Shown in pieces: positions 1 to 64,000 of a stretch of DNA of 64,000 nucleotides (position 1 is its first letter; each line of letters begins with the position of its first letter). A program made the position numbers and the translations under genes. The notes under the pieces are model-generated. The model was not told the DNA's origin. It saw nothing but the letters and a program-made list of their open reading frames with translations, and ran no database searches. This stretch comes from Thermococcus sp. MV5. Its GTDB lineage: Archaea; Methanobacteriota_B; Thermococci; Thermococcales; Thermococcaceae. The DNA is taken from contig NZ_SNUE01000001.1 of the NCBI RefSeq assembly GCF_012027425.1, positions 310,001 to 374,000 on the forward strand. Direction: 5' to 3'.

Positions 1-443
1 CCTAGGATTAAAAAGAGCAGATCATTGAGTGTAATTAGAAAGAGTTCACCTGTAAGATAAGAAACTATACTTTGAGAAAATGCAAAGTAGGGTTTGAGCG
101 CCATCACTTTATACAAAATCCCAAATCCCAAAACCGTAAAACCCGCTATGAAACTCGCTATTATCCCTATTGCCGTATCACTTCCAAACCCCCTACCTTC
201 AAGAAATGCTACCAAGATTACCACAAGAATTGTAACTATTAATGCCATCCAAAGGATTAGAGAAAGGTTTTCAAAAAGTAATCCAAGTATCATACCCAGA
301 ACCGCACCAAGAAGTAGAGAATGAAAGAGAGCATGAGTTAAAAACGCCAGACCTTTCATATTTATTAAGGGACTAAGCATACCTAACAATACACTAACCA
401 TTATACCCCCCAAAAGAGCTCTAAGTAGATACTCGGGGATCAC
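1..443 (-). CDS. Metal-ion ABC transporter permease (ZnuB/MntB family), partial
   Basis: The reverse strand stays open from position 443 to the window edge and encodes a very hydrophobic protein beginning MIPEYLLRALLGG. It contains the HALFHSLLLGAVLG and GSDTAIGIIASF segments typical of the ABC-3 permease family for zinc, manganese or iron. The GTG start overlaps the stop of the upstream ATPase gene (GTGA), with AGGAGGGAG a few bases before it, so the two subunits are translationally coupled. Only about 147 N-terminal residues are visible; the C-terminus lies outside the window. The plus-strand frame across 94-324 is a shadow of this gene. The metal cannot be read from the permease. Confidence 0.85.
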   Translation of the reverse strand, partial: MIPEYLLRALLGGIMVSVLLGMLSPLINMKGLAFLTHALFHSLLLGAVLGMILGLLFENLSLILWMALIVTILVVILVAFLEGRGFGSDTAIGIIASFIAGFTVLGFGILYKVMALKPYFAFSQSIVSYLTGELFLITLNDLLFLIL

Positions 444-1222
444 TTTTTCTCCCTCCTATGCAAGTGTACATCACCTATAAAACAGTACATTCTCTCGCCA
501 ACTTTAACAGCTTTAGAAAGAGGGCCGTATACCTTTGTGATTATCTCGTCTTTAAGCACATCTTCGGGAGTTCCAAATGCTATGAGACGTCTGTTAATGA
601 GCATTATTTTATCACCAATCTCCGTTAGAGGGTTTGGATCATGGGTGGTTATGATTACTGTAATACCTGTCTCATGTTTTATTTTTGCTATAACAGAAAC
701 AACCTCCACTCTTGCACTAGGGTCAAGAGCTGATAAAGGTTCATCTAACAAGAGTAATTTAGGCTTTGATACAAGTGCTCTTGCGAGTAAAACTCTCTGT
801 TTTTGTCCTCCACTAAGTTCTGCAAACCGTTTGTTCCTTACTCTCGTAAGACCCACAAATTCCAGTGCCTTTTCTGATTCTTTCAATATTTCCTTAGGGA
901 TGCTAAAATGAATTAGGTCTTTCTTATAGAGTGCACCCATAGCAACGACTTCAATAGCCTTTAGGGGCACGCGTTCATTTAAAGAATGACTTTGAGGAAC
1001 GTAAGAGATAACATCTCTAGTTTTAACTGGAGGTTTCCCAAATACTAAGAGTTTTCCTCTGTATTCCTCATGAAGCCCGGCAATTGCCTTTAAAAGCGTG
1101 GTTTTTCCAGCACCATTCGGGCCCAGCAGAAGAAGAGTCTCTCCAGTATTCAGCTCAAATGTCACATCTTCAATTGCTCTATGATTATCATAGTAAATGT
1201 TCAGATTTTCAGCTATTATCAA
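440..1222 (-). CDS. Metal-ion ABC transporter ATP-binding protein
   Basis: This 260-residue ATPase energises the permease encoded just downstream. It has a Walker A loop (LLGPNGAGKTTLLKA, near residue 35), the Q-loop (VPQSHSLNERVPL), the ABC signature LSGGQKQRVLLARAL, a Walker B (LLLLDEPLSALD) and the H-switch (TTHDPNPL). The arrangement and length match ZnuC/MntB-like ATPases of the zinc/manganese/iron family. The start is TTG with GAGGGTG upstream. The substrate-binding lipoprotein is not in the window and would lie beyond the left edge or elsewhere. A palindrome just upstream suggests metal-dependent repression. A cobalt or nickel transporter is less likely because the partner permease is of the ABC-3 type. 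Confidence 0.85.
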   Translation of the reverse strand: MIIAENLNIYYDNHRAIEDVTFELNTGETLLLLGPNGAGKTTLLKAIAGLHEEYRGKLLVFGKPPVKTRDVISYVPQSHSLNERVPLKAIEVVAMGALYKKDLIHFSIPKEILKESEKALEFVGLTRVRNKRFAELSGGQKQRVLLARALVSKPKLLLLDEPLSALDPSARVEVVSVIAKIKHETGITVIITTHDPNPLTEIGDKIMLINRRLIAFGTPEDVLKDEIITKVYGPLSKAVKVGERMYCFIGDVHLHRREKK

Positions 1223-1236
1223 TTTTCCACCCTCAA

Positions 1237-1250
1237 TTAGGTTTACCTAA
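1237..1250. promoter_or_regulatory. Candidate DtxR/MntR-type operator before the metal transporter
   Basis: TTAGGT and ACCTAA form a perfect inverted repeat with a 2-base spacer, 15 bases before the TTG start of the ATPase gene and directly downstream of an AT-rich TATA-like stretch (about 1252-1265, read on the minus strand). TTAGG/CCTAA half-sites are typical of DtxR/MntR/IdeR-family metal repressors, so iron- or manganese-dependent repression is inferred. Confidence 0.5.
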
Positions 1251-1273
1251 AAAATTTAAAAAGTTTATGGAGC

Positions 1274-1407
1274 TTAAATGCCAAATACTCCTTTAATCCC
1301 GTTAATCACGAGTTGCACGACCATTGAAGCTAGAATTGCCCATCACCCTAATAATTGCAAAAAATAACAAAGATATAGAGAAAAGTCTTAAAAACAAAAA
1401 GAATTCC
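1274..1407 (-). pseudogene. C-terminal relic of a MarC-family membrane protein
   Basis: Read on the minus strand, the gap between ftsY and the metal transporter translates as a hydrophobic stretch ending FFAIIRVMG. After a +1 frameshift it continues as ILASMVVQLVINGIKGVFGI and a stop. An R-x-MG-x-ILA-x-x-VQ-x-x-x-NGIK ending is characteristic of the MarC/UPF0056 membrane family. Only the last 40-45 residues remain and the frame is broken, so I read it as a decayed gene end. The identification comes from a short motif and is tentative. Confidence 0.4.
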
Positions 1408-1410
1408 ATT

Positions 1411-2313
1411 TTACTCGCCAAATAACCGTTCAAGCATCCACTTTTCATCAAAAGACATTAAGTCATCATAGCCTTGTCCAACACCTACAAAAAGTATTGG
1501 GGCGCCTATAGCATGACTTATACTTAATGCTGCTCCTCCTCTTGCATCTGCATCTAATTTAGTCAATATAACCCCATCAATTTTAACAGCATCGTTAAAC
1601 TGTCTTGCTTGCTCTATTATTGCGTTTCCCGCCAACGCATCTCCAACAAACATGACGAGATCTGGCTTAGTAACTCTCGCTATCTTCTTCATTTCGTCCA
1701 TTAAATTTCTGTTAAGTTCATTTCTTCCGGCTGTGTCAACTAGAACGACATCAATTCCTCTTGCTTTTGCATGCTCTATAGCATCGTAAGCTACTGCAGC
1801 AGGATCAGATTTATAGCCGTGTTTTATTATCTTAACGCCTACTCTTTTCGCATGTTCCTCCACCTGCTCTATTGCACCAGCTCTAAAAGTATCACTAGCT
1901 GCTATAACCACGCTAAGTCCGTGTTTTTTAAGCCAGTTTGCAAGCTTTGCTATAGTTGTCGTCTTTCCACTCCCATTAAATCCAACAAAAACTATTACAA
2001 AGGGCTTTTCTCTCTTTGATTTTATTATTTCCAACAAATCTATTCTTTTTTCTGGAGTTAAGACCTCAAGAACCGCATCTCTAACGGCATTCTCAACGAC
2101 CTCTCTCTTATTAGTGCCAATTTTAACTTTTTGTCCTACAAGTTTCTGTTTTATTCTCTCTTTAAGTTCATCTACAACTTCTAGTGCAACATCCGCTTCT
2201 AGAAGTTCTAGTTCAAGATCCCATAATGCATTTTCCACATCTTTCTCACTTATCTCCGTTTGAGCAACTTTATCAACGAATGAGCTTAACTTTTCCTTGA
2301 GCTTTCCAAACAT
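1411..2313 (-). CDS. ftsY: Signal recognition particle receptor FtsY
   Basis: FtsY is the SRP receptor GTPase that docks ribosome-nascent-chain-SRP complexes at the membrane. The 300-residue protein has a short N-terminal N domain (residues 1-90, charged and helical) and then the G domain: P-loop [15 protein letters not shown] near residue 110, [26 protein letters not shown] and the closing GVGQGYDDL motif. It lacks the long acidic A domain of E. coli FtsY, as is usual in archaea. SD-like GGTGGTG precedes the ATG. Transcription probably starts from the TATA element within the palindrome at 2341-2360. Confidence 0.97.
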
Positions 2314-2340
2314 CTGACACCACCGGATTTATGATAATGA

Positions 2341-2360
2341 GTCACATTTATAAAGGTGAC
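2341..2360. promoter_or_regulatory. Palindromic TATA element upstream of ftsY
   Basis: GTCAC and GTGAC arms flank a symmetric TTTATAAA, giving a 20-base palindrome with a single mismatched pair. On the minus strand it reads CCTTTATAAATG, a good archaeal TATA box 30-45 bases before the ftsY start. The symmetry means it could also fire rightward, towards the amidohydrolase gene. Confidence 0.5.
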
Positions 2361-2394
2361 CTACCCCGTCGTGAACGGCGAGGTTTTCAAAAGA
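2361..2394 (+). repeat. Hairpin relic, family copy 1 (IS605-right-end-like)
   Basis: The core CCCCGTC-GTGAAC-GGCGAGG can form a 7-pair stem with one mismatch and one wobble, followed by TTTTCAAAAG. The GTGAACGGC core and the following GAGG are shared with the copy at 42561. It lies between the divergent ftsY and amidohydrolase genes, so it is not a simple terminator. No transposase or tnpB gene adjoins it. Confidence 0.5.
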
Positions 2395-2542
2395 ATAAGC
2401 CTCAGCGATAGCTGGTATCATCACATTCTCAGTTCCGAAACCGCTCTTCATCGGCTGTTTTTTGATACACTTTATCATTTAAGGACTTTTTGATGGCGCA
2501 GAAAATATAAAGCAAAGTTAAAAAATATAATGGGTGAACAAT

Positions 2543-4066
2543 TTGATTAGGGCATACGTAAATGGGAAAATTTACACATCCTTTCAACCAGTTGAAATCG
2601 TTAATGGACTTGTTGTGGCTAATGAAAGGATAATCTATACCGGAAACCGTGAAAAAGCTATGAAAATTGCCAGAGAACTCCAAGGAGAGATAATAGACTT
2701 AAAGGGAAGGACGGTATTACCAGGTTTTATAGATTCCCATATCCATCTAACTGCCCTTGGCCAATCTCTTCAAATGCTCAACCTCAAAGAAGCAAAAAAT
2801 ATAGAAGAATTGAAAAAAAGGCTTAAAGAGTATAGTGCAAAGGTGGAAACAAGCTGGATTCTTGGTTTTGGGTGGGATCAGGAGAGACTTGGGAGATATC
2901 CAACTAGAAGGGATATAGATGAGATTATCCAAAACAAACCTGTTCTCTTATATAGAACCTGCTTCCATGTAGCTGTTTTGAACTCCAAAGCCATTGAAAT
3001 AACAAAACTAAACGCGGAAAAAGATGTCGATCTTGAAAATGGGATAGTAAGAGAAAATGCCCTTGAAAAGGTTAGAAAAATCGTAAACAAAACTCTAAGT
3101 GTAGAAGATTATAAGCATTTTATTGAGAAAGGAGTAAAGTTTGCCTTATCTCAGGGGATCACAAGCATTGGTTTCGTCAGTGTAAACGAAAAAAGTTTAA
3201 AAGCCCTCATGGAGCTGGATAGTGAAGGGAAACTGCCCATTAGAGTTTTTCTCTATCTAAACCCATCACTTCTTAAAACTATGAAAAAACTTGGTCTAAA
3301 AAGAGGAACTGGAGGTAAAAAGGTTAAAATAATGGGAATAAAAGTTCTTGCGGATGGTAGCCTCGGGGCTAGAACAGCATGGCTTTCAAAACCTTATGCC
3401 GATGCTCCCACAACTGGACACCCAAATATAAGTGAAGAAGAACTTAGAAAAATAGTCAAAGAGGCTCATGCACTTGGCCTCCAAATGGCAATTCATGCTA
3501 TAGGAGACAAAACTACAGACATGATATTGAGAATCTACGAAGAGTTTAAGAGTGATTTAAGACCCCGAATAGAGCATGCCTCCATTTTGAGGAATGACCA
3601 GACAAAGAAAATGAGAGAACTCGGAGTTGTTACCTCAGTTCAACCCAGATTTATAATAAGTGATTGGTGGGCTGTCAAACGTGTCGGAAAAGAAAGAGCG
3701 GGATGGATATACCCATTCAAAAAAATGCTCAGAAGAGGGATACCCCTTGGATTTGGAACAGATTCCCCAATAGAGCCTATTAATCCCTGGGAGAGTGTTT
3801 ATGCTGCAGTGACAAGGGGGAGATTTGAGAAAATCGAGACTTATGAATATACAAAAGAGGAGTGTCTAAGCTTGGAAGAAGCCATGAAGGCTTATACACA
3901 TGGATCAGCATATATAATGCATGTTGAAAATGAACTTGGAAGTTTAGAGAACGGAAAGTTTGCAGATTTTATTGTGGTTGATAAAGACCCCTTTGAAGTG
4001 AATGAAAAAGAACTAAGGAGCATAAATGTTTTAGAAACCTATGTTGGAGGCCTAAAGTATTATTAA
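2543..4066 (+). CDS. Amidohydrolase family protein (YtcJ-like)
   Basis: This metal-dependent hydrolase of about 507 residues belongs to the amidohydrolase superfamily, YtcJ/AepA-like (amidohydrolase 3) group. Visible elements are the N-terminal beta-sandwich (AYVNGKIYTSF), the metal-binding FIDSHIHL near residue 60, IKVLADGSLGARTAWL, the histidine segment MAIHAIGDK, RIEHASIL, and GFGTDSPIEPINPW with the conserved aspartate, then a C-terminal sandwich strand (GKFADFIVVDKDPF). I prefer the TTG at 2543, with GGTGA five bases upstream, over the in-frame GTG at 2534; homologues begin M-I-x-A-Y-x-N-G-K-I. The substrate is unknown. Its 3' end overlaps the convergent prolidase gene by 15 bases. Confidence 0.85.
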   Translation: MIRAYVNGKIYTSFQPVEIVNGLVVANERIIYTGNREKAMKIARELQGEIIDLKGRTVLPGFIDSHIHLTALGQSLQMLNLKEAKNIEELKKRLKEYSAKVETSWILGFGWDQERLGRYPTRRDIDEIIQNKPVLLYRTCFHVAVLNSKAIEITKLNAEKDVDLENGIVRENALEKVRKIVNKTLSVEDYKHFIEKGVKFALSQGITSIGFVSVNEKSLKALMELDSEGKLPIRVFLYLNPSLLKTMKKLGLKRGTGGKKVKIMGIKVLADGSLGARTAWLSKPYADAPTTGHPNISEEELRKIVKEAHALGLQMAIHAIGDKTTDMILRIYEEFKSDLRPRIEHASILRNDQTKKMRELGVVTSVQPRFIISDWWAVKRVGKERAGWIYPFKKMLRRGIPLGFGTDSPIEPINPWESVYAAVTRGRFEKIETYEYTKEECLSLEEAMKAYTHGSAYIMHVENELGSLENGKFADFIVVDKDPFEVNEKELRSINVLETYVGGLKYY

Positions 4067-5119
4067 ATCCCTCTCGGCTTTAGTAAGTCTCTTTCCCTTT
4101 TTCTTTACAATAACGTCATCCTCTATTCTAACGCCCCCTATCCCAGGAAGATAAATTCCAGGTTCAATTGTAAATACCATGCCATCTTCAAGAACAGTTC
4201 CACTAGTAGCACTTATGTAGGGCTCCTCATGCACTTCCAATCCAAGACCATGCCCAGTTCTGTGGATAAAATACTTCCCATAACCAGCCTTAGTTATATA
4301 ATCCCTCGCTGCGCTGTCAACCTCCTTAGCCCTTATTCCCCTATGAACGCTTTGAAAGGCCCTTTCTTGAGCTTCTTTTACGATTTCATAAATTTCCTTA
4401 AGTTTTTCATTAACTTCACCAATCGCTACAGTTCGTGTTATATCGGAACAATAACCCTTGTATTTTGCTCCAAAGTCGAGGATTACAAGATCTCCTCTCC
4501 TTATTTTTCTTTCACCGGGTGTGTGATGGGGATTTGCAGCGTTCTCACCTGCAGCAACTATGGGATCAAAAGCTATGCCTTCAGATTGTTCTCGAAGTAA
4601 GAACTCTATTTCTAAGGCTACTTGTTTTTCAGTTTTACCTTCTAAATCTATATTAATTACCTCATAGAACACTTCGTCAGCTATTTGAGCAGCTTTTTTC
4701 ATTAGTTTTGTTTCTTCATCATCTTTGTATATTCTCATTTCTCTCGTAACTATACTCAGGGGAAAGAGTTCGTAATTCTTAAGAAGGTGCTCGATATTAA
4801 TAAGAAAACTTGCCCTCATTGTATCTTCAATTAGAATTTTTCCAGTCTTCAAATTTAGGGAGGAGAGCACATTATCTAAAATTTCATATGGATTTTCATT
4901 GTCGCTCCAGAAGATCGCTTCTTCCCATTTTATTTCATTCTCGTATAGTTTAGGGGCAATTAGAGTGCTTTCTCCCTCCTTATTAACAACCAAAAGAAAA
5001 AGGCGTTCTTCTGTCGCTTGAGGGTTCATCCCCGTGAGATAATACAGGTTAGTGCTTGGAGTTATTAAAGCTCCATCATATTCCCCAAGATAACTCAGAA
5101 AACTCTTCATTCTCCTCAC
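4052..5119 (-). CDS. Xaa-Pro dipeptidase-like M24 metallopeptidase
   Basis: The protein has the pita-bread fold of prolidase/aminopeptidase P. All five metal ligands can be recognised: two aspartates in LDFGAKYKGYCSDITRT, the histidine in HRTGHGLGLEVHE, and glutamates in FTIEPGIYLPG and RIEDDV. An N-terminal creatinase-like domain of about 120 residues (SFLSYLGEYDGALITPSTNLYYLTG) precedes the catalytic domain. It probably cleaves X-Pro dipeptides during peptide catabolism with Co/Mn/Zn, but several M24 paralogues exist in Thermococcales and substrate preference is not readable. The GTG at 5119 has GGTGA at the standard spacing; upstream in-frame GTGs and the ATG at 5110 are alternatives. Confidence 0.88.
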   Translation of the reverse strand: MRRMKSFLSYLGEYDGALITPSTNLYYLTGMNPQATEERLFLLVVNKEGESTLIAPKLYENEIKWEEAIFWSDNENPYEILDNVLSSLNLKTGKILIEDTMRASFLINIEHLLKNYELFPLSIVTREMRIYKDDEETKLMKKAAQIADEVFYEVINIDLEGKTEKQVALEIEFLLREQSEGIAFDPIVAAGENAANPHHTPGERKIRRGDLVILDFGAKYKGYCSDITRTVAIGEVNEKLKEIYEIVKEAQERAFQSVHRGIRAKEVDSAARDYITKAGYGKYFIHRTGHGLGLEVHEEPYISATSGTVLEDGMVFTIEPGIYLPGIGGVRIEDDVIVKKKGKRLTKAERDLIIL

Positions 5120-5184
5120 AATCTTCACCACATTTCAATAGTAAGCAAAATTTATAAGGCCTCCTCCAAAAGTTTCCTTGGATG

Positions 5185-5261
5185 CCCCGGTGGCCTAGTC
5201 TGGATAGGGCGCGAGGCTGCGGACCTCGAGGTCCGGGGTTCGAATCCCCGCCGGGGCGCCA
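5185..5261 (+). tRNA. tRNA-Arg (GCG)
   Basis: Acceptor arms GCCCCGG and CCGGGGC pair perfectly and CCA is encoded. The anticodon stem CGAGG/CCTCG encloses the loop CTGCGGA, giving anticodon GCG. T-arm GGTTCGAATCC is intact. No intron. Confidence 0.97.
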
Positions 5262-5318
5262 AATTTTTGAATAGACTTTTCCACCCAAACCAAAATTCTC
5301 TTCACTCTAAGAAAAGAT

Positions 5319-6629
5319 TTAAATATAAGCTCTGAAGAGCTCCAAAGCTTTTTTTACCTCTTCCCTAACCCCCAGCAAATACGCCAAAAACCCTATAAAA
5401 ACGAGACTTTTTGAGATAAATATCAAGCCTTGAACCAATACTGCTAATACAAATGGGAAATAAGATCTAGGAGAAATCCCAATGTTTTTATATGAAATCC
5501 ATGCCGTCATGAGAAGTATTCCCAAGTAACCCAATAGTAAACCTAAAACCGCTCCATATTCCTCAAACGGCTTTATCAATGTTAGCCATGAAACTAATGA
5601 AATTATCGCGCCAAAAATAGCCACAAAAGTCCCCTCTCGCACGTACTGGGTTGAATTCAATGCAACTATACTAGGATTATAAGCTATATATGTTTCAACT
5701 GCCATGAGGGCAAGATAGAACTCATTACCAAGAGTAAACCCAAAGAGAACTGAAAGAAGCTCTCTCCCTACAAGTATTAGAATAAAAACAATAAAAGCCA
5801 CAAAAAGGGAGAGCATCTTTGTGGATTCTTCAGCAAGCCATTTAACGTAGCTCATTTCATTCTTCCCATATTTATAGGAATAAAGTGGCATTATAGCAGA
5901 TTGGAACACTTGAGGAAGATATGTAAGTAAAAAAGCCGAGGAAAGCGAAGCTGAAACAACGCCTGCAACAATGGAGCCAGCAAATTTTTCACTTAAAAAA
6001 TATGGAGCTTGAACCAAGAAAACACCCGAGAGCGTCCCAAGAAATGCAAACGAAGAATATCTTGTAAGAAGCTTAAGATCTTCAAATCTAGGTTTTCCAA
6101 GAAGTTTGTTTTTGAATAGATAAACGAATCCAGAAATGGTAATAACTAAAAGTAGGCCTATATACGGAGCATAATAATTTTCAAACAAAAAGCCACCTAT
6201 GAAAAAAAGAAAAGCAACACACATCACATAGGCATAAACCTCACCCCTATGAAGGCCGTAAATAAAACTTCTAAAAGTTAGTTGGAATGCTCTAAGGAGA
6301 GCTATTATTCCGAGAAACAGATTAAATGGAATCAAGCAAACCCCCACAAACGGAAAAGCGAATCCTATTGTCGTCATAGATTTTATCTTTTCTTTTTCTG
6401 CTTTTGCCAAAAATTCAGATGTATACTTTCCCAATGCAACTGCAAAGAAGCTCAGTGGAATTGCAAGAAGAAATGCTTGAGAGATTAAAGAGTTTGCCCT
6501 TCCAAGGATTTCAATGCCAAACTTTCTTGAAATAACGACACTATAAATGAACCTACTAGCACCAAAGATAGCAAGAGCAACGATGCTCGCCAAAGAATGT
6601 CTCAACATTAGTTTCCTTTCATAACTCAT
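5319..6629 (-). CDS. Polysaccharide-flippase-like membrane protein (MOP superfamily)
   Basis: This 436-residue protein is almost entirely hydrophobic, with about 12 predicted membrane segments. It starts with an amphipathic RHSLASIVALAIFGASRFIYSVVISRKFG segment, followed by the GRANSL turn typical of Wzx/RfbX-like lipid-linked oligosaccharide flippases (polysaccharide-transport group of the MOP superfamily). It probably flips a lipid-linked sugar or exports a polysaccharide unit. No glycosyltransferase genes adjoin it, so the substrate is open. I see no SD before the ATG, and a leaderless transcript is possible. It runs in the same direction as the FUN14-like gene 25 bases upstream. Confidence 0.75.
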   Translation of the reverse strand: MSYERKLMLRHSLASIVALAIFGASRFIYSVVISRKFGIEILGRANSLISQAFLLAIPLSFFAVALGKYTSEFLAKAEKEKIKSMTTIGFAFPFVGVCLIPFNLFLGIIALLRAFQLTFRSFIYGLHRGEVYAYVMCVAFLFFIGGFLFENYYAPYIGLLLVITISGFVYLFKNKLLGKPRFEDLKLLTRYSSFAFLGTLSGVFLVQAPYFLSEKFAGSIVAGVVSASLSSAFLLTYLPQVFQSAIMPLYSYKYGKNEMSYVKWLAEESTKMLSLFVAFIVFILILVGRELLSVLFGFTLGNEFYLALMAVETYIAYNPSIVALNSTQYVREGTFVAIFGAIISLVSWLTLIKPFEEYGAVLGLLLGYLGILLMTAWISYKNIGISPRSYFPFVLAVLVQGLIFISKSLVFIGFLAYLLGVREEVKKALELFRAYI

Positions 6630-6654
6630 AAAAGAAAATCAGATAAAGCAAAAT

Positions 6655-6957
6655 TTAACCTTTGCGGAATCCAAGGTAGAACCCAGCCACAAATGCCCCC
6701 GTTCCTGGAAGAATTCCTATTGCCCTCTCAGCCAGAGTTAAGGTTGATGTTGTGGCGCTTTCTGCAAGATTGAATAAGGCATCAGTATTAATACTTATAA
6801 CTCCCTTTTGTTGAAGCCAGAAAAGGCTTAATATATAAGCTCCTATCAAAGTAAGCACTATTTTAATGAACTTTTTAAGCGCATAACCCGTTATAAAACC
6901 CACAACTGCTCCTATTCCCATGTCACCCATTATTCCACTAATATCAAAGTTCATCAT
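6655..6957 (-). CDS. FUN14-domain small membrane protein
   Basis: The 100-residue protein has two or three membrane segments with glycine-rich GIGAVVGFITGYALKKFIK near the N-terminus and GAFVAGFYLGFRKG at the C-terminus, the signature of the FUN14 family. Eukaryotic FUNDC1 is a mitophagy receptor, but the role of archaeal members is unknown. GGTGAGGC lies immediately upstream; either of the two consecutive ATGs (6957 or 6954) could be used. It is divergent from the PadR gene across a 150-base promoter region. Confidence 0.85.
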   Translation of the reverse strand: MMNFDISGIMGDMGIGAVVGFITGYALKKFIKIVLTLIGAYILSLFWLQQKGVISINTDALFNLAESATTSTLTLAERAIGILPGTGAFVAGFYLGFRKG

Positions 6958-7009
6958 GCCTCACCGCTTATTTTTTGGAAATAATTGATTAAATACTTTT
7001 GCTTTTTGG

Positions 7010-7022
7010 TGTTATAATAACA
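7010..7022. promoter_or_regulatory. Inverted repeat in the FUN14/padR divergent promoter
   Basis: TGTTAT-A-ATAACA is a perfect 13-base palindrome in the AT-rich region shared by the FUN14-like gene and the PadR regulator. PadR proteins usually bind short inverted repeats near their own promoters, so autoregulation is a plausible inference only. Confidence 0.3.
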
Positions 7023-7109
7023 ATAATATTTAAATGCTATGAAATCCAGGTATTTACAATACATAAAAGTTTTAACGTTAGATAATATACACCATCAAAG
7101 GTGATACAG

Positions 7110-7433
7110 ATGACGACTCCCATGGATAGACTGAAAGAGAAAATAACGAAAGAAGTTCTTTGGATGTACATACTGAGACTTCTAAAAGATAGAGCAATGT
7201 ATGCGTACGAACTTAAAAATGAAATAAAAGAGAGATTCGGATTTGAACCAGCCACTGTAAGTAGTTACGTTGTTTTATACAAACTTGAACACGAAGGATA
7301 CGTCACCTCAGAATGGCAAGAAAGTGAGACTGGACGGCCATCAAGAAAATATTATAAACTCACTGAAAAGGGAGAAATACTCCTCGAAGAGGGAATAAAA
7401 TTTATAGAAGAATTATTAGAGAAGCTCAAATAA
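7110..7433 (+). CDS. PadR-family transcriptional regulator
   Basis: The protein of about 107 residues is a winged-helix regulator of the PadR type. It has a helical N-terminus (MDRLKEKITKEVLWMYILRLLKDRAMYAYELKNEIKERFGF), the recognition helix region PATVSSYVVLYKLEHEGYV, and the wing SEWQESETGRPSRKYYKLTEKGEILLEEG, which is the classic PadR wing sequence. The ATG at 7110 has GGTGA five bases upstream; the earlier in-frame GTG at 7101 lies in that SD. Target genes are unknown; the divergent FUN14-like gene is the nearest candidate. It ends two bases before the convergent L40e gene. Confidence 0.92.
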   Translation: MTTPMDRLKEKITKEVLWMYILRLLKDRAMYAYELKNEIKERFGFEPATVSSYVVLYKLEHEGYVTSEWQESETGRPSRKYYKLTEKGEILLEEGIKFIEELLEKLK

Positions 7434-7435
7434 CA

Positions 7436-7594
7436 CTAACGTCCAGCTCCTCCTCTTGGTTCTCTAGCTTTTGCTCTTAGTCCCTTGTATCCACACTTTC
7501 TGCATTTTTCTGCTTTCCATGGATTAGTAGCACCGCACCTCATACATATATATTTCCTAAATATTCTTGCCTCAGCTTCAGGAAACCTCGCCAT
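7436..7594 (-). CDS. rpl40e: 50S ribosomal protein L40e
   Basis: This 52-residue protein of the large subunit has a four-cysteine zinc ribbon ([19 protein letters not shown]) and a basic tail ending REPRGGAGR, as in archaeal and eukaryotic eL40. Here it is free-standing, without the ubiquitin fusion seen in eukaryotes. The start [12 protein letters not shown] has GGAGGG seven bases upstream; an in-frame extension to 7627 is not supported. Confidence 0.95.
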
Positions 7595-7712
7595 TTTAAT
7601 TCCCTCCATGATCTTGACTGTGTTCACTTACAAGCATTTCTTTTTAAGCTTTACCTTTTTTTATATTATTCACCGAAAGCTTTTTAATCAAACCTTGCTC
7701 TTTCACTTATGA

Positions 7713-7800
7713 GCGGGGGTGCCCGAGCCTGGCCAAAGGGGACGGACTTAAGATCCGTTGCCGTAGGGCTACGCGGGTTCGAATCCCGTCCCCCGCACCA
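7713..7800 (+). tRNA. tRNA-Leu (TAA)
   Basis: GCGGGGG and CCCCCGC acceptor arms pair and CCA is encoded. The stem ACGGA/TCCGT encloses CTTAAGA, giving anticodon TAA. A long variable arm (TTGCCGTAGGGCTACG) shows the class II structure expected of leucine tRNA. TATA-like AAAGCTTTTTAATC lies about 35 bases upstream. Confidence 0.97.
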
Positions 7801-7858
7801 AAATTTTGAAGGAAATATGAGAAATATCGAATAAAAATCACTTTTTGAAATTTGAACA

Positions 7859-7871
7859 TTTCTTAAAGAAA
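7859..7871. promoter_or_regulatory. Inverted repeat upstream of the DUF257 gene
   Basis: TTTCTT-A-AAGAAA is a perfect palindrome 48 bases before the DUF257 start, in a very AT-rich promoter region of about 118 bases after tRNA-Leu. It may be an operator; AT-rich palindromes also arise by chance. Confidence 0.25.
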
Positions 7872-7918
7872 CATTTTTATTTTCGAATTTTCAACTCTAA
7901 CATAACGGTGGCGTAAAA

Positions 7919-8617
7919 ATGACAACATACTTTGATATAGAACAAGTTTTAAATAAACTCAAGTTTGGAGAGAGTGTCTTGATAGAGTATAATTCCCTCA
8001 CACATCCAGAATTTTGGTTATTTCTATTAGTCCAGTGGGCAAAAAAGAAAGGGTACAAAATTGTAATTGATGATAACATAGATACCCTTTACTCTTTCAA
8101 AGCGAGTCTCGAGCTCTTGGGCCTCGATACGAAGGTTTTAGAAGAAGCGTTAGTAATCAAAACTGGAGGAAGAAAGAAAGTCGGAAACATTATAGGAGAA
8201 ATTCCAATTAATGATGTGCGTGTAGAGTCCAGCAAGTATGTGAACTTCTTCGTTTCAGCAATAGGGGGAGGAAATGTCATCAATCCAGTCCTTGGCCTCG
8301 ATCGGGCATTTTACATCCATAGCTCAAAGGAAGAAGTTATGGCACTAATTAGAAATGGGATTCTGTTCAAAGGGGACAAAAGAAGAATCGCATTTTATTT
8401 TGTTAACATTGATGTCCTAAATAATATCCATCCAGCCATATTGTCTTGGCTTGAAGAGCTCGTCACTACAATAATTCGTATTCAACAAAGTTTAAAAGAA
8501 ATGAGAGCATTAATTGTGAAATCAATAAACCACGAGCTAAACGGAGAAGAAGTCATTGTTCCATTCATGACGAAGAATAGAAGTGAACCAACTCTGTCGG
8601 AAAAGGGCTATCCCTGA
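7919..8617 (+). CDS. DUF257 family protein (Thermococcales-specific)
   Basis: The 232-residue protein resembles the DUF257 family, known to me essentially from Pyrococcus and Thermococcus and of unknown function. Features include FGESVLIEYNSLTHPEFWLFLLVQWAKKKGYKIVIDDNIDTLYSF near the start, giving an alpha/beta, RecA- or KaiC-like impression but without an intact Walker A, and FFVSAIGGGNVINPVLGLDRAFYIHSSKEE in the middle. It is probably cytoplasmic, without signal peptide or membrane helices. The ATG follows GGTGGCG. The stop codon lies within the first bases of a hairpin relic (8612-8645), so the original C-terminus may have been changed by that sequence. Confidence 0.8.
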   Translation: MTTYFDIEQVLNKLKFGESVLIEYNSLTHPEFWLFLLVQWAKKKGYKIVIDDNIDTLYSFKASLELLGLDTKVLEEALVIKTGGRKKVGNIIGEIPINDVRVESSKYVNFFVSAIGGGNVINPVLGLDRAFYIHSSKEEVMALIRNGILFKGDKRRIAFYFVNIDVLNNIHPAILSWLEELVTTIIRIQQSLKEMRALIVKSINHELNGEEVIVPFMTKNRSEPTLSEKGYP

Positions 8618-8645
8618 TCTCTTCCCCACCCTGAAGGGCAAAGCT
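8612..8645 (+). repeat. Hairpin relic, family copy 2 (IS605-right-end-like)
   Basis: CCCTGATCTCTTC followed by CCCACCCTGAAGGGCAAAGC matches the copy at 42561 in both the lead sequence and the hairpin layout. The short stem CCCT/AGGG is still complementary. Its TGA supplies the stop codon of the DUF257 gene. Confidence 0.55.
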
Positions 8646-8674
8646 TGTTAAAAAGTCACAAATATAAAAAAGAA

Positions 8675-9508
8675 TTAGAACTTCGTTATCCCCGGAAACC
8701 AGTATTTTCTGCCTTTTTTCTCTTTCTCTTCATCCCATTCATGGAGTATTTTAACAGCTTCGCTAGCAACTAGGGCAGCTTCTTTTTCACCCTCTTTTCC
8801 AAACTGATTGGTTATTCTATTAGCGAAAACTGCACAAACACAACCTGCCCTAAGCCCATAAATATTCGCTAGAGTATAAAGTGTTGCTGCTTCCATTTCA
8901 AAATTAGTAACCCTTGCTTGCCTTAAATCATCTATAAGATGTTTTGCAAAGCTTGGGAAGTAACCATTTAAACCAGGTCTTGCCTGACCAACATAAAAGC
9001 TGTCTGTAGAAGCTGTTATCCCCACATGATATCTAACACCTAAACTCTCAGCAGCTTCGATAAGAGCTAATGTTACTTCAAGATCAGCCGCAGCTGGATA
9101 CTCTATTCTAACATACTGTTTTGATGTCCCTTCCAGTCTAACGGCTGCTTTTGCTATTATTAAATCACCGATTTCTATGCCAGGTTGAATAGCCCCCGTA
9201 GAACCTACTCTTATAAATGTATCCGCTCCTATAGCAGCCAATTCTTCAATTGCTATAGCAGTAGATGGCCCACCAATTCCTGTGGAAGTAACGCTTATAG
9301 AAACTCCCTTGTATTTGCCTGTGTGAGTTCTATATTCTCTATGAAAAGCTATTTCCTTGGCTTCATCCCAAAGAGTACTTATATTAGGAACTCTCTCAGG
9401 ATCACCCGGAAGAAGGACATATCTAGCAACATCTCCAGGTTTACAAGCTATATGATATTGATACCCCTCTTCAGTTTGAGGCCTGTCTGCTGGCATGAAC
9501 TTCTTCAT
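8675..9508 (-). CDS. udp: Uridine phosphorylase (nucleoside phosphorylase family 1)
   Basis: The enzyme of about 277 residues phosphorolyses uridine, or a related nucleoside, to base plus ribose-1-phosphate in nucleoside salvage. Visible motifs are the phosphate-binding LLPGDPERVPNI near the start, REYRTHTGKYKGVSISVTSTGIGGPSTAIAIEEL, VGSTGAIQPGIEIGDLIIA, and the ribose-binding NFEMEAATLYTLA. FYVGQARPGLNGYF and other loops fit uridine phosphorylase better than hexameric purine phosphorylase, but specificity needs assay. The ATG at 9508 follows GGAGGTGAGGTGT. It is divergent from the threonine synthase gene. Confidence 0.9.
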   Translation of the reverse strand: MKKFMPADRPQTEEGYQYHIACKPGDVARYVLLPGDPERVPNISTLWDEAKEIAFHREYRTHTGKYKGVSISVTSTGIGGPSTAIAIEELAAIGADTFIRVGSTGAIQPGIEIGDLIIAKAAVRLEGTSKQYVRIEYPAAADLEVTLALIEAAESLGVRYHVGITASTDSFYVGQARPGLNGYFPSFAKHLIDDLRQARVTNFEMEAATLYTLANIYGLRAGCVCAVFANRITNQFGKEGEKEAALVASEAVKILHEWDEEKEKKGRKYWFPGITKF

Positions 9509-9580
9509 ACACCTCACCTCCAGAGTTATTTTAGAAAAGACCTATATAAATGAAACCCTTAATAATAAAGAGGTGATACT

Positions 9581-10627
9581 GTGTTAAAATGCCAAACGTG
9601 CGGAAGGATTTATAAGAACTTTAAGATCATATGTAAGTGCGGTGGAGTTCTAGATTATATCAGTGAAATTGGAAATAACTTTGATTCCCTACTCAAAAAA
9701 GAGTTCCTAGACGTTAGAAGATATCTAGAGTTTTTACCTGTAAAAGGAGGATTTCTACCAAAGTTAATACTCCCAATAACCCCAGTTGTGAAAAGAGAGA
9801 TTAATGGAATTCATGTTTTTTTCAAACTCGAATACCTTATGCCAAGTGGCTCTTTTAAAGATAGAGGTACTTATGTGACAATAGCAAAGTTAAAAGAGGC
9901 AGGAATTAAAGAAGTCACTTTAGATTCCTCAGGCAATGCTGCTTTAAGTTTAGCTCTATTTGGAAAAAGTGAAGGGATAAAAACTCACATCTTTATTCCA
10001 GCACATACGAGCGAAGGAAAAAAACAACTGCTCAAATTTCTTGGAGCAGAAGTGCATGAAATCCAAGGTTCACGGATGAAGGTACATGTAATGGCCAGAG
10101 AAGTCAAAAAAGGACTTTACATCTCCCACTGGTATAATCCGTATTTCGTTGAGGGAACTAAAGTGATAGCATATGAAACGTATGAACAAATAGGAAACGT
10201 TGATTATGTATTAACTCCCGTAGGCAGTGGCAGTCTTTTTTTAGGAGTTTATAAGGGATTTAAAGAACTAAAACTTCTTGAAAAAATCAAGATCCCAAAA
10301 ATGATAGCTGTCCAAGGAAAAGGTTATGAAAGTCTTTGTGAGAGGAGCAAGGAAAGAAGCAGTCTAGCAGAGGGGATAGCAATCCCTGAACCACCAAGAA
10401 AGAAGCAGATGACCAAAGTTTTGACAACAACCCACGGAACATGTGTTTCCGTTGGGGATAGAGAGATCAAAGAAGCACTTAGTGAATTAATCTCTATGGG
10501 ATTTCTTGTTGAACCAACTTCAGCAACAGTTTATGCAGGATTTAGGAAGCTTTTAAATGAGGAGTACTTTGAAAAGGGTTCTAACGTTTTAATGCCTCTA
10601 ACTGGATCTGGACTAAAAAACGTTTAA
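9581..10627 (+). CDS. thrC: Threonine synthase
   Basis: This PLP enzyme of fold type II converts O-phosphohomoserine to threonine. An N-terminal zinc ribbon (CQTCGRIYKNFKIICKCGG), common in archaeal threonine synthases, precedes the catalytic domain. The PLP lysine lies in SGSFKDRGTY and is followed by DSSGNAALSLALFG and the phosphate-binding VGSGSLFLGVYKGF. The 348-residue length is typical. It starts with GTG, and GAGGTGATACT is upstream. TATA element CCTATATAAATG is at about 9541-9552, giving a short leader. Its stop codon lies one base from the encoded CCA end of the convergent tRNA-Cys. Cysteate synthase is a possible alternative within the family but less likely. Confidence 0.88.
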   Translation: MLKCQTCGRIYKNFKIICKCGGVLDYISEIGNNFDSLLKKEFLDVRRYLEFLPVKGGFLPKLILPITPVVKREINGIHVFFKLEYLMPSGSFKDRGTYVTIAKLKEAGIKEVTLDSSGNAALSLALFGKSEGIKTHIFIPAHTSEGKKQLLKFLGAEVHEIQGSRMKVHVMAREVKKGLYISHWYNPYFVEGTKVIAYETYEQIGNVDYVLTPVGSGSLFLGVYKGFKELKLLEKIKIPKMIAVQGKGYESLCERSKERSSLAEGIAIPEPPRKKQMTKVLTTTHGTCVSVGDREIKEALSELISMGFLVEPTSATVYAGFRKLLNEEYFEKGSNVLMPLTGSGLKNV

Positions 10628-10628
10628 A

Positions 10629-10703
10629 TGGAGCCGGGAGGGGGATTTGAACCCCCGTAAAGCGGATCTGCAGTCCGCCGCCTCGCCTCTAGGCTATCCC
10701 GGC
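10629..10703 (-). tRNA. tRNA-Cys (GCA)
   Basis: GCCGGGA and TCCCGGC acceptor arms pair, CCA is encoded, and the stem GCGGA/TCCGC encloses CTGCAGA, giving anticodon GCA. It lies one base from the stop codon of thrC on the other strand. Confidence 0.96.
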
Positions 10704-10725
10704 GTTTTACCCTAAAGAAGATTTT

Positions 10726-10812
10726 TGGCGCCGCGGCGGGGATTTGAACCCCGGAGGGACCACGCCCATCGGCTTAGCAGGCCGACGCCATACCAGGCTA
10801 GGCTACCGCGGC
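10726..10812 (-). tRNA. tRNA-Ser (GCT)
   Basis: GCCGCGG and CCGCGGC pair, CCA is encoded, and TCGGC/GCCGA encloses CTGCTAA, giving anticodon GCT. The extra-long variable arm fits serine. A TATA element (AAAGATTTAAATACCC, minus strand, about 10838-10855) lies upstream and probably drives both this tRNA and tRNA-Cys. The remaining 90 bases up to 10942 show nothing I can assign. Confidence 0.96.
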
Positions 10813-10942
10813 ATGCTCAACATTAAGGAGTCTGGGAGGGTATTTAAATCTTTCGCAAATGGCAACGCTAGAATCTATGAGTATCCACAGAGTGCCTTTT
10901 TGACGCCCGTATTAAAAACATTGATAAGAAATAGCCAATAAT

Positions 10943-12070
10943 TTAAAAGAACTTTCCATACATATGCTGAGGTATTGGACAGAATATCAACCGCCTCCCC
11001 CACAAACAATCTGCACAACTGGGCTCATTACCCCAACAATCAACGTCACTCGTAGTAACAAAGTCACATGACTCCTGAAGGGAACAATCCGTACAAGAGG
11101 GGTACGCATAGTTCTTCATGATAAATCGAAACCAAGTATAGCGCCTACTTCTCCATATGTCGCTTAATCTTTCCTCTTTCACGTTTCCAAAGGAATACGC
11201 ATTGACCTTTTTCTTTCTTCCAAAAATATATTCATAGTAAGTATGAAGAAACCTGTAGCATGGTGCTACCTCCCCATCCCATCTAATAACAGCAGCATTA
11301 TTTTCATCAAACTCACATCTTCTTTCACTTTTCAGTTCAAAATAAGGAATCTTTACATACAGCCCATAATGAGCTATTTTTTCAACTTCCTGGACATAGT
11401 ACTCCATGTTAACACTACCATCATAAACAATGTCGTTTATTTGCTCTTCAGCCATTGGAATTAAATTTGAGAGTAACAGGGTATCGGCACCGATATCCCT
11501 AAGATAACGAGCTATTTTAGATAGTTGATTATAGTTTTCTTTAGTTACAACAACTTCAACCCCAATAGAAGGTTTTCCTGTCCCATACTTCTTTTTTAAC
11601 TCCACTAATTTTCGTATTTTTTCAGCAGTAAGAGCGGCAGCTAAATGACCAAGAGTTATGGCACCAGAAACATTTGGAACCGTATCCATGGAAAAATATA
11701 TCAACTCCACTCCAAGCTTTACAAGCTCTTCAAGAATCTCATCTGTAAGCAAAGTACCATTTGTCGAAATTCCTAGAGCAAAACCTCTTCTTTTTACTTC
11801 TCTAACCATCTTAATAAACTGGGGATGTACAGTAGGTTCTCCAATACCTCCCAAAAGTACCATCTCTAGATTTGGAAATTCTTCTGCATCATCAAGAATT
11901 TTTAAAAACAAATCCCAATCCATATCTCCTTCTTCATCTTCCCAATATTGTTTAAAACACATTTTACACTTTAGGTTACACCGACTTGTTATTTCAATAT
12001 AAAGATACTTCATGTCGAGTTTGGGTTTTATTGTGACTTCTGCATCCCAGAGTCTGAATTTATGCTCCAT
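10943..12070 (-). CDS. cmo: Radical SAM/SPASM cofactor-modifying protein of the tungsten operon
   Basis: The 375-residue radical SAM protein has the SAM cluster CNLKCKMC near residue 32, GGIGEPTVHP, and a C-terminal cysteine-rich SPASM-like region (CEFDENNAAVIRWDGEVAPCYRF, then CTDCSLQESCDF and CADCLWGRRLIFC). It is the third gene behind aor and moaD. That matches the cmo gene beside aor in P. furiosus, proposed to modify the tungstopterin cofactor of aldehyde:ferredoxin oxidoreductase. Its ATG directly follows the moaD stop (TAAATG), so it is translationally coupled. The chemistry is inferred from context; SPASM proteins often modify peptides, and a peptide target cannot be excluded. Confidence 0.82.
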   Translation of the reverse strand: MEHKFRLWDAEVTIKPKLDMKYLYIEITSRCNLKCKMCFKQYWEDEEGDMDWDLFLKILDDAEEFPNLEMVLLGGIGEPTVHPQFIKMVREVKRRGFALGISTNGTLLTDEILEELVKLGVELIYFSMDTVPNVSGAITLGHLAAALTAEKIRKLVELKKKYGTGKPSIGVEVVVTKENYNQLSKIARYLRDIGADTLLLSNLIPMAEEQINDIVYDGSVNMEYYVQEVEKIAHYGLYVKIPYFELKSERRCEFDENNAAVIRWDGEVAPCYRFLHTYYEYIFGRKKKVNAYSFGNVKEERLSDIWRSRRYTWFRFIMKNYAYPSCTDCSLQESCDFVTTSDVDCWGNEPSCADCLWGRRLIFCPIPQHMYGKFF

Positions 12071-12322
12071 TTAACCCCCTCCAGCAGGGGGGAATACACT
12101 AACTGTATCATCTTCTTTCAAGGGAGTTTCAGGGCCTTGGAGATGCTCTATGTTACGGCCATTAACAAGTATCATAAAACCTTTCTCAATTTCCTTTTTG
12201 AAACCAGGAAACAGCTCATCCATTTTATCCAGAAGCTCCTTCACGGTTCTAACCTCATTTATTTCTATAGTCCTCTTTCCTGTGAATCTGATGAGAGTCG
12301 CAAAAAGCTTAACTTTTACCAT
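12071..12322 (-). CDS. moaD: MoaD/ThiS-like sulfur carrier protein
   Basis: This 83-residue beta-grasp protein ends in the glycine-glycine tail (PPAGGG) needed for adenylation and thiocarboxylation. It carries sulfur for dithiolene formation in molybdopterin or tungstopterin biosynthesis. VKLFATLIRFTGKRTIEINEVRTVKELLDKM and GRNIEHLQGPETPLKEDDTVSVFPPAGG are typical MoaD segments. Location between aor and the radical SAM gene indicates a role in the tungsten cofactor of AOR. The SD GGTGA lies before the ATG. It is separated from aor by 78 bases containing a strong hairpin, so its expression may be lower than that of aor. Confidence 0.93.
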   Translation of the reverse strand: MVKVKLFATLIRFTGKRTIEINEVRTVKELLDKMDELFPGFKKEIEKGFMILVNGRNIEHLQGPETPLKEDDTVSVFPPAGGG

Positions 12323-12367
12323 TATTCATCACCTTAAAAATATTTCACTTCAATAACATTAAAGATT

Positions 12368-12391
12368 TTTTATGAAAAAAATTTCATAAAA
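12368..12391. terminator. Intercistronic hairpin between aor and moaD
   Basis: TTTTATGAAA and TTTCATAAAA form a perfect 10-base-pair stem with a 4-A loop, 10 bases after the aor stop and 45 bases before moaD. It could act as a partial terminator, RNA-processing site or 3'-end stabiliser that separates high aor output from low moaD/cmo output. Function is inferred from position. Confidence 0.45.
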
Positions 12392-12400
12392 GAAAAAGAC

Positions 12401-14218
12401 TCACATAAATTCATCAAGATCAAGTTCTTTAAGCTTCTCTTCTGGAATCTTTCCGTCTTCACTCCATCCACGAAGTGCATAATACCTTGGAAGCATTTCT
12501 TTAAGTCTAACTGTATGTCCCTTGTTTGGACCTTCTGGCATTGGCTCTTCAAGGAAGCGTTTTGGAAGAGTATCGTCTCTAGCTGGATCAAGGCCCGCTT
12601 TAAGGTTGAAGAGTCTCTCTGCATTCCAAATTCTTTCTCCAATCTTAAGATAGTCGTCAGTGCTAAAGTCCCAACCAAGACCTGCGTTGAGCAAATCAGT
12701 GTAGTCATCTGCCCCTAAACCAAATGTCGTGAATAGACACAATCCAGCAGCATCTATAACTGCAGTAAGGTGCTGGAAGATTATAAGCATCTTTACCTTC
12801 TCATCTCCTATGTCGTGTGGGTCCATTTTATATGGATATCCAAGAATTTCTGGACTTATCATGTAGTTCTTTATGTGGCATCCGCCACGATTGTTGGTTG
12901 CGTAACCTAATCCATGTCCTTCAGCACCTCTTGGGTCATATGCTGGGAGCTCCATTTTCTTAACTCCCATAAAGTACTCTGTTCCATTGTACATCTCAGC
13001 TAACCTGTATCCTCCTTCAGCAAGCTTATCTCCAAAACCTTCTCTCTTGGATATCTTCTCGATATAGTAGTGAAGAACCTCGGTGTTACCAAACCTAAAT
13101 GGTGGAGCTTCTCCAAGATCCTCATCCTTTATTAGTCCTTTTTCGTAAAGTTCCATAGCCGTTGCCAATGTTCCACCAGTTGATATAGTATCAAGACCGA
13201 ATTCATCACACATATGATTAGCCTCAATTATAGTTGCTAAGTCATTTATGCCCATGTTTGAACCAAGTGCCCAAATACTCTCGTATTCAGGTCCTTCTGT
13301 CTCCCCAACAGTGGGGAGTTTGTTAACCCTTGCACATCCAATGGGACATGCAAAACAAGGTTTATTCCTAATAAGATACTTAGCAACCATTGCTTCACCA
13401 CTTTGTTCATAAGCGTATTCAAATACTCCTGTTTGGAAGTTCTTATGTGGATAAAGACCATTTTCATTTATTATATTCACTAGTACTGAAGTTCCAAACT
13501 TGGGCAATCCTCCACCACCAACTGGATCATTCCTTATCTTGTTCACCTTCTCTCTAACAACTTGCATGAATTTTTCCTTATCTGCAATAGGAACTGTTTT
13601 AGTCCCTTTTACAGCAATAGCTTTGAGTTTCTTACTCCCCATTACTGCTCCCGGGCCTCCTCTACCAGCGGCCCTGTGTTCATCATTCATCACTGCTGCA
13701 AATTTCACAAGATTCTCACCAGCTGGACCAATTTCTGCTATTCGAATATTCTTATCATCAAGTTCTTTTCGTATAATGCTTTCAGTTTCTCCTGTAGTTT
13801 TACCCCATAGATGAGAAGCATCTTTAAGCTCTATGTGGTCATCGTTTATGTAAAGATAGACAGGCTTTTCAGACGCTCCTTCAATTACTACTGCATCATA
13901 ACCTGCTTTCTTAAGTTCTGCTCCAAAATAACCACCGGAGTTTGCAAATGTGATATACCCCGTAAGCGGGCTCTTAGTTATAACATTGTATCTCCCTCCG
14001 GTAGGGGCGCTTGTTCCTGAAAGCGGTCCTGCTGCTATTATCAACTTGTTATCCGGGCTTAGTGGGTCTACAGTTGGGTCCATTTCTTTTAGAAGAAGAT
14101 ATATCCCAAGTCCTCTGCTACCAAGCCATTTCTTTGCAATTTCCTCATCCCATGTTTCTACTTTTATCTCTCCAGTCGAAAGATTCACTCTAATATATTT
14201 TCCCCAGTTTCCATACAT
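12401..14218 (-). CDS. aor: Tungsten-containing aldehyde:ferredoxin oxidoreductase
   Basis: AOR oxidises aldehydes from amino-acid and sugar catabolism to acids and reduces ferredoxin. The 605-residue protein has the same length as the P. furiosus enzyme and aligns with it by eye over its whole length. The [4Fe-4S] ligands are in place at Cys288, Cys291, Cys295 (CFACPIGC) and Cys494 (AAGLC). Tungstopterin-binding segments include NSGGYFGAELKKAGYDA, RAAGRGGPGAVMG, DPRGAEGHGLGYATNNRGG and DAAGLC. It is the first gene of the operon with moaD and cmo, with its own TATA element and GAGGTG before the ATG. The 3' end is followed by a perfect hairpin. Confidence 0.98.
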   Translation of the reverse strand: MYGNWGKYIRVNLSTGEIKVETWDEEIAKKWLGSRGLGIYLLLKEMDPTVDPLSPDNKLIIAAGPLSGTSAPTGGRYNVITKSPLTGYITFANSGGYFGAELKKAGYDAVVIEGASEKPVYLYINDDHIELKDASHLWGKTTGETESIIRKELDDKNIRIAEIGPAGENLVKFAAVMNDEHRAAGRGGPGAVMGSKKLKAIAVKGTKTVPIADKEKFMQVVREKVNKIRNDPVGGGGLPKFGTSVLVNIINENGLYPHKNFQTGVFEYAYEQSGEAMVAKYLIRNKPCFACPIGCARVNKLPTVGETEGPEYESIWALGSNMGINDLATIIEANHMCDEFGLDTISTGGTLATAMELYEKGLIKDEDLGEAPPFRFGNTEVLHYYIEKISKREGFGDKLAEGGYRLAEMYNGTEYFMGVKKMELPAYDPRGAEGHGLGYATNNRGGCHIKNYMISPEILGYPYKMDPHDIGDEKVKMLIIFQHLTAVIDAAGLCLFTTFGLGADDYTDLLNAGLGWDFSTDDYLKIGERIWNAERLFNLKAGLDPARDDTLPKRFLEEPMPEGPNKGHTVRLKEMLPRYYALRGWSEDGKIPEEKLKELDLDEFM

Positions 14219-14248
14219 AAAGAAACACCTCGATATATTATATGTTAT

Positions 14249-14262
14249 ACTTTATATATAAA
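14249..14262 (-). promoter_or_regulatory. aor promoter TATA element
   Basis: Read on the minus strand, TTTTATATATAAAG lies about 38 bases before the aor ATG, which puts transcription start near 14230 and leaves a leader of roughly a dozen bases holding the SD GAGGTG. The other 200 bases up to the nreA gene are AT-rich with nothing else I can assign. Confidence 0.5.
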
Positions 14263-14474
14263 AATTTAGGAAATCAAAAATGTTAATATATTGTAAAAAA
14301 GGTTAATTAAATAGTTAACTTCCAAACATCTTCTTGCCTTGAAAACCCTCTAATTAAAAGACGGAGAAGTTTGGTTATGTGCCAAGAAGAAACATGAATT
14401 AAAAACCAATCTACCAAAAACCTTCAACCAGTAGAGCTCAATAAACTATAAATAATATACTTTCAATGAATCTA

Positions 14475-15719
14475 ATGATGGAGCTTTTTAACTCAAAGCT
14501 GTGTGCTATTTGCAAAGGGAGAAAATTGCTATGCGGACGGCCTACTTGTCCGATTCTTGAACGGTTTAGAGTAGCTAGAAGTATAAAGGAAAAAATTAAT
14601 CGTAAGGATATATTTGGCTCTTCTCCCCCAAGTATTTTTGTTGGGGAGTATGGCTATCCAAAAGTTCGCATTGGCCCTTTAGTGCCACCTATAGAGGGAA
14701 ATACTTCTCATCTTGACAGCCCTTTAAAATGGGGGAATAAAACAATAAAAGACATCCTTTACTATCGCTCCCTACTTGTTATGGGTGAGATGAAAGCCGA
14801 TGTTAATGTAAGGAAAAGCAGAAGACTTCTAAGTGAGATACAAGAATTAGCCATGTCAATAAAACCCGTGGATAGTGAGATTCTACTTAAAAAGAAACCC
14901 GTGTTGAAAGTTCTTCCAAGTGAATTTGCACCTCCAATAGGCCCAAAAGCCGAACTCCTTGACTTTGAACTCACTGAAAATCCAAAAATTCCAAAAAGAA
15001 CAGATTATGTCGTTAATGACGAGTTAAAAGCTGAGCCAGCTATTATGCGTTTATATAACTGGGGGTTTGACGAGTACTATATCATAAGACTTCTTTCTGC
15101 CGGAATCTTAGGACTCCACAGAAAACTTGTACCCACAAGATGGAGCATTACAGCTGTACAAGATACTATAGGGAAAAAACTTAGAAAAGAAGTTCTTCAT
15201 TACGAACCAATAAATGAATTTGAGGTTTATTTTCATGAATTTCTTGGAAACAGATATGCTGTTATCCTAATGCCAGAAAGCTACGCATTTGAACTCCTTG
15301 AAGTATGGCTCAAGGGATCCCTCTTTGGAAGTGGGGAACCTGAGGTTCTTCATGATTATGAAGATTTTCGTGGGATTAAGGGATACGCAGAGCAAACTAC
15401 TGGAGCGTACTACGCTGCCCGTCTAAGTGTTCTTGAAACTCTGAGAAAAAGAAGAAGACAAGCTCGGATACTAGTATTTAGGGAGATTACCCCAAGATAT
15501 TATGCTCCCGTGGGAGTTTGGCAGATAAGAGTGGGAGTGAAGAAAGCTATGGAAAACCTCATAGGAAGATTCAACACACTGCAAGAAGCCTTAAATGAAG
15601 TTAAAAAGTTCCTTGAACATCCATTTAATCGGTATCTTAAAAAAAGCTGGATTCTAAAGATGGAAAAACAAAGAACCCTCGATTACTACTTAAATTACCA
15701 TAAGGCAACTTTTATATAA
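14475..15719 (+). CDS. NreA-type archaeal DNA repair protein
   Basis: The protein of about 414 residues belongs to the archaeal Nre family (DUF650 followed by DUF651). It has an N-terminal cysteine cluster (LCAICKGRKLLCGRPTCPIL) likely to bind zinc, then SSPPSIFVGEYGYPKVRIGPLVPP, and a conserved C-terminal half (RPTRWSITAVQDTIGKK-like LVPTRWSITAVQDTIG). The C-terminus contains QRTLDYYL, a good match to a PCNA-interacting (PIP) motif, as described for haloarchaeal NreA in mitomycin-C resistance. No SD is visible; TATA element CTATAAATA at 14446-14454 places the start site close to the ATG at 14475, so the mRNA may be leaderless. In-frame ATGs at 14466 and 14478 are alternatives. Confidence 0.82.
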   Translation: MMELFNSKLCAICKGRKLLCGRPTCPILERFRVARSIKEKINRKDIFGSSPPSIFVGEYGYPKVRIGPLVPPIEGNTSHLDSPLKWGNKTIKDILYYRSLLVMGEMKADVNVRKSRRLLSEIQELAMSIKPVDSEILLKKKPVLKVLPSEFAPPIGPKAELLDFELTENPKIPKRTDYVVNDELKAEPAIMRLYNWGFDEYYIIRLLSAGILGLHRKLVPTRWSITAVQDTIGKKLRKEVLHYEPINEFEVYFHEFLGNRYAVILMPESYAFELLEVWLKGSLFGSGEPEVLHDYEDFRGIKGYAEQTTGAYYAARLSVLETLRKRRRQARILVFREITPRYYAPVGVWQIRVGVKKAMENLIGRFNTLQEALNEVKKFLEHPFNRYLKKSWILKMEKQRTLDYYLNYHKATFI

Positions 15720-15779
15720 CTCCAAACATTAACATGAATTAGGCCTTATTCTCCTAGAGAGTCCCAAGAAGGGGTAGGT

Positions 15780-16622
15780 ATGGTCGATCTAATAGGAGCT
15801 ATCAATGCAATTGGAAACTTAATCCTTAGGTTTATTATCGTAGCCCTAGCCCTCTTGGTTCGAAGAGAACTTAGGAAGAGAGATCTACATATCCTCAGGT
15901 TTTATGACCTGTTAGTAATTAGTTTCATCGTCTATGCTGTATCAAAGATATTCTTTTTACCTCTCAACTTAGATAGAGCTGGGCTCATGGATATAGATGA
16001 GAAAACTGCTAGAACATTGAATAGTATTGCTAACTTCCTAATAAACATTTTTGGAATCCTTTTACTCTATACTTGGATAAAACTGTTTAGGGGTTTAACT
16101 CAAAGATATAGGCTTATACCTATTGTCCGACAATTCCCTGGCGAACTCGCTAAGACCCTTCCTCCAGGAGTTTATATAACAAAGCACACAGGAGAATTTT
16201 GTGAAAAGTACAAAAGTCTGTTACAAGGAAGAAAAGCCATCATAATAACACGACGAAAACCTAAAGACTTAAAATCAAAATTAGGGGTCGAACTTCCAAT
16301 CCTCTGGTTGGCAAAAGTTGAAGGTCCTAACGTTATTTACCCCCGCAATCTTGAACGCCTTGCACACGAACTCATCTCCTTTATGAGATCAGAAAAAGGA
16401 CCAAAAAGTATCATAATTGATGGTCTTGAATACCTAATGGTCGAGAATGATTTTGAATCAGTGTTTAAGTTCTTGACGGCTCTAAAAGATTATGCCACCC
16501 TCACTGATACCGTGATAATTGTTCCAGTGAAGAAAGAAGCCCTTGAGGAAAGAAGATATGCATTGCTTTTAAGAGAATTTCCAAAATTGGAAGAGCTTGA
16601 AGCTGTTCAAAAGGAGTATTAG
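15780..16622 (+). CDS. DUF835 membrane-anchored protein
   Basis: The 280-residue protein has an N-terminal membrane part of about three helices (LIGAINAIGNLILRFIIVALALLV, LLVISFIVYAVSKIFFLPL, NSIANFLINIFGILLLYTWI). A cytoplasmic DUF835 domain follows (PPGVYITKHTGEFCEKYKSLLQGRKAIIITRRKP to DTVIIVPVKKEALEERRYALLLREF). The DUF835 domain looks like an inactive RecA/KaiC-like fold: SIIIDGLEYLMVENDFESVFKFL resembles a Walker B strand, but no P-loop is present. In Thermococcales such domains occur in signalling-like proteins and the function is unknown. GGGGTAGGT lies before the ATG. It is the second gene rightward after nreA. Confidence 0.78.
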   Translation: MVDLIGAINAIGNLILRFIIVALALLVRRELRKRDLHILRFYDLLVISFIVYAVSKIFFLPLNLDRAGLMDIDEKTARTLNSIANFLINIFGILLLYTWIKLFRGLTQRYRLIPIVRQFPGELAKTLPPGVYITKHTGEFCEKYKSLLQGRKAIIITRRKPKDLKSKLGVELPILWLAKVEGPNVIYPRNLERLAHELISFMRSEKGPKSIIIDGLEYLMVENDFESVFKFLTALKDYATLTDTVIIVPVKKEALEERRYALLLREFPKLEELEAVQKEY

Positions 16623-16649
16623 AGATACAAACTACCCCCCAGCTTCACC

Positions 16650-16670
16650 AAAGTTAAACTTTTTAACTTT
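16650..16670. promoter_or_regulatory. Inverted repeat at the phosphodiesterase promoter
   Basis: AAAGTTAA and TTAACTTT form a perfect 8-base inverted repeat with a 5-base spacer, 19-39 bases before the ATG at 16689. This is where the TATA element of a short-leader or leaderless mRNA would lie, so it could be an operator. Confidence 0.35.
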
Positions 16671-16688
16671 TTTATTTCATTTTTACTC

Positions 16689-17807
16689 ATGAGAAAAAAA
16701 CTAGCCTTGATAAGTATCGACGGCAATGGGATATACAATCTAAAACACATGCCCTTTTTAAGTGAACTCGCAGAAAAGGGTTTCTTCGAAGTTGTAGAGT
16801 CTATTTTCCCAACCCTTACAGATTTAGTTCATACAAGTGTTGTAACTGGAATTACTCCCAAAAAACATGGTGTGGTTGAGAATGGATATTATGACAGAAT
16901 AGCTGACAGAAAAGTAAACTTTTACGAGTATGAAGTGGCGTTTAATCCTCATGAAGTTATAAAAGCAAAAACAATAGTCGATATTCTAAGAGAAACAGGA
17001 GTAAAAAGTGCCTCTGTAACAGCATATACAATGCCCCCTTTTAGCAATACTCATATTAGGATATTTCCGCCATTCTTCAGTGATAACAATCTTTATCGTA
17101 AACATGGAAGAGATTGGAGAAAAGATCGCTGGGTTTTGAACTCAGCTATCTATTTATATGAGGAATGCAAACCCGATCTTTTATTAGTACATTTTGCTTC
17201 TATAGATGGAATGCAACATGATTACGGCCCTCTAAGTGATGAGACTATGAAAGCCGTGGAAACTGTTGATACTGCTCTAAATACACTCTGGGAAAGATTG
17301 AGAGATGAGTACGCTTTTATAATCTTTGCTGACCACGGGCAAGAAAATGTTCATACATGGGTTAATTTAAGGGTTTATCTCAAAAAACATGGTATTGAAA
17401 CACTACGGGTTTCCTCTGGTGGAGGGGTCCATGTCTATTTAAAAGACCCTAATGAGGCTGAAGAAGCATATTATCTATTAAAAAGAGCACCAGGGAGCAA
17501 ATATGTATTTTTTAGGGAGGATTTGCCCCATTTAGATACTCCTCAAAGTGGAGAGCTCATAGTCTCAGCCAAAGAGGGTTACTGGTTCTGTTCCCACAAA
17601 GTATGTAATGGGATAAAAGGATCAAGTTACTGGGTAAAAGGCATGCATGGGTCTCTAAATGAGCCCGTGATAAAAGTCCCCTTGATTTTATGGGGATTTG
17701 AGAAGGCAAACTTAGAAAATGCGACTCTTTATGATATTGCTCCCACAATACTAAAGTTCTTTGGCAGAGAGAAGCCGAAGGAAATGATCGGAAAAAGCTT
17801 ACTATGA
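16689..17807 (+). CDS. Alkaline-phosphatase-superfamily phosphodiesterase/nucleotide pyrophosphatase
   Basis: This 372-residue hydrolase belongs to the type I phosphodiesterase/nucleotide pyrophosphatase family. Metal and nucleophile sites are visible: ALISIDGNG near residue 6 (first Asp), FPTLTDLVHTSVVTGITPKKHGV with the nucleophilic Thr at about residue 45, HFASIDGMQHDYGPLSDE (Asp and His ligands), FADHGQENV, and the late MHGSLNEP histidine. It has no signal peptide, so it acts in the cytoplasm; the substrate could be a nucleotide sugar, phosphonate or phospholipid headgroup. No SD is seen and the mRNA may be leaderless. Confidence 0.85.
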   Translation: MRKKLALISIDGNGIYNLKHMPFLSELAEKGFFEVVESIFPTLTDLVHTSVVTGITPKKHGVVENGYYDRIADRKVNFYEYEVAFNPHEVIKAKTIVDILRETGVKSASVTAYTMPPFSNTHIRIFPPFFSDNNLYRKHGRDWRKDRWVLNSAIYLYEECKPDLLLVHFASIDGMQHDYGPLSDETMKAVETVDTALNTLWERLRDEYAFIIFADHGQENVHTWVNLRVYLKKHGIETLRVSSGGGVHVYLKDPNEAEEAYYLLKRAPGSKYVFFREDLPHLDTPQSGELIVSAKEGYWFCSHKVCNGIKGSSYWVKGMHGSLNEPVIKVPLILWGFEKANLENATLYDIAPTILKFFGREKPKEMIGKSLL

Positions 17808-17948
17808 AACTATGGAACTTGTAAAGTAAAACCAAAATATTTCTAATATTCAGCCAAAACCGTATATACCTTGAGGTTCACCTTCTTAATAGAGAAATCA
17901 ACTCTTTGTAATCACATTTTTAATCAATCAACGAAAGGAGGTAATTTT

Positions 17949-19226
17949 ACGGAATATGAATATATAGTGGTAGGTTCCGGTGCCGGAGGGGCAACCATAG
18001 CAAGAGAACTCAGTAAAAGAGGAAAAAATGTCCTAATTATCGAAGCTGGGAAATATGAAAGGAAAATCGGAACATTTAAGGATTCTCTCAGATATTTTGA
18101 AACGACCGGATACAAAACCCCAAGAACTTCCAAAGAGGGAATTATTCTATGGAGAACTATAATGGCTGGTGGTTCCACTGTTGTTTCCTGTGCAAATGGA
18201 ACAAGGTGCCTTCAAGAAGAATTTAAAGACTTTGGAATAAACTTAGAAAAAGAATTCCAGGAAGCAGAAAAAGAAATGAAAATTGCTCCCACCCCAGAGA
18301 GTCTATTATCAGAAGCTTCCTTAAGAATTAAAGAAGCATCAGAAGAACTAGGATATACAATGGAACCAATGCCTAAATTTTTAGATTTTACTAAATGTGT
18401 TAGATGTGGAAGTTGTACTTTTGGATGCTTCCAAGGAGCGAAGTGGACTGCATTGGATTACCTGAATGACGCCATAGCTAATGGTGCCAATGTGATTTAC
18501 GAGACTAAGGTGAAACAGGTTATCTCAGAAAACGGAAATGCTAAAGGCATTAGGGGAAAAGGAAAGGATGGATACGTGGAGATTAAAGGTGATAACATCA
18601 TACTAGCAGCAGGTGCCTTAAGTACTCCTATAATTCTCCAAAACTCTCGAATATCCGAGGCAGGAAGAAATTTGTTCATTGATATTCTTGTAAACGTGTA
18701 CGGGAAGGCAAAGGGGTTAAACCAAGTAAGCGAACCCCTCATGGCCCTTGTGAATCACGAGTTTCACGAGGAAAAAGGATTCATTCTCTCCCCCCATATA
18801 AACGCTAACAAAACAGTTAGATTCATGGAAGCGGGAATAAAAGGCTTCATGATGCCCACAAACAAACTCGTAGGAATAATGGTAAAAACTGCAGATGATG
18901 CATCAGGTAGAGTTTACCCTGATGGAACTGTTTCAAAAGCAATGACCAAAGATGATTGGAAACGAGTAAATGAGGGTTCATCAATAGCAAAGAAAATCTT
19001 AGAAAATATCGGAGCTGAACCTAAGTCCATATTAGTCTCAAAACCTCAAGGAGCACACGTCGGAGGAGTAGCTGCTATTGGAAATGTGGTTGATGAAAAT
19101 CTTGAAACAAAAATAAGAAATCTATATGTCTGTGATGCAAGTGTTTTGCCAAAAGCTCCCGGATTGCCACCAATTCTAACAATCGTTGCTTTGGCCAAGT
19201 GGCTTGGGAAAACATTAGTTCACTAA
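17949..19226 (+). CDS. GMC-family FAD oxidoreductase with apparent ACG start
   Basis: The protein of about 425 residues has an N-terminal FAD-binding beta-alpha-beta (EYEYIVVGSGAGGATIARELSKRGKNVLIIEAG), GMC-like GGSTVVSCANGTRC, an unusual four-cysteine CVRCGSCTFGC segment near residue 160 that may bind a cluster, ILAAGALSTPIILQNS, and a C-terminal PPILTIVALAKWLG. It probably oxidises an alcohol or sugar; the substrate is unknown. A perfect GGAGGT SD at 17938-17943 is followed six bases later by ACG (17949), exactly where homologues start with Met-x-Tyr-x-Tyr-Ile-Val. The only in-frame standard start is a TTG at 17871 with no SD. A start-codon mutation, a genuine ACG start, or a base error are all possible. 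Confidence 0.75.
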   Translation, partial: TEYEYIVVGSGAGGATIARELSKRGKNVLIIEAGKYERKIGTFKDSLRYFETTGYKTPRTSKEGIILWRTIMAGGSTVVSCANGTRCLQEEFKDFGINLEKEFQEAEKEMKIAPTPESLLSEASLRIKEASEELGYTMEPMPKFLDFTKCVRCGSCTFGCFQGAKWTALDYLNDAIANGANVIYETKVKQVISENGNAKGIRGKGKDGYVEIKGDNIILAAGALSTPIILQNSRISEAGRNLFIDILVNVYGKAKGLNQVSEPLMALVNHEFHEEKGFILSPHINANKTVRFMEAGIKGFMMPTNKLVGIMVKTADDASGRVYPDGTVSKAMTKDDWKRVNEGSSIAKKILENIGAEPKSILVSKPQGAHVGGVAAIGNVVDENLETKIRNLYVCDASVLPKAPGLPPILTIVALAKWLGKTLVH

Positions 19227-19272
19227 CTTTCTCTTTTTCCAGAAATTTGAGAATAGAGAAGAAAAGAAAATA

Positions 19273-19920
19273 TCATCTAGAGGATTGTGCAATCCTCTCA
19301 ATTTCTTCTTTCTTGCTGTATGCGAAACTCTTTGTATCTTTGTTAGCTGCAGCTATAATTTCTTCAGCCAAAGCTTCGGCGTAACTTATCTTGTTCTTAT
19401 AACACTTAGCACTCGCACCAAGGGCGATATTTCTTAATGCAACGTCAAGTCTTCTCATTGGAGAAATGTCGACAGCAAGATGGTATCTAACTCCGCCAAA
19501 CATGATGTTTGTGGTATCTTCTCTTGGAGCAGAGTTCTCAAGAGCTCTAACAAGAACTTGAATTGGGTTCTGCTTTGTTCTTTGCTCAATAATCTTGAAT
19601 GCCTCTTTTACAACTTCATAAGCCTTTACCTTTTTGCTCATTAATGAGCGGTGTTCTCTCCTCATGAAGTGGCCACCAATTTTGTAACTTGAAGCACCAC
19701 TTCTCATGACCTTGTTAATTAGTCTTTCAACTACGTGAACGTTCGCTTTGCCAAACTGTTTCTTCGCATGCCTTCCGTGACTGTGAGGGAGGATTCTTGG
19801 TTCAAGGTTAATGTAAGGCCTAAGAGATGGATCCTCAACGACAACTTCCTCAACACTCCATCTACCAAAGACCTTGAGATCTTTTGGTATGAAAAATCTC
19901 TCTTCTAGTGATTTGGCCAT
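19273..19920 (-). CDS. rps7: 30S ribosomal protein S7
   Basis: uS7 nucleates assembly of the small-subunit head. The protein of 215 residues has the archaeal N-terminal extension ([43 protein letters not shown]) and the conserved core [56 protein letters not shown], and [18 protein letters not shown] at the end. The ATG at 19920 follows GGTGATGCTA. It is the last visible gene of the RNA polymerase/ribosomal operon, and the convergent GMC gene lies on the other side. Confidence 0.98.
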
Positions 19921-19925
19921 TAGCA

Positions 19926-20369
19926 TCACCTTCTTGGCTTTTCTTTTTTACCTTTAACTATTTCTTTGAGGGAAGTTCTGTTAACAATGACAACTTTGTA
20001 TCTAATTCCTGGGATATCACCCATAGATCCACCTTTTGGACCACCAATTCCCTCAATAATAACCTCGTCGTGCTCGTCAATGTGTTTAATAGCACCATCA
20101 CCGGGAGTAAACGCAGTGATTACCTTACCATTCTTGATAAGTTGGACTCTAACAGCCTTTCTCATACCTGAGTTTGGTTGCTTAGCTTCAACTGCTATTT
20201 TCTCCAAGACTATTCCTCTCGCCTGTGGTGCACCTTCAAGAGGATCGCTCTTCTCCTTAAGTCTAAGTACTCTTCTCTTATAAGTTATATCACTCCATCT
20301 AAACTTCTTTCTCTTAAGTTTAAGCTTCCTTCCAGCAAATTCACCGTAAGGGGCTTTCTTTCCAGCCAT
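19926..20369 (-). CDS. rps12: 30S ribosomal protein S12
   Basis: uS12 sits in the decoding centre. The 147-residue protein begins [24 protein letters not shown] and carries the conserved loops [20 protein letters not shown] and [20 protein letters not shown], plus [19 protein letters not shown]. The archaeal length and the basic tail (KGKKEKPRR) are normal. The ATG follows GGTGATGATC with five-base spacing. It is six bases upstream of rps7. Confidence 0.98.
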
Positions 20370-20379
20370 GATCATCACC

Positions 20380-20817
20380 TCAAATTACTACAACTTCCTC
20401 AATTCCATGATGCCTCTCCATTAGTTCCTTGACAAGATTTATATTTTGCCCTCCCTTACCAATGGCTCTCGGCTTATCACGCTGATTAACATCAAGGAGG
20501 GCAACCTTTTTTCCATTTTTCTTTTCAGTTATGTGTACTTTTTTAACCCTTACGCCCATTGTTTTATAAATGTTCTTAATGAATTCTTCTGGATTTTCAG
20601 AATGCTCTATTAATTCAATATCCTTACCAATCATGCCCTGTACTCTTTTAACATTGCTTCCTCTTTTTCCTAATGCTAGACCCATCTCACCATTCTTTAT
20701 AACGAGAATTAACCTGTTCCTTGCCGTGTCAATTAAACAGTCAAGAACTGTAGCTCCTGTAAGACTCTCAAATAGTGCAATGTACTTTATCTGATCAGTG
20801 TTTAGTTTTAGTGGCAT
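20380..20817 (-). CDS. nusA: NusA-like transcription factor
   Basis: The archaeal NusA homologue is short (145 residues) and consists of two KH RNA-binding domains: [36 protein letters not shown] and [21 protein letters not shown]. It lacks the bacterial N-terminal and S1 domains. It is thought to act in transcription termination or rRNA transcription. It lies between rpl30e and rps12, as in other euryarchaea. GGAGGT lies upstream, overlapping the end of rpl30e. Confidence 0.95.
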
Positions 20818-20819
20818 TT

Positions 20820-21122
20820 TCACTTACCTCCAGCTAATGAGAGTATTTTACTTTCTCCTGGCTCTACTATTGCCATTGAAGCTATTACGAAGGGTTTACC
20901 TAGGAGCGTTCCTAGTTCCACACTTGTCCCCTCAAATTCATATACCGGTATGCTGCTGAGCTTTGCATAATAGTTGATATCATCTTTAACCTCCTTTGGT
21001 GCATTTTTAGCTATGATTATAAGCTTAGCTTCACCTGTCTTAGCAAGCCTTATAGTCTCATTTGATCCAAGGATAACCTTCCCTGTCTCAATAGCTTTTC
21101 TAAGTTCAAATGCTAAATCCAT
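20820..21122 (-). CDS. rpl30e: 50S ribosomal protein L30e
   Basis: eL30 is a 100-residue L7Ae/L30e-fold RNA-binding protein. It has the signature [29 protein letters not shown] followed by the [23 protein letters not shown] core. It is present in archaeal and eukaryotic ribosomes and sits within the RNA polymerase operon, as in relatives. GGAGGTGTAGGTA lies before the ATG. Confidence 0.97.
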
Positions 21123-21136
21123 TACCTACACCTCCT

Positions 21137-22324
21137 TTACTCTTCTTCCACCGGTTTTTTAATTGGTAATTTCATTGCCAATCTAACGATTCCCGTTCCT
21201 ACTGGAACGGGTTGACCAATTAGGACATTCTCCACAACTCCATTGAGGGGATCTACTTCTCCCCTTTCAGCAGCCTGAATCAAATGCTGAACAGTAATCT
21301 CAAACGCAGCTCTTGCGAGCACGCTTGCCTTTGCACCCACGATACCATGTCTCCCAATAGGTCTCACAATACCATCAATAGTCATCATATCAGCGACAAG
21401 CATGATGTGTCTCACATCAACCTCAAGACCTTGCTCCTGCATTGTGTTAATTATTTCCTCAATTATTGCGTTTCTGGCTGCTTCAATACCGAGTACCTGA
21501 GCTATTTCGTGAATATTGTTTGTTTTCGTTCTTGTGGGATCAACACCTGGAACTTTGAGTACTTGCTTAAAGTTTGAGCCCTCTGTGTAGATAACGTACT
21601 CGTCACCCTCTTTTCTGATGACTGTTTTTCCTACGCCTGAGAGTCCTTTTAAGCGATGCTTTTTAACTTTATCGGCGAGTCTTCTAAGAGTTGAAACATT
21701 CTTAGCTTTTTTCAGTCTAATTGTCAGGGTAGTACCTTCGGACTCTATCTCAGCAGATTTAAATGAGCGTTCAATCTTCGCTTGAATCTTCTCCATAGTT
21801 AAACCACTTTTTTCAAGTCGCTCTGGATCTATATCAACTACAAATTCCATGTTAAGTATATCTAGAGTCATGCTTCTTGCGAGACTTTCTAGTGTAGTTC
21901 CCTCAATTCGTTTTGCAACTTCACGAGCTTTTTCACTATCATACCTGTGTTCTTCATCAAGGTACACTGTCATAATTGGTGTTGATGGATTCTTTCTAGC
22001 ATCCACTATCTCAATGATTCTTGGCAAACCCAAGGTAACGTTAATTTCTGCCACACCAGCATAGTGGAAAGTGTTTAGCGTCATCTGTGTGGAGGGTTCT
22101 CCTATGGATTGCGCTGTCACAGTACCCACAGCCTCTCCAGGCTCTACTAAGGCGTGCTCATATTCCTGAACGACTTCATTAATTATTGCCTCGACTTCTG
22201 CCTTTTTCAGTTTGTATCTCTCACTATAGGAGACCAGCTTCTCCAAGAGTTCTCCCCTTAACTTCTCTGGCAGGTTAGAGGCTCTACTTTCAACAAGCTT
22301 TTTGATAGTTGAGCGTGATACCAT
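21137..22324 (-). CDS. rpoA2: DNA-directed RNA polymerase subunit A''
   Basis: This subunit forms the C-terminal part of the split largest subunit: trigger loop, cleft and jaw. The 395-residue protein contains [28 protein letters not shown] (trigger-loop region), [24 protein letters not shown], and the jaw/clamp segment [37 protein letters not shown]. No intein interrupts the trigger-loop site. The ATG follows GGGTGAAGATC and lies six bases after rpoA1. Confidence 0.98.
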
Positions 22325-22329
22325 GATCT

Positions 22330-25047
22330 TCACCCCTTCTCCCTGAGCTTTATCAATGTTCTTGTTATAATCCTATCAATATCCACAGTTTTTCCTCCCC
22401 AACTCTTCATTGGATCCACTCCGTCTTCACCGTATCTGAACTGCACAACAATTCCCGTTGGGTCTCTCACAGTTCCATCATAGTCTACTTTGAGATCCTG
22501 TAGAGCATTTATAAGCCTACGTTGCATGTAACCACTTTGCGCTGTTCTAACAGCAGTATCAACAAGACCTTCTCTACCACCCATTGCATGGAAGAAGTAC
22601 TCCTGAGGTGTTAAACCGCTCTTATATGAGTTTACTATGAAACCCTTTGCTCTTGCACCAAGATCTCCAGGCTTGAAGTGACTTAATACTCTGCTCCTAT
22701 ACCCCCTATATAGCCTCTTACCTCTAATAGACTGCTGACCAAGCATAGCGGCCATTTGAGTGATGTTGAGAATCTTACCTCTTGCTCCAGTTTTGGCCAT
22801 GATGACAGTATGATTATTCATACCCAAGTACTTCTCTGCAACTTTACCAGCGTTATCTCTAGCCTCAGATAGAACTGCCATTATTCTGCTTTCAAGAGTT
22901 TCCTCTAAGGTTTTACCTGGTAAAGGCTCCAACTCTCCATTCCTGTATGCCTCTATAAGTCTCTGTACTTTATCCTCTGCTTCCATTATTATTTCTCTAA
23001 TTCTTGCTTTAGCCTCTCCAGGAAGATCTTCATCGTCTATTCCAGTAGTGAATCCTTTGTGAGTGATAACCCATATTGCCAATTTCGTCACTTGATCGAG
23101 GAACTGTCTAGCTCTCTCAACACCATACTCTCTAACTATAATGTCCAACAACTTACCATCTTCTCTACCATATGCCTTCTTGTCTATTGCACCACTCAGC
23201 AATTTACCTTTTAAGATATAAACAAATCCGTCTGTGGCCACCTTTCTAATCTCTTCTTCACTCGGAATGAGTTTCTCTTCAATAAGTTTTTCAATAAGCT
23301 CACATTGAGATGGATTATCACATAATTTGTTTTTATACCATACTGTTAAGTCTTCAGGAAGTAGCAGAGAGAATATAGTCTTTCCACTCCAATATTCAAC
23401 ACCGTTTTCAACTTTATCTGGTTTTGGAAGCTCTTTTACATCCACTCCTGCGAACATTAGCATGTGCTCCACTTCATATTTAGTGAAATATGCTCCTTCC
23501 CTAGTTAAGAGATATCCCCCTGATATGTGATCTTGGATACCTCCAATAATCGGCCCACCGTATCTTGGAGATAAAATATGATTCTGGACCTCCATCAGAA
23601 TCCTAGCTTCTGCTTGGGCCTCTTCTGTTTGTGGTACGTGAAGGTTCATCTCATCTCCATCGAAATCAGCATTATATGGTGGACAAACTGCTAGATTGAG
23701 TCTAAACGTCCTGTATGGCATTACTCTAACCCTATGGGCCATGATGCTCATTCTGTGAAGTGATGGTTGTCTGTTGAACAGAACAATATCCCCATCTAGG
23801 AGATGTCTTTCAACAGTCCATCCAATATCAATCATGTTGGCAATAGTCTCTCTATTGCTTTCCATGAGACGAATTCTTCTACCTTGTGGATCTATAACAT
23901 AGTTTGCTCCAGGATACTTTTCTGGGCCATTGAGAATCATTTTCCTTAATTTTTCAATATTAAACTCAGTGACTTTTTCTGGAATAGTAAGCTCCATTGC
24001 CACTACCAAAGGAACTCCCACTTCATTTATACTTATCATGGGGTCTGGACTGATTACTGTACGAGCAGAGAAGTTAACACGCTTACCACTAAGGTTCTTC
24101 CTGAATCTTCCTTCCTTACCTTTAAGTCTTTGGGCAAGAGTCTTAAGAGGCCTTCCACTCTTGTGTTTTGCCGGAGGAATTCCCGAGGTTTCATTGTCAA
24201 AATATGTAGTAACGTGATATTGCAGAAGATCCCAAAGGTCTTCGATAATAAGTTGGGGAGCTCCAGCCTCAATATTTTGCTTTAAACGTGCGTTAATTCT
24301 TATAATATCCACAAGCTTGTGTGTAAGGTCATCCTCAGCTCTTATACCACTTTCAAGTGTTATTGAAGGTCTCACATTGACTGGTGGAACCGGCAGAACC
24401 GTAAGTATCATCCACTCAGGCCGTGATTTCTCAGGGTCAAGTCCCAAAAGTGGCAAATCCTTATCGATAATCTTCTCAAACCTATCTCTTATCTCACTAG
24501 GCATCATCCTGTGTCTATATTCATTTCCTTCTTCGTCAGTTCTTATCTCCCAATATATTGTTGGTCTTTCAAATTTTATTGGAAATTGAGGGGCTCCACA
24601 GTGAGGACATACCATTCTTTCTTTTGCTTTTTTATGAATCTCTGAGACTAATGCATCAATTTCGCTCTTTCTAGCCTCGTTTATACTCAGCTTGGCCATA
24701 TACTCTTCAATCTCGTCATCTGTTAGCTTAATTCTTCCACATTCTCTACAAGTGCTCTCAAGAGTTCTATAAATTGTTTTAGCGAATCCAACGTGGATTA
24801 CCGGTCTTGCGAGTTCTATATGCCCAAAATGACCGGGACACTCCTTATAATTAGCACCACAAGTTTCACATCTAAGATTAGGATCTATGACTCCCAATCT
24901 TCTATCCATTAGACCTCCGTCTATTGGATAACCATCTTCTGAATAAGTGTCTGGAACTGTTATTTCTGCAGCACTCATTTTTCTAATTTCTTGAGGGGAG
25001 AGCACACCAAACTCAATACTCCCAATGACCTTTTTCATTGAATGCAT
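22330..25047 (-). CDS. rpoA1: DNA-directed RNA polymerase subunit A'
   Basis: This subunit is the N-terminal part of the largest subunit and carries the active-site loop [15 protein letters not shown] that chelates catalytic magnesium. The protein of about 905 residues has N-terminal zinc sites ([34 protein letters not shown]), the lid and rudder region ([39 protein letters not shown]), bridge-helix region [23 protein letters not shown], and RYGEDGVDP near the C-terminus. No intein is present. The upstream in-frame GTG is not needed; the ATG at 25047 has GGTGTGATAGTC upstream. Its 5' end abuts rpoB. Confidence 0.98.
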
Positions 25048-25052
25048 GACTA

Positions 25053-28000
25053 TCACACCCTCTCCTTAAGTTTTAATGATGGCCTAATACCCATAGCTTT
25101 TATTTCGTCAAGCAACAGCTTGAATGCATAACTCATCTCTACCATGCTTATATTCTCCTCTTCTCCACATACAGGGCAGTAAACCTTATCCCTACGTTTA
25201 TCCTCGACTGCTAAATGACCACAGCTCTCACATACCCATACTTCTGTCTTATCGCTTTCCTCTAGCAACCTTTCAACTAATAGCATTGATGCCCCATGTC
25301 CTATAAGCACGTCACGTTCCATTTCACCAAATCTTAAACCACCCTCTCTAGCTCTACCCTCAGTTGGTTGCTTTGTAAGAACCTGCACTGGTCCTCTTGA
25401 ACGGGCGTGGAGTTTATCAGCTACCATATGGTGGAGTCTCTGGTAGTAGATGACACCTACAAAGATGTCTGCCTCAAGCTTTCTCCCTGTAATTCCATCA
25501 TACATAACTTCTCTTCCAGAGTGTTTGAAGCCAAGTTCTTCTAGTTCTTTTCTAAGTTTTTCCTCTGGTTCCCCAATAAATGCAGTTCCATCGATTCTTC
25601 TTCCTTTTAGAGATGCTACCTTTCCACCTATTGCTTCAATTAGCTGACCAACAGTCATACGAGATGGAATACCGTGTGGGTTAACTATGAGATCTGGCAC
25701 TATTCCATTCTCTGTCCAGGGCATGTCCTCTTGAGGAACTATAAGTCCAATCACACCCTTCTGTCCATGTCTTGAAGCAAACTTATCTCCAAACTCTGGA
25801 ATTCTAAGGTCTCTAACGGTTACCTTAACGAGTTTAGTACCATCTCCTGTTTCGGTGATAATAACCTTGTCCACAATACCCTCTTCTCCGGGTCTCATTG
25901 TAACACTTGTTTCCCTTCTTCCTTGTAAGATCCCAGCTCCCAAACTGGTTTGTTCTTCAAGAAATCTCGGTGGAGATGTTCTTGCAACTAGAACATCTTT
26001 TCCTCCCACTTTTGATTCTGGAAATGCTATTCCATCTTCATCAAGATTTCTATAGTATTTTTCACCTAAGAATCCTCTAACGGTTGGATCTGGGATTTCA
26101 AATTTATCAGTTTGTCCACCCATGTATTTCTTTTCTTCAGCTTCATATGTCCTGAAGAATGTGGATCTTGCCAATCCTCTCTCAATTGAGGCCTTATTCA
26201 TAATAACAGCATCTTCCATGTTATACCCACTATAGCTAAGAATTGCAACGACAAAGTTTTGGCCAGCAGGTCTTTGCTCAAAACCTACTGCTTCCATAAT
26301 TCTCGAGTTAACAAGTGGAACTTGTGGGTAATGCATTAAATGACCTCTAGTATCAACTCTTATTCTGAAGTTAGCCCATCCTAAACCAAGGCTCTGCTTG
26401 GCCATACCGGCCCCATAGGTGTTTCTTGGAGCAGCGTTATGCTCTGGATATGGAACGAGCGAAGCAGGTAATCCTAAGATGGCAGCAGGCATTATTTCTA
26501 AATGTGTATGCTCCTCACTAACTTCCCACGGCCAAGTGGCAACATAAGCATTCTCTTCTTCCTCAGCATCGAGATATTCAATAACACCCATTCTCACTAA
26601 ATCGCTCCATTTTAATGTTCCATTCTTTATTGCTTCTATATGCTCCTTGGTCAATTTTGGAACGCCGTTTTCCACTATAATAAGGGGTCTTCTGACTCTA
26701 CCATCGTCGCTGTTGATGTAAATTTCTCGGACATCTTCATAGTATGCTACGTTTATTACATCACTTATCCTTCCTGCCCGCCTGTCGTCTTTTATTCTGT
26801 TAACTAATGCCACGCCGTCTCTGTAAGTACCAATAAGAACCCCATTAAGGTAAATTCTCCAGTCCTCAGGTTCAGGCCTTTTCTCCTCAATATGGACTAT
26901 TCCAAGACTCTCCAGATATGCAAACACTTCTTCCTCAGAAATCGCTGTAGTAATCTGAGCCATAAGGGATAAGTTCTTAACCAGACCACAATTGGGTCCT
27001 TCTGGGGTCTCAGTAGGACATATTCTTCCCCAATGAGTTCCATGCAGGTCTCTCGCCTCAAAATGAGGTTGATCTCTGCTTAATGGAGAAGTAACCCTTC
27101 TTAAGTGAGAAAGTGTGGACATGTAGTTAGTTCTATCAAGCAATTGACTAACACCAGTCCTTCCTCCTGGCCAAGCCCCGGTTGCAAGAGCATGTTCAAT
27201 TCTTTCAGTTAATACATCCGGTCTCACAGAGTTCCTCACAAACCTTTGGATATCCTGAAAAGTGTATTTTTCTCCTTTTCTTTGGTAAGTCTTAGTTAGT
27301 TGATATTGCATGTCCTTCACAAGTTGACCAAATGCAACTCTGAAGAGATCTCTTAAAAGGTCACCAGCGAGTTTAAGTCTTTTGCTAGCATAGTGGTCTT
27401 TATCATCTTCTCCTCTTAGTCCAAGTGAAAGTTCAATAACTTTGAGTGCCATCATCCCTAGATAGTATGCCTTCTTTATCCTGTCTTCAGGGGTTACTCC
27501 CATGTGGGGAAGGAGATTGTTGTCAATTATTGATTGGGCCCTTCTAAGCCGGTATTCCTTTGGTTGTCCAGGCATTGCTTTTTTCCCGATGTAATCCAAA
27601 GCTTCGTCTTGAGTTTGTACATCACTTGCATCCTCCAAGTTATCAAAGAGAACTTGCTGAACTTCGGGGTTATTGCTCACAGCATCAACTATATCTTTAT
27701 CACTTTCAAGTCCAAGGGCCCTCATAAGGTGTACAAACTTAATAACTCCTGGTACATTGGGGATTGAAACATACAACAACCCATCTTTTCTTCTTTCCAC
27801 AGTTATTAATGCCCTATAACCATGTCTATATGAGAAGCACTTTGCTATATATCTATTCTGCCTTTCATCAATTTCAACGAGAGTTCTGTTTGGAGCTAAA
27901 TCCTCAATAGACACAATAACCCTTTCAGAACCATTGATGATAAAATATCCTCCTGGGTCTCTTGGATCCTCTCCATACGCTATAAGCTCTTCAGCACTTA

Positions 28001-28409
28001 GATTGTAAAGGCGACAGATTTTAGACTTAAGCATTACCGGAAGTTCTCCAATCCTAACTTCTACAGGCTCTTGTTCAATTCCCTTTACAATTGGTATCAT
28101 CTCTAAGAAAATTGGAGCGGAGTAAGTTAAATTTCTAATTCTAGCATCTATAGGATACAACGGCTTTCTTTGGCCGTGGGCTTCCTGGAATTCTGGTTCT
28201 CCAAGCCTTATCCTCCCAAATTTAACTTCAAAGTCTGGTATATCTGGCTTAACTCCACCAAATTCGTTAATTACCTCTTGCATCCCATGGTCAATAAAGG
28301 CATTATAAGAATCAAGATGCTGTCTTACAAGGCCCTTTTCATTCCAGTAGCTTTTCATAACATGCCAAAGATCATCCGGAGTAACCTCAACAACAGTAGG
28401 ACCTCTCAT
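25053..28409 (-). CDS. rpoB: DNA-directed RNA polymerase subunit B
   Basis: The second-largest subunit is a single 1118-residue chain, as in Thermococcales, not split into B' and B'' as in methanogens and haloarchaea. Landmarks are the N-terminal protrusion and lobe ([20 protein letters not shown]), [31 protein letters not shown], the hybrid-binding [18 protein letters not shown] and [23 protein letters not shown], and a C-terminal clamp zinc site [32 protein letters not shown] lies before the ATG. No intein or frameshift is seen. Confidence 0.98.
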
Positions 28410-28426
28410 GTTCTCACCTCAAAACT

Positions 28427-28675
28427 TCAATCTTCAACAACAATCCTATAATAGTAATAAACCCCCGCAGTAGGGCTTTTTCTTTTTATTTCTATTACAT
28501 CCCCAACCTTAGCCTCAAGTGCTTGAACTACCGGATCACTTGCTTTGATTTGTGGTAACTGAGAAGGCTTAATATTGTATTTTTTCAGTAATTCTTCCTT
28601 CTCTTCCTCGTTTAGTACTCTATGCTCAGGAACTAACACATGATCAAATATTGTAAAGGTTTTTTTCGCCGTCAC
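28427..28675 (-). CDS. rpoH: DNA-directed RNA polymerase subunit H
   Basis: Subunit H (Rpb5 C-terminal domain) assists promoter opening and has the usual archaeal length of 82 residues. The conserved segment [72 protein letters not shown] covers nearly the whole protein. It is the first gene of the rpoH-B-A1-A2-rpl30e-nusA-rps12-rps7 operon. The start is GTG with a GGGGG run rather than a close GGTGA upstream, which may lower its translation. Confidence 0.97.
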
Positions 28676-28739
28676 AGAGAATTGCCCCCTTTAAAATTTT
28701 TAGAAGGTACACCCTCTCACTACCTCCAGCTTTTAATTT

Positions 28740-28758
28740 GAGTATATAAGCTTTTCGA
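28740..28758 (-). promoter_or_regulatory. Promoter of the RNA polymerase operon
   Basis: On the minus strand, CGAAAAGCTTATATACTC gives a BRE-like purine stretch and a TATA box, about 65-80 bases before rpoH. A nearly identical element precedes the tRNA-Thr gene at 29047-29064. The leader contains GGAGGTAGTGAG and a possible six-codon reading frame beginning with that GTG. Confidence 0.55.
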
Positions 28759-28857
28759 GAGTTTAGTCTGAAGGAGGGTTTATATTGTTTGCGTAAAGTT
28801 TAAGAATTCCCTCGATACGCATGAGAGGCTATTGATGTGCGCTTATGCACATTTTGA

Positions 28858-28935
28858 TGGTGGGGCCGCCGAGATTTGAACTCGGGTCACGGGCTCCCAA
28901 AGCCCGCAGGATAGACCAAGCTACCCCACGGCCCC
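28858..28935 (-). tRNA. tRNA-Pro (TGG)
   Basis: GGGGCCG and CGGCCCC acceptor arms pair, CCA is encoded, and CGGGC/GCCCG encloses TTTGGGA, giving anticodon TGG. It lies 11 bases behind tRNA-Thr and is probably co-transcribed with it. Between this gene and the rpoH promoter (28764-28857) there is a 6-base-pair hairpin (ATGTGC/GCACAT, 28834-28852) and a TATA-like TTTATATT; I cannot assign either. Confidence 0.96.
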
Positions 28936-28946
28936 GTTGTAATGAC

Positions 28947-29023
28947 TGGAGCCCCGGGCGGGATTTGAACCCGCGGCCTGCGGATTACAAGTCCGCCGCC
29001 CCACCAGGCTAGGCTACCGGGGC
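28947..29023 (-). tRNA. tRNA-Thr (TGT)
   Basis: GCCCCGG and CCGGGGC pair, CCA is encoded, and GCGGA/TCCGC encloses CTTGTAA, giving anticodon TGT. A clear TATA promoter lies at 29047-29064, upstream on this strand. Confidence 0.96.
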
Positions 29024-29046
29024 ACCGAAATGAAGAAGGCTCTAGT

Positions 29047-29064
29047 GAGTATATAAACTTTTCG
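29047..29064 (-). promoter_or_regulatory. Promoter of tRNA-Thr/tRNA-Pro
   Basis: On the minus strand CGAAAAGTTTATATACTC is a BRE plus TATA box about 30 bases before tRNA-Thr. It differs from the RNA polymerase operon element at a single base over 18, indicating a strong growth-related promoter class. Confidence 0.6.
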
Positions 29065-29121
29065 CTAAAATTATACCGTAAGCTTTATAAATGCACTTAT
29101 ACTCCCTATGATTGGGTTCGT

Positions 29122-29197
29122 GCCGCCGTAGCTTAGTCGGTAGAGCGCCGGACTGTTAATCCGGTGGTCGCCCGTTCAAGTCGGGCCGGCGGCGCCA
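29122..29197 (+). tRNA. tRNA-Asn (GTT)
   Basis: GCCGCCG and CGGCGGC pair, CCA is encoded, and CCGGA/TCCGG encloses CTGTTAA, giving anticodon GTT. TATA element AGCTTTATAAATG lies at about 29082-29094, upstream on the plus strand. Confidence 0.97.
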
Positions 29198-29206
29198 ATC
29201 AATTAT

Positions 29207-29284
29207 GGGCCCGTAGCTCAGCCTGGTCAGAGCGCGCGGCTCATAACCGCGTGGTCGGGGGTTCAAAGCCCCCCGGGCCCACCA
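29207..29284 (+). tRNA. tRNA with CAT anticodon, probably tRNA-Ile2
   Basis: GGGCCCG and CGGGCCC pair, CCA is encoded, and CGCGG/CCGCG encloses CTCATAA, giving anticodon CAT. It is not an initiator because the anticodon stem lacks the three G-C pairs. From what I recall, elongator tRNA-Met of Thermococcales carries an intron and tRNA-Ile(GAT) shares the GGGCCCG acceptor. This intronless gene is therefore best read as the AUA-decoding isoleucine tRNA whose C34 is changed to agmatidine by TiaS. Elongator methionine is the alternative. The end overlaps the antisense 3' end of the gene at 29241-29570. Confidence 0.85.
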
Positions 29285-29570
29285 CTTCCTTTTCAAAAAC
29301 AAGCCACTCTTCTTGAGACTCCAAGTCCACTAGATATCCATATAATAAACCTCCTTCAAATTCCAACTTTAATATGCACTTTCGTTTAGTTAAAAGTCTT
29401 TTATGAACCCATTCAGGAAGTTTTTCTGAATCTATCCAGATGAGAAAATCCTTAACATAAATTCCAATTAAGTAATGATTTTTGAAGAGATACCCTCTAA
29501 TATCTAATAGTTCGAAATACATAGTTCTACGAGATTCCGTAATAGAAAAATATTCCACTTCTGATGCCAT
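29241..29570 (-). CDS. Uncharacterised 109-residue protein, 3' end antisense to a tRNA
   Basis: I do not recognise the family. The reading frame begins MASEVEYFSITESRRTMYFELLDIRGYLFKNHYLIGIYVKDFLIWIDSEKLPEWVHKRLL, with GGTGATCCT before the ATG, and looks like a small all-beta or alpha/beta cytoplasmic protein (repeated YLIGIYV, ILKLEFEGGLLYGYLVDLES strands). The last 14 or so residues (GPGGFEPPTTRL) are the antisense translation of the CAT tRNA gene, so the protein uses tRNA sequence as its C-terminus and stop. The good SD and protein-like composition of the first 95 residues argue that it is real; the original stop may have been lost. Confidence 0.6.
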   Translation of the reverse strand: MASEVEYFSITESRRTMYFELLDIRGYLFKNHYLIGIYVKDFLIWIDSEKLPEWVHKRLLTKRKCILKLEFEGGLLYGYLVDLESQEEWLVFEKEVVGPGGFEPPTTRL

Positions 29571-29714
29571 AGGATCACCACAATAAACTTAGAACTTAAA
29601 AGATTTTAGGAACCCGATGAAACGTAAGTTCCATAGATCACGGTTTCTCATTAAAGGATTTAAGAGCTTAAAATAACTTGATTATTCAAAAGAAACTATG
29701 AGAAACATGTGTTT

Positions 29715-29790
<76 letters not shown>

Positions 29791-29837
29791 TCAAAAAAGG
29801 TTATAACAAGTGTATACATAAAAGTTGCGGTGATAAA

Positions 29838-30308
29838 ATGATACTGCCAGATCATAAAATAAAGAAAGAAATACTAATCGAACCTTTCAATGAAAAGTCT
29901 CTTCAGCCAGCAGGCTATGATCTCAGGGTTGGAAAGGAAGCTATGGTGAATGGGAAGTTCATAAATGTTGAAGAGGAAAGAAAAGTCATTATTCCTCCCA
30001 AAGGCCATGCATTGATACTAACCCTAGAAAGAGTAAAACTCCCTGATGATGTCATGGGAGATATGAGACTAAGGAGCACCTTTGCAAGGGAAGGTCTTTT
30101 GGGGAGTTTTGCTTGGGTTGATCCAGGATGGGATGGAAATCTCACCTTGGCATTGTTCAATAGTTCTGAAGAAGAAGTAGTACTCCATTATGAAGAGAGA
30201 TTCGTACAAATAGCATTCCATCGCCTTGAGGAACCCTCAAGCAACCCTTATCGTGGTAGTTACCAAGGCAGCCAACACTTAAAGCTTTCAAAAAGAAAAA
30301 TAAGATGA
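29838..30308 (+). CDS. dcd: dCTP deaminase/dUTPase-family protein
   Basis: The 156-residue protein belongs to the dCTP deaminase/dUTPase fold family, which makes dUMP precursors and controls uracil in DNA. It has LQPAGYDLRVG, the nucleotide-binding MRLRSTFAREGLLGSFAWVDPGWDGNLTLALFN, and a C-terminal YRGSYQGSQHLKLSKRK loop. In deaminases the catalytic glutamate sits in a T-L-E-x-x-N/V context; here the position reads TLALFN. The P. furiosus protein, as I remember it, also lacks this glutamate, so the reaction may differ from classical deamination. The ATG at 29838 has GGTGATAAA upstream; extension to 29709 runs into tRNA-Arg. Confidence 0.82.
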   Translation: MILPDHKIKKEILIEPFNEKSLQPAGYDLRVGKEAMVNGKFINVEEERKVIIPPKGHALILTLERVKLPDDVMGDMRLRSTFAREGLLGSFAWVDPGWDGNLTLALFNSSEEEVVLHYEERFVQIAFHRLEEPSSNPYRGSYQGSQHLKLSKRKIR

Positions 30309-30430
30309 GTTCTTAGTCTCTTCAATTTTCATGGTAGATTAGTAGCAACTTACGCGTATTACCATGCTACAAGAACTTCAGAAATGGTTTCACATAGAAA
30401 TATAAGTGAAAGGAGAAAATAGAAGGGATT

Positions 30431-30745
30431 TCAGCCGAAGAGTGCACCAAGTCCAGCAAGAGCCTCTTCTTCCTTCTCCTCTTCCTCTTCTTCCTCTTCT
30501 GCTGGAGCTTCCTCTGCTGTAGCCTCGGCAGCTGGAGCTGCAACTGGAGCAGCTGCAACTGCAACTGGCATTGCAGCTTTCTCAATGACTTCCTCAATGT
30601 TAACTCCCTCAAGGGCTGCAACTAGAGCCTTCACTCTTGCATCATCTACTTCCACACCAGCAGCTTGAAGGAGGTTCTTTATGTTCTCCTCAGTTATCTC
30701 CTTACCAGCAGCGTGTAACAATAAAGCAGCGTATACATACTCCAT
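30431..30745 (-). CDS. rpl12: 50S ribosomal protein L12 (P1)
   Basis: This 104-residue acidic stalk protein recruits translation factors. It has an N-terminal helical dimerisation domain ([45 protein letters not shown]), an Ala/Pro-rich hinge, a run of glutamates, and the conserved C-terminal LAGLGALFG that binds elongation factors. It is the last gene of the ftsZ-to-L12 cluster. The GC-rich low-complexity hinge creates spurious arginine/leucine-rich frames on this strand. Confidence 0.97.
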
Positions 30746-30793
30746 CTCCTTACACCTCCAAGTTATCTTTATTTTCCCATTATTAGATGCGCA

Positions 30794-31810
30794 TCAGCCA
30801 AATAAGGCTCCCAAGCCAGTGAGAGCCTCCTCTTCTTCCTTCTCCTCTTCCTCTTCTTCTTCAACTTTTTCCTCAGCCTCTTCAGCTGGCTGAGGCTGAG
30901 CCGCTATAACTTGTGCTTGTTGGTTTAAAAGCTCTTTGGTCTTTTCGTCAAGCAACTCCTCTGGTAGCTCTTGAGCTATGAGTAATGCAATTCTGAAGGC
31001 CTTGCCAAGTATATCTCCAGCAGTTTCTTTGGTAACATAGCCCGCTTCCACAGCGACATTCTTTGCACCAAGGAATGCCTTTTGGATAATTGCTTCAATT
31101 GTTTGCTTTGTTGGATATGCTACGTTAACTGACAAGTTAAACGCGTGCATATAAGCTTGCTGAAGCATGCTAATGTATTGTTCCTCATCAATTGCAAGTA
31201 CCTCTGGAGTGTAAACAATACCATCCTCATAAGCTGCGAGTAGCTTGAGACCTACTTCAAGAGGCTCAATTCCAAGCTGATTAAGTATATTAGCAAGTTG
31301 AGGAGTTATAATCTCACCTGCTTTTAATACAACTGTATCTTTTTGTATTGATACCTTACCTTTTTCAATTCTTGCAGGAATCCCTAAAGCTTGCATCTCA
31401 CCAACAAGGGGTCCAGGGGACAGTGGTGTCGGACCTGCGGGAACTACAATGTCTCTTGGTGCTGGGACTCCAGGTTTTGCTGGAGCTGGCTTTTTACTTT
31501 CTTCAAGGAATTTATAGAGCTTAAAGGGATTCATCTCAGTTGCAAGTATTCCTGCTCCACCCTGAATGTGATCAACAAGCTTCTCAATCTCAGGATTTCC
31601 AAGGTCTTGTGCTGCTTTTCTGAGGGCAATTTCAATTAATGTATTTCTTGAAACCCTGAAAATTGCCTTACCCCTGAGGCTTTCTCTCATCTTTGATAAT
31701 GGATAAGCTGGAACATCTGCTACGTCTACCAGTGCAACTACTGGATAACTTTTGATAAGCTCAGCAAGTTCTTCTACTTCTTTTTTCTTCCACTCAGCAA
31801 CATGAGCCAT
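30794..31810 (-). CDS. rplP0: 50S ribosomal protein L10 (P0)
   Basis: uL10/P0 anchors the stalk on 23S rRNA and binds L12 dimers. The 338-residue archaeal form has the N-terminal rRNA-binding domain ([37 protein letters not shown]), the insertion domain [30 protein letters not shown], and a helical spine for L12 binding. The acidic tail ends LTGLGALFG, nearly identical to the L12 end. The ATG is preceded by GGGGTGATATAG. Confidence 0.97.
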
Positions 31811-31815
31811 CTATA

Positions 31816-32466
31816 TCACCCCTCTATTTTTACAGCTGGGCCCATTGTAGTTTTGACGTATGCTGACTTGACTTGGTTTTCTCCCCTCTCAAGTTTTCCT
31901 ATTATTGCACTGAGCACTGTCTCAATGTTTTCAGCAAGTTTCTCGTCTTCCATAGCCTCAGTACCAACTGGAGCATGAACTACTGGGTTGTTCTTAAGTT
32001 GTATTCTAACGGTCTTTTTAAGTTTCTCAACAAATGGAGTAAGATCTGCCACCATTGGAGGAACTACTACAGGCATTTTGTTTCTTGGACCTAAATACCT
32101 ACCCAAATACCTACCAATCTTTGGCATCAATGGAGCAGCCGCAATGAAAAAGTCGTAGTTCTTTGCTATTTTCCTCGCAGCCCTTGGGTTGCTCCCCAAT
32201 TCTTCTAATTCCTCACCACTAATCACATCAAGCCCGAGCTTTTTAGCCGCCTCGGCAACGGCACCATCAGCGATGACCGCGATTTTTGGTTCCTTCCCAC
32301 GACCATGTGGCAGAATAACCTCAAGCTTAAACCTATTCTCAGGTTTTTTGAGGTCAATATCCTTGAGGTTTACTGCCACCTCGAGGGTCTGTGTGAAGTT
32401 ACGCGGCTTAGCCCGGGCCTTTGCCTCCTTCACCGCTTCCACGATTTTTTGCCTATCAAAGGCCAT
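31816..32466 (-). CDS. rpl1: 50S ribosomal protein L1
   Basis: uL1 forms the mobile L1 stalk. The 216-residue protein contains [64 protein letters not shown], and [23 protein letters not shown]; homologues have MPxVGRxLGPRGKMP, so the YLGRYLG duplication is a slight oddity. In methanogens L1 represses its own mRNA. The 82-base gap before this gene contains GGGAGGTCAG and could host such control, but I see no clear copy of the rRNA site. Confidence 0.96.
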
Positions 32467-32548
32467 TTTTCTGACCTCCCTCTTTTTTTATTTAAACTGG
32501 AAGGAAAAATCAAAAATTCGTAAAAGAGGAGATTTTTAAACTTTTCCC

Positions 32549-33040
32549 TCACTCTTCCTTTGCAAATACTTCATTATAAATTCCTTCATCAATCTCTTTC
32601 TGCACTTCTCTTGGATCCTTACCTTCAATAGTGACACCCATGCTTAAAGCCGTCCCAATGACCTCTTTAACAGCTGCTTTTAAGTCAGCTGCTAGCATTT
32701 GCTGTTTCTTTGCTCTTGCAATTCTAATTACTTGCTCCATTGTTAGATTGCCTACAATATTTCTTGTAGGTTCATCTGAGCCTTTTTCTAGACCAAGTTC
32801 TTTCTTTATGAGTTGGCTTACTGGTGGGGTTCCAACTTCTATCTCAAATTGTCTTGTCACTGGATCAACAATGATCTTAACTGGAACCTGCATCCCAGCG
32901 AAGTCTTTAGTCGCTTCATTTATTCTGTCAACAACTTGCTTAACATTTAATCCCAGTGGACCAATAGCTGGACCCAATGGAGGACCGGGAGTAGCTTTAC
33001 CACCTTCAACTAACACCTCAACGATTTGTTTCTTTGCCAT
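32549..33040 (-). CDS. rpl11: 50S ribosomal protein L11
   Basis: uL11 forms the GTPase-associated centre with the L10 stalk. The protein of about 163 residues shows [56 protein letters not shown], then the C-terminal rRNA-binding domain ending [49 protein letters not shown]. The start is the ATG with GGTGAAGAGA upstream. Confidence 0.97.
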
Positions 33041-33053
33041 TCTCTTCACCCCT

Positions 33054-33512
33054 CTACTCCTCTGAGCGTTTGCTTATAAGCCTAACGTATTCTCCCCTAA
33101 CAGTTACGGGGATTGGTACGATTGCCCCAATTAGTTCAACAACAATCTCATCTTTTGATTCATCAACCCTGACAACTTTAGCTTTCTCACCCTTAAATGG
33201 ACCAGCAATTAATTCAACAATATCCCCTGGCTCAAATCCGCTAACAGCAGGTTTCTCTTCGAGAAAGTGTTCTATTTCACTAAATGAGATTGGTCTTGGA
33301 AGTGTACCTTTCGCATGCCTGATACCTCTTATTGCCTCATCCACTGCAGCTTTCTCTATGGCCTCAACAAAAATATACCCCCTAACTTTTGAGGGGGATA
33401 ATATAGCCATAATGGGCAAGCTGTAAGTTTTAGCCTTACTGTAAATAAGCTTAGCTGTATTCTCCTCTTGACCTACTGTTACACGTACTGCAAATATTTT
33501 GCTCTCACTCAT
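33054..33512 (-). CDS. spt5: Transcription elongation factor Spt5 (NusG)
   Basis: The protein of about 152 residues has an NGN domain ([47 protein letters not shown]) and a KOW domain ([54 protein letters not shown]). It closes the RNA polymerase clamp together with Spt4 and couples transcription to translation. It lies between secE and rpl11 as in most archaea. The start is ATG with GGTGATAAAG. Confidence 0.97.
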
Positions 33513-33530
33513 CTTTATCACCGATTAACC

Positions 33531-33719
33531 TCAAGTTCCTTGAACTAAAGAGCCAACAACACGAATGAGCATCCCAATAATACCAACCAAAATTATTCCA
33601 ATGCCCGTTATTTTAGCAGCAAGTTTATATTCTTTCCAACCCGGTTTTTTTGTGACTAGGAAAACCCTCTTGGACTCAGACAGGAAACTTTTAAACTTTT
33701 CCATATAGCTCTCTGCCAT
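33531..33719 (-). CDS. secE: Preprotein translocase subunit SecE (Sec61 gamma)
   Basis: This small tail-anchored subunit of the SecYE-beta channel has an amphipathic helix (YMEKFKSFLSESKRVFLVTKKPGWKEYK) and one membrane helix (ITGIGIILVGIIGMLIRVVG). Its length of about 62 residues matches archaeal SecE. The ATG at 33719 has GGGGTGTGGAAA upstream. Confidence 0.95.
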   Translation of the reverse strand: MAESYMEKFKSFLSESKRVFLVTKKPGWKEYKLAAKITGIGIILVGIIGMLIRVVGSLVQGT

Positions 33720-33843
33720 TTTCCACACCCCTCACAACCTTCAGAGTTGACTATTCATAGAGTATTTAAAAGTTATCCTTTTACCCATTAGACCTACAAC
33801 CTTAGGAAAAATTCATGAAAAAGTAAAGACAAAACAAAACCCT

Positions 33844-34965
33844 CTAAAGCTCAGTTAAATCAATTTTAACGACCTTTCTTTCCTCTTCAAAAGAATATGG
33901 TGCCTCTGTTTCTTCAACAACAGCGTATGGGGAGCTTACACCGGTAACAACGACCATCACTCTTATTGTCTTCTCAAGATCATGATCCAACTGAATTCCC
34001 CAAATAACCTGGGCTTCTGGATCAAGTTTGCTTGTAACCAGCTCTATTATTTGTTGGGCCTCCTCAAGTTTAACATCGCTTCCAGCAATACTTATCAATG
34101 CCCCCTTAGCGCCACTTATATCAACGTCCAAGAGAGGACTGTTCAAAGCCTGGTTTGCAGCTTCTAATGCTCTCTTTTCACTGTCGCTCTCTCCAATACC
34201 AATCATAGCAATGCCACCGTCTTTCATCACGGCCTTTACATCAGCAAAGTCCAAGTTGATTAGACCTGGTCTAGTTATGAGTTCTGTAATGCCTTTAACA
34301 GCTTGCACAAGGATCTCGTCTGAAACCTTAAATGCCATTTGAATTGGCAAATTCGGAGCAACTTCCATAAGTTTATCGTTGGGGATCACAATTACAGTAT
34401 CACTGTTCTTTCTGAGTCTCTCAAGACCATACTCTGCATTTTTGATCCTTCTTATTCCCTCCACTGTAAATGGAAGTGTGACTACTGAAACTGTTAGAGC
34501 CCCCATTTTCTTTGCAAGCTCGGCAACTATTGGGGCCGCACCAGTACCAGTACCCCCACCAAGACCACATGTAATAAATACCATATCGGCCCCTTCAAGC
34601 GCATCCCTAATATCCCTTTCACTTTCTTTCGCTGCTTCCTCACCGACTTTTGGATTGTTTCCTGCCCCAAGCCCTCTTGTAAGATCCTTTCCAATCAAGA
34701 TTTTTTTATGTGCTCTTACCTTTAAAAGATCTTGAGCATCAGTGTTGACAGCAATTACTCTTGCTCCTTGAATTCCAACTTCCATCATCCTATTGATAGT
34801 ATTACATCCCGCCCCACCAATACCAATAACATATATTTTTGCTTGCACCTGTTCCAAAATTCTCTTAAGTTCTTCATCAATGTCAGAAGTTGGTGTTTGA
34901 ACTTCAACTGGAGTACTTGCTCCTGCAGATGTTCTTTCTATTGCATTTTCAATCAATTTCAACAT
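33844..34965 (-). CDS. ftsZ: Cell division protein FtsZ
   Basis: FtsZ is the tubulin-like GTPase of the division ring. The 373-residue protein has the T1 loop [14 protein letters not shown], the tubulin signature [11 protein letters not shown], the T7 loop [14 protein letters not shown] that completes the neighbour's active site, and a C-terminal tail ([22 protein letters not shown]) which could carry a partner-binding motif. The position before secE-spt5 fits FtsZ1 of euryarchaea. GGGTGAAAAG precedes the ATG, and about 130 bases upstream hold the promoter. Confidence 0.97.
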
Positions 34966-35095
34966 CTTTTCACCCTCCGGCCGATAACAGTTCTAAATGT
35001 TTTTTCACATTCTCTACATATATAAACCTTAGCTAAGTTAGTTCAACTGATATTTAAATGTGTACTTTTAAACCTTTAAACATTTCGCTTCTTTG

Positions 35096-35917
35096 TTAGT
35101 CCTTAATAAACTCCAAATCAAATTCTTCTGCAATAGCCCTAGCCATCTGTTTCATTTCCCCCTTACTACCTTTCCAATCTACGTAAACGCCATTTACTAC
35201 ACCTGAGGTTCTGTTTATAGCCTTAAGAAGCATCTCCTTTGAAATAGGATGTGCATATTTGGCCACTATGTGAGAAAATGCAAGTTCTGAATTTAAAGCA
35301 GTCTTGGTTTGTTTTGGGGCATAGTGGCCTCCACCAATCCCGATTACTGTCCTAAAGTTGTGATCTCTATCATAATTATTAATCACGTATAAGATGGTCT
35401 CTGCAACAATCTCCCCTGCTTTATCGTTTTTCCACTCGTGCTCACTAGATCCAATTTCTATAAATAAAGATGGCACATTAAGTTCACTTGGTCCGTGGTG
35501 CGTGGCTTCATAACACACTGTCCATCCCAAATCATTAAGTTCATTTAGCTTTAAAAGTGCCAGTTTCATCGCTACTGGTTGGGAAAGAGCCAAGCTCTCA
35601 TCTTTTCCCCCATACATGGCTTTTCCCCAGTTACCCGTAACATGTGTCGTTAAAGCGGGCAATCTTTGCTGACTTGAATGTCTTGATGCAAATATTATAA
35701 TCTCAGGGGTTATTCCAAGCTGTCTTGTTATCTCCAAATCAAGATTATCATAGTATATCATTTCCCTATTTGTAGTTAGTAAAATGATCTCTCTGTTCTG
35801 ATAGACCACACTATCATCAAATTCTTGGTCGGTTTCTTTAAATCCGAAATTTTCAGTCAATTTTTGTCTGATGTTCATAGAAGCCAAATCCACTTTTGTT
35901 GTCATTACAACTTTCAT
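35096..35917 (-). CDS. dtdA: D-aminoacyl-tRNA deacylase (DtdA/GEK1 type)
   Basis: This zinc-dependent enzyme removes D-amino acids from mischarged tRNA. The protein of about 273 residues shows all family motifs: [61 protein letters not shown], and a C-terminal [18 protein letters not shown]. It is the archaeal/plant type, unrelated to bacterial DTD. The ATG at 35917 has GGGGGTATAAA upstream; a TATA element (AAAAGTTTTTATAATG) lies at about 35947-35963. Confidence 0.95.
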
Positions 35918-36023
35918 TTTATACCCCCTACAAATCACTGAGAAACATTATAAAAACTTTTGCTCAGTTCCTAAAGGGAAAAAGTTTTCATCTATGAAAT
36001 GAAGCAAATTACATTAAATTTTT

Positions 36024-36062
36024 CTGACATCCTTCCTGCCATGAAGGGTGAGGCTTGAGGGA
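36024..36062 (+). repeat. Hairpin relic, family copy 3 (IS605-right-end-like)
   Basis: CTGACATCCTTCCTGCCATGAAGGGTGAGGCTTGAGGG follows the same pattern as the copies at 8612 and 42561 (CTGA-x-ATC..., TGAAGGG/TGAACGG, GAGGCTT) with several changes. It lies between the divergent dtdA and TAXI genes, so it is not a terminator. A nearby small palindrome TTTCAT-CT-ATGAAA is at 35986-35999. Confidence 0.5.
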
Positions 36063-36121
36063 AGAGAAATGGTCAGAACCATAAAGTATATAATGAGACG
36101 GAAACACAAACAAGTACGATA

Positions 36122-36149
36122 GTGTCCATGAGACATGTCCAATGTCCAT
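36122..36149. repeat. Three TGTCCA repeats in the leader of the TRAP operon
   Basis: TGTCCA occurs at 36123, 36136 and 36143, with CATG-AGA-CATG between the first two, just downstream of TATA element AGTATATAATG (36080-36095) and upstream of the SD AAGGAG. The arrangement is suited to an operator for a repressor of the TRAP transporter genes. No regulator gene adjoins. Confidence 0.35.
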
Positions 36150-36165
36150 TAAGGAGATGTGAAAG

Positions 36166-37161
36166 ATGAGATGGAAAGCAATTGGTTTGATACTGGTTTT
36201 GGCCCTTGGTTTAGTTATTTCGGGCTGTACCCAAAAACAAACTACAGAAACCGAGACTACATCCCCCACACAGGAGATAACCATCTATACTGGAGGAACC
36301 GGTGGAGTCTACTTCCCCTTGGGTTCAAAATACGCAGAGATTCTGAATAAGAACGGAGTGCCCGCTAAAGCTGTTACAAGCGGTGCAAGTGTAGCAAATG
36401 CTAAGGCCATTGGAGATGGCACTGCTCAAGCGGCCATTCTTCAGAACGATGTAGCTTATTATGCATACAATGATCTCTACATGTTTGAGGGCCAAGCAAT
36501 AAAGAATATTAAAGGTGTTGCTGCACTCTATCCAGAAACAGTCCAATTCATTGTTAGAGCAGACAGTGATATCAAAACACTCCAAGATCTAGCAGGTAAG
36601 AAAGTAGCCATAGGTGCTCCAGGAAGTGGAACCGCGGTAGCAGCCGAACAAGTGCTTAGGGCAGCAGGTGTCTGGGACAGTGTTGAGAAAGTTAACCAGA
36701 AATTCAGCGAAGCTTCTCAAAGTCTCAAACTTGGCCAAGTTGATGCAGCGGTTATCGTTTCCGGAATACCCACACCTTCAGTTAACCAAATAGCAGTTCA
36801 AACTCCCGTCAGAGTACTACCAATCCCTGACGAAATTCTTAGCAAACTCAAAGAACAAGGTTATATCTTCTATGTGCGACAAATAGTTCCAGCCGGTACA
36901 TACAACGGAGTGGAGGAAGACACCCCCACTTTAGCTGTTAAGGCCATGCTTGCCGTAAGTGCAGACCTACCAGAAGATACTGTATACCAAATGACAAAAA
37001 TACTCTTCGAAAACGTTGACCAATTGAGAGCAGTACATCAAAAAGCTCAGCTTATAAGTCTCGAAACAGCTCTGGATGGTATGAGTATACCACTCCATCC
37101 AGGAGCTATAAAATACTACGAGGAAAAAGGCCTCAGCGTGCCAGAGGAACTTAAAGGGTGA
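36166..37161 (+). CDS. TAXI-family TRAP transporter substrate-binding lipoprotein
   Basis: This 331-residue extracytoplasmic binding protein belongs to the TAXI group. It has a signal peptide with lipobox (LGLVISGC, Cys at about residue 21), a Thr-rich linker, and mature domain TIYTGGTGGVYFPLGSKYAEILNKNGVPAKAVTSGASVANAKAIGDGTAQAAILQNDVAYYAYN, which includes the TGGTGGVYFP start typical of TAXI proteins. IGAPGSGTAVAAEQVL follows. It delivers a carboxylate, probably glutamate, 2-oxoglutarate or a related acid, to the fused permease two genes downstream. The substrate is inferred from the family only. The SD is GGAGATGTGA. Confidence 0.93.
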   Translation: MRWKAIGLILVLALGLVISGCTQKQTTETETTSPTQEITIYTGGTGGVYFPLGSKYAEILNKNGVPAKAVTSGASVANAKAIGDGTAQAAILQNDVAYYAYNDLYMFEGQAIKNIKGVAALYPETVQFIVRADSDIKTLQDLAGKKVAIGAPGSGTAVAAEQVLRAAGVWDSVEKVNQKFSEASQSLKLGQVDAAVIVSGIPTPSVNQIAVQTPVRVLPIPDEILSKLKEQGYIFYVRQIVPAGTYNGVEEDTPTLAVKAMLAVSADLPEDTVYQMTKILFENVDQLRAVHQKAQLISLETALDGMSIPLHPGAIKYYEEKGLSVPEELKG

Positions 37162-37607
37162 ATCTTTTGAGAGTCTTTCTTTTTTTGCTCCTTTTTCTTG
37201 TAGTGTTGTTCATTCCTGTTAATACTCTTGTAATAACCGAGGGTAACCATTCCTATGTTGGATTCCTCGGAGAAAAGGAAATAAAAATCTCATATACTCA
37301 CAGCGTTCAAAGGAGTGAAATTGTCGAAATCCTTAAGGTGAACAAAAGTGGCATATACGTCACCGAAATGCGATGGAAAGACTTTGGAGCAGGTCTTCCT
37401 GAGGATGTTCAATATATGGAAAATGAATATTATGTGAAAAAAGTAAATATTTTCCTTGGAAAAAACCTTGACTTTTGGTTTATTCCACTAAATCAGGTCA
37501 AAATTAGCGTGAATGAAGAAGTTATATTGGCACCTGCCAAAGAAACTCTTGTGAACTTTAAGGTGAAAAAATGTCCACTTATGCTAACAGTGATAAGGAG
37601 GTGTTAG
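37158..37607 (+). CDS. DUF1850 protein of the TRAP operon
   Basis: The 149-residue protein has an N-terminal signal anchor (LLRVFLFLLLFLVVLFIPVNTLVI) and an extracytoplasmic beta-rich DUF1850 domain (ISYTHSVQRSEIVEILKVNKSGIYVTEMRWKDFGAGLPEDVQYMENEYYVKKV). DUF1850 genes are regularly placed beside TAXI TRAP transporters, so a role in assembly or substrate handling is likely but unknown. The GTG start overlaps the stop of the binding-protein gene (GTGA) and the stop lies inside the SD of the permease gene. Confidence 0.88.
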   Translation: MNLLRVFLFLLLFLVVLFIPVNTLVITEGNHSYVGFLGEKEIKISYTHSVQRSEIVEILKVNKSGIYVTEMRWKDFGAGLPEDVQYMENEYYVKKVNIFLGKNLDFWFIPLNQVKISVNEEVILAPAKETLVNFKVKKCPLMLTVIRRC

Positions 37608-37608
37608 T

Positions 37609-39909
37609 ATGGAAATCGAAGAGAAATTTGAAAAAGCTGAAGAAATCGTGCTGGAAAAAACAAGAACCCTCACCCCAATGTTAGAAAATGTGATAAAATT
37701 CGCTGCAATCATGATAGGTATCTACGAAATATTATTCATATTCAACTTCAACTACACCCTCTATGATCTATTTTCAAAGTTGGGAATAAAAATCAGTCTA
37801 TTAAAATTAACCTTCCAGACAAAGCAAGGTGAAGCTTTCGTGTTGGCAATGATCCTCCTCATAACGTACCTTCTATATCCAGTAAAGAAAAAGGAAAAGT
37901 ATCTAGAAAAAGTCCCCTGGTACGACTATCTCCTTGCAATTCTTGGTGTTATCTCATCAATGTACCTGTTCTTTGTGTACCAGAGATACGCCACGTATGC
38001 CGAAGTGTACATGACAGACGTTATTTTTGGTATAACTGCAATAATACTAGTTCTTGAAGCCACAAGAAGAGTTCTCGGCTGGGTACTGCCACTTGTAGTT
38101 GTGGTATTCCTAATCTATGGAATCAACAACATTGGATTCAACTGGATCAGATTCACTCAACAGCTGTATTTTGACGAAGGAATTTTTGGGATACCGTTCT
38201 TCGTTATGACAATTTACGTCTTCGCCTTCGTGTTTTTTGGAGCGTTTCTACTAAAGATTGGCATAAGTGATTATATAACCGAATTCATGATATCCGCTTT
38301 TGGAGCTCGCCCCGGAGGCCCAGCTAAGTCAGCAGTTGTTTCAAGTGGGCTCATGGGAACAGTTAGTGGTTCAAGTGTTGCTAACGTCTTGACTACAGGG
38401 ACATTTACAATACCTTTAATGAAAAAGGCAGGATATCCTCCAGAGGTTGCAGGAGCCGTTGAACCAGTCGCCTCCACTGGAGGACAGCTAATGCCCCCCA
38501 TTATGGGTGCCGCTGCATTTATTATGGCTGAATTTCTCGGGATACCCTATAACAAGTTGATTATTGCCGCAGTACTTCCCGCTCTTGTTTATTATTCGGC
38601 TGTGTACATATTCATCGATTTAGAAACCAAGCGCCTAGGGTTAAAAGGTATGCCAAGAGAGAGGTTTGCCCCATTGAGCTATTTCATCAGAAAACTCTAC
38701 ATTCTATTACCAATTGCCGTCATTACAGTAGCTTTAGTATGGGGAATCCCACCTCATATATCCGCCATCTCATCGCTTGGAATCGCAATATGGGTATCCT
38801 GGATATCCAAAGACAACATCAAAGGTCATGAAGGCCTGTACGTTGCAACAGTTCTAATTTCGACAGTACTTATGTTCACAGGGAGAGAACTTGCAACTCC
38901 CGTAACAGCACTTCTATTGTTAATTGCATTGGCTCTAGTAGCTCTTGCTTTTTATGGTAAGAATGTGGAATTTAACGAAAAGCTTTACATAACTCTGCTT
39001 TTTGTACTGTTTATAGCATTAACAAAATATATAGGCATGAGAAAAGAGCAAATCTTACTAATGAGCGGTGTCATGGGAATAGTATTCTCCCTAATAGTAG
39101 GCGCCATTTCAAAAACAGAGGACGGAAAGAAAATGTATGCAGCAACTTATGAATCAATGATAGACGCGGGCAAAACCAGTACGAGCGTAATGCTGGCAGC
39201 TGCAAGCGCTGGATTAATCCAAGGGGTCCTTACAATGACAGGGCTTGTAACTAGCTTGGGATACAGGCTTGTTGATTTAACAGCAGGAAACTTGTGGCTA
39301 CTCCTATTACTAACCATGATATTCAGTCTGATTTTAGGTATGGGTGTGCCCACAACAGCCAATTATATTATCACATCTCTTGTAGCAGCCCCTGCTATCT
39401 TCAACGCAGTCATGGGGTTACAACCCTACAGCTCCCCAGTTCCAGGATTTGGAACGCCAATAGCACTCTTAGCAGCACACTTTTTCGTGTTTTACTTTGG
39501 AATACTAGCAGATGTAACTCCACCTGTTGCATTGGCCTCTTACGCAGGTTCAGCTCTAGCAGGAGGAGACTTCTGGAAAACTGCCCTAAACTCCGTGAAA
39601 TATGCATTAGCAGGATACATCGGCCCTTACATCTATTTCACGCACCCAGAGATGTTCTTAATAACTGTCCAAGAGTGGAACATGTCAATCGCTCTCCGAG
39701 TGCTCTACAACTTTGGGGCCACTTTACTGGTAATGTACCTACTAGCGATCTCTCTAACAGGATGGTTCCAGAAAAATCTAAGAAAAGAAGTAAGATTAAT
39801 CATTGGTATGATAGGGCTTGCAGGAGCCACACTTCATATTATACCGATAGGTCTAGGAGTTGTTATAGTAATCGGACTCAAGGTATTTTGGAAAAGGCTC
39901 GGGGGATGA
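37609..39909 (+). CDS. TRAP transporter fused permease (4TM/12TM)
   Basis: The 766-residue integral membrane protein fuses the small DctQ-like and large DctM-like TRAP subunits, as is usual for TAXI systems. About 18-20 membrane helices are predicted. Signature segments are FGARPGGPAKSAVVSSGLMGTVSGSSVANVLTTGTFTIPLMKKAGYPPEVAGAVEPVASTGGQLMPPIMGAAAFIMAEFLG in the first half and GMGVPTTANYIITSLVAAPA plus DVTPPVALASYAGSALAGG in the second. Transport is secondary, driven by an ion gradient. AAGGAGGTG lies in the end of the DUF1850 gene, showing coupling of the three genes. A convergent small gene begins immediately after its stop. Confidence 0.95.
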   Translation: MEIEEKFEKAEEIVLEKTRTLTPMLENVIKFAAIMIGIYEILFIFNFNYTLYDLFSKLGIKISLLKLTFQTKQGEAFVLAMILLITYLLYPVKKKEKYLEKVPWYDYLLAILGVISSMYLFFVYQRYATYAEVYMTDVIFGITAIILVLEATRRVLGWVLPLVVVVFLIYGINNIGFNWIRFTQQLYFDEGIFGIPFFVMTIYVFAFVFFGAFLLKIGISDYITEFMISAFGARPGGPAKSAVVSSGLMGTVSGSSVANVLTTGTFTIPLMKKAGYPPEVAGAVEPVASTGGQLMPPIMGAAAFIMAEFLGIPYNKLIIAAVLPALVYYSAVYIFIDLETKRLGLKGMPRERFAPLSYFIRKLYILLPIAVITVALVWGIPPHISAISSLGIAIWVSWISKDNIKGHEGLYVATVLISTVLMFTGRELATPVTALLLLIALALVALAFYGKNVEFNEKLYITLLFVLFIALTKYIGMRKEQILLMSGVMGIVFSLIVGAISKTEDGKKMYAATYESMIDAGKTSTSVMLAAASAGLIQGVLTMTGLVTSLGYRLVDLTAGNLWLLLLLTMIFSLILGMGVPTTANYIITSLVAAPAIFNAVMGLQPYSSPVPGFGTPIALLAAHFFVFYFGILADVTPPVALASYAGSALAGGDFWKTALNSVKYALAGYIGPYIYFTHPEMFLITVQEWNMSIALRVLYNFGATLLVMYLLAISLTGWFQKNLRKEVRLIIGMIGLAGATLHIIPIGLGVVIVIGLKVFWKRLGG

Positions 39910-40086
39910 CTATCCTCTTTCTCTCGCTTTTTCTAATTCTTGAACTATTGTTCGAGTCAGGTTTTGAATGTTTTGAGCTGCATTTAATACTGTCTGCCTA
40001 ACTATTCGAATTACTATAAAAACAATTATCAGTACGATAGCTATCATCATCAAATATTCCATAGCCGCTTGAGCATTTCTTTTCAT
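39910..40086 (-). CDS. Class III signal-peptide (type IV pilin-like) mini-protein
   Basis: A 58-residue protein, below the usual length cut-off, begins MKRNAQAAMEYLMMIAIVLIIVFIVIRIVRQTV. The basic pentad followed by QAAMEYL and a 20-residue hydrophobic helix is the class III signal peptide (DUF361, QxSxEYxxL-like) of archaeal pilins cleaved by EppA/FlaK-type peptidases. The rest (LNAAQNIQNLTRTIVQELEKARERG) is a short amphipathic helix, so the mature protein is hardly more than the pilin core helix. GGGGG before the ATG overlaps the stop region of the gene upstream. The stop is adjacent to the TRAP permease stop. Confidence 0.8.
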   Translation of the reverse strand: MKRNAQAAMEYLMMIAIVLIIVFIVIRIVRQTVLNAAQNIQNLTRTIVQELEKARERG

Positions 40087-40088
40087 GT

Positions 40089-40232
40089 TTATCCCCCAAA
40101 TGCTTGAGCTATCTGCTTTGCCACGAAACCTGATGCAATAATAAAGCCAACTGCAACTGCACTAGTTATGATCACAAAATCCACTAATTTGTCCAATACA
40201 TACATTAATATCTTTTTCTCTTTTTCATCCAT
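40089..40232 (-). CDS. Small single-span membrane protein next to the pilin-like gene
   Basis: The 47-residue protein MDEKEKKILMYVLDKLVDFVIITSAVAVGFIIASGFVAKQIAQAFGG has one glycine/alanine-rich membrane helix. The ATG at 40232 has GGTGATTAGA upstream at the standard spacing; the longer frame to 40286 is not supported. It ends two bases before the class III signal-peptide gene, so the two form a compact operon and may form one small surface or membrane complex. I do not recognise the family. Confidence 0.65.
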   Translation of the reverse strand: MDEKEKKILMYVLDKLVDFVIITSAVAVGFIIASGFVAKQIAQAFGG

Positions 40233-40300
40233 TCTAATCACCATATAAAGAATAACTATCAAAGATCTTAATAAATGTTTAGCCAAAAAAGAAAAGATAG

Positions 40301-41497
40301 TTAGTAAAGCATAACTTCAAAACCAAGTTCGCTCAAAAGGTCCGCAAGTTCTTCACTATCCACATACACTAGCAGATGATGGTTACCAAGAGTTCCATCA
40401 ACGAAATCTTTTGCTTCTTCTATTTTAAGCTTTAATTGGGTTCTACATCTATGCTCACTCCTCTCTTGACCCAAAACTTCAACTCCTGCTACCACCGCCT
40501 TTCTTCCTCTAATTTTTAGTAAAGAGGCCTTCCCTTTTGGAAGATTTACTGCAACACCCACACCTTTTCCACTTTCAAAGTGTGATCTCAAAACATAGTT
40601 GGCAATTAGTGGAGCAGTACAGTGGGCCAGGATTATATGATTCTCTCCATAATCCGCTATGTTGCCCATGAAAGCCGGTTTATCAAAGAATCTCCTCACT
40701 ATAAGCATCCCAAATAGAGAATTTAGCTCTCCTTCACATGCGGCAGGAATTCCCTCTGCATTCAGCATTGCTAATGCCAAACAAGGAGTTGCATTAAGTT
40801 TGTTAAGCATTTCAAAGCATCCTATGGCAAATCCATCCAATTTGTAATCATCAATTATTCTCTTAAGAGCCACATATATTCTACCAGCTTTTACAAGATC
40901 TTCTCTTTGTGGCTCTTTAATCTCTTTAGCTTTTGCAATAATTTCCTCTACAGCCTTCCAGCCTTCAGCTTCAGTAGTTGCATCATAATACTCGTAGAAT
41001 TTTTTCAAACTTATATGAATGTAAGGAAGTCCGAATTTCTCATTTATCAGCCAAATCGAAGTTCTTCCTATAAGACCCAATCTAATGTTGAGGAATTTAT
41101 CAAGCATGTTTTTTATATCCTCATACCCTAAAAGGGCTGCTTTTAGTTCACTAATACTCTTCACAAGTGCTGTCGGTATTAGGTTGTCTCTAAAATATTC
41201 CCTAAGTTCAATAGCTGCAGCAATGGAGTTATTAAAAGAGTCTCCAAAAAGAATTATTGGCTTTCTGTAATAAACAAATTCTTTCAAAGCGTTTTCAGTC
41301 CCTCCTGTAAGGGGATAAATAACAATAATATCCACATCCTTAAAGTCTACCTCTCTAGTGTCTGATTTTGAAGATATAAAAGTACCCCCTTCTATTTCAA
41401 ATTCATCCACAAGTTTCATTAAAAACTTGGAAGCTTTTTCTTCAAAGGCCGTAGGGTCTGCTATTTCACTAATTCCAAACGCTACTCCTACTTTCAT
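40301..41497 (-). CDS. L-fucose/L-arabinose isomerase-like protein
   Basis: The 398-residue protein looks like the sugar isomerase FucI/AraA superfamily. It has an N-terminal Rossmann-like half (DFKDVDIIVIYPLTGGTENALKEFVYYRKPIILFG) and a C-terminal half with LDGFAIGCFEMLNKLNATPCLALAMLNAEGIPAACEGELNSLFGMLIVRRFFDKPAFMGNIADYGENHIILAHCTAP, matching the FucI active-site pattern C-E-G-D/E and H-C-x-A/S. It may isomerise an aldose or be a non-catalytic relative; no sugar genes adjoin. A second, longer member lies at 52394-53878. The SD is GGAGGTTGGTGAG. Confidence 0.65.
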   Translation of the reverse strand: MKVGVAFGISEIADPTAFEEKASKFLMKLVDEFEIEGGTFISSKSDTREVDFKDVDIIVIYPLTGGTENALKEFVYYRKPIILFGDSFNNSIAAAIELREYFRDNLIPTALVKSISELKAALLGYEDIKNMLDKFLNIRLGLIGRTSIWLINEKFGLPYIHISLKKFYEYYDATTEAEGWKAVEEIIAKAKEIKEPQREDLVKAGRIYVALKRIIDDYKLDGFAIGCFEMLNKLNATPCLALAMLNAEGIPAACEGELNSLFGMLIVRRFFDKPAFMGNIADYGENHIILAHCTAPLIANYVLRSHFESGKGVGVAVNLPKGKASLLKIRGRKAVVAGVEVLGQERSEHRCRTQLKLKIEEAKDFVDGTLGNHHLLVYVDSEELADLLSELGFEVMLY

Positions 41498-41584
41498 CTC
41501 ACCAACCTCCAGAATGTTAAGGAGTAGAAAGAATTTAAGGTTACCGTTTTAAGGTCTAAGATACAATAATAGAGTGTGATAAAA

Positions 41585-42169
41585 ATGATTCGCTTTATCC
41601 TTGATACAAGTATCTTTGTAAATCCTGATATTAGAAATAAGTTTGGAGAAAACCCTACCGAAGCTATGAAAAAATTCTTAGAATATGCTGAGCGTCTTTT
41701 TGGAAGAGTAGAGTTCTATATGCCACCTGGAATTTACAAAGAGGTTACCCATTTTGTTGAACTTGAAGAGGTTTCTCCAAATATAGAAATTTATATTGTC
41801 AAGAAACCACCTAATGTTCATGATATTAAAATCCCTGCTTTCGTTGTTTATGAACTTATTGAGGACATACGAAGAAGAATTGATAAAGGACTCAGAGTTG
41901 CAGAAAAAGCAGTTAGAGAAAGTGTGGTAGATAGCCAGAACGTAAATACAATAATACAAAAACTTCGGAGAAACTATAGAAAAGCTTTAAGAGAGGGAAT
42001 AGTTGATAGCAAAGAAGATTTTGAGCTTATATTACTTGCCAAAGAACTAGACGCCACAATAGTCTCTGCAGATGTTGGTATTCTAACATGGGCCCAGAAA
42101 ATGGGTATTAAATGGATCGATGCTGCCCGGTTCAAGGAAGTTCTAGATGAATTAATAGAAAAGGCCTGA
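41585..42169 (+). CDS. Protein-only RNase P (HARP; RNA ligase partner family)
   Basis: The 194-residue PIN-domain protein belongs to the MJ0950/RNA-ligase-partner family, now known as HARP, homologues of Aquifex RNase P, which cut tRNA 5' leaders as large oligomers. The start RFILDTSIFVNPDIRNKFG, the helical spike domain (EEVSPNIEIYIVKKPPNVHDIKIPAFVVYELIEDIRRRIDKGLRVAEKAVRE) and the active-site end REGIVDSKEDFELILLAKELDATIVSADVGILTWAQKMGI are all present; the acidic set includes Asp7, Asp141, Asp145 and Asp163. Thermococcales also have the RNA-based RNase P, so the cellular role is open. The start has TGTGATAAAA upstream. Confidence 0.9.
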   Translation: MIRFILDTSIFVNPDIRNKFGENPTEAMKKFLEYAERLFGRVEFYMPPGIYKEVTHFVELEEVSPNIEIYIVKKPPNVHDIKIPAFVVYELIEDIRRRIDKGLRVAEKAVRESVVDSQNVNTIIQKLRRNYRKALREGIVDSKEDFELILLAKELDATIVSADVGILTWAQKMGIKWIDAARFKEVLDELIEKA

Positions 42170-42181
42170 ACGGTTCCAAGG

Positions 42182-42207
42182 TAACCTCTTGAGATCAAGC
42201 CAGGTTA
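42182..42207. terminator. Hairpin downstream of the HARP gene
   Basis: TAACCT pairs with AGGTTA and CTTG with CAAG around a four-base loop (AGAT), leaving a two-base bulge. It lies 13 bases after the HARP stop. It could mark a transcript end, although archaeal termination depends mainly on T tracts and none follows directly. Confidence 0.35.
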
Positions 42208-42241
42208 TGAAAGAATTAAAGAAAAAAATAAACGATTAAAT

Positions 42242-42545
42242 TTACTCTAAAAGCTTTTTCCTCATACCCCCCTTGAGAGAGTACACCCATGTCGTAGAGT
42301 TCTTTGAGCTTTTTAAGATTTTCAAGTAAATCTTCTTGCTTTAATTGTAGCTTTCCTTGGCTCCATCCGGTATCGCTGTTAGTTCATACCTACCCAGAAT
42401 TTCCTCATCTATTTACATAATCCCTCTATCAGTTACCACAAGCCACTTAGGCTTTGCTTCAAGACCAAATTTCTTCTTATTGCATAGAGAACCTTTTCGT
42501 CTGGAGAAGGTTTTCTAAGATTCCTTTTGGAAGTTTTTCTTTCAT
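42242..42545 (-). pseudogene. Decayed SHOCT-domain protein gene
   Basis: Read on the minus strand, pieces in three frames join into one protein: MKEKLPKGILENLL, then SPDEKVLYAIR, then KFGLEAKPKWLVVTDRGIM-stop-IDEEILGRYELTAIP. The last piece is LKQEDLLENLKKLKELYDMGVLS...MRKKLLE, a clear SHOCT (short C-terminal) domain. The first part looks like a bacterial PH-like domain, a common SHOCT partner. At least two frameshifts, one in-frame stop and a deletion in the SHOCT end show a dead gene. It lies 15 bases from a hairpin relic. Together with the hairpins, this fills the 515-base gap between HARP and btpA. Confidence 0.65.
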
Positions 42546-42560
42546 AATTCACTCTCTTCT

Positions 42561-42600
42561 CCCTGATCTCTTCTCCGCCGTGAACGGCAAGGCTTTCCAA
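42561..42600 (+). repeat. Hairpin relic, family copy 4 (IS605-right-end-like)
   Basis: CCCTGATCTCTTC is followed by TCCGCCGTGAACGGCAAGGC, with the perfect stem GCCGT/ACGGC, then TTTCC. It is the best-preserved copy and shares the 13-base lead with copy 2 exactly. It resembles the right-end hairpin found after tnpB in IS200/IS605-type elements. Confidence 0.6.
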
Positions 42601-42684
42601 GAAAAATGTAAATATATTACTCCAAGATGCTCAATGAATAAAGTTTATTACGCCAAATAGCTTAACCTATGGTTAGGTGATTTC

Positions 42685-43467
42685 ATGAATTTTGAAAGAA
42701 AAGTTCTCATCGGGATGGTTCATCTCAAATCCCTGCCAGGCTCATATCTTTATGAAGGGAACTTTGATGTAGTGCTTGAACATGCCATCAGAGAAGCAAA
42801 AAAGCTTGAACAAGCAGGTTTTGATGCAATAATGATTGAAAACTTCAATGATATACCGTTTTCAAAAACTGTTGAACCAATAACAATTGCTGCTATGAGC
42901 GTTATTTCAAAGGCTATTAAAGACGTGATTTCACTACCACTTGGCATAAATGTACTGAGAAACGATGCTGTAGCAGCCTATTCAATAGCATATACAGTGA
43001 AAGCTGATTTCATCAGGGTGAACGTGCTAACTGGAGTTGCTTTTACGGATCAAGGAGTGATTGAGGGAGTAGCCAATGAACTTGCTAGGCTGAGAAAATT
43101 GCTTCCATCAAAAATAAAAATCTTTGCAGATGTCCACGTCAAGCATGGATATCATTTTGGGGATTTTGAAGAAGCTCTAAATGATACGATCGAAAGAGGT
43201 TTAGCAGACGCTGTAATAATAAGTGGACAACGAACAGGAAGTGAAGTAGATTTAAAAAAGCTAAAGATAGCTAAAAATATTTCAAATGTTCCAGTCTTAG
43301 TTGGTTCTGGCACTACCTATAATAACTTACCAAACCTCTGGCCATATGCAGATGGATTCATTATTGGAACATGGATTAAAAAAGATGGAAAAAGCAAAAA
43401 CAATATTGACCCAGAACGAGCAAGGAAGATCATTGAATTAGCAACAGAACTCCGAAAAAATCTCTGA
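42685..43467 (+). CDS. BtpA-family TIM-barrel protein
   Basis: The 260-residue protein belongs to the BtpA/photosystem I biogenesis family, which is widespread in non-photosynthetic organisms and resembles TIM-barrel nucleoside or aldolase-like enzymes. Signature segments are LIGMVHLKSLPGSYLYEG at the start, FDAIMIENFNDIPF, LPLGINVLRNDAVAAYSIAYTVKADFIRVNVLTG, IFADVHVKHG, DAVIISGQRTGSEVDL and VLVGSGTTYNNL near the end. The reaction is unknown; there is no sign of photosynthesis. GGTGATTTC lies before the ATG. Confidence 0.88.
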   Translation: MNFERKVLIGMVHLKSLPGSYLYEGNFDVVLEHAIREAKKLEQAGFDAIMIENFNDIPFSKTVEPITIAAMSVISKAIKDVISLPLGINVLRNDAVAAYSIAYTVKADFIRVNVLTGVAFTDQGVIEGVANELARLRKLLPSKIKIFADVHVKHGYHFGDFEEALNDTIERGLADAVIISGQRTGSEVDLKKLKIAKNISNVPVLVGSGTTYNNLPNLWPYADGFIIGTWIKKDGKSKNNIDPERARKIIELATELRKNL

Positions 43468-43630
43468 ACATTTTTCTCATATTTTATCTTACTCCGGTAT
43501 CATAGTTGATCTTCACTTTTCGGAATAGATCAAATCCCACATGAGACTCCCATATAAGAAAGGTTTCCAAAAGGTAATAAAGTATTTACTTATAGAAACA
43601 CATATTCTAATCCAACTGATACATTATCAA

Positions 43631-43646
43631 AAGATTTTTTAATCTT
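43631..43646. promoter_or_regulatory. Inverted repeat before the caspase-like gene
   Basis: AAGATT and AATCTT flank TTTT, giving a perfect 6-base inverted repeat 35-50 bases before the ATG at 43681, at the expected TATA position. It may be an operator overlapping the promoter. The rest of the 213-base gap after btpA is AT-rich and shows nothing I can assign. Confidence 0.3.
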
Positions 43647-43680
43647 CCGGTTTAGTGTATGGTCAAAGGGGGAATTAATA

Positions 43681-45864
43681 ATGAAAAAAGGTTGTATATT
43701 ACTGAGCTTAATGCTCAGTCTAAGCTTGGTAGTATCTTCAGCTACTGCCCACTTTGATCCCCCAGATTCTCCTGCGATCCAAGTAAACGTTTATCTTCTT
43801 GGGGTTTCTCTTAGTGAAGATATGGATGATGGGTGGAATGGCTATGCCGATATCATAGGAAAGTATAGGATAGTTCATAAGGGTCACGAAAGTAAGAACG
43901 GAAACATTGAAATGATATACTATGACTGGGATACTCTAAAAGGAAAAATGGGTTACATCCCCAAGAGACTACTCTACAGCCATAAGGAGTGCTCTCCGCT
44001 GAATGAGATAACTATTAACGTAGATTTGGAAGAATACAACGACATCTTATCCAACGATGCAATAGGCTCAGGTTCTATAAAGATAATCAAGCCGGGGAGG
44101 TATGTAATAAATTCTGGAAAAGGAAACGTGCTCATAGAAGTTAAAACTACTCCTGCAGTTCTCTATTCCGACGAGTGCTCATACTTCCATGATCAACCAA
44201 ATGACTATGCGAGCAGTATCGTGACGAGCTCTGGAGGGTATGTTTACGACTGGCAACTTGCAAACATGGTGAAGATGTGGATAGCCAACAGAACCGGCTA
44301 CGCAAATATGGTCTTCATCTTCAACCAATGCTTTGGTGGGGGAATGATTGATGATCTTAAGGAGAAGCTTAAAGGCACAGGCGATGCGGCCTTTTTGAGT
44401 GCTTCTAAACATGATGAGCCCGCATGGGGCCTTGCTGATGGTTACACACCAGCCAGCTGGCCCGAAATGGGGAAAAGAGGATTCACTCGGCCCGAAGGCT
44501 ACTACCCAAAGGAAGTTGGAGAGGAGTTAGCAAGGACAGGTAAAGATGCCCCCACAATAAAAGAAATTGCCAGAAGGGCAGAGCAGCAGGATCCGCGCGG
44601 TCCTTACGGGTTGGACTTCAAGGAAACCCCACAGTACACCTCAATTGGGAAGGGCGACAGCATAAAGATAGGAAAGAAAGCCGACGGCTCGAACGTGGCA
44701 AGCAAACATGCCATCCTTTTTGCTGGAGATGCCAACAGCAAGAGACACTGGAACAACCTTGATAGGGCATACAAAGCACTTAAAAAGCAGGGATTCTCCG
44801 ATGGAGACATAATAGCTCTGGCCGGAAATGGGAAAACCATGCCAAATGGTACAAATGTCCCGAACTATGTGGATGGACCGGGAACCAAAAAAGCCCTATT
44901 TGAGGCCATTGTAAACGTCAGCAAGAAAATGAACAAAAATGAGCAGCTCATATTTTGGGTCTCTGATCATGGGAATAGAGAAAGGACAGAAACAGCCCTT
45001 GATAAAGCGATAAAAGATCCCGTAAAGCAGTCAATACCCCCAAGAAAGACTGCCAAAAGAACCGGGCAAATTTCCTGGGATCTGGATGAGGAGTTTTTAA
45101 AAGTAATAAAGCTCGATCCGAACAACCAACCCTACGTGAGCATACTCGTTGAAGCCACTCCTGAGATTATTGAGTATGGGGAGTATTTCCTTGAGAATAT
45201 AAGGCTCCACGTAAATGAGAACGAGTTGGAGTTAGAGCTAGTCGAGCCCATCATTGCATATGATGAGGAACCGGATTTGGATGCTTATGAACTTGTATAT
45301 CTTGTGGACGAGAGTATTCTGGGAGAAGAAAACCTCATTGAGGTTGAATGGGCAGGAGATCCAGAAATGTTCGTTGAATACACCATACTCGGGCTTATGA
45401 TAAGCACAGGAGGTATAAATGAGTTCGAAACCGAACTCATTGAAGCTGTTGAGGAGCAAACTCTCTTTGACCTTCTGAGAGGATATGTGCCCATATACAA
45501 TGAAAATGCCGATAATTTGCCCGGATTCATTAAAAGAATAGTTGGAGATGAGAGGATAGACCTTGAAATAGCCCTTGAAAACGGGAGCGTCCTCAACATA
45601 GGCATCGTGACGGAAGACGGCCGTATAGTAGAATTTTCAAAAGGCAAAATTTCAAAGCCGACAATGAGGGTATGGACAAGTGAAGATGTTGCAAGGAGGA
45701 TCATAAACTCAGAAGACCCTGTGAGCACAGGAGTAAACGCGCTAAAAATGGGGGAGATAAGATACAGTGGTGTCGGGTTTAAGAGAACTCTAAGAGTTTT
45801 TGCAGTAAAGATACTCATAAAAGTGTATAGAGTTGTAGAGATCATAGGAGATCTTTTTGGCTAA
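43681..45864 (+). CDS. Secreted caspase/legumain-like protein with swapped catalytic elements
   Basis: The 727-residue protein has a signal peptide (ILLSLMLSLSLVVSSATA) and no clear membrane anchor. Residues 190-245 contain NMVFIFNQCFGGGMIDDLKEKL and DAAFLSASKHDEPAWG, resembling the cysteine region of C13 legumain-type peptidases (E/D-x-C-x-S-G, then A-S-x-x-x-E). Residues 344-435 contain HAILFAGDANSKRHWNNLDRAYKALKKQGFSDGDIIAL and LIFWVSDHGNRE, resembling the N-terminal strand and histidine region. The order is reversed relative to known family members: Cys217 precedes His430. The C-terminal 280 residues look beta-rich, with acidic repeats (ELELELVEPIIAYDEEPDLDAYELVYLVDE). G+C is visibly higher than around it. 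It could be an inactive double domain, and the function is unknown. Confidence 0.7.
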   Translation: MKKGCILLSLMLSLSLVVSSATAHFDPPDSPAIQVNVYLLGVSLSEDMDDGWNGYADIIGKYRIVHKGHESKNGNIEMIYYDWDTLKGKMGYIPKRLLYSHKECSPLNEITINVDLEEYNDILSNDAIGSGSIKIIKPGRYVINSGKGNVLIEVKTTPAVLYSDECSYFHDQPNDYASSIVTSSGGYVYDWQLANMVKMWIANRTGYANMVFIFNQCFGGGMIDDLKEKLKGTGDAAFLSASKHDEPAWGLADGYTPASWPEMGKRGFTRPEGYYPKEVGEELARTGKDAPTIKEIARRAEQQDPRGPYGLDFKETPQYTSIGKGDSIKIGKKADGSNVASKHAILFAGDANSKRHWNNLDRAYKALKKQGFSDGDIIALAGNGKTMPNGTNVPNYVDGPGTKKALFEAIVNVSKKMNKNEQLIFWVSDHGNRERTETALDKAIKDPVKQSIPPRKTAKRTGQISWDLDEEFLKVIKLDPNNQPYVSILVEATPEIIEYGEYFLENIRLHVNENELELELVEPIIAYDEEPDLDAYELVYLVDESILGEENLIEVEWAGDPEMFVEYTILGLMISTGGINEFETELIEAVEEQTLFDLLRGYVPIYNENADNLPGFIKRIVGDERIDLEIALENGSVLNIGIVTEDGRIVEFSKGKISKPTMRVWTSEDVARRIINSEDPVSTGVNALKMGEIRYSGVGFKRTLRVFAVKILIKVYRVVEIIGDLFG

Positions 45865-46015
45865 TTTTTCCTTTTTTGAGTTTTTCTATGATATATTCTG
45901 CATACCACTCAGGCCAATTTTCATCCCTCTTTCCAAGTTTTCCCTCATATTCAGCATGTGCCTTTTCGGCTTCTTTCAGAAGTTGAATAAGCCTTTCTTT
46001 TGTAATGCTACACAA
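45842..46015 (-). CDS. Small conserved helical protein (WPEWYAEY motif)
   Basis: The 57-residue protein reads CSITKERLIQLLKEAEKAHAEYEGKLGKRDENWPEWYAEYIIEKLKKG. Similar segments (A-H-x-E-Y-E-x-x-x-G-x-x-D-x-x-W-P-x-W-Y-A-x-Y) occur in many bacteria as short proteins or domain tails, with no known function that I can name. The TTG at 46015 has GGTGG five bases upstream; the frame extends to 46027. Its last 23 bases overlap the end of the convergent caspase-like gene. Confidence 0.6.
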   Translation of the reverse strand: MCSITKERLIQLLKEAEKAHAEYEGKLGKRDENWPEWYAEYIIEKLKKGKISQKDLL

Positions 46016-46088
46016 CAAACCCACCAAGAAAGAAGCGAACTTCCCATATTTAAGAGTTTAGAGAACCAAAAATCTCTTAAAATTAGTT

Positions 46089-46166
46089 TGGTGCGGTGGC
46101 CGGGATTCGAACCCGGGTCACCGGCTTGGAAGGCCGGTGTCCTAGACCAGGCTAGACTACCACCGC
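46089..46166 (-). tRNA. tRNA-Gly (TCC)
   Basis: GCGGTGG and CCACCGC pair, CCA is encoded, and CCGGC/GCCGG encloses CTTCCAA, giving anticodon TCC. It is divergent from the thiamine-binding-protein gene. Confidence 0.96.
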
Positions 46167-46283
46167 ATGTAGCTGTTTTAACATGAGTGGATTTAGATTT
46201 ATAAAGTTTGCGATGAGGAAGGTTTTTAAATCACTTCTAGAACAAGGTTATGCATATATAAAAATCGGTTTTAGGTGAAGGGT

Positions 46284-47348
46284 ATGAAGAAGTTGGCAAT
46301 TATTTTAAGTCTTGTACTTATGGCAACAGTATTAGGATGCATCAATCAACAAACACAAACAACCCAGACAGAAGAGCAAAAACTCGTTATTTACTCGTAC
46401 GACAGCTTTGAATATCTTGCAAGCGAAGTAATCCCAAAGTTCGAAGAGATGTATGGAGTTAAAGTTGAACTACAACTTATTGGGGATGCTGGAGAGGTAC
46501 TAAACAGACTTATCCTCGAGAAAGACAGTCCAAGAGCAGATTTAGTTATAGGCATAGATAACAGTCTTTTGGCAAAAGCCATCGAAGCTGGAGTCTTGGA
46601 GATATATAAACCTGAGAACATAAAACTCATTTCCGAAAACCTCATATTTGATCCAACATTCCATCTAACTCCTTACGACTATGGATACATAGCAATAAAC
46701 TATAGGGAAGACACGATTCAGAACCCACCAAAGAGTCTTGAAGATCTTACAAAACCAGAATGGAAGGGTAAACTTGTCATTGAAGACCCAAGAACAAGTT
46801 CTCCGGGTGCAGCGTTTCTTCTATGGACAATAGCAGTTTATGGTGACGAAGGATATCTCTACTACTGGCAAAAACTTAAGGAAAATGACGTTCACATAGT
46901 TAAGGGATGGACCGAAGCTTGGACAGCATTTATGAACGGTGAATTCCCTCTCGTGCTTAGCTATGCAACTTCTCCTGCTGCAACAGTTTATTATGATAAT
47001 ATAACCTATGTAAAGGCCATAGCATTCGAAGAAGGCAACTACATGCAAATAGAAGGAGCAGGAATAATAAAAGGAGCGAAGAACAGAGAGTTAGCAAAGA
47101 AATTCATAGAATTTATGCTCACTGAAGAGTTCCAGAGTGCAATTCCCACTAACCAGTGGATGTACCCAGTGAATCCAAATGTTAAACTTCCAGAAGTCTT
47201 TGAATACGCAGTACAACCAAACGAGATAAAGCCAGTAACTCTCGAACCAACTTACATCAAAGAAAACTTTGAACGCTGGATCAAAGAGTGGACCGCACTT
47301 ATGGTAGAAGGAAAAAGTCCAGAAGAGATAATAAATGCTCGTGCATGA
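46284..47348 (+). CDS. thiB: Thiamine-type ABC transporter substrate-binding lipoprotein
   Basis: The protein of about 354 residues has a lipoprotein signal (LSLVLMATVLGC), a Gln/Thr-rich linker and a periplasmic-binding fold close to the thiamine/Fe(III) binding cluster: VIYSYDSFEYLASEVIPKFEEMYGVKVELQLIGDAGEVLNRLI. Segments such as PRADLVIGIDNSLLAKAIEAGVLE, TPYDYGYIAINY, and WKGKLVIEDPRTSSPGAAFLLWTIAVYG are typical of thiamine-binding ThiB. The ATPase and permease lie convergently downstream. The ATG at 46284 has GGTGAAGGGT; TATA element GCATATATAAAAATC lies at about 46251-46265. I see no TPP riboswitch in the leader. Confidence 0.88.
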   Translation: MKKLAIILSLVLMATVLGCINQQTQTTQTEEQKLVIYSYDSFEYLASEVIPKFEEMYGVKVELQLIGDAGEVLNRLILEKDSPRADLVIGIDNSLLAKAIEAGVLEIYKPENIKLISENLIFDPTFHLTPYDYGYIAINYREDTIQNPPKSLEDLTKPEWKGKLVIEDPRTSSPGAAFLLWTIAVYGDEGYLYYWQKLKENDVHIVKGWTEAWTAFMNGEFPLVLSYATSPAATVYYDNITYVKAIAFEEGNYMQIEGAGIIKGAKNRELAKKFIEFMLTEEFQSAIPTNQWMYPVNPNVKLPEVFEYAVQPNEIKPVTLEPTYIKENFERWIKEWTALMVEGKSPEEIINARA

Positions 47349-47358
47349 TCTTTTTCTT

Positions 47359-48363
47359 TTATCCAATTATTGAAAACTGCTTTACTCTCACTCCCACTCT
47401 TTTTGGTAGATTTTTGATAGAGAATGGAATTTCACTTAGAAAGCGTTCTGCTATTATTATTTTTCCCTCTACATCGATTTTAAATCTTATTCTACCAGGC
47501 GAAAGCTCATAACTCACTATCTCACCGGTTTTTCCCTTTTCGATATAAACACTTTCAGGTCTAAAAAATATCTTCACCTTTCCTTCTCTTCCAACATTGA
47601 AACAAAGTTCTCCAAGACACGCTTTTCCTTCTACAGCTTTAAGTTCTAAGATGTTCGATAGTCCAAGAAACTGAGCTACAAACTCAGTGTTTGGGTTATA
47701 ATAAAGCTCCAATGGAGTCCCAATCTGTTCAACTTTTCCAATATTCATCACCGCAATTCTATCACTTATTGCCATTGCTTCCTCTTGATCATGAGTAACG
47801 TAAATTGTGGTTATCCCAAGCTCCCGCTGAATTCTCTTTATTTCACCTCTAAGTCTCTCACGAATCTTTGCATCAAGATTTGAGAGAGGTTCATCCAGAA
47901 GAAGAACTTGAGGCTCTATTACCAAAGCTCTGGCCAAGGCTACTCTTTGTTGTTGGCCTCCGCTAAGCTGTTCTGGATATCTTTTCTCAAAGCCTTTTAG
48001 CCCTACTAATTCAAGTGCCCAGATCACTTTTTTCTCTATTTCATTCCTAGAAATCTTCCTGATCTTTAACCCAAATGCTATATTATCAAAAACATTCATA
48101 TGGGGAAACAAAGCATAATCTTGGAAAACTATACCAATATTCCTTTCGTATGGTGGGACATTATTCATAAGCTTCTCACCAAAGTAAACTGCTCCTTTTT
48201 CCGGCCTTTCAAATCCAGCGATTATTCTTAGCGTTGTGGTTTTCCCACAACCACTCGGTCCGAGAAGAGTCAAGAACTCTCCTGCTTTTGCTTCTAAATG
48301 GGGAATCTCAAGCTGGAAATCTTCCCAAGACATTTTTATCCCTTCAAGCCTAACCCTCACCAT
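47359..48363 (-). CDS. ABC transporter ATP-binding protein (thiamine-type)
   Basis: This 334-residue ATPase belongs to the sugar/iron/thiamine import family. It has Walker A GPSGCGKTTTLRIIAGF, Q-loop FQDYALFPHMNVFDNI, signature LSGGQQQRVALARAL, Walker B LLLDEPLSNLD, the H-switch VTHDQEEA, and a C-terminal TOBE-like beta domain. It overlaps the permease gene by 7 bases (start ATG inside ATATGGTGA, with GGTGAAGAGAT upstream), so the two are one operon. Assignment to thiamine comes from the neighbouring binding protein. Confidence 0.88.
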   Translation of the reverse strand: MVRVRLEGIKMSWEDFQLEIPHLEAKAGEFLTLLGPSGCGKTTTLRIIAGFERPEKGAVYFGEKLMNNVPPYERNIGIVFQDYALFPHMNVFDNIAFGLKIRKISRNEIEKKVIWALELVGLKGFEKRYPEQLSGGQQQRVALARALVIEPQVLLLDEPLSNLDAKIRERLRGEIKRIQRELGITTIYVTHDQEEAMAISDRIAVMNIGKVEQIGTPLELYYNPNTEFVAQFLGLSNILELKAVEGKACLGELCFNVGREGKVKIFFRPESVYIEKGKTGEIVSYELSPGRIRFKIDVEGKIIIAERFLSEIPFSIKNLPKRVGVRVKQFSIIG

Positions 48364-49988
48364 ATCTCTTCACCCGTTCTCTCGATGATTATAAAAGCTA
48401 TTGTACTAACTAAAATTAAGAGTACAGACATTGCCGAAGCCGGCCCCAATTGTCGAGAACCTAAGAATCGATAAATTGCTATTGTGATTGTGGTATATTC
48501 TGGCCTATAAATCATGTATGTGGCTCCAAGTTCAGCTATACTCATAGCAAAAGCAAAGATAGCCCCAACAATTATCCCGCCAAATGCCAATGGAAGCTCA
48601 ACTTTTAGAAATGCACCAAGTTCATTGACTCCCAGACTCATTGCAGCTTCCTTTAAGTTTGGATTTATTTTTTTCAGACTAGTTGATACAGATCTTAGAA
48701 CAAACGGATAGGCTATTATTGTATGAGCAAAGACTATCAAATACCATGTACCAAGAAACTCAAGTGGAGGCTTATGGAAAGCTCTTATGTATCCTAATCC
48801 AAGTGTAATTGCCGAAGAAGCTAGGGGGAGCATTACAATAGCATCGAAGAAATTTTTGCCTTTAAACCTCCACCTATACATAATGTATGCTATACTCAGG
48901 GCTAAGAACGTTGAAAGAACCACTGCAGAAAAACCAAACAAAAGAGAGTTCCTAATTGCAGTTATGCTATTTGCACCAAATATAGGATTATATTCAGGAG
49001 AAAAAACTCGTCTGTACCATTCGAGTGTGAAACTGCCTCCATATGTGAAAGAATGATAAATAACGGCAAGGAGAGGAGATAATATAAACAGAAAAACCAC
49101 AAAAGAATAGAAAATCACCAACAGACCTCTTATGCTTATGAGTTCTTTAAACGTTAAATGAACAGGTTTCCTGAACACTTTTTGCTTCTCAGCTTTTGCG
49201 TATAAGTCCAAACTTTTAAGGTAGATATACATAAAAATAAGGCTTAAGACAATTTGAATTATCGCCAGCGCAGCACCAGTCTTAAAATCAAGGAGTGTCA
49301 TTATGGAGGTAAAAATATCTACCTCTATAGTAGCATACTGATACCCACCTAGAATAAGAGGAATAGAAAAACTCAGAAAACAGAATACAAATGTCAACAT
49401 AGAAGAAGCAAAAATAGCAGGCATGAGCATTGGCAGAGTTACTTTTCTAAAAAGTGTGAAACCCCTTGCCCCAAGACTTATTGCAGCTTCCTCATAGTGA
49501 GGATTTATGCGTTGCCAAAGTGAAGATACCATTCGAACAACAACAGGAAAATTGTAAAACGCATGGGCAAGAATTATGGCCTTCCAGGAGTAAAGGATCC
49601 CTAAATCCCTTCCTAAAATCTGAGTTATGATTCCTACACGGCCAAAAAGGAGAATAAACCCTAAAGCAACCATAATACTTGGCATCACAAAAGGAACGGT
49701 TAGAATGGCTTTTAGAATACCTTTTCCTGGAAATTCATATTTTGCAAATATGTAAGCTCCTGGAAAACCAAGAAAGAGTGTCAAGAGTGTGGAAGCCAAT
49801 GCTTGCCAAAATGTGAAAAATATAACCCTCCTATGATAGCTGTTTGAAAGGACTTGGAGAATATACCTTAATGTGAATCCATTCTCCCACAAGCCTTCCT
49901 TTAATATACTAGTTAAAGGGAAATAGAAAAAGAGTACTAGGAAAGCTAAAGGAAATACTAAGATTACACTCCTCCACCTCATTTTCAT
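48357..49988 (-). CDS. thiP: Thiamine-type ABC transporter permease (fused, two domains)
   Basis: The 543-residue permease has 12 predicted helices and two BPD-transport domains in one chain. Each carries an EAA loop: EEAAISLGARGFTLFRKVTLPMLMPAI in the first half and KEAAMSLGVNELGAFLKVELPLAFGGII in the second. This fused form is typical of ThiP and iron-type permeases. The transcript is probably leaderless or nearly so: a TATA-like CTTATAAAATAC at about 50009-50020 lies 25 bases before the ATG, within the end of the GH130 relic. No SD is present. Confidence 0.88.
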   Translation of the reverse strand: MKMRWRSVILVFPLAFLVLFFYFPLTSILKEGLWENGFTLRYILQVLSNSYHRRVIFFTFWQALASTLLTLFLGFPGAYIFAKYEFPGKGILKAILTVPFVMPSIMVALGFILLFGRVGIITQILGRDLGILYSWKAIILAHAFYNFPVVVRMVSSLWQRINPHYEEAAISLGARGFTLFRKVTLPMLMPAIFASSMLTFVFCFLSFSIPLILGGYQYATIEVDIFTSIMTLLDFKTGAALAIIQIVLSLIFMYIYLKSLDLYAKAEKQKVFRKPVHLTFKELISIRGLLVIFYSFVVFLFILSPLLAVIYHSFTYGGSFTLEWYRRVFSPEYNPIFGANSITAIRNSLLFGFSAVVLSTFLALSIAYIMYRWRFKGKNFFDAIVMLPLASSAITLGLGYIRAFHKPPLEFLGTWYLIVFAHTIIAYPFVLRSVSTSLKKINPNLKEAAMSLGVNELGAFLKVELPLAFGGIIVGAIFAFAMSIAELGATYMIYRPEYTTITIAIYRFLGSRQLGPASAMSVLLILVSTIAFIIIERTGEEIW

Positions 49989-50012
49989 CGTGTTTTAGTG
50001 AGTTATAGTATT

Positions 50013-50478
50013 TTATAAGTCTGTTGTCCAATATGCCAAAGCGATGTATTTCTCAGCGCCCCATCTCCCATTCATACTCTGGAAGCATTATATGATTCTC
50101 AGTTCACACAATAACCTCTCTTGGATCATCCTTACTAAAGACCGCTGCTCACCTCTGTACTTTAATGTTCCTCCCTCTTTACCAGCGCTATTGTATATTA
50201 AGAGTATTTTTTCATCCATAGAAACTAGGGCGGGCTGGTTCTATTAAATTAAAAAATATTTAAGAGTTTCACTCCTCACGGGCTGGCTTTAAAACCCCTT
50301 CATCCCTGCCCTAAAAAGCGAGGCTTAAAACGATGATAACAGCTGGGTTGTATGTATTTCTTGAATCAAAACCTTCCTCTGAAGGGGAGATAATTGGTCG
50401 TGGAAGTTTTTCAGGTGGTTCCACTAGAATGTTCCTTCCCTCAATCCTAAACAGTCTCTCAAAAGATTCTCCCTTCAA
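50013..50478 (-). pseudogene. GH130 glycoside phosphorylase-like gene, internally deleted
   Basis: Two parts of one decayed gene can be read on the minus strand. From the TTG at 50478, overlapping the previous gene by 20 bases, comes MKGESFERLFRIEGRNILVEPPEKLPRPIISPSEEGFDSRNTYNPAVII, a GH130-like N-terminus. It stops at hairpin relic copy 5 (50295-50332). After about 95 foreign or decayed bases the reading resumes with NQPALVSMDEKILLIYNSAGKEGG, then AAVFSKDDPREVIV-stop-TENHIMLPEYEWEMG, and finally GAEKYIALAYWTTDL-stop. These are the late parts of a GH130 (DUF377) protein. Roughly 150-170 central residues are missing, with a frameshift, a stop and a second deletion. It fills the gap between the thiamine permease and the debranching-like gene. 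Confidence 0.7.
50295..50332 (+). repeat. Hairpin relic, family copy 5 (IS605-right-end-like)
   Basis: CCCCTTCATCCCTGCCCTAAAAAGCGAGGCTTAAAACG keeps the pattern of the other copies (ATC-x-CCTGCC, then GCGAGGCTT), with the loop changed. It lies at the junction of the GH130 deletion. Leftward, GCTGGCTTT at 50283-50291 and GGGCTGG at 50231-50237 repeat the same GGCTGG string. Confidence 0.5.
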
Positions 50479-52372
50479 GTCTAACAACCTCCTTGCCCTT
50501 AGCTTTAATCCAGTGTGATTTCCCTCTAAATATGACCCGAGTAGTGATTCTAATACCCTCTGGCAAAGAGGGATCTACAATGAGCTTTTCATCCACTCTT
50601 AGACCCAGCAACGCTGTAAGAAATGCAAAAACACTTGCTGCACTCCAAGCTTGAGGAGCATTTGCCCGTGGACAAAGGAGAGGGTACTCACTGTCAAGTC
50701 CACTATAAAGCTCAGGAAGTTGAGCATTGGGAAGAAGCTTTGCAGCTTTAAACACTGCCTCAGAAAGTATTCTCACTTTTTCTTTTTCTCTTCTCAAGGA
50801 AAGTCCAAGAGCTATTACTGCATTGTCGTGGGGCCATATACTCCCATTATGATAACTGAATGGATTATAGGCTTCTTCTTTTGAACTTAAAGTTCTAATG
50901 CCCCATCCAGAAAACATATCCTCTTCGAATAGTCTTTCAGATATTTCCTTTTCATGCTCAGCTATGCCAGTGAACAATAGATGGCCTACATTTGAAGATA
51001 CGACTTTAGATGGGTTATTTTCACCATCTAAAGCCAAGGCATAGAAGTTCCCAGTCCAAAAGTCTTTATTAAAGCGTTTCTTTAATTTTTTAGCTTCTCT
51101 TTCGAGCATCTTTGAATCAAGGAAAGTAAGTTCAAGTAAAGCAGCATCTCTTAGAGCTTTGTAGGCATACCCCTGAACTTCAACCAAGGCAATAGGATGC
51201 TTTGTTGGAAGGCCTTTTTCAGTGGGGATTCCCTCCTTTGAGTCCTTCCATCCCTGATTTGCCAGCATCCCTGCCTTATATCTTATATACCCCCCTCCTT
51301 CCTCTAATTTTCTCAGGACCCACTCAACAGCAGCTGTCAAATTAGGTTTAAGCTTTTCTATAAGGCCTCTATCTCCACTCCACTGCAGATATTCTGAAGC
51401 AAGAATGATGTAAAGTGGGGTGGCATCTACAGTTCCATAGTAAGGGGCAAAGGGAATCCTCCTTGCATGAGAAAGCTCTCCAAAACGAAATTCATGCGGA
51501 ATTTTACCAGGTTCTTCTTCATTACGTGGATCAAACTTCTTTCCTTGGATCTTTGCAAAGAACCTTAATGTGCCTTGGGCATATTGGGGATAATATGGGA
51601 GCAAGAACCAAGAAGTTATAATGCTATCTCTTCCAAATGGACAAGCATAATAGGGGATCCCTGCAAATGGAATCATGCCATAGTTGGTATATGCTGTTAA
51701 AGCCATCAAATCCTCTACTGCTCTCTCAAAGACCATATCTAACCAAGCCGTGTTTGTAGAGACCAAATTGGGCAAGTTGAGACTTTTTTCAGTAAGAAAA
51801 ACATCTAACCGATCTCTTGAGACTCGAGGAGAAAACTCAACATAGAAAATCTCCTTCTGAAGAGGCTCTAATGTTACTTCAGCAAATAACATGTTCTTTT
51901 CTCTTTGAAGGTTCGTCTTTAGTTTTAAATTTCTCTCAATTTTATCCTTTCCTAAATAGAGATACTCGCTTTCCTCTTTAAAAGATCGTTTGACTCGTCG
52001 TTTTATTTTCTCTCCCCCAAATTTTCTAACCTCAAAGACATCCTCAATAGGAACCTTAAATGTATACTCTATTCTAAGCCCTACGATCTCTTTTGATGTA
52101 TTATATAGCTGAAATTCCTCCCTATAAGTCCAATCATCTCTTATTTCTCTTTTTCTCAGTAAAACTGCTCTGTCCCCTATTGAAAAATGGGAATACGCTT
52201 TTCTTGAACCTTCCTGAGAAGCCCCAATAAGGACGCTATGATGATTTAACTTAAGTCTAACCCCCCTCAAAAAGCGTGTGTCAAAGATGTAAAAGCCATC
52301 GTAGGTTCCTTTCATATCCCCATTTTCTCTGGTAACCACAAAAGCTCCATTGTAAGATAAAATAACTGACAT
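50459..52372 (-). CDS. Amylo-alpha-1,6-glucosidase/debranching-enzyme-like protein
   Basis: This 637-residue protein has a glycogen-debranching N-terminal domain (NGAFVVTRENGDMKGTYDGFYIFDTRFLRGVRLKLN) and a six-hairpin (alpha/alpha)6 catalytic domain with GIPYYACPFGRDSIITSWFLLPYYPQYAQGTLRFFA, DATPLYIILASEYL, NQGWKDSKEGIPTEKG, and the late AYNPFSYHNGSIWPHDNAVIALGL. It probably hydrolyses alpha-glucosidic bonds in oligosaccharides inside the cell, with no signal peptide. The location downstream of the trehalose/maltose transporter suggests it processes imported or stored glucan. GGTGATAAG lies before the ATG. Confidence 0.83.
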   Translation of the reverse strand: MSVILSYNGAFVVTRENGDMKGTYDGFYIFDTRFLRGVRLKLNHHSVLIGASQEGSRKAYSHFSIGDRAVLLRKREIRDDWTYREEFQLYNTSKEIVGLRIEYTFKVPIEDVFEVRKFGGEKIKRRVKRSFKEESEYLYLGKDKIERNLKLKTNLQREKNMLFAEVTLEPLQKEIFYVEFSPRVSRDRLDVFLTEKSLNLPNLVSTNTAWLDMVFERAVEDLMALTAYTNYGMIPFAGIPYYACPFGRDSIITSWFLLPYYPQYAQGTLRFFAKIQGKKFDPRNEEEPGKIPHEFRFGELSHARRIPFAPYYGTVDATPLYIILASEYLQWSGDRGLIEKLKPNLTAAVEWVLRKLEEGGGYIRYKAGMLANQGWKDSKEGIPTEKGLPTKHPIALVEVQGYAYKALRDAALLELTFLDSKMLEREAKKLKKRFNKDFWTGNFYALALDGENNPSKVVSSNVGHLLFTGIAEHEKEISERLFEEDMFSGWGIRTLSSKEEAYNPFSYHNGSIWPHDNAVIALGLSLRREKEKVRILSEAVFKAAKLLPNAQLPELYSGLDSEYPLLCPRANAPQAWSAASVFAFLTALLGLRVDEKLIVDPSLPEGIRITTRVIFRGKSHWIKAKGKEVVRLEGRIF

Positions 52373-52393
52373 CTTATCACCTCAAAATTAAAA

Positions 52394-53878
52394 TCAGGGA
52401 GAGTGCAAAAACAGATCCACGTCTCTTTCATTCCCTAGATCTATAGCCTTAATCCCCCAAAGTTTTGCAACAAATTCTATTTCACTCCTAAAATCACCTG
52501 GAGCGGCAGAGAGATGGTTTGCACCCATGACATTCAGGAACTTTTCTTTATCAAGGGGATTCTTTATGGCTGTATGAGGCCATTGTTTTCCCCACCGTAG
52601 CTTGGATTCTATTTCATCTGTTATTTCAAGGCTTTCCCCAATGAAATAGAGAAGATAGTACTCCCCTGCTTTTCTTATGAGTCTTGCAAAAGTCAATAAT
52701 GTTGGTGGGGTTCTATACGTTAAGGCTCCCCCACTCGCACCTTGGCATTGAGGCTGAATAGTAGTAGCCCTCAAGTTCTTCTCAGGATCTTCACTAAGAT
52801 TTGCATAGTATAGAGAAGAAGCCCCACAATTAGCTATTAGTACAACGTCATCATCAACATATTTTATGTCACCAAATAGAGGTGGCTTCCCACTTAAGTA
52901 GAAAAGCAAAGCTGAGCTTATCGTTCCTTTTATGTCCCCCTCACACGTGGCTGGAATAATCGGTTTTTCACCCTTTACATCCATATTGAATGGAAAGAGT
53001 GCTGGGATTAGACAAGCTGTAACACCATAAACTTCGCTTAGTTCTGGCTGGCATTTTATAGAGACCGCAACAGTTTCTCCTTTATATTCCTCCCACACAT
53101 CCTTAGCCGCTAGATATATCGCTATTTGTCTCCTTAAGACTTCTGGTGTTAACATTGTGTCATCGTATTTAATATTCATGTTTTTGTGGATCCAATCAAA
53201 AAACTCCTCAACACGAATCCTTTCTTTCTCATCACTGAGCATTGAATCCGCTTTCTTAATTATAAGATACTGATCAAAAAGAAGAAAGTCCCCAATGAAT
53301 CGTTTCAGCCTTGGGAGATCATCCATAAGATGCTCCATTCCAAGGGTGTATGGAGCCCCCCACAAAAGTAAAGACTTTCTAGAAAGCTTCGAAACTGCCT
53401 CAACTGCCCTTGCCCAGGCTTTTACTTTTTCAATATCTCCCTTAAGCCTTGTATGGTGCAAAGCATAGTAATTTACAGAACTTTCCCAAAGGGAAGCGCC
53501 AACAGATGTTATACAAGTAGTTCCAGCCCATGCTGGATCATCATCGGCATATAAAAGAAGTGGTTTATTTGTCTCTTTTGCTAAGAGAGTTATAAGATTG
53601 CTCTCAGTCCAATGCCATAGACCGAGAATAATGCCACTGATGTCCTGTGATCCTATGAGTTTAGAGGCTCTAATTACTTCATCCTTATCATCTATTCCAA
53701 AATTTTTACCATTTTTCAAGGAGTCATATTTTCCAAGTGCTCTGTTAACATCAAAAATCTTAAATCCAGAATCTTCCAAGTCTTTTGCAAGTTTTTTGTG
53801 TTTCTCAAGAAGGGCATTCTCTCTTTCTATGGAAAGAGATGTCTTTCGTGGGTCTGTAAAGGTTACAACGGCGAGCAT
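52394..53878 (-). CDS. L-fucose isomerase-like protein in the trehalose locus
   Basis: The 494-residue protein shows a FucI-type architecture. It has an N-terminal domain with DISGIILGLWHWTESNLITLLAKETNKPLLLYADDDPAWAGTT, and a C-terminal active-site part KCQPELSEVYGVTACLIPALFPFNMDVKGEKPIIPATCEGDIKGTISSALLFYLSGKPPLFGDI and VLIANCGASS. The C-E-G-D motif with metal-ligand Glu/Asp is intact. It could isomerise a ketose or aldose arising from carbohydrates imported by the neighbouring system, but the exact sugar is not readable. It follows malK by 63 bases and has its own GGTGATGTGGT before the ATG. Confidence 0.78.
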   Translation of the reverse strand: MLAVVTFTDPRKTSLSIERENALLEKHKKLAKDLEDSGFKIFDVNRALGKYDSLKNGKNFGIDDKDEVIRASKLIGSQDISGIILGLWHWTESNLITLLAKETNKPLLLYADDDPAWAGTTCITSVGASLWESSVNYYALHHTRLKGDIEKVKAWARAVEAVSKLSRKSLLLWGAPYTLGMEHLMDDLPRLKRFIGDFLLFDQYLIIKKADSMLSDEKERIRVEEFFDWIHKNMNIKYDDTMLTPEVLRRQIAIYLAAKDVWEEYKGETVAVSIKCQPELSEVYGVTACLIPALFPFNMDVKGEKPIIPATCEGDIKGTISSALLFYLSGKPPLFGDIKYVDDDVVLIANCGASSLYYANLSEDPEKNLRATTIQPQCQGASGGALTYRTPPTLLTFARLIRKAGEYYLLYFIGESLEITDEIESKLRWGKQWPHTAIKNPLDKEKFLNVMGANHLSAAPGDFRSEIEFVAKLWGIKAIDLGNERDVDLFLHSP

Positions 53879-53941
53879 ACCACATCACCTTATGCCCAGA
53901 TAAGCAGAAACTCTTTTTAAAATTTAAGGAAAGAAAAAATA

Positions 53942-55060
53942 TTAAAGTACTACCTTCTGTGTTGTTTTATCAAATATGTGGATTTTCTTCATGTCAAAAA
54001 CAATATCAACCTCTTGTCCCTCTTTCACTAAAGATTCAGGTGGGAATTTAGCAATAAACACCAAATCATCAGCTTTTAAGTAAACAATCTTTTCTCCTCC
54101 TAGATTTTCGATAATGTCTACAAAAACCTTGGCCATGTTCTCTCCTGGAACCTTCACTTGTGCAAACAGTGCATCATAGATATCCTCGGGCCTTATGCCA
54201 AATATAACGCTTTTACCTACATAGCCCTCCTCTTGGAGCAACTCAAACATATCATCTAACAGTTTGAGTCTAAATGCTCCAAAGTCTACAAATCCATCCT
54301 CACTTATGGTAGCCTCTAAAAAGTTCATTGGGGGAGACCCTATAAATCCAGCAACAAACATATTTGCGGGTTTATTATAAATATCAGTTGGAGTGCCCAC
54401 TTGATGTAGAGCGCCATTGTTCATAACAGCAATTTTATCTCCCATTGTCATGGCCTCAACTTGATCATGAGTCACGTAAATAGTGGTGACACCAAGTTGA
54501 CGTTGCAACTTCTTCAACTCTGCCCTCATCCTCACCCTAAGCTTTGCATCCAAATTACTCAATGGTTCATCCATAAGAAAAACCTGAGGCCTTCTTACAA
54601 TCGCCCTTCCCAAAGCTACTCTTTGCCTTTGGCCACCAGAAAGTTCTCTTGGCTTTCTCTTGAGTAACTCTGTTAATCCCAACATTTCAGCAACTTCTCT
54701 TACACGTTCATCAATTTCCTGCTTAGGAATCTTTCTCAACTTTAATGGGAAAGCAATATTATCGTAAACAGTCATGTGAGGATATAACGCATAGCTTTGA
54801 AACACCATGGCAATATCCCTATCCTTAGGAGGAATAAAAATCCCCTTCTCTGGATCAGCTACAAGTTTTTCACCAATGTAAATCTCCCCCTTAGTAGGTT
54901 CTTCAAGACCCGAGATCATTCTAAGCGTTGTCGTCTTACCACAACCACTTGGACCTAGGAGTATTACAAACTCCCCATCTTTAACTTCCAGATTTATATC
55001 CCTAACAGCTACGACATCTTCAAACTTCTTCCATACACCAATAAGCTTTACCTCCGCCAT
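53942..55060 (-). CDS. malK: Trehalose/maltose ABC transporter ATPase MalK
   Basis: MalK powers uptake through MalFG. The protein of about 372 residues has Walker A GPSGCGKTTTLRMISGL, signature LSGGQRQRVALGRAI, Walker B FLMDEPLSNLD, TYVTHDQVEAMTMGD, and a C-terminal OB-type regulatory domain with FGIRPEDIYD. In T. litoralis the C-terminal domain docks with sugar regulators. The start has GGTGAGTTGG upstream. It is the sixth gene of malE-malF-malG-treT-trmB-malK. Confidence 0.95.
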   Translation of the reverse strand: MAEVKLIGVWKKFEDVVAVRDINLEVKDGEFVILLGPSGCGKTTTLRMISGLEEPTKGEIYIGEKLVADPEKGIFIPPKDRDIAMVFQSYALYPHMTVYDNIAFPLKLRKIPKQEIDERVREVAEMLGLTELLKRKPRELSGGQRQRVALGRAIVRRPQVFLMDEPLSNLDAKLRVRMRAELKKLQRQLGVTTIYVTHDQVEAMTMGDKIAVMNNGALHQVGTPTDIYNKPANMFVAGFIGSPPMNFLEATISEDGFVDFGAFRLKLLDDMFELLQEEGYVGKSVIFGIRPEDIYDALFAQVKVPGENMAKVFVDIIENLGGEKIVYLKADDLVFIAKFPPESLVKEGQEVDIVFDMKKIHIFDKTTQKVVL

Positions 55061-55065
55061 CCAAC

Positions 55066-56082
55066 TCACCCCATCATAAATTTTATGTCCGTGCTTTCAT
55101 AATCTTCAATGACAGCAAAGATGCCCCCCACCTTAACTATACCCTTTTCTGTCTCTAGATGAATATTACTAACAGCTTTTCTAAAAGATAAGGTATACCC
55201 TACGACATTTCCATAGATGTTCTCTATTTCGCCAGTTTTTACATTTCTGCCCGTAATCTCTGCTAGTATAGGGGTGGACTCTATATGTCTCTTAACGAAA
55301 TCCGAAGCATGGAACATTGCAAAAAATCTAATATCCTGTGGATTAGCTATGTACTCCATCTCTAATGAAGATTCCTTGAAAATTTCAATTATTAAGCTAT
55401 ATTGGGAGAATATTACCTCTGGGTAGGTAGCTTTAAAGCTTGGCGGAAAAGTCGGTCTAAAACTCACATTTTGAATATTAACTACCTCTTTGCCATCAGC
55501 CATACCAATCAAATGGTTTAATTTATAAAACTGTCGAACAAAGAGGTTTCCTGCTCCTTCAAATTCCAAGAGATTAGGTATTCTATCAATATAAAGGGAG
55601 ACTGTTACTCCTTTTTCAAGGGTTTTTAATAGCTCCTCTTGTATATCTTCAAAAAACTCACTAGGTGTCACTACTATAACTTCATTTTTTGCTAATTTGA
55701 GGGTTTCTCGGAACATCTCAAAGGCTTCTTCAAAGTTCTGACTTCTCCATATTGCTGGTCTCTGTTCCTCGCGTTTGATGCTTTTAAGCTCACTTTCCAG
55801 TTTCTCCATTATGCTCTCAAGCTCTTTCTTGAACCTAAAAAAGGCTATTCTTGGAGAATATGCCGCATAAATTTTGGGAGTTCCTTCGATTTCAGTTACG
55901 AATCCTCTAATTTTGAGAGATGAAATAGTGTCATAAACTCTATTGTAGGGAATTCCACTTTTGGAAGAGATTTCCTTCGCAGTACTTGGGCCATGAACAA
56001 GGAGTGTCCAATAAGTTAGAATCTCATATTTCGTAAATCCGATTTCACTCAACACATGTAGGATTTCAGGGTGTATCTCCAT
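55066..56082 (-). CDS. trmB: Sugar-sensing transcriptional regulator TrmB
   Basis: TrmB represses the trehalose/maltose operon and is released by trehalose or maltose. The 338-residue protein matches the T. litoralis regulator closely by eye, with an N-terminal winged helix ([50 protein letters not shown]) followed by a phospholipase-D-like sensor domain ([38 protein letters not shown]) and a C-terminal beta domain. It lies inside the operon it controls. The ATG at 56082 is preceded by GGTGACAAAA. A candidate operator lies at 60383-60401. Confidence 0.97.
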
Positions 56083-56112
56083 TTTTGTCACCTAAAAATA
56101 TTAAGAGTCAAG

Positions 56113-57351
56113 TTAAAAAGAGTTTAGGATATCAAGATACCTCTCGAGATGTTTTGTTATAATGAAGTGTTCTTTAACCCTCTTCTTTGCCTTTTCTCCC
56201 ATAGTCTTTGCTATTTCTGGATGCCTAAGAAGATAAATCGATTTTTCAACAGCCTCATTGATATCTTTTACAAGGAACCCTGTTTCACCATCGACTATTT
56301 GAAGCCTTATTCCTCCCACAGCTCTTCCAATTACTGGCTTTTCCTTCCACATCGCTTCTGTAATTGTTAACCCAAATCCCTCCTTTATGGACATCTGCAA
56401 GATTATATCACTTGCCCGTTGAAAAACATTCACTTCCCTTGCATGAACTCCAGTGAGATTTGTGAGTACCTTGACATCATAATCCTCCCCTATTTTTCTT
56501 AGAGTCTTTTCAAAGTATATCCATCCTTCTGGGTCATCATGAGCCATCACTCCAACCAGTAAAAGTTGCACATCAGGTATCTTCTTTTTGACTTTTCTAT
56601 AGACATCAATGACATCAAAAACGCCTTTCCAAGGATCAAAACGAGCCACTTGAGTCAATATTGGTCTATCTGGATCCACATCAAATTTTTCGAGAGTTTT
56701 CAGTATCTCATTTTCGGTTAGCTCTTTATTCTTTTCACTAAGTGGATCAATTGAGGGTGGCATTATGACTACTTTCTCCTTTTCCAGATCTCCCTGAACA
56801 TATTCTTCCATATGAAATATATAACGATCATATTTTTCCACAAACCCTCTTAAAAACTTCCAGAATTGTGTATTGGGATCGCTTAGGTCAATGTGACACC
56901 TCCATATCCAAGGCTGTTTTTTCTCATAGAACTCTATTAATGGTGCTGGTTGAGGGTCGTGTATTAAAACATAATCAAAAGCACTAGGATCAAACTCTTG
57001 ACCATTTCTTTTGTTGATTTCTATGTACAGAGATTTCATTTCTTCGGTTAGCTTGAGATCTTTGTTTCCTTGAAGAGCATTATGAAAGCTCTTTGTAACA
57101 TTAAAAAACTCATTCGTTCCCTCAATAACAAACCATTTTGTATCAAGCCCAACGTTCCTCATTAACGGTACCAAGTTATGTAAAATTTCCGCGACCCCTC
57201 CACCAAAAGAAGTGGAGTTAACATGGACAAAGCTTTTGTCTTTGAGGTTTTCTGCTTTCTCTTTAAGTTCATATAAAGCTTTTTCACCTATTATTTCTAC
57301 GTAGTCTTCCAGCCTCTTTCCTTCTCCTCCAAATTTTGTCACTTCAAACAT
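56113..57351 (-). CDS. treT: Trehalose glycosyltransferring synthase
   Basis: TreT makes trehalose from NDP-glucose and glucose, or runs in reverse to split trehalose into glucose and NDP-glucose. The protein of about 412 residues is a GT4-family glycosyltransferase: FGGGVAEILHNLVPLMRNVGLDTKWFVIEG near the start, the donor-binding TQVARFDPWKGVFDVIDVYRKVKKKIPDVQLLLVG, and the E-x7-E segment EGFGLTITEAMWKEKPVIGRAVGGIRLQI. Its place between malG and trmB fits the T. litoralis operon, where it metabolises imported trehalose. The ATG at 57351 has AAAGGAGGA seven bases upstream; the upstream frame extends into malG. Confidence 0.96.
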   Translation of the reverse strand: MFEVTKFGGEGKRLEDYVEIIGEKALYELKEKAENLKDKSFVHVNSTSFGGGVAEILHNLVPLMRNVGLDTKWFVIEGTNEFFNVTKSFHNALQGNKDLKLTEEMKSLYIEINKRNGQEFDPSAFDYVLIHDPQPAPLIEFYEKKQPWIWRCHIDLSDPNTQFWKFLRGFVEKYDRYIFHMEEYVQGDLEKEKVVIMPPSIDPLSEKNKELTENEILKTLEKFDVDPDRPILTQVARFDPWKGVFDVIDVYRKVKKKIPDVQLLLVGVMAHDDPEGWIYFEKTLRKIGEDYDVKVLTNLTGVHAREVNVFQRASDIILQMSIKEGFGLTITEAMWKEKPVIGRAVGGIRLQIVDGETGFLVKDINEAVEKSIYLLRHPEIAKTMGEKAKKRVKEHFIITKHLERYLDILNSF

Positions 57352-57365
57352 TTTCATTCCTCCTT

Positions 57366-58211
57366 TCATTTTTCTGTTGACCATCCTATCATACCACTTA
57401 TGTAATACTTTTGGAAAAGTGCATACACAAGCAATGGAACGAGTAAGACCAAGATTGATGCGGCTGTTAACACTCCCCAGTCAACAAAATACTGTCCCCT
57501 AAGTAATGGAAGTCTTTGTGTAGCTACGTATTTTTCCGAATTCTGTAAGAAGACTAAAGCAAGGAAGAAGTCACTCCAAACCCATGTGAATTGGAGAATT
57601 GCTGCTGAAATTAATCCTGGTAGTGCCATTGGAAGAACTATTTTATAAAAGATCTTAAAATCGGATGCCCCATCTATCCTCGCGGCTTCTTCAACATCTG
57701 TTGGAAGCATTGCAAAGTAATTTCTCATGAAAAATATTATCCATGCCAACCCCCAAGCTGAGTGAACAAGTATTAAACCCTGAAATTTGTTTAACAAATG
57801 GAGATTTCTAAGAAGGAAGTACAATGGCACTATGGTCATCTGCTGAGGTAAGGCCATTAAGAAAACTATAAACGCAAAAAGATAGTGTTTTATGGGAAAG
57901 CTGTATCTTGCAAAAGCGTATGCGGCTAACGCAGCCACTAAAAGGGGTATAATTGTTGATGGAATTGCTATTATCAGGGAATTTTTTAGACCTTCACTTA
58001 TTGGAAACATTGGATGATTAAAAGCATTAACAAAATTCTTTAGTGTTAGAGTAAATGGACTGAAATGCCACCATCCACTCACAATTTCCTTATAAGGCCG
58101 TATTGAAGCCATTAACACTCCTATGAATGGTATTAACCAAATCAAACCCAAAAGCCATGCAATGCTGGTTGAGACTATGTATTTTCTAAGCTTGTATTTT
58201 GGCATATCCAT
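57366..58211 (-). CDS. malG: Trehalose/maltose ABC transporter permease MalG
   Basis: This 281-residue permease has six predicted helices and an EAA loop (VEEAARIDGASDFKIFYKIVLPMALPGLISAAI). It forms the channel with MalF. The ATG is followed by DMPKYKLRKYIVSTSIAWLLGLIWLIPFIGVLMASIRP. The 5' end is two bases from malF, and the end overlaps the extended start of treT, so translation is coupled. Confidence 0.95.
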   Translation of the reverse strand: MDMPKYKLRKYIVSTSIAWLLGLIWLIPFIGVLMASIRPYKEIVSGWWHFSPFTLTLKNFVNAFNHPMFPISEGLKNSLIIAIPSTIIPLLVAALAAYAFARYSFPIKHYLFAFIVFLMALPQQMTIVPLYFLLRNLHLLNKFQGLILVHSAWGLAWIIFFMRNYFAMLPTDVEEAARIDGASDFKIFYKIVLPMALPGLISAAILQFTWVWSDFFLALVFLQNSEKYVATQRLPLLRGQYFVDWGVLTAASILVLLVPLLVYALFQKYYISGMIGWSTEK

Positions 58212-58213
58212 CT

Positions 58214-59095
58214 TTATCCCCTCCTCCTAATTAGCCATAGGGCGGGTATGATAGTTAATGTGGTCAATAACACTGCTACTACTGCTGCATAGTTGTAGTT
58301 AAGAGCTCTTGCAAAGTAATCCCACATTTGAAGTGCAAGAACCATTGAAGCTCCACCTGGTCCTCCCCCCGTGGCCACATAAACGATATCAAATATCTTG
58401 AGATCCCACAAGAGGGTCATTGCCACCACTACTATTGTTATTGGCTTTAACAAAGGCCATGTCACATTTTTGAAGATCTGAAATCTATTGGCACCATCTA
58501 TTAAGGCCGCTTCATAATAATCCTTAGGTATTGAAGCTAATCCCGCTGAGTACATTAGCATGCTAAAACCTGTCCATATCCAGATTGACCCCAAAATAGC
58601 CGCAAATAATGCAGTCTCTGGATATGCCGTCCAAGTGACTGCCAATCTTTCAATTCCCAATGCCTTGAATATAGCTGGTACTACTCCTGCCCCTTCCTCA
58701 AAAAGAAAGCGGATAATCAAACCTCCAACAATCATAGGAATTACCATTCCCAAAAAAACTATTGATTTGATTACGGAACTCCCCTTAACCTCTTTCTTTC
58801 TTAATAAGAGAGCAATTCCTAATCCCAAAAATACAGTGACTGGAAGATGAATCGCTATCCACACCACATTATGCACAAGAGCTCCCCAAGGAGGAGACTT
58901 TGTGGGAAATCTTTCAAGATTTACAATATCAGAACTCAAAAGCACGTTTCTATAATTTTCTAATCCCACAAATTCATCACCGAAAAAGAAACTAAGGTAT
59001 ATGGTCTTGAATACAGGATATATCACGAATGGAACCATTAAAATCAAAGCTGGTAAAAGAAAAAAGAGAGATGCCAAAGACCTAGGCCTCTTCAT
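58214..59095 (-). CDS. malF: Trehalose/maltose ABC transporter permease MalF
   Basis: This 293-residue permease has six predicted helices with the EAA loop YYEAALIDGANRFQIFKNVTWPLLKPITIVV. I place the start at the ATG at 59095 (MKRPRSLASLFFLLPALILMVPF), with GGGGGATCCTA upstream; the in-frame extension to 59134 overlaps malE. It pairs with MalG and MalK to form the trehalose/maltose importer. Confidence 0.95.
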   Translation of the reverse strand: MKRPRSLASLFFLLPALILMVPFVIYPVFKTIYLSFFFGDEFVGLENYRNVLLSSDIVNLERFPTKSPPWGALVHNVVWIAIHLPVTVFLGLGIALLLRKKEVKGSSVIKSIVFLGMVIPMIVGGLIIRFLFEEGAGVVPAIFKALGIERLAVTWTAYPETALFAAILGSIWIWTGFSMLMYSAGLASIPKDYYEAALIDGANRFQIFKNVTWPLLKPITIVVVAMTLLWDLKIFDIVYVATGGGPGGASMVLALQMWDYFARALNYNYAAVVAVLLTTLTIIPALWLIRRRG

Positions 59096-59108
59096 TAGGA
59101 TCCCCCTT

Positions 59109-60362
59109 TCATTCTTTTGGGAACTTCTCATCAAGTGTCTTTAGCACATCATCCAATCTATCTGGCTGTACCCATAGAAGTTTTAGCTGATCCCAGAATG
59201 TTTTTTGCCATTCTCCTCCAACACTATCATCCAAATCCGGTGCTGACTCAACGTTGGCAACAACTTTAGCAACGTCTTTCATTGGTTCCCAGTAATCATC
59301 AATTGTAACTTTTTTCCATGTTGCAAGCTTTCCTGAGCTAGTTCCAACGTGAATCCTTTGCCCTTCTGTGGCCAAGAACTTAGCAAGTTCTAATGCCTCA
59401 GTCGGATGGGTTGTGTACTTTGGTACCATGAAGTAATCCGGTGCAAGCACCATAGCCTTAACACCAGGTAACGATATAAGACCCAAGTCTGTTGGATCTT
59501 CTACCATTCCAGTTAGCCAAGTTCCCATAAAGTAGAGTGCATAATCTCCCTTCCACCAGAGATCTACGGCGGATGTCCACTCTATTGGATCGCTGAAATA
59601 ACCGGCATTCAACAGTGGAACTAGTCTTTCCTCAAATATGCTTCTTACTTGTGGATCTTGCCACTTAACTTCACCATTTATGAGCTTTTGTTGAAGTTCT
59701 GCCCCTCCAAAAGTCAGAATAAAGTGTTCAGTTACATCAGAAATTGGCCATCCAACACTGTCTCCACTAGCTATTGGTGCCTTTATCCCGGGTATTTGTT
59801 TTATTTGTTCAAGCAATGCCACAAATTCATCCCATGTCTCGGGCGGTTTTAATCCATGTTTTTCAAAGAAGGATTTTCTATACCAGAAACCGGGCTTGGC
59901 TGCTGCTGTGAATGGCGCCCCATAAATCTTTCCATCAACGGTGGTTGTGTCTAAGATCCCAGGAACATATTCGTTTGGATTAATGACTTCATTAAGTTCC
60001 ATTACATGGCCTTTTTTAGCCATGTCTGCAATGAACCATCCCCACATGAAGATTATGTCCGCAGGAGTATCTCCCGACTCAAATTGCAAGGGTAGAATTG
60101 TTGAAAGGTCTTCCGCCCTATAAGTCTTATATTCAATTTTTATGTTTGGATGCTCAGCTTCAAAGGCCTTAATAACTTCCTTGAATGCATCAAACTCGGC
60201 CCCGGACCAAGGCCCTATCACTTTCAGGGTAATTTGCTCTTGGATTTGGGTTGTAGTTGTTGTGGTGGTAGTGGTCTCCCCACCGATACATCCACTTGCC
60301 ACAACTGCCACTGCCAAGAGTCCTATCAACAAAAAACTAAACCATGTTTTCTTAACATTCAT
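59109..60362 (-). CDS. malE: Trehalose/maltose-binding lipoprotein MalE
   Basis: This 417-residue extracytoplasmic binding protein has a lipoprotein signal (LLIGLLAVAVVASGC), a Thr-rich linker of nine consecutive threonines, and a family 1 solute-binding fold: LKVIGPWSGAEFDAFKEVIKAFEAEHPNIKIEYKTYRAEDLSTILPLQFESGDTPADIIFMWGWFIADMAKKGHVMEL. It is the first gene of the operon, with GAGGTGTTCCC before the ATG and the TATA/operator at about 60383-60410. In T. litoralis the protein binds trehalose and maltose with micromolar or better affinity. Confidence 0.96.
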   Translation of the reverse strand: MNVKKTWFSFLLIGLLAVAVVASGCIGGETTTTTTTTTQIQEQITLKVIGPWSGAEFDAFKEVIKAFEAEHPNIKIEYKTYRAEDLSTILPLQFESGDTPADIIFMWGWFIADMAKKGHVMELNEVINPNEYVPGILDTTTVDGKIYGAPFTAAAKPGFWYRKSFFEKHGLKPPETWDEFVALLEQIKQIPGIKAPIASGDSVGWPISDVTEHFILTFGGAELQQKLINGEVKWQDPQVRSIFEERLVPLLNAGYFSDPIEWTSAVDLWWKGDYALYFMGTWLTGMVEDPTDLGLISLPGVKAMVLAPDYFMVPKYTTHPTEALELAKFLATEGQRIHVGTSSGKLATWKKVTIDDYWEPMKDVAKVVANVESAPDLDDSVGGEWQKTFWDQLKLLWVQPDRLDDVLKTLDEKFPKE

Positions 60363-60382
60363 GGGAACACCTCAGTATGAGG

Positions 60383-60401
60383 TATATACTAAAAGTATAT
60401 A
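60383..60401. promoter_or_regulatory. Candidate TrmB operator overlapping the malE promoter
   Basis: TATATACT and AGTATATA form a perfect 8-base inverted repeat with a 3-base spacer, 21-39 bases before the malE ATG. It overlaps the downstream side of the TATA element (AGATATATATAC on the minus strand). Reported TrmB operators of the trehalose/maltose promoter share the TACT...AGTA pattern, as I remember them, so TrmB would block polymerase here. A second region (GTTC/GAAC arms, about 60491-60507) lies nearer pfkB. Confidence 0.6.
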
Positions 60402-60591
60402 TATCTTATTGCCCAAAGTTGTACATACATTTTAGGGGATATATCGATTAATCACCTGCAAAAAAGCATTAAAACCCCTATTTTAGCTGGAGTTCAAGTA
60501 ATTCGAACAAGTAGCCAAAAACTATTCACTTTAAGTATAACGGACAAAGACATTTAAACCTTTATGACTACTTAATAAAGGGGGCAATAAC

Positions 60592-61527
60592 ATGATAATC
60601 TCAATAGGAGAAGTCTTAATAGACTTTATTGCAAAGGAAGAAGGAAAGTTAAAAAACATAAAAGAATTTGAAAGACATCCGGGAGGGGCACCGGCCAATG
60701 TTAGTGTCGGATTGAGCAGGTTGGGAGTAAAAAGTGCGTTGGTAAGTAAAGTGGGAGATGACCCCTTTGGAGAATTTCTCATCGAATCTCTCAAAAAGGA
60801 AGGAGTAGAAACTAAATATATAGTAAAAGATCCAGAAAAACATACCGGAGTAGTTTTCGTTCAACTCATAGGGGCGAAACCAGAATTTATACTTTATGAT
60901 GGAGTAGCTTATTTTAACATGAAACCTGGAGATATAAAAGTGGATATCGAAAAAGCAGAGCTCATTCATTTTGGGAGTGTACTCTTCGCAAGAGAACCCA
61001 GTAGATCCACTATATTTGAAGTGCTCAAGAAATCTAAAGGAAAAGTGCCTATTAGTTATGATGTTAATATAAGACTTGACCTTTGGAGGGAAAGGGAAGA
61101 AGAAATGGTTAAAGATATCGAAAGAGGTCTTAAACTTGCCAATATAGTCAAAATAGGAGATGCTGAATTAGAATATCTCCAAAAAAATGGAATCGAGATG
61201 ACGGATTCCAACTTCGCTCTCGTGGCAATAACAAAAGGTGCCAGAGGCTGCACAATTTTACACAGCGATCTTAAAGTCGATATTCCCTCATATGAAGTTC
61301 AACCTCTTGATACTACCGGTGCAGGGGATGCCTTTATGGCGGCTCTTTTAGCCAGTTTAAAATACATGAACAAGCTACATGCCTTAGAGTTCTCAAGAGA
61401 AGAGCTGAGAGAAGTTGGACGTTTTGCTAATCTTGTGGCAGCACTTTCCACGACAACAACAGGAGCGTGGAGTGTACCCACATTAGAGAAAATCAAGTGT
61501 TATGAGAAGTTTCATTTTCTTCCATGA
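60592..61527 (+). CDS. PfkB-family sugar kinase (fructokinase-like)
   Basis: The 311-residue ribokinase-fold kinase has IGEVLIDFIAKEEGKLKNIKEFERHPGGAPANVSVGLSRLG near the start, a glycine-rich sugar-binding loop, and the catalytic C-terminal TTGAGDAFMAALLASL with Asp as base. FERHPGGAPANV fits fructokinase better than adenosine kinase or ribokinase. It is divergent from the trehalose/maltose operon, so phosphorylation of a sugar released by it is plausible; the substrate is not proven. AAGGGGGCAATAAC lies before the ATG. Its 3' end overlaps a convergent membrane gene by 35 bases. Confidence 0.85.
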   Translation: MIISIGEVLIDFIAKEEGKLKNIKEFERHPGGAPANVSVGLSRLGVKSALVSKVGDDPFGEFLIESLKKEGVETKYIVKDPEKHTGVVFVQLIGAKPEFILYDGVAYFNMKPGDIKVDIEKAELIHFGSVLFAREPSRSTIFEVLKKSKGKVPISYDVNIRLDLWREREEEMVKDIERGLKLANIVKIGDAELEYLQKNGIEMTDSNFALVAITKGARGCTILHSDLKVDIPSYEVQPLDTTGAGDAFMAALLASLKYMNKLHALEFSREELREVGRFANLVAALSTTTTGAWSVPTLEKIKCYEKFHFLP

Positions 61528-61831
61528 CCCCCTCTTCCTTCCTGCCAAAAAGGCCAATTAAGTCATGGAGTATTGCCAAATCAATCCCAGCATTAAGAGC
61601 TTGGGAAAGCGAACCCGCCATCAACATTAAAAGAGCAAAAAAGAGGTCTATTCCTTTGTATACTATGGTAACTTTCACGGCTTGAGTTTTCCCTTTAATT
61701 ATGCCCCACGCAAGGAGAAAATTCAGCAACCCAAAGCTCAAAAGCATGGACTCCTCAATTCCACTAGCTTCAGCAGAATAATACAAAAGGAAAAGCGATT
61801 GAAGAAAAAGTAAATATACTGCAAGTTTCAT
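61493..61831 (-). CDS. Small multi-span membrane protein
   Basis: The 112-residue protein has three or four hydrophobic segments (LAVYLLFLQSLFLLYYSAEASG, MLLSFGLLNFLLAWGII, VTIVYKGIDLFFALLMLMAGSL) and a charged tail. I do not recognise the family. The ATG overlaps the stop of the cysteine-synthase-like gene (TAATG) and has GGGAGGG upstream, so it was translated behind that gene. The end overlaps pfkB antisense. Confidence 0.65.
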   Translation of the reverse strand: MKLAVYLLFLQSLFLLYYSAEASGIEESMLLSFGLLNFLLAWGIIKGKTQAVKVTIVYKGIDLFFALLMLMAGSLSQALNAGIDLAILHDLIGLFGRKEEGVMEENETSHNT

Positions 61832-62737
61832 TAACCCTCCCTCAAGTACCTCTCAAATGCCTCAACATATTTAAACCCATCGTCGGAGAAAAATCAAGAC
61901 TGCTGTTCCACTGTACTTATTGCGGAGTTTTTCGAGAACTTTGGCTACTGCACCAGAGTTCAGCCCTATTACCAACCCATCTTCCCTTGCAATTTTTATT
62001 GAACCTTCAATAGCCTCCTTTTGAGTAACTTCAACCACTTGATCTATATCTGCTTGGAAAAACCATTTAGGCCTCGTTTCAAGCCTTTTTATTCCTGGTA
62101 TCTTCTCTCCCTTGGTCGGGACTACTCCAACGACTTTTGTATTATAGTGCTCTTTAAAGTATTTAGCAATTCCTGCTATATGACCTGATGTTCCCACTCC
62201 AGCCACAATAACATCAGCTTGTTTTCCTATACTTTTAAGTTGCTCTTCAATTTCTCTAGCTGTATATTTATAGTGTGCCTCAAAGTTGTCATCGTTTTCA
62301 AATTGGTTTAAATTCACCGCTCCAGCTTCCTCCGCTTCCTTTTTAACAAATTCTATCATCGTTGGATCAATTGTCTCGAATTCAGTCTTTATGAGTTCTG
62401 CTCCAAGGACATTTAGAAGGATTTGCGTGCTCTTTGGTGTGGGTTTAGGAAGATACGCCCTGAATTTAATTCCTAAGATATTTGCCATTGCTGCCATTGA
62501 TATTCCAACATTGCCTGAAGTTGCCTCAAAAAGAGTCCTTGTTCCGTTGATGTCTTTACGATCAAGAGCCTTCATGAGAAGATTGAAGACTGCCCTGTCT
62601 TTTATGCTTCTGCTGAAAGGATTAAAGAACTCTAGCTTGGCAAAATACATCCCCCCTCTCATCTGAAAGGGAAAGCCTAACTAGGGGGTCGGCTTGAACT
62701 TTTCAAACAACTCAAGAGTATTTTGAAAAACGTTCAT
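61831..62737 (-). pseudogene. Cysteine-synthase-family gene with three frameshifts
   Basis: Starting at the ATG at 62737 (SD GGTGATCAAAA) the gene reads MNVFQNTLELFEKFKPTP. Then +1/-1 shifts are needed to give LVRLSLSDERGDVF and rejoin AKLEFFNPFSRSIKDRAVFNLLMKALDRKDI, the PLP-lysine segment. The body continues with TLFEATSGNVGISMAAMANILG, the SGHIAGIAKYFKEHY phosphate loop and GLNSGAVAKVLEKL. At the end VLIFLRRWV becomes VLIFSDDGFKYVEAFERYLREG when one T is removed. The breaks are at a C5, a T4 and a T5 run. The protein would be a cysteine synthase/O-phosphoserine sulfhydrylase. True inactivation and sequencing errors cannot be separated from the sequence. Confidence 0.75.
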
Positions 62738-62809
62738 TTTTGATCACCGTTCGAGATTCCATATTGTATTTATAAACATTGCTTTTGCGGCAATAATCCT
62801 AAAAAATGG

Positions 62810-63343
62810 TTATTTCTCAATATTTAAAGCCAAGAATATTATCCACGCATTTATAAAAACTGCTCCCAGAAGTTCTGGAATTGCAAGCCCTTTGAACACC
62901 TTGGTAAGATACAACATAACAGAGAATACTGTTACACTTCCAAGAACCCATAGAAATCCAGATTTCGTACCTCTCTTAATCATTTTTAGACCACCATAAA
63001 AAATATCCGCAAAAATAAACAAGTAAAATGCGACTGCAAAAAGAGAGTGTGGACTATACTCTTCGGGAAAGACCCCTACAAATGTTAAACATAACATTCC
63101 AATCAGAAACAGAGGAGTAGTTAACTTTCTTCTAGCACTCTCAATTCCAAATAAAAGCCCAAGAGAACCAACAAGGATTATTAAGAAGTTAAATACATAA
63201 GATATTGGATTATGAATAGAACCCATATCGCTGAGAGCATTCTCAGTAAAAGAAAACCAAGGGTTTAAATAAATCACTACCACAAGACCACCAAATGTGA
63301 AAATTGGAAGCAGAAAACCCAAGATTTTTAACCACTTAGCCAT
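62810..63343 (-). CDS. DUF998 integral membrane protein
   Basis: The 177-residue protein has six hydrophobic segments and belongs to the DUF998 family, recognised by the early NPWFSFTENALSDMGSIHNPISYVFNFLIILVG and the central GVFPEEYSPHSLFAVAFYLF. No function is known; DUF998 is widespread in archaea. The ATG at 63343 is preferred over the one at 63349 because AAAGGG lies too close to the first. It stands between the cysteine-synthase-like and nitroreductase genes on the same strand. Confidence 0.85.
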   Translation of the reverse strand: MAKWLKILGFLLPIFTFGGLVVVIYLNPWFSFTENALSDMGSIHNPISYVFNFLIILVGSLGLLFGIESARRKLTTPLFLIGMLCLTFVGVFPEEYSPHSLFAVAFYLFIFADIFYGGLKMIKRGTKSGFLWVLGSVTVFSVMLYLTKVFKGLAIPELLGAVFINAWIIFLALNIEK

Positions 63344-63389
63344 TGTCATTCCCTTTCTTTAGATCTTCGTTAAAAACAACCCCCCATAA

Positions 63390-63998
63390 CTAGACAACTC
63401 TCATGATAGTATCAAGGGATTTTCTTCTTGCCCTTGGACTAATCCTCTCAGTAGGATAACCAACAGGGATTACTCCAACAAGATACCAGTTATCTTCTAA
63501 GCCTGCCATTTCCCTAAGTTCCTTTTGGTACTTATCAAGACTTGTTACTCCAATGTAGCATGTTCCAAGGCCCAGTTCAACAGCTTTAAGCATGAGATTT
63601 TCTATAGCCCCAGCAGCGCTCTCTATGGCCCATATAAATTCCAACTGAGTATATTTACTATCTTTTAAAACCCCTATTCCCCTCTCAATGAAAACACCAA
63701 TATACACAGGTGCTTTATACATCCCGTTTTCAAGTATCTTTGACTTTAGCTTCTTAACTTTTTCCTCTGGTAATCCTCGCGCTTGATAATATTCAATGTG
63801 AGATTCAAACATTATTTCATGAATCCTCTTTCTTGCTTGCTCACTTTTATAAATCACAAAGAACCAATTTTCAAGACCACTTGCAGTTGGAGCTCTTATT
63901 GCTGCTTCTATAAGGGCATTTACCTTTTCCTCTTCAACCTCTCTATTCTCATAATATCTTATGGACACTCTTTTAGATATCGCCTCTTTTAGCTCCAT
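63390..63998 (-). CDS. Nitroreductase-family flavoprotein
   Basis: The 202-residue FMN protein has the conserved start LKEAISKRVSIRYYENREVEEEKVNALIEAAIRAPTASGLENWFFVIYKS, which binds FMN phosphate through SKRxSxRxY, and the second half with WAIESAAGAIENLMLKAVELGLGTCYIGVTS and VGVIPVGYPTE. It would reduce a quinone, flavin or nitro compound with NAD(P)H; the substrate cannot be read. The gene is complete, with its ATG two bases inside the window edge, so its upstream region is not visible. Confidence 0.88.
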   Translation of the reverse strand: MELKEAISKRVSIRYYENREVEEEKVNALIEAAIRAPTASGLENWFFVIYKSEQARKRIHEIMFESHIEYYQARGLPEEKVKKLKSKILENGMYKAPVYIGVFIERGIGVLKDSKYTQLEFIWAIESAAGAIENLMLKAVELGLGTCYIGVTSLDKYQKELREMAGLEDNWYLVGVIPVGYPTERISPRARRKSLDTIMRVV

Positions 63999-64000
63999 GA

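What the first reader, a model, noticed from the sequence alone, without database searches (positions are those of the whole stretch)
39910..40232. Two tiny membrane proteins, one with a class III (pilin) signal peptide
A 58-residue protein begins KRNAQAAMEYL followed by a hydrophobic helix, the type IV pilin signature. It has almost nothing after the helix, and is coupled to a 47-residue single-span protein. Both are below common gene-calling limits. A pilin reduced to its core helix could be a minor pilin, a regulator of pilin assembly, or a membrane peptide.
Basis: partly seen in the sequence, partly recalled or inferred. Interest (0 to 1): 0.5.

Follow-up and report, generated by a model that had tools for sequence, protein, structure and literature searches.

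The report
Tiny pilin with a membrane partner
A heat-loving archaeon carries two tiny, evolutionarily conserved genes side by side: one looks like a miniature pilus subunit of a known kind, the other is an unclassified single-helix membrane peptide that travels with it and may help or control it.

Summary
The two small ORFs are real genes at exactly the stated coordinates. P1 (58 aa, minus strand 40086..39910) is a tiny class III signal-peptide protein: PF04021, 26.8 bits, cut-off 23.7. P2 (47 aa, 40232..40089) matches no family. The pair is present in 12 of 13 genomes of its genus and 5 of 7 of a second genus, always P2 then P1. Both are under purifying selection (pN/pS 0.15 and 0.16). P1 is more widespread: in 31 of 58 genomes read from a third genus it sits behind the same isomerase-like gene without P2. 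P2 was not found without P1. One genome lost both, apparently in one deletion, but keeps prepilin peptidase and pilus ATPase genes, so the pair is accessory. 'Almost nothing after the helix' is wrong: about 30 residues follow the membrane part, with an N-glycosylation sequon. Best reading: P1 is a peptidase-processed mini-pilin of the Thermococcales type IV pilus, like Methanococcus MMP1685/MMP1283 in kind; P2 is a lineage-specific, probably co-translated membrane partner. P1 is a new member of a known kind; the dedicated partner is the new part. Cleavage, filament entry and P2's function are inferred, not shown.

The parts
39910..40086 (-). P1: 58-aa class III signal-peptide protein (mini type IV pilin candidate); predicted cleavage A5|Q6, which would leave 53 aa
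   Evidence: ORF; PF04021 26.8 bits (cut-off 23.7); conservation; helix 2-57
40089..40232 (-). P2: 47-aa single-span membrane peptide, no family
   Evidence: no family; conservation; hydropathy maximum at residues 16-32; helix 3-46
40087..40097 (-). P2-P1 junction: GGGGGAT (ribosome-binding-like) inside the P2 end, 2-nt gap to the P1 ATG
   Evidence: gap 2-13 nt in 16 of 17 pairs; 29-nt overlap in G012
40269..40282 (-). Promoter-like element CTAAACATTTATTA (BRE/TATA-like)
   Evidence: TTTATTA invariant in 8 aligned leaders; TTTATTA in 11 of 12 and CTAAA[CG]ATTTATTA in 9 of 12 leaders of the genus; the full element is in none of the 5 leaders of the second genus
40237..40242 (-). GGTGAT ribosome-binding-like site of P2; GGTG invariant in 8 aligned leaders
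39955..39963 (-). N42-L43-T44 N-glycosylation sequon in the P1 tail
   Evidence: N42, T44 invariant in 10 rows; 8 of 8 distinct genus sequences carry a sequon in the tail, 2.7 expected from shuffles
40301..41497 (-). Upstream isomerase-like gene (398 aa; AraA central domain), synteny anchor of P1 across three genera
   Evidence: (PF24856, 26.2 bits, cut-off 24)

Best explanation
P1 is a stand-alone mini-pilin of the Thermococcales type IV pilus. It inserts by its class III signal, is cut before Gln6 (+1 Gln, +5 Glu, +6 Tyr) by the A24 prepilin peptidase (EppA-like), is probably N-glycosylated on its outward tail, and enters a pilus as a minor or condition-specific subunit made of little more than the core helix. 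P2 is a single-span partner encoded just upstream, present in two lineages only, that most likely pairs with the P1 helix in the membrane and stabilises it or times its processing or assembly. Shown by sequence: genes, conservation, signal, tail sequon, operon-like coupling, joint loss in one genome. Inferred: one transcript, cleavage, glycosylation, entry into a filament, P1-P2 contact.
For: PF04021 over cut-off. +1 Gln, +5 Glu and +6 Tyr in all 47 locus orthologues in which they could be read, of 48. Arc_PepC prepilin peptidase in 91 of 94 family genomes, including all 74 near-complete ones; the window genome's own copy has PF06819 and PF01478. T2SSE and T2SSF genes in the window's genome. 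Sequon in the tail in 8/8, 5/5 and 26/31 distinct sequences of three genera, against 2.7, 2.2 and 15.2 expected from shuffles. P2 in 17 of 94 family genomes, each beside P1. Purifying selection on both. Relatives in kind: MMP1685 (74 aa, major pilin, N-glycosylated) and MMP1283 (in the 67-76 aa class, essential for piliation) (PMC3875500, passages); small ~70-aa stand-alone pilins of Clade 1 T4P, which includes Thermococci (PMC4858521, section 9).
Against: No solved pilin is matched by sequence or by Foldseek (no hit). No NCBIfam match near its cut-off. The window copy has Asn at -2 and so misses the consensus [KRDE][GA].. quoted in PMC5517150; 18 of 47 locus orthologues lack a charged -2. No transcript, protein or filament data. 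P1 lies apart from the pilus genes found, and 27 of 58 genomes read in the third genus lack it at this locus. P2 has no known relative, so its role rests on coupling and helix character alone, and 31 genomes have P1 without P2 at the locus. The pair is deleted in one genome and P2 disturbed in another.
Confidence: 0.5

Rival explanations
1. P1 stays in the membrane as a hydrophobic-domain signal rather than a building block, and P2 is the protein it binds. The pair would couple pilus assembly to motility or adhesion, as proposed for PilA pilin H-domains in Haloferax volcanii, where pilins are thought to sequester a still unnamed inhibitor.
For: P1 is predicted as one helix; P2 is a single-span helix always encoded beside P1; the H. 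volcanii precedent is described in PMC4371748 (passages).
Against: The P1 tail is conserved and carries a sequon, more than an H-domain signal seems to need; P1 is kept without P2 in 31 genomes.
Confidence: 0.2
2. P1 is a major pilin used under some condition, forming thin filaments by itself, and P2 is its assembly chaperone.
For: Major pilins of Clade 1 are typically small stand-alone genes, often with paralogues (PMC4858521); a conserved promoter-like element in the genus.
Against: The genome has longer class III proteins (149 and 125 aa at G000:C4) that are equally possible candidates; the pair is lost in G007 and P2 is disturbed in G002.
Confidence: 0.15
3. The pair has nothing to do with pili: a membrane-active peptide pair such as a toxin-antitoxin or holin-like system.
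For: Two small hydrophobic proteins, coupled; P2 has no family; a weak PHROGs holin match for P1 (E 0.19).
Against: No PADLOC match, only chance-level PHROGs matches, no viral relative of P2 in one scan; syntenic inheritance; P1 is kept without P2 in 31 genomes.
Confidence: 0.08

Closest known systems
Methanococcus maripaludis MMP1685 / MMP1283 (class III, EppA-type small pilins; PMC3875500, passages)
   Same: Size class (67-76 aa there, 58 here), class III signal with +1 Gln and +5 Glu, N-glycosylation sequon, location apart from the main pilus genes.
   Different: P1 has +6 Tyr, which that paper says those pilins lack; P1 has a co-encoded membrane partner in two lineages; no experimental evidence for P1. 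No direct sequence comparison with these proteins was made.
Clade 1 type IV pili of methanococci, methanobacteria and Thermococci (PMC4858521, section 9)
   Same: Thermococci are in the clade; small stand-alone pilins with paralogues and an EppA peptidase are described.
   Different: The section read does not describe a coupled second small membrane protein.
Bacterial Flp (Tad) pilins
   Same: Small pilin of similar length, with Tyr at +6 (feature as reported in PMC3875500); that Flp pilins are little more than a helix is recalled.
   Different: Archaeal class III signal and archaeal peptidase; no sequence relation was tested.
PilA1-6 H-domain control of motility in Haloferax volcanii (PMC4371748, passages)
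   Same: A pilin hydrophobic domain acting inside the membrane is a precedent for a membrane partner.
   Different: The partner there is unidentified; no link to P2 was tested.

Membership tests
PF04021 class III signal peptide proteins | Score over the curated cut-off | tested here: met
   26.8 bits against 23.7
PF04021 class III signal peptide proteins | +1 Gln, +5 Glu, hydrophobic helix after the cut site | tested here: met
   Q6, E10 invariant in 10 rows and in 47 of 47 readable locus orthologues; KD maximum 3.29 at 13-29
Archaeal consensus [KRDE][GA][ALIFQMVED][ILMVTAS] quoted in PMC5517150 | Charged residue at -2 | tested here: not met
   Window copy has Asn4; 29 of 47 readable locus orthologues have Lys or Arg. 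Not filed as a member of this strict pattern.
Archaeal type IV pilin (Clade 1 T4P) | Cleavage by the prepilin peptidase | not testable with these tools
   Peptidase gene present in the genome; no assay
Archaeal type IV pilin (Clade 1 T4P) | Assembly ATPase and platform genes in the same genome | tested here: met
   T2SSE at G000:C4:184729 with two T2SSF at C4:180947 and 181767; a second set at C2. Which set, if any, serves P1 is not known.
Archaeal type IV pilin (Clade 1 T4P) | Incorporation into a filament | not testable with these tools
   No proteomics or imaging
Archaeal type IV pilin (Clade 1 T4P) | N-glycosylation sequon in the exposed part (common, not strictly defining) | tested here: met
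   8/8, 5/5, 26/31 distinct sequences of three genera; glycan itself untested
Flp (Tad) pilins | Homology to bacterial Flp pilins | not tested
   Only size and the +6 Tyr were compared, from a paper passage
Toxin-antitoxin / defence | Match to PADLOC models | tested here: not met
   No match for either protein at E <= 1
P2: any described family | Match to Pfam, NCBIfam, PADLOC, PHROGs | tested here: not met
   none; PHROGs best E 0.047

The most novel reading that the evidence does not exclude
P2 is a dedicated binding partner of an archaeal pilin core helix: a 47-residue membrane peptide that holds a mini-pilin in the membrane and releases it for assembly, so that the pair acts as a switch between membrane-held and assembled pilin.
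Probability: 0.15. Interest if true: 0.6.

Novelty: new variant of a known kind. Interest (0 to 1): 0.35.

Why it matters
Tiny stand-alone pilins are known in archaea, but as far as I know it is open how a near-bare helix is kept in the membrane and released for assembly. A strictly coupled one-helix partner in some lineages, with natural P1-only, pair-deleted and partner-disturbed genomes beside it, gives a simple system for testing this. P1 and P2 are also small enough to be easily overlooked.

Tried and rejected
Fold comparison: Foldseek of the P1 model against the PDB gave no hit at E <= 10; single helices carry little fold signal, so this decides nothing. Sequence profiles of P1 and P2 against solved structures gave only chance-like matches (best E 0.056 and 0.051).

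P2 as a diverged copy of P1: profile comparison aligned one column (probability 0.25%). Rejected.

P2 beyond Thermococcales: 115 genomes of the phylum gave the same 17, the G007 relic (E 0.027) and one weak second match with a stop in G004. The genome-contig scan gave 4 loci, all MAGs titled Thermococci, Thermococcales or Thermococcus. One viral scan gave none. Both scans rest on short peptide patterns and can miss relatives.

EppA by PF06847 was a poor probe (25 of 94 over cut-off), so PF06819 was used instead.

Defence and phage libraries: nothing usable.

Papers: eight searches listed nothing that describes this pair, judged by titles and abstract starts. Read in passages: PMC3875500, PMC4371748, PMC5517150, PMC9856176, and PMC10133366 and PMC8416519 (not used for the argument); PMC4858521 in passages and the whole of section 9.

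Full report
What is there. On the minus strand, P2 (40232..40089, 47 aa) is followed after 2 nt by P1 (40086..39910, 58 aa). P1 abuts, with no gap, the end of a convergent TRAP-type permease ORF (ends 39909; the name is mine, by eye). Upstream, an isomerase-like gene (41497..40301; AraA central domain) ends 68 nt before P2. In that gap TTTATTA and a GGTG site are invariant in 8 aligned leaders of the genus. TTTATTA is present in 11 of 12 leaders of the genus and the longer CTAAA[CG]ATTTATTA in 9 of 12; the second genus lacks the longer form (0 of 5). So in this genus the pair most likely has its own promoter (inference).

Are they genes? Yes. P1 passes the PF04021 cut-off. Besides the window's own copies, P1 orthologues (68-88% identity) and P2 orthologues (72-100%) occur in 11 of the 12 other genus genomes, each time adjacent. 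Within the genus pN/pS is 0.15 and 0.16 in the coding frame; the lowest other frame gives 0.27 and 0.28, the rest 0.54 to 4.52. An earlier pairwise count gave 0.15 and 0.16 too.

Distribution. Genus labels g1-g6 are the tool's. With a profile, P2 is found in 17 of 94 genomes of the family: 12 of 13 in g1 and 5 of 7 in g6. P1-like class III proteins at any locus are found in 94 of 94, so paralogues are universal there. To follow the P1 locus itself I searched the end of the isomerase-like protein: 82 of 94 genomes matched. Reading at least about 0.8 kb downstream in all 82 (loci) with HMMs at E < 1e-10 gave: both in 17, P1 without P2 in 31 (all g3, of 58 g3 genomes read), neither in 34, P2 alone in none. 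The HMMs were built from rows found in the same loci. In the 31, the best P2 score is E 2.7. G030 matched P1 only from model position 10; G112 had a weak partial P1 match and was counted as lacking it. In g3, P1 starts 37-118 nt after the isomerase stop, G030 left out. In g6, P1 lies 492-1344 nt after it, yet P2 and P1 stay together. P1 is thus more widespread than P2; whether P2 was added in g1 and g6 or lost in g3 I did not decide.

Natural breaks. In G007 what looks like one deletion joins the start of P2 (codon about 15) to P1 (codon about 30) out of frame, with the TTTATTA region kept. G007 still has the peptidase, T2SSE and T2SSF genes, so the machine is kept without the pair. In G002 two ORFs lie between the isomerase and P2, one with a transposase DDE domain (PF01609, 29.4 bits, cut-off 23), and the first eight residues of P2 are replaced. 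In G012, P2 reads on and overlaps P1 by 29 nt.

Anatomy. P1: short N terminus, predicted cut A5|Q6, hydropathy peak 13-29, then an amphipathic tail (moment 1.77 for residues 29-50). In the genus rows the tail block N35-T44 does not vary, as little as the signal region; N42-x-T44 is invariant also in g6, where the middle residue differs. Sequons occur in the tail of 8 of 8 (g1), 5 of 5 (g6) and 26 of 31 (g3) distinct sequences; shuffled tails give 2.7, 2.2 and 15.2. Over the 48 locus orthologues, +1 Gln, +5 Glu and +6 Tyr hold in all 47 that could be read (G030 not); -2 is Lys or Arg in 29 of 47 and Asn, Pro, Ser or Thr in 18. AlphaFold2, from five sequences each, gives one helix for each protein: P1 2-57, pLDDT 92.6; P2 3-46, pLDDT 90.2. 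P2 has a charged, amphipathic start and a membrane helix with regularly spaced small residues (A25, G29, A33), of which G29 and A33 are invariant in 10 rows. This spacing suits helix packing (inference).

The machine. The window's genome has a 375-aa A24 peptidase with the Arc_PepC domain, and 9 nt upstream of it another tiny class III protein of 55 aa (L063:9130-9297). T2SSE and T2SSF genes lie in two clusters, plus one T2SSE match below cut-off; the C4 cluster, one ATPase with two T2SSF genes, fits the Clade 1 description of an ATPase with two TadC components in PMC4858521 (section 9). The assignment is mine.

Comparison. PMC3875500 (passages) reports M. maripaludis MMP1685, 74 aa, as major pilin and N-glycosylated, and MMP0528, MMP0903 and MMP1283 at 67-76 aa, of which MMP1283 is essential for piliation and the other two are not. 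PMC4858521 says small stand-alone pilins, often with paralogues, are typical of this clade. P1 fits this kind. It fails the consensus with a charged -2 residue quoted in PMC5517150 (passage), because it has Asn there. PMC4371748 (passages) describes control of swimming by the pilin hydrophobic domain in H. volcanii through a proposed, unnamed inhibitor; this is the precedent for the regulator rival.

Mechanism. I think P1 is a mini-pilin made by the common pilus machine and P2 its membrane companion. The link of P1 to pili is good but indirect. That P2 acts on P1 rests only on strict coupling, joint loss in one genome and helix character. I put 0.5 on the whole statement and about 0.8 on P1 being a pilin-type peptidase substrate.

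Verdict. P1 is an ordinary member of a known kind. The P2-P1 unit is undescribed as far as the eight paper searches listed show, and worth a simple deletion test.

Noticed in passing
L063:9130-9297 and 9307-10434 (G000:C6): A second tiny class III protein (55 aa) ends 9 nt upstream of the A24 prepilin peptidase gene, apparently in one operon.
   Followed up: partly
L121 (G007), about 1740-1890: Apparent single deletion joins P2 codon ~15 to P1 codon ~30 out of frame; a natural loss of the pair in a near-complete genome.
   Followed up: yes
L195 (G002), 533-1407: Two ORFs, one with a transposase DDE domain, inserted between the isomerase-like gene and P2, replacing the usual leader and first eight codons of P2.
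   Followed up: partly
L028, L029, L031, L092, L098, L100: In other Thermococcales, two or three tiny class III proteins lie in tandem, in all six of these loci near a gene for a 186-212-aa protein that looks alike by eye; possible major pilins.
   Followed up: no
L065:7251-16207 (G000:C3): A CetZ tubulin gene is followed by one PF04021 protein (201 aa), ORFs with pilin-like starts by eye (two tested had no Pfam family) and a DUF2101 membrane protein; CetZ-pili association in Thermococcales is already published (PMC9856176, abstract and passages).
   Followed up: partly
L010 (G008), L055 (G009): The convergent TRAP-type permease gene next to P1 looks broken in the stretch read in G008, and no such ORF was found there in G009, while P1-P2 stay intact.
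   Followed up: no
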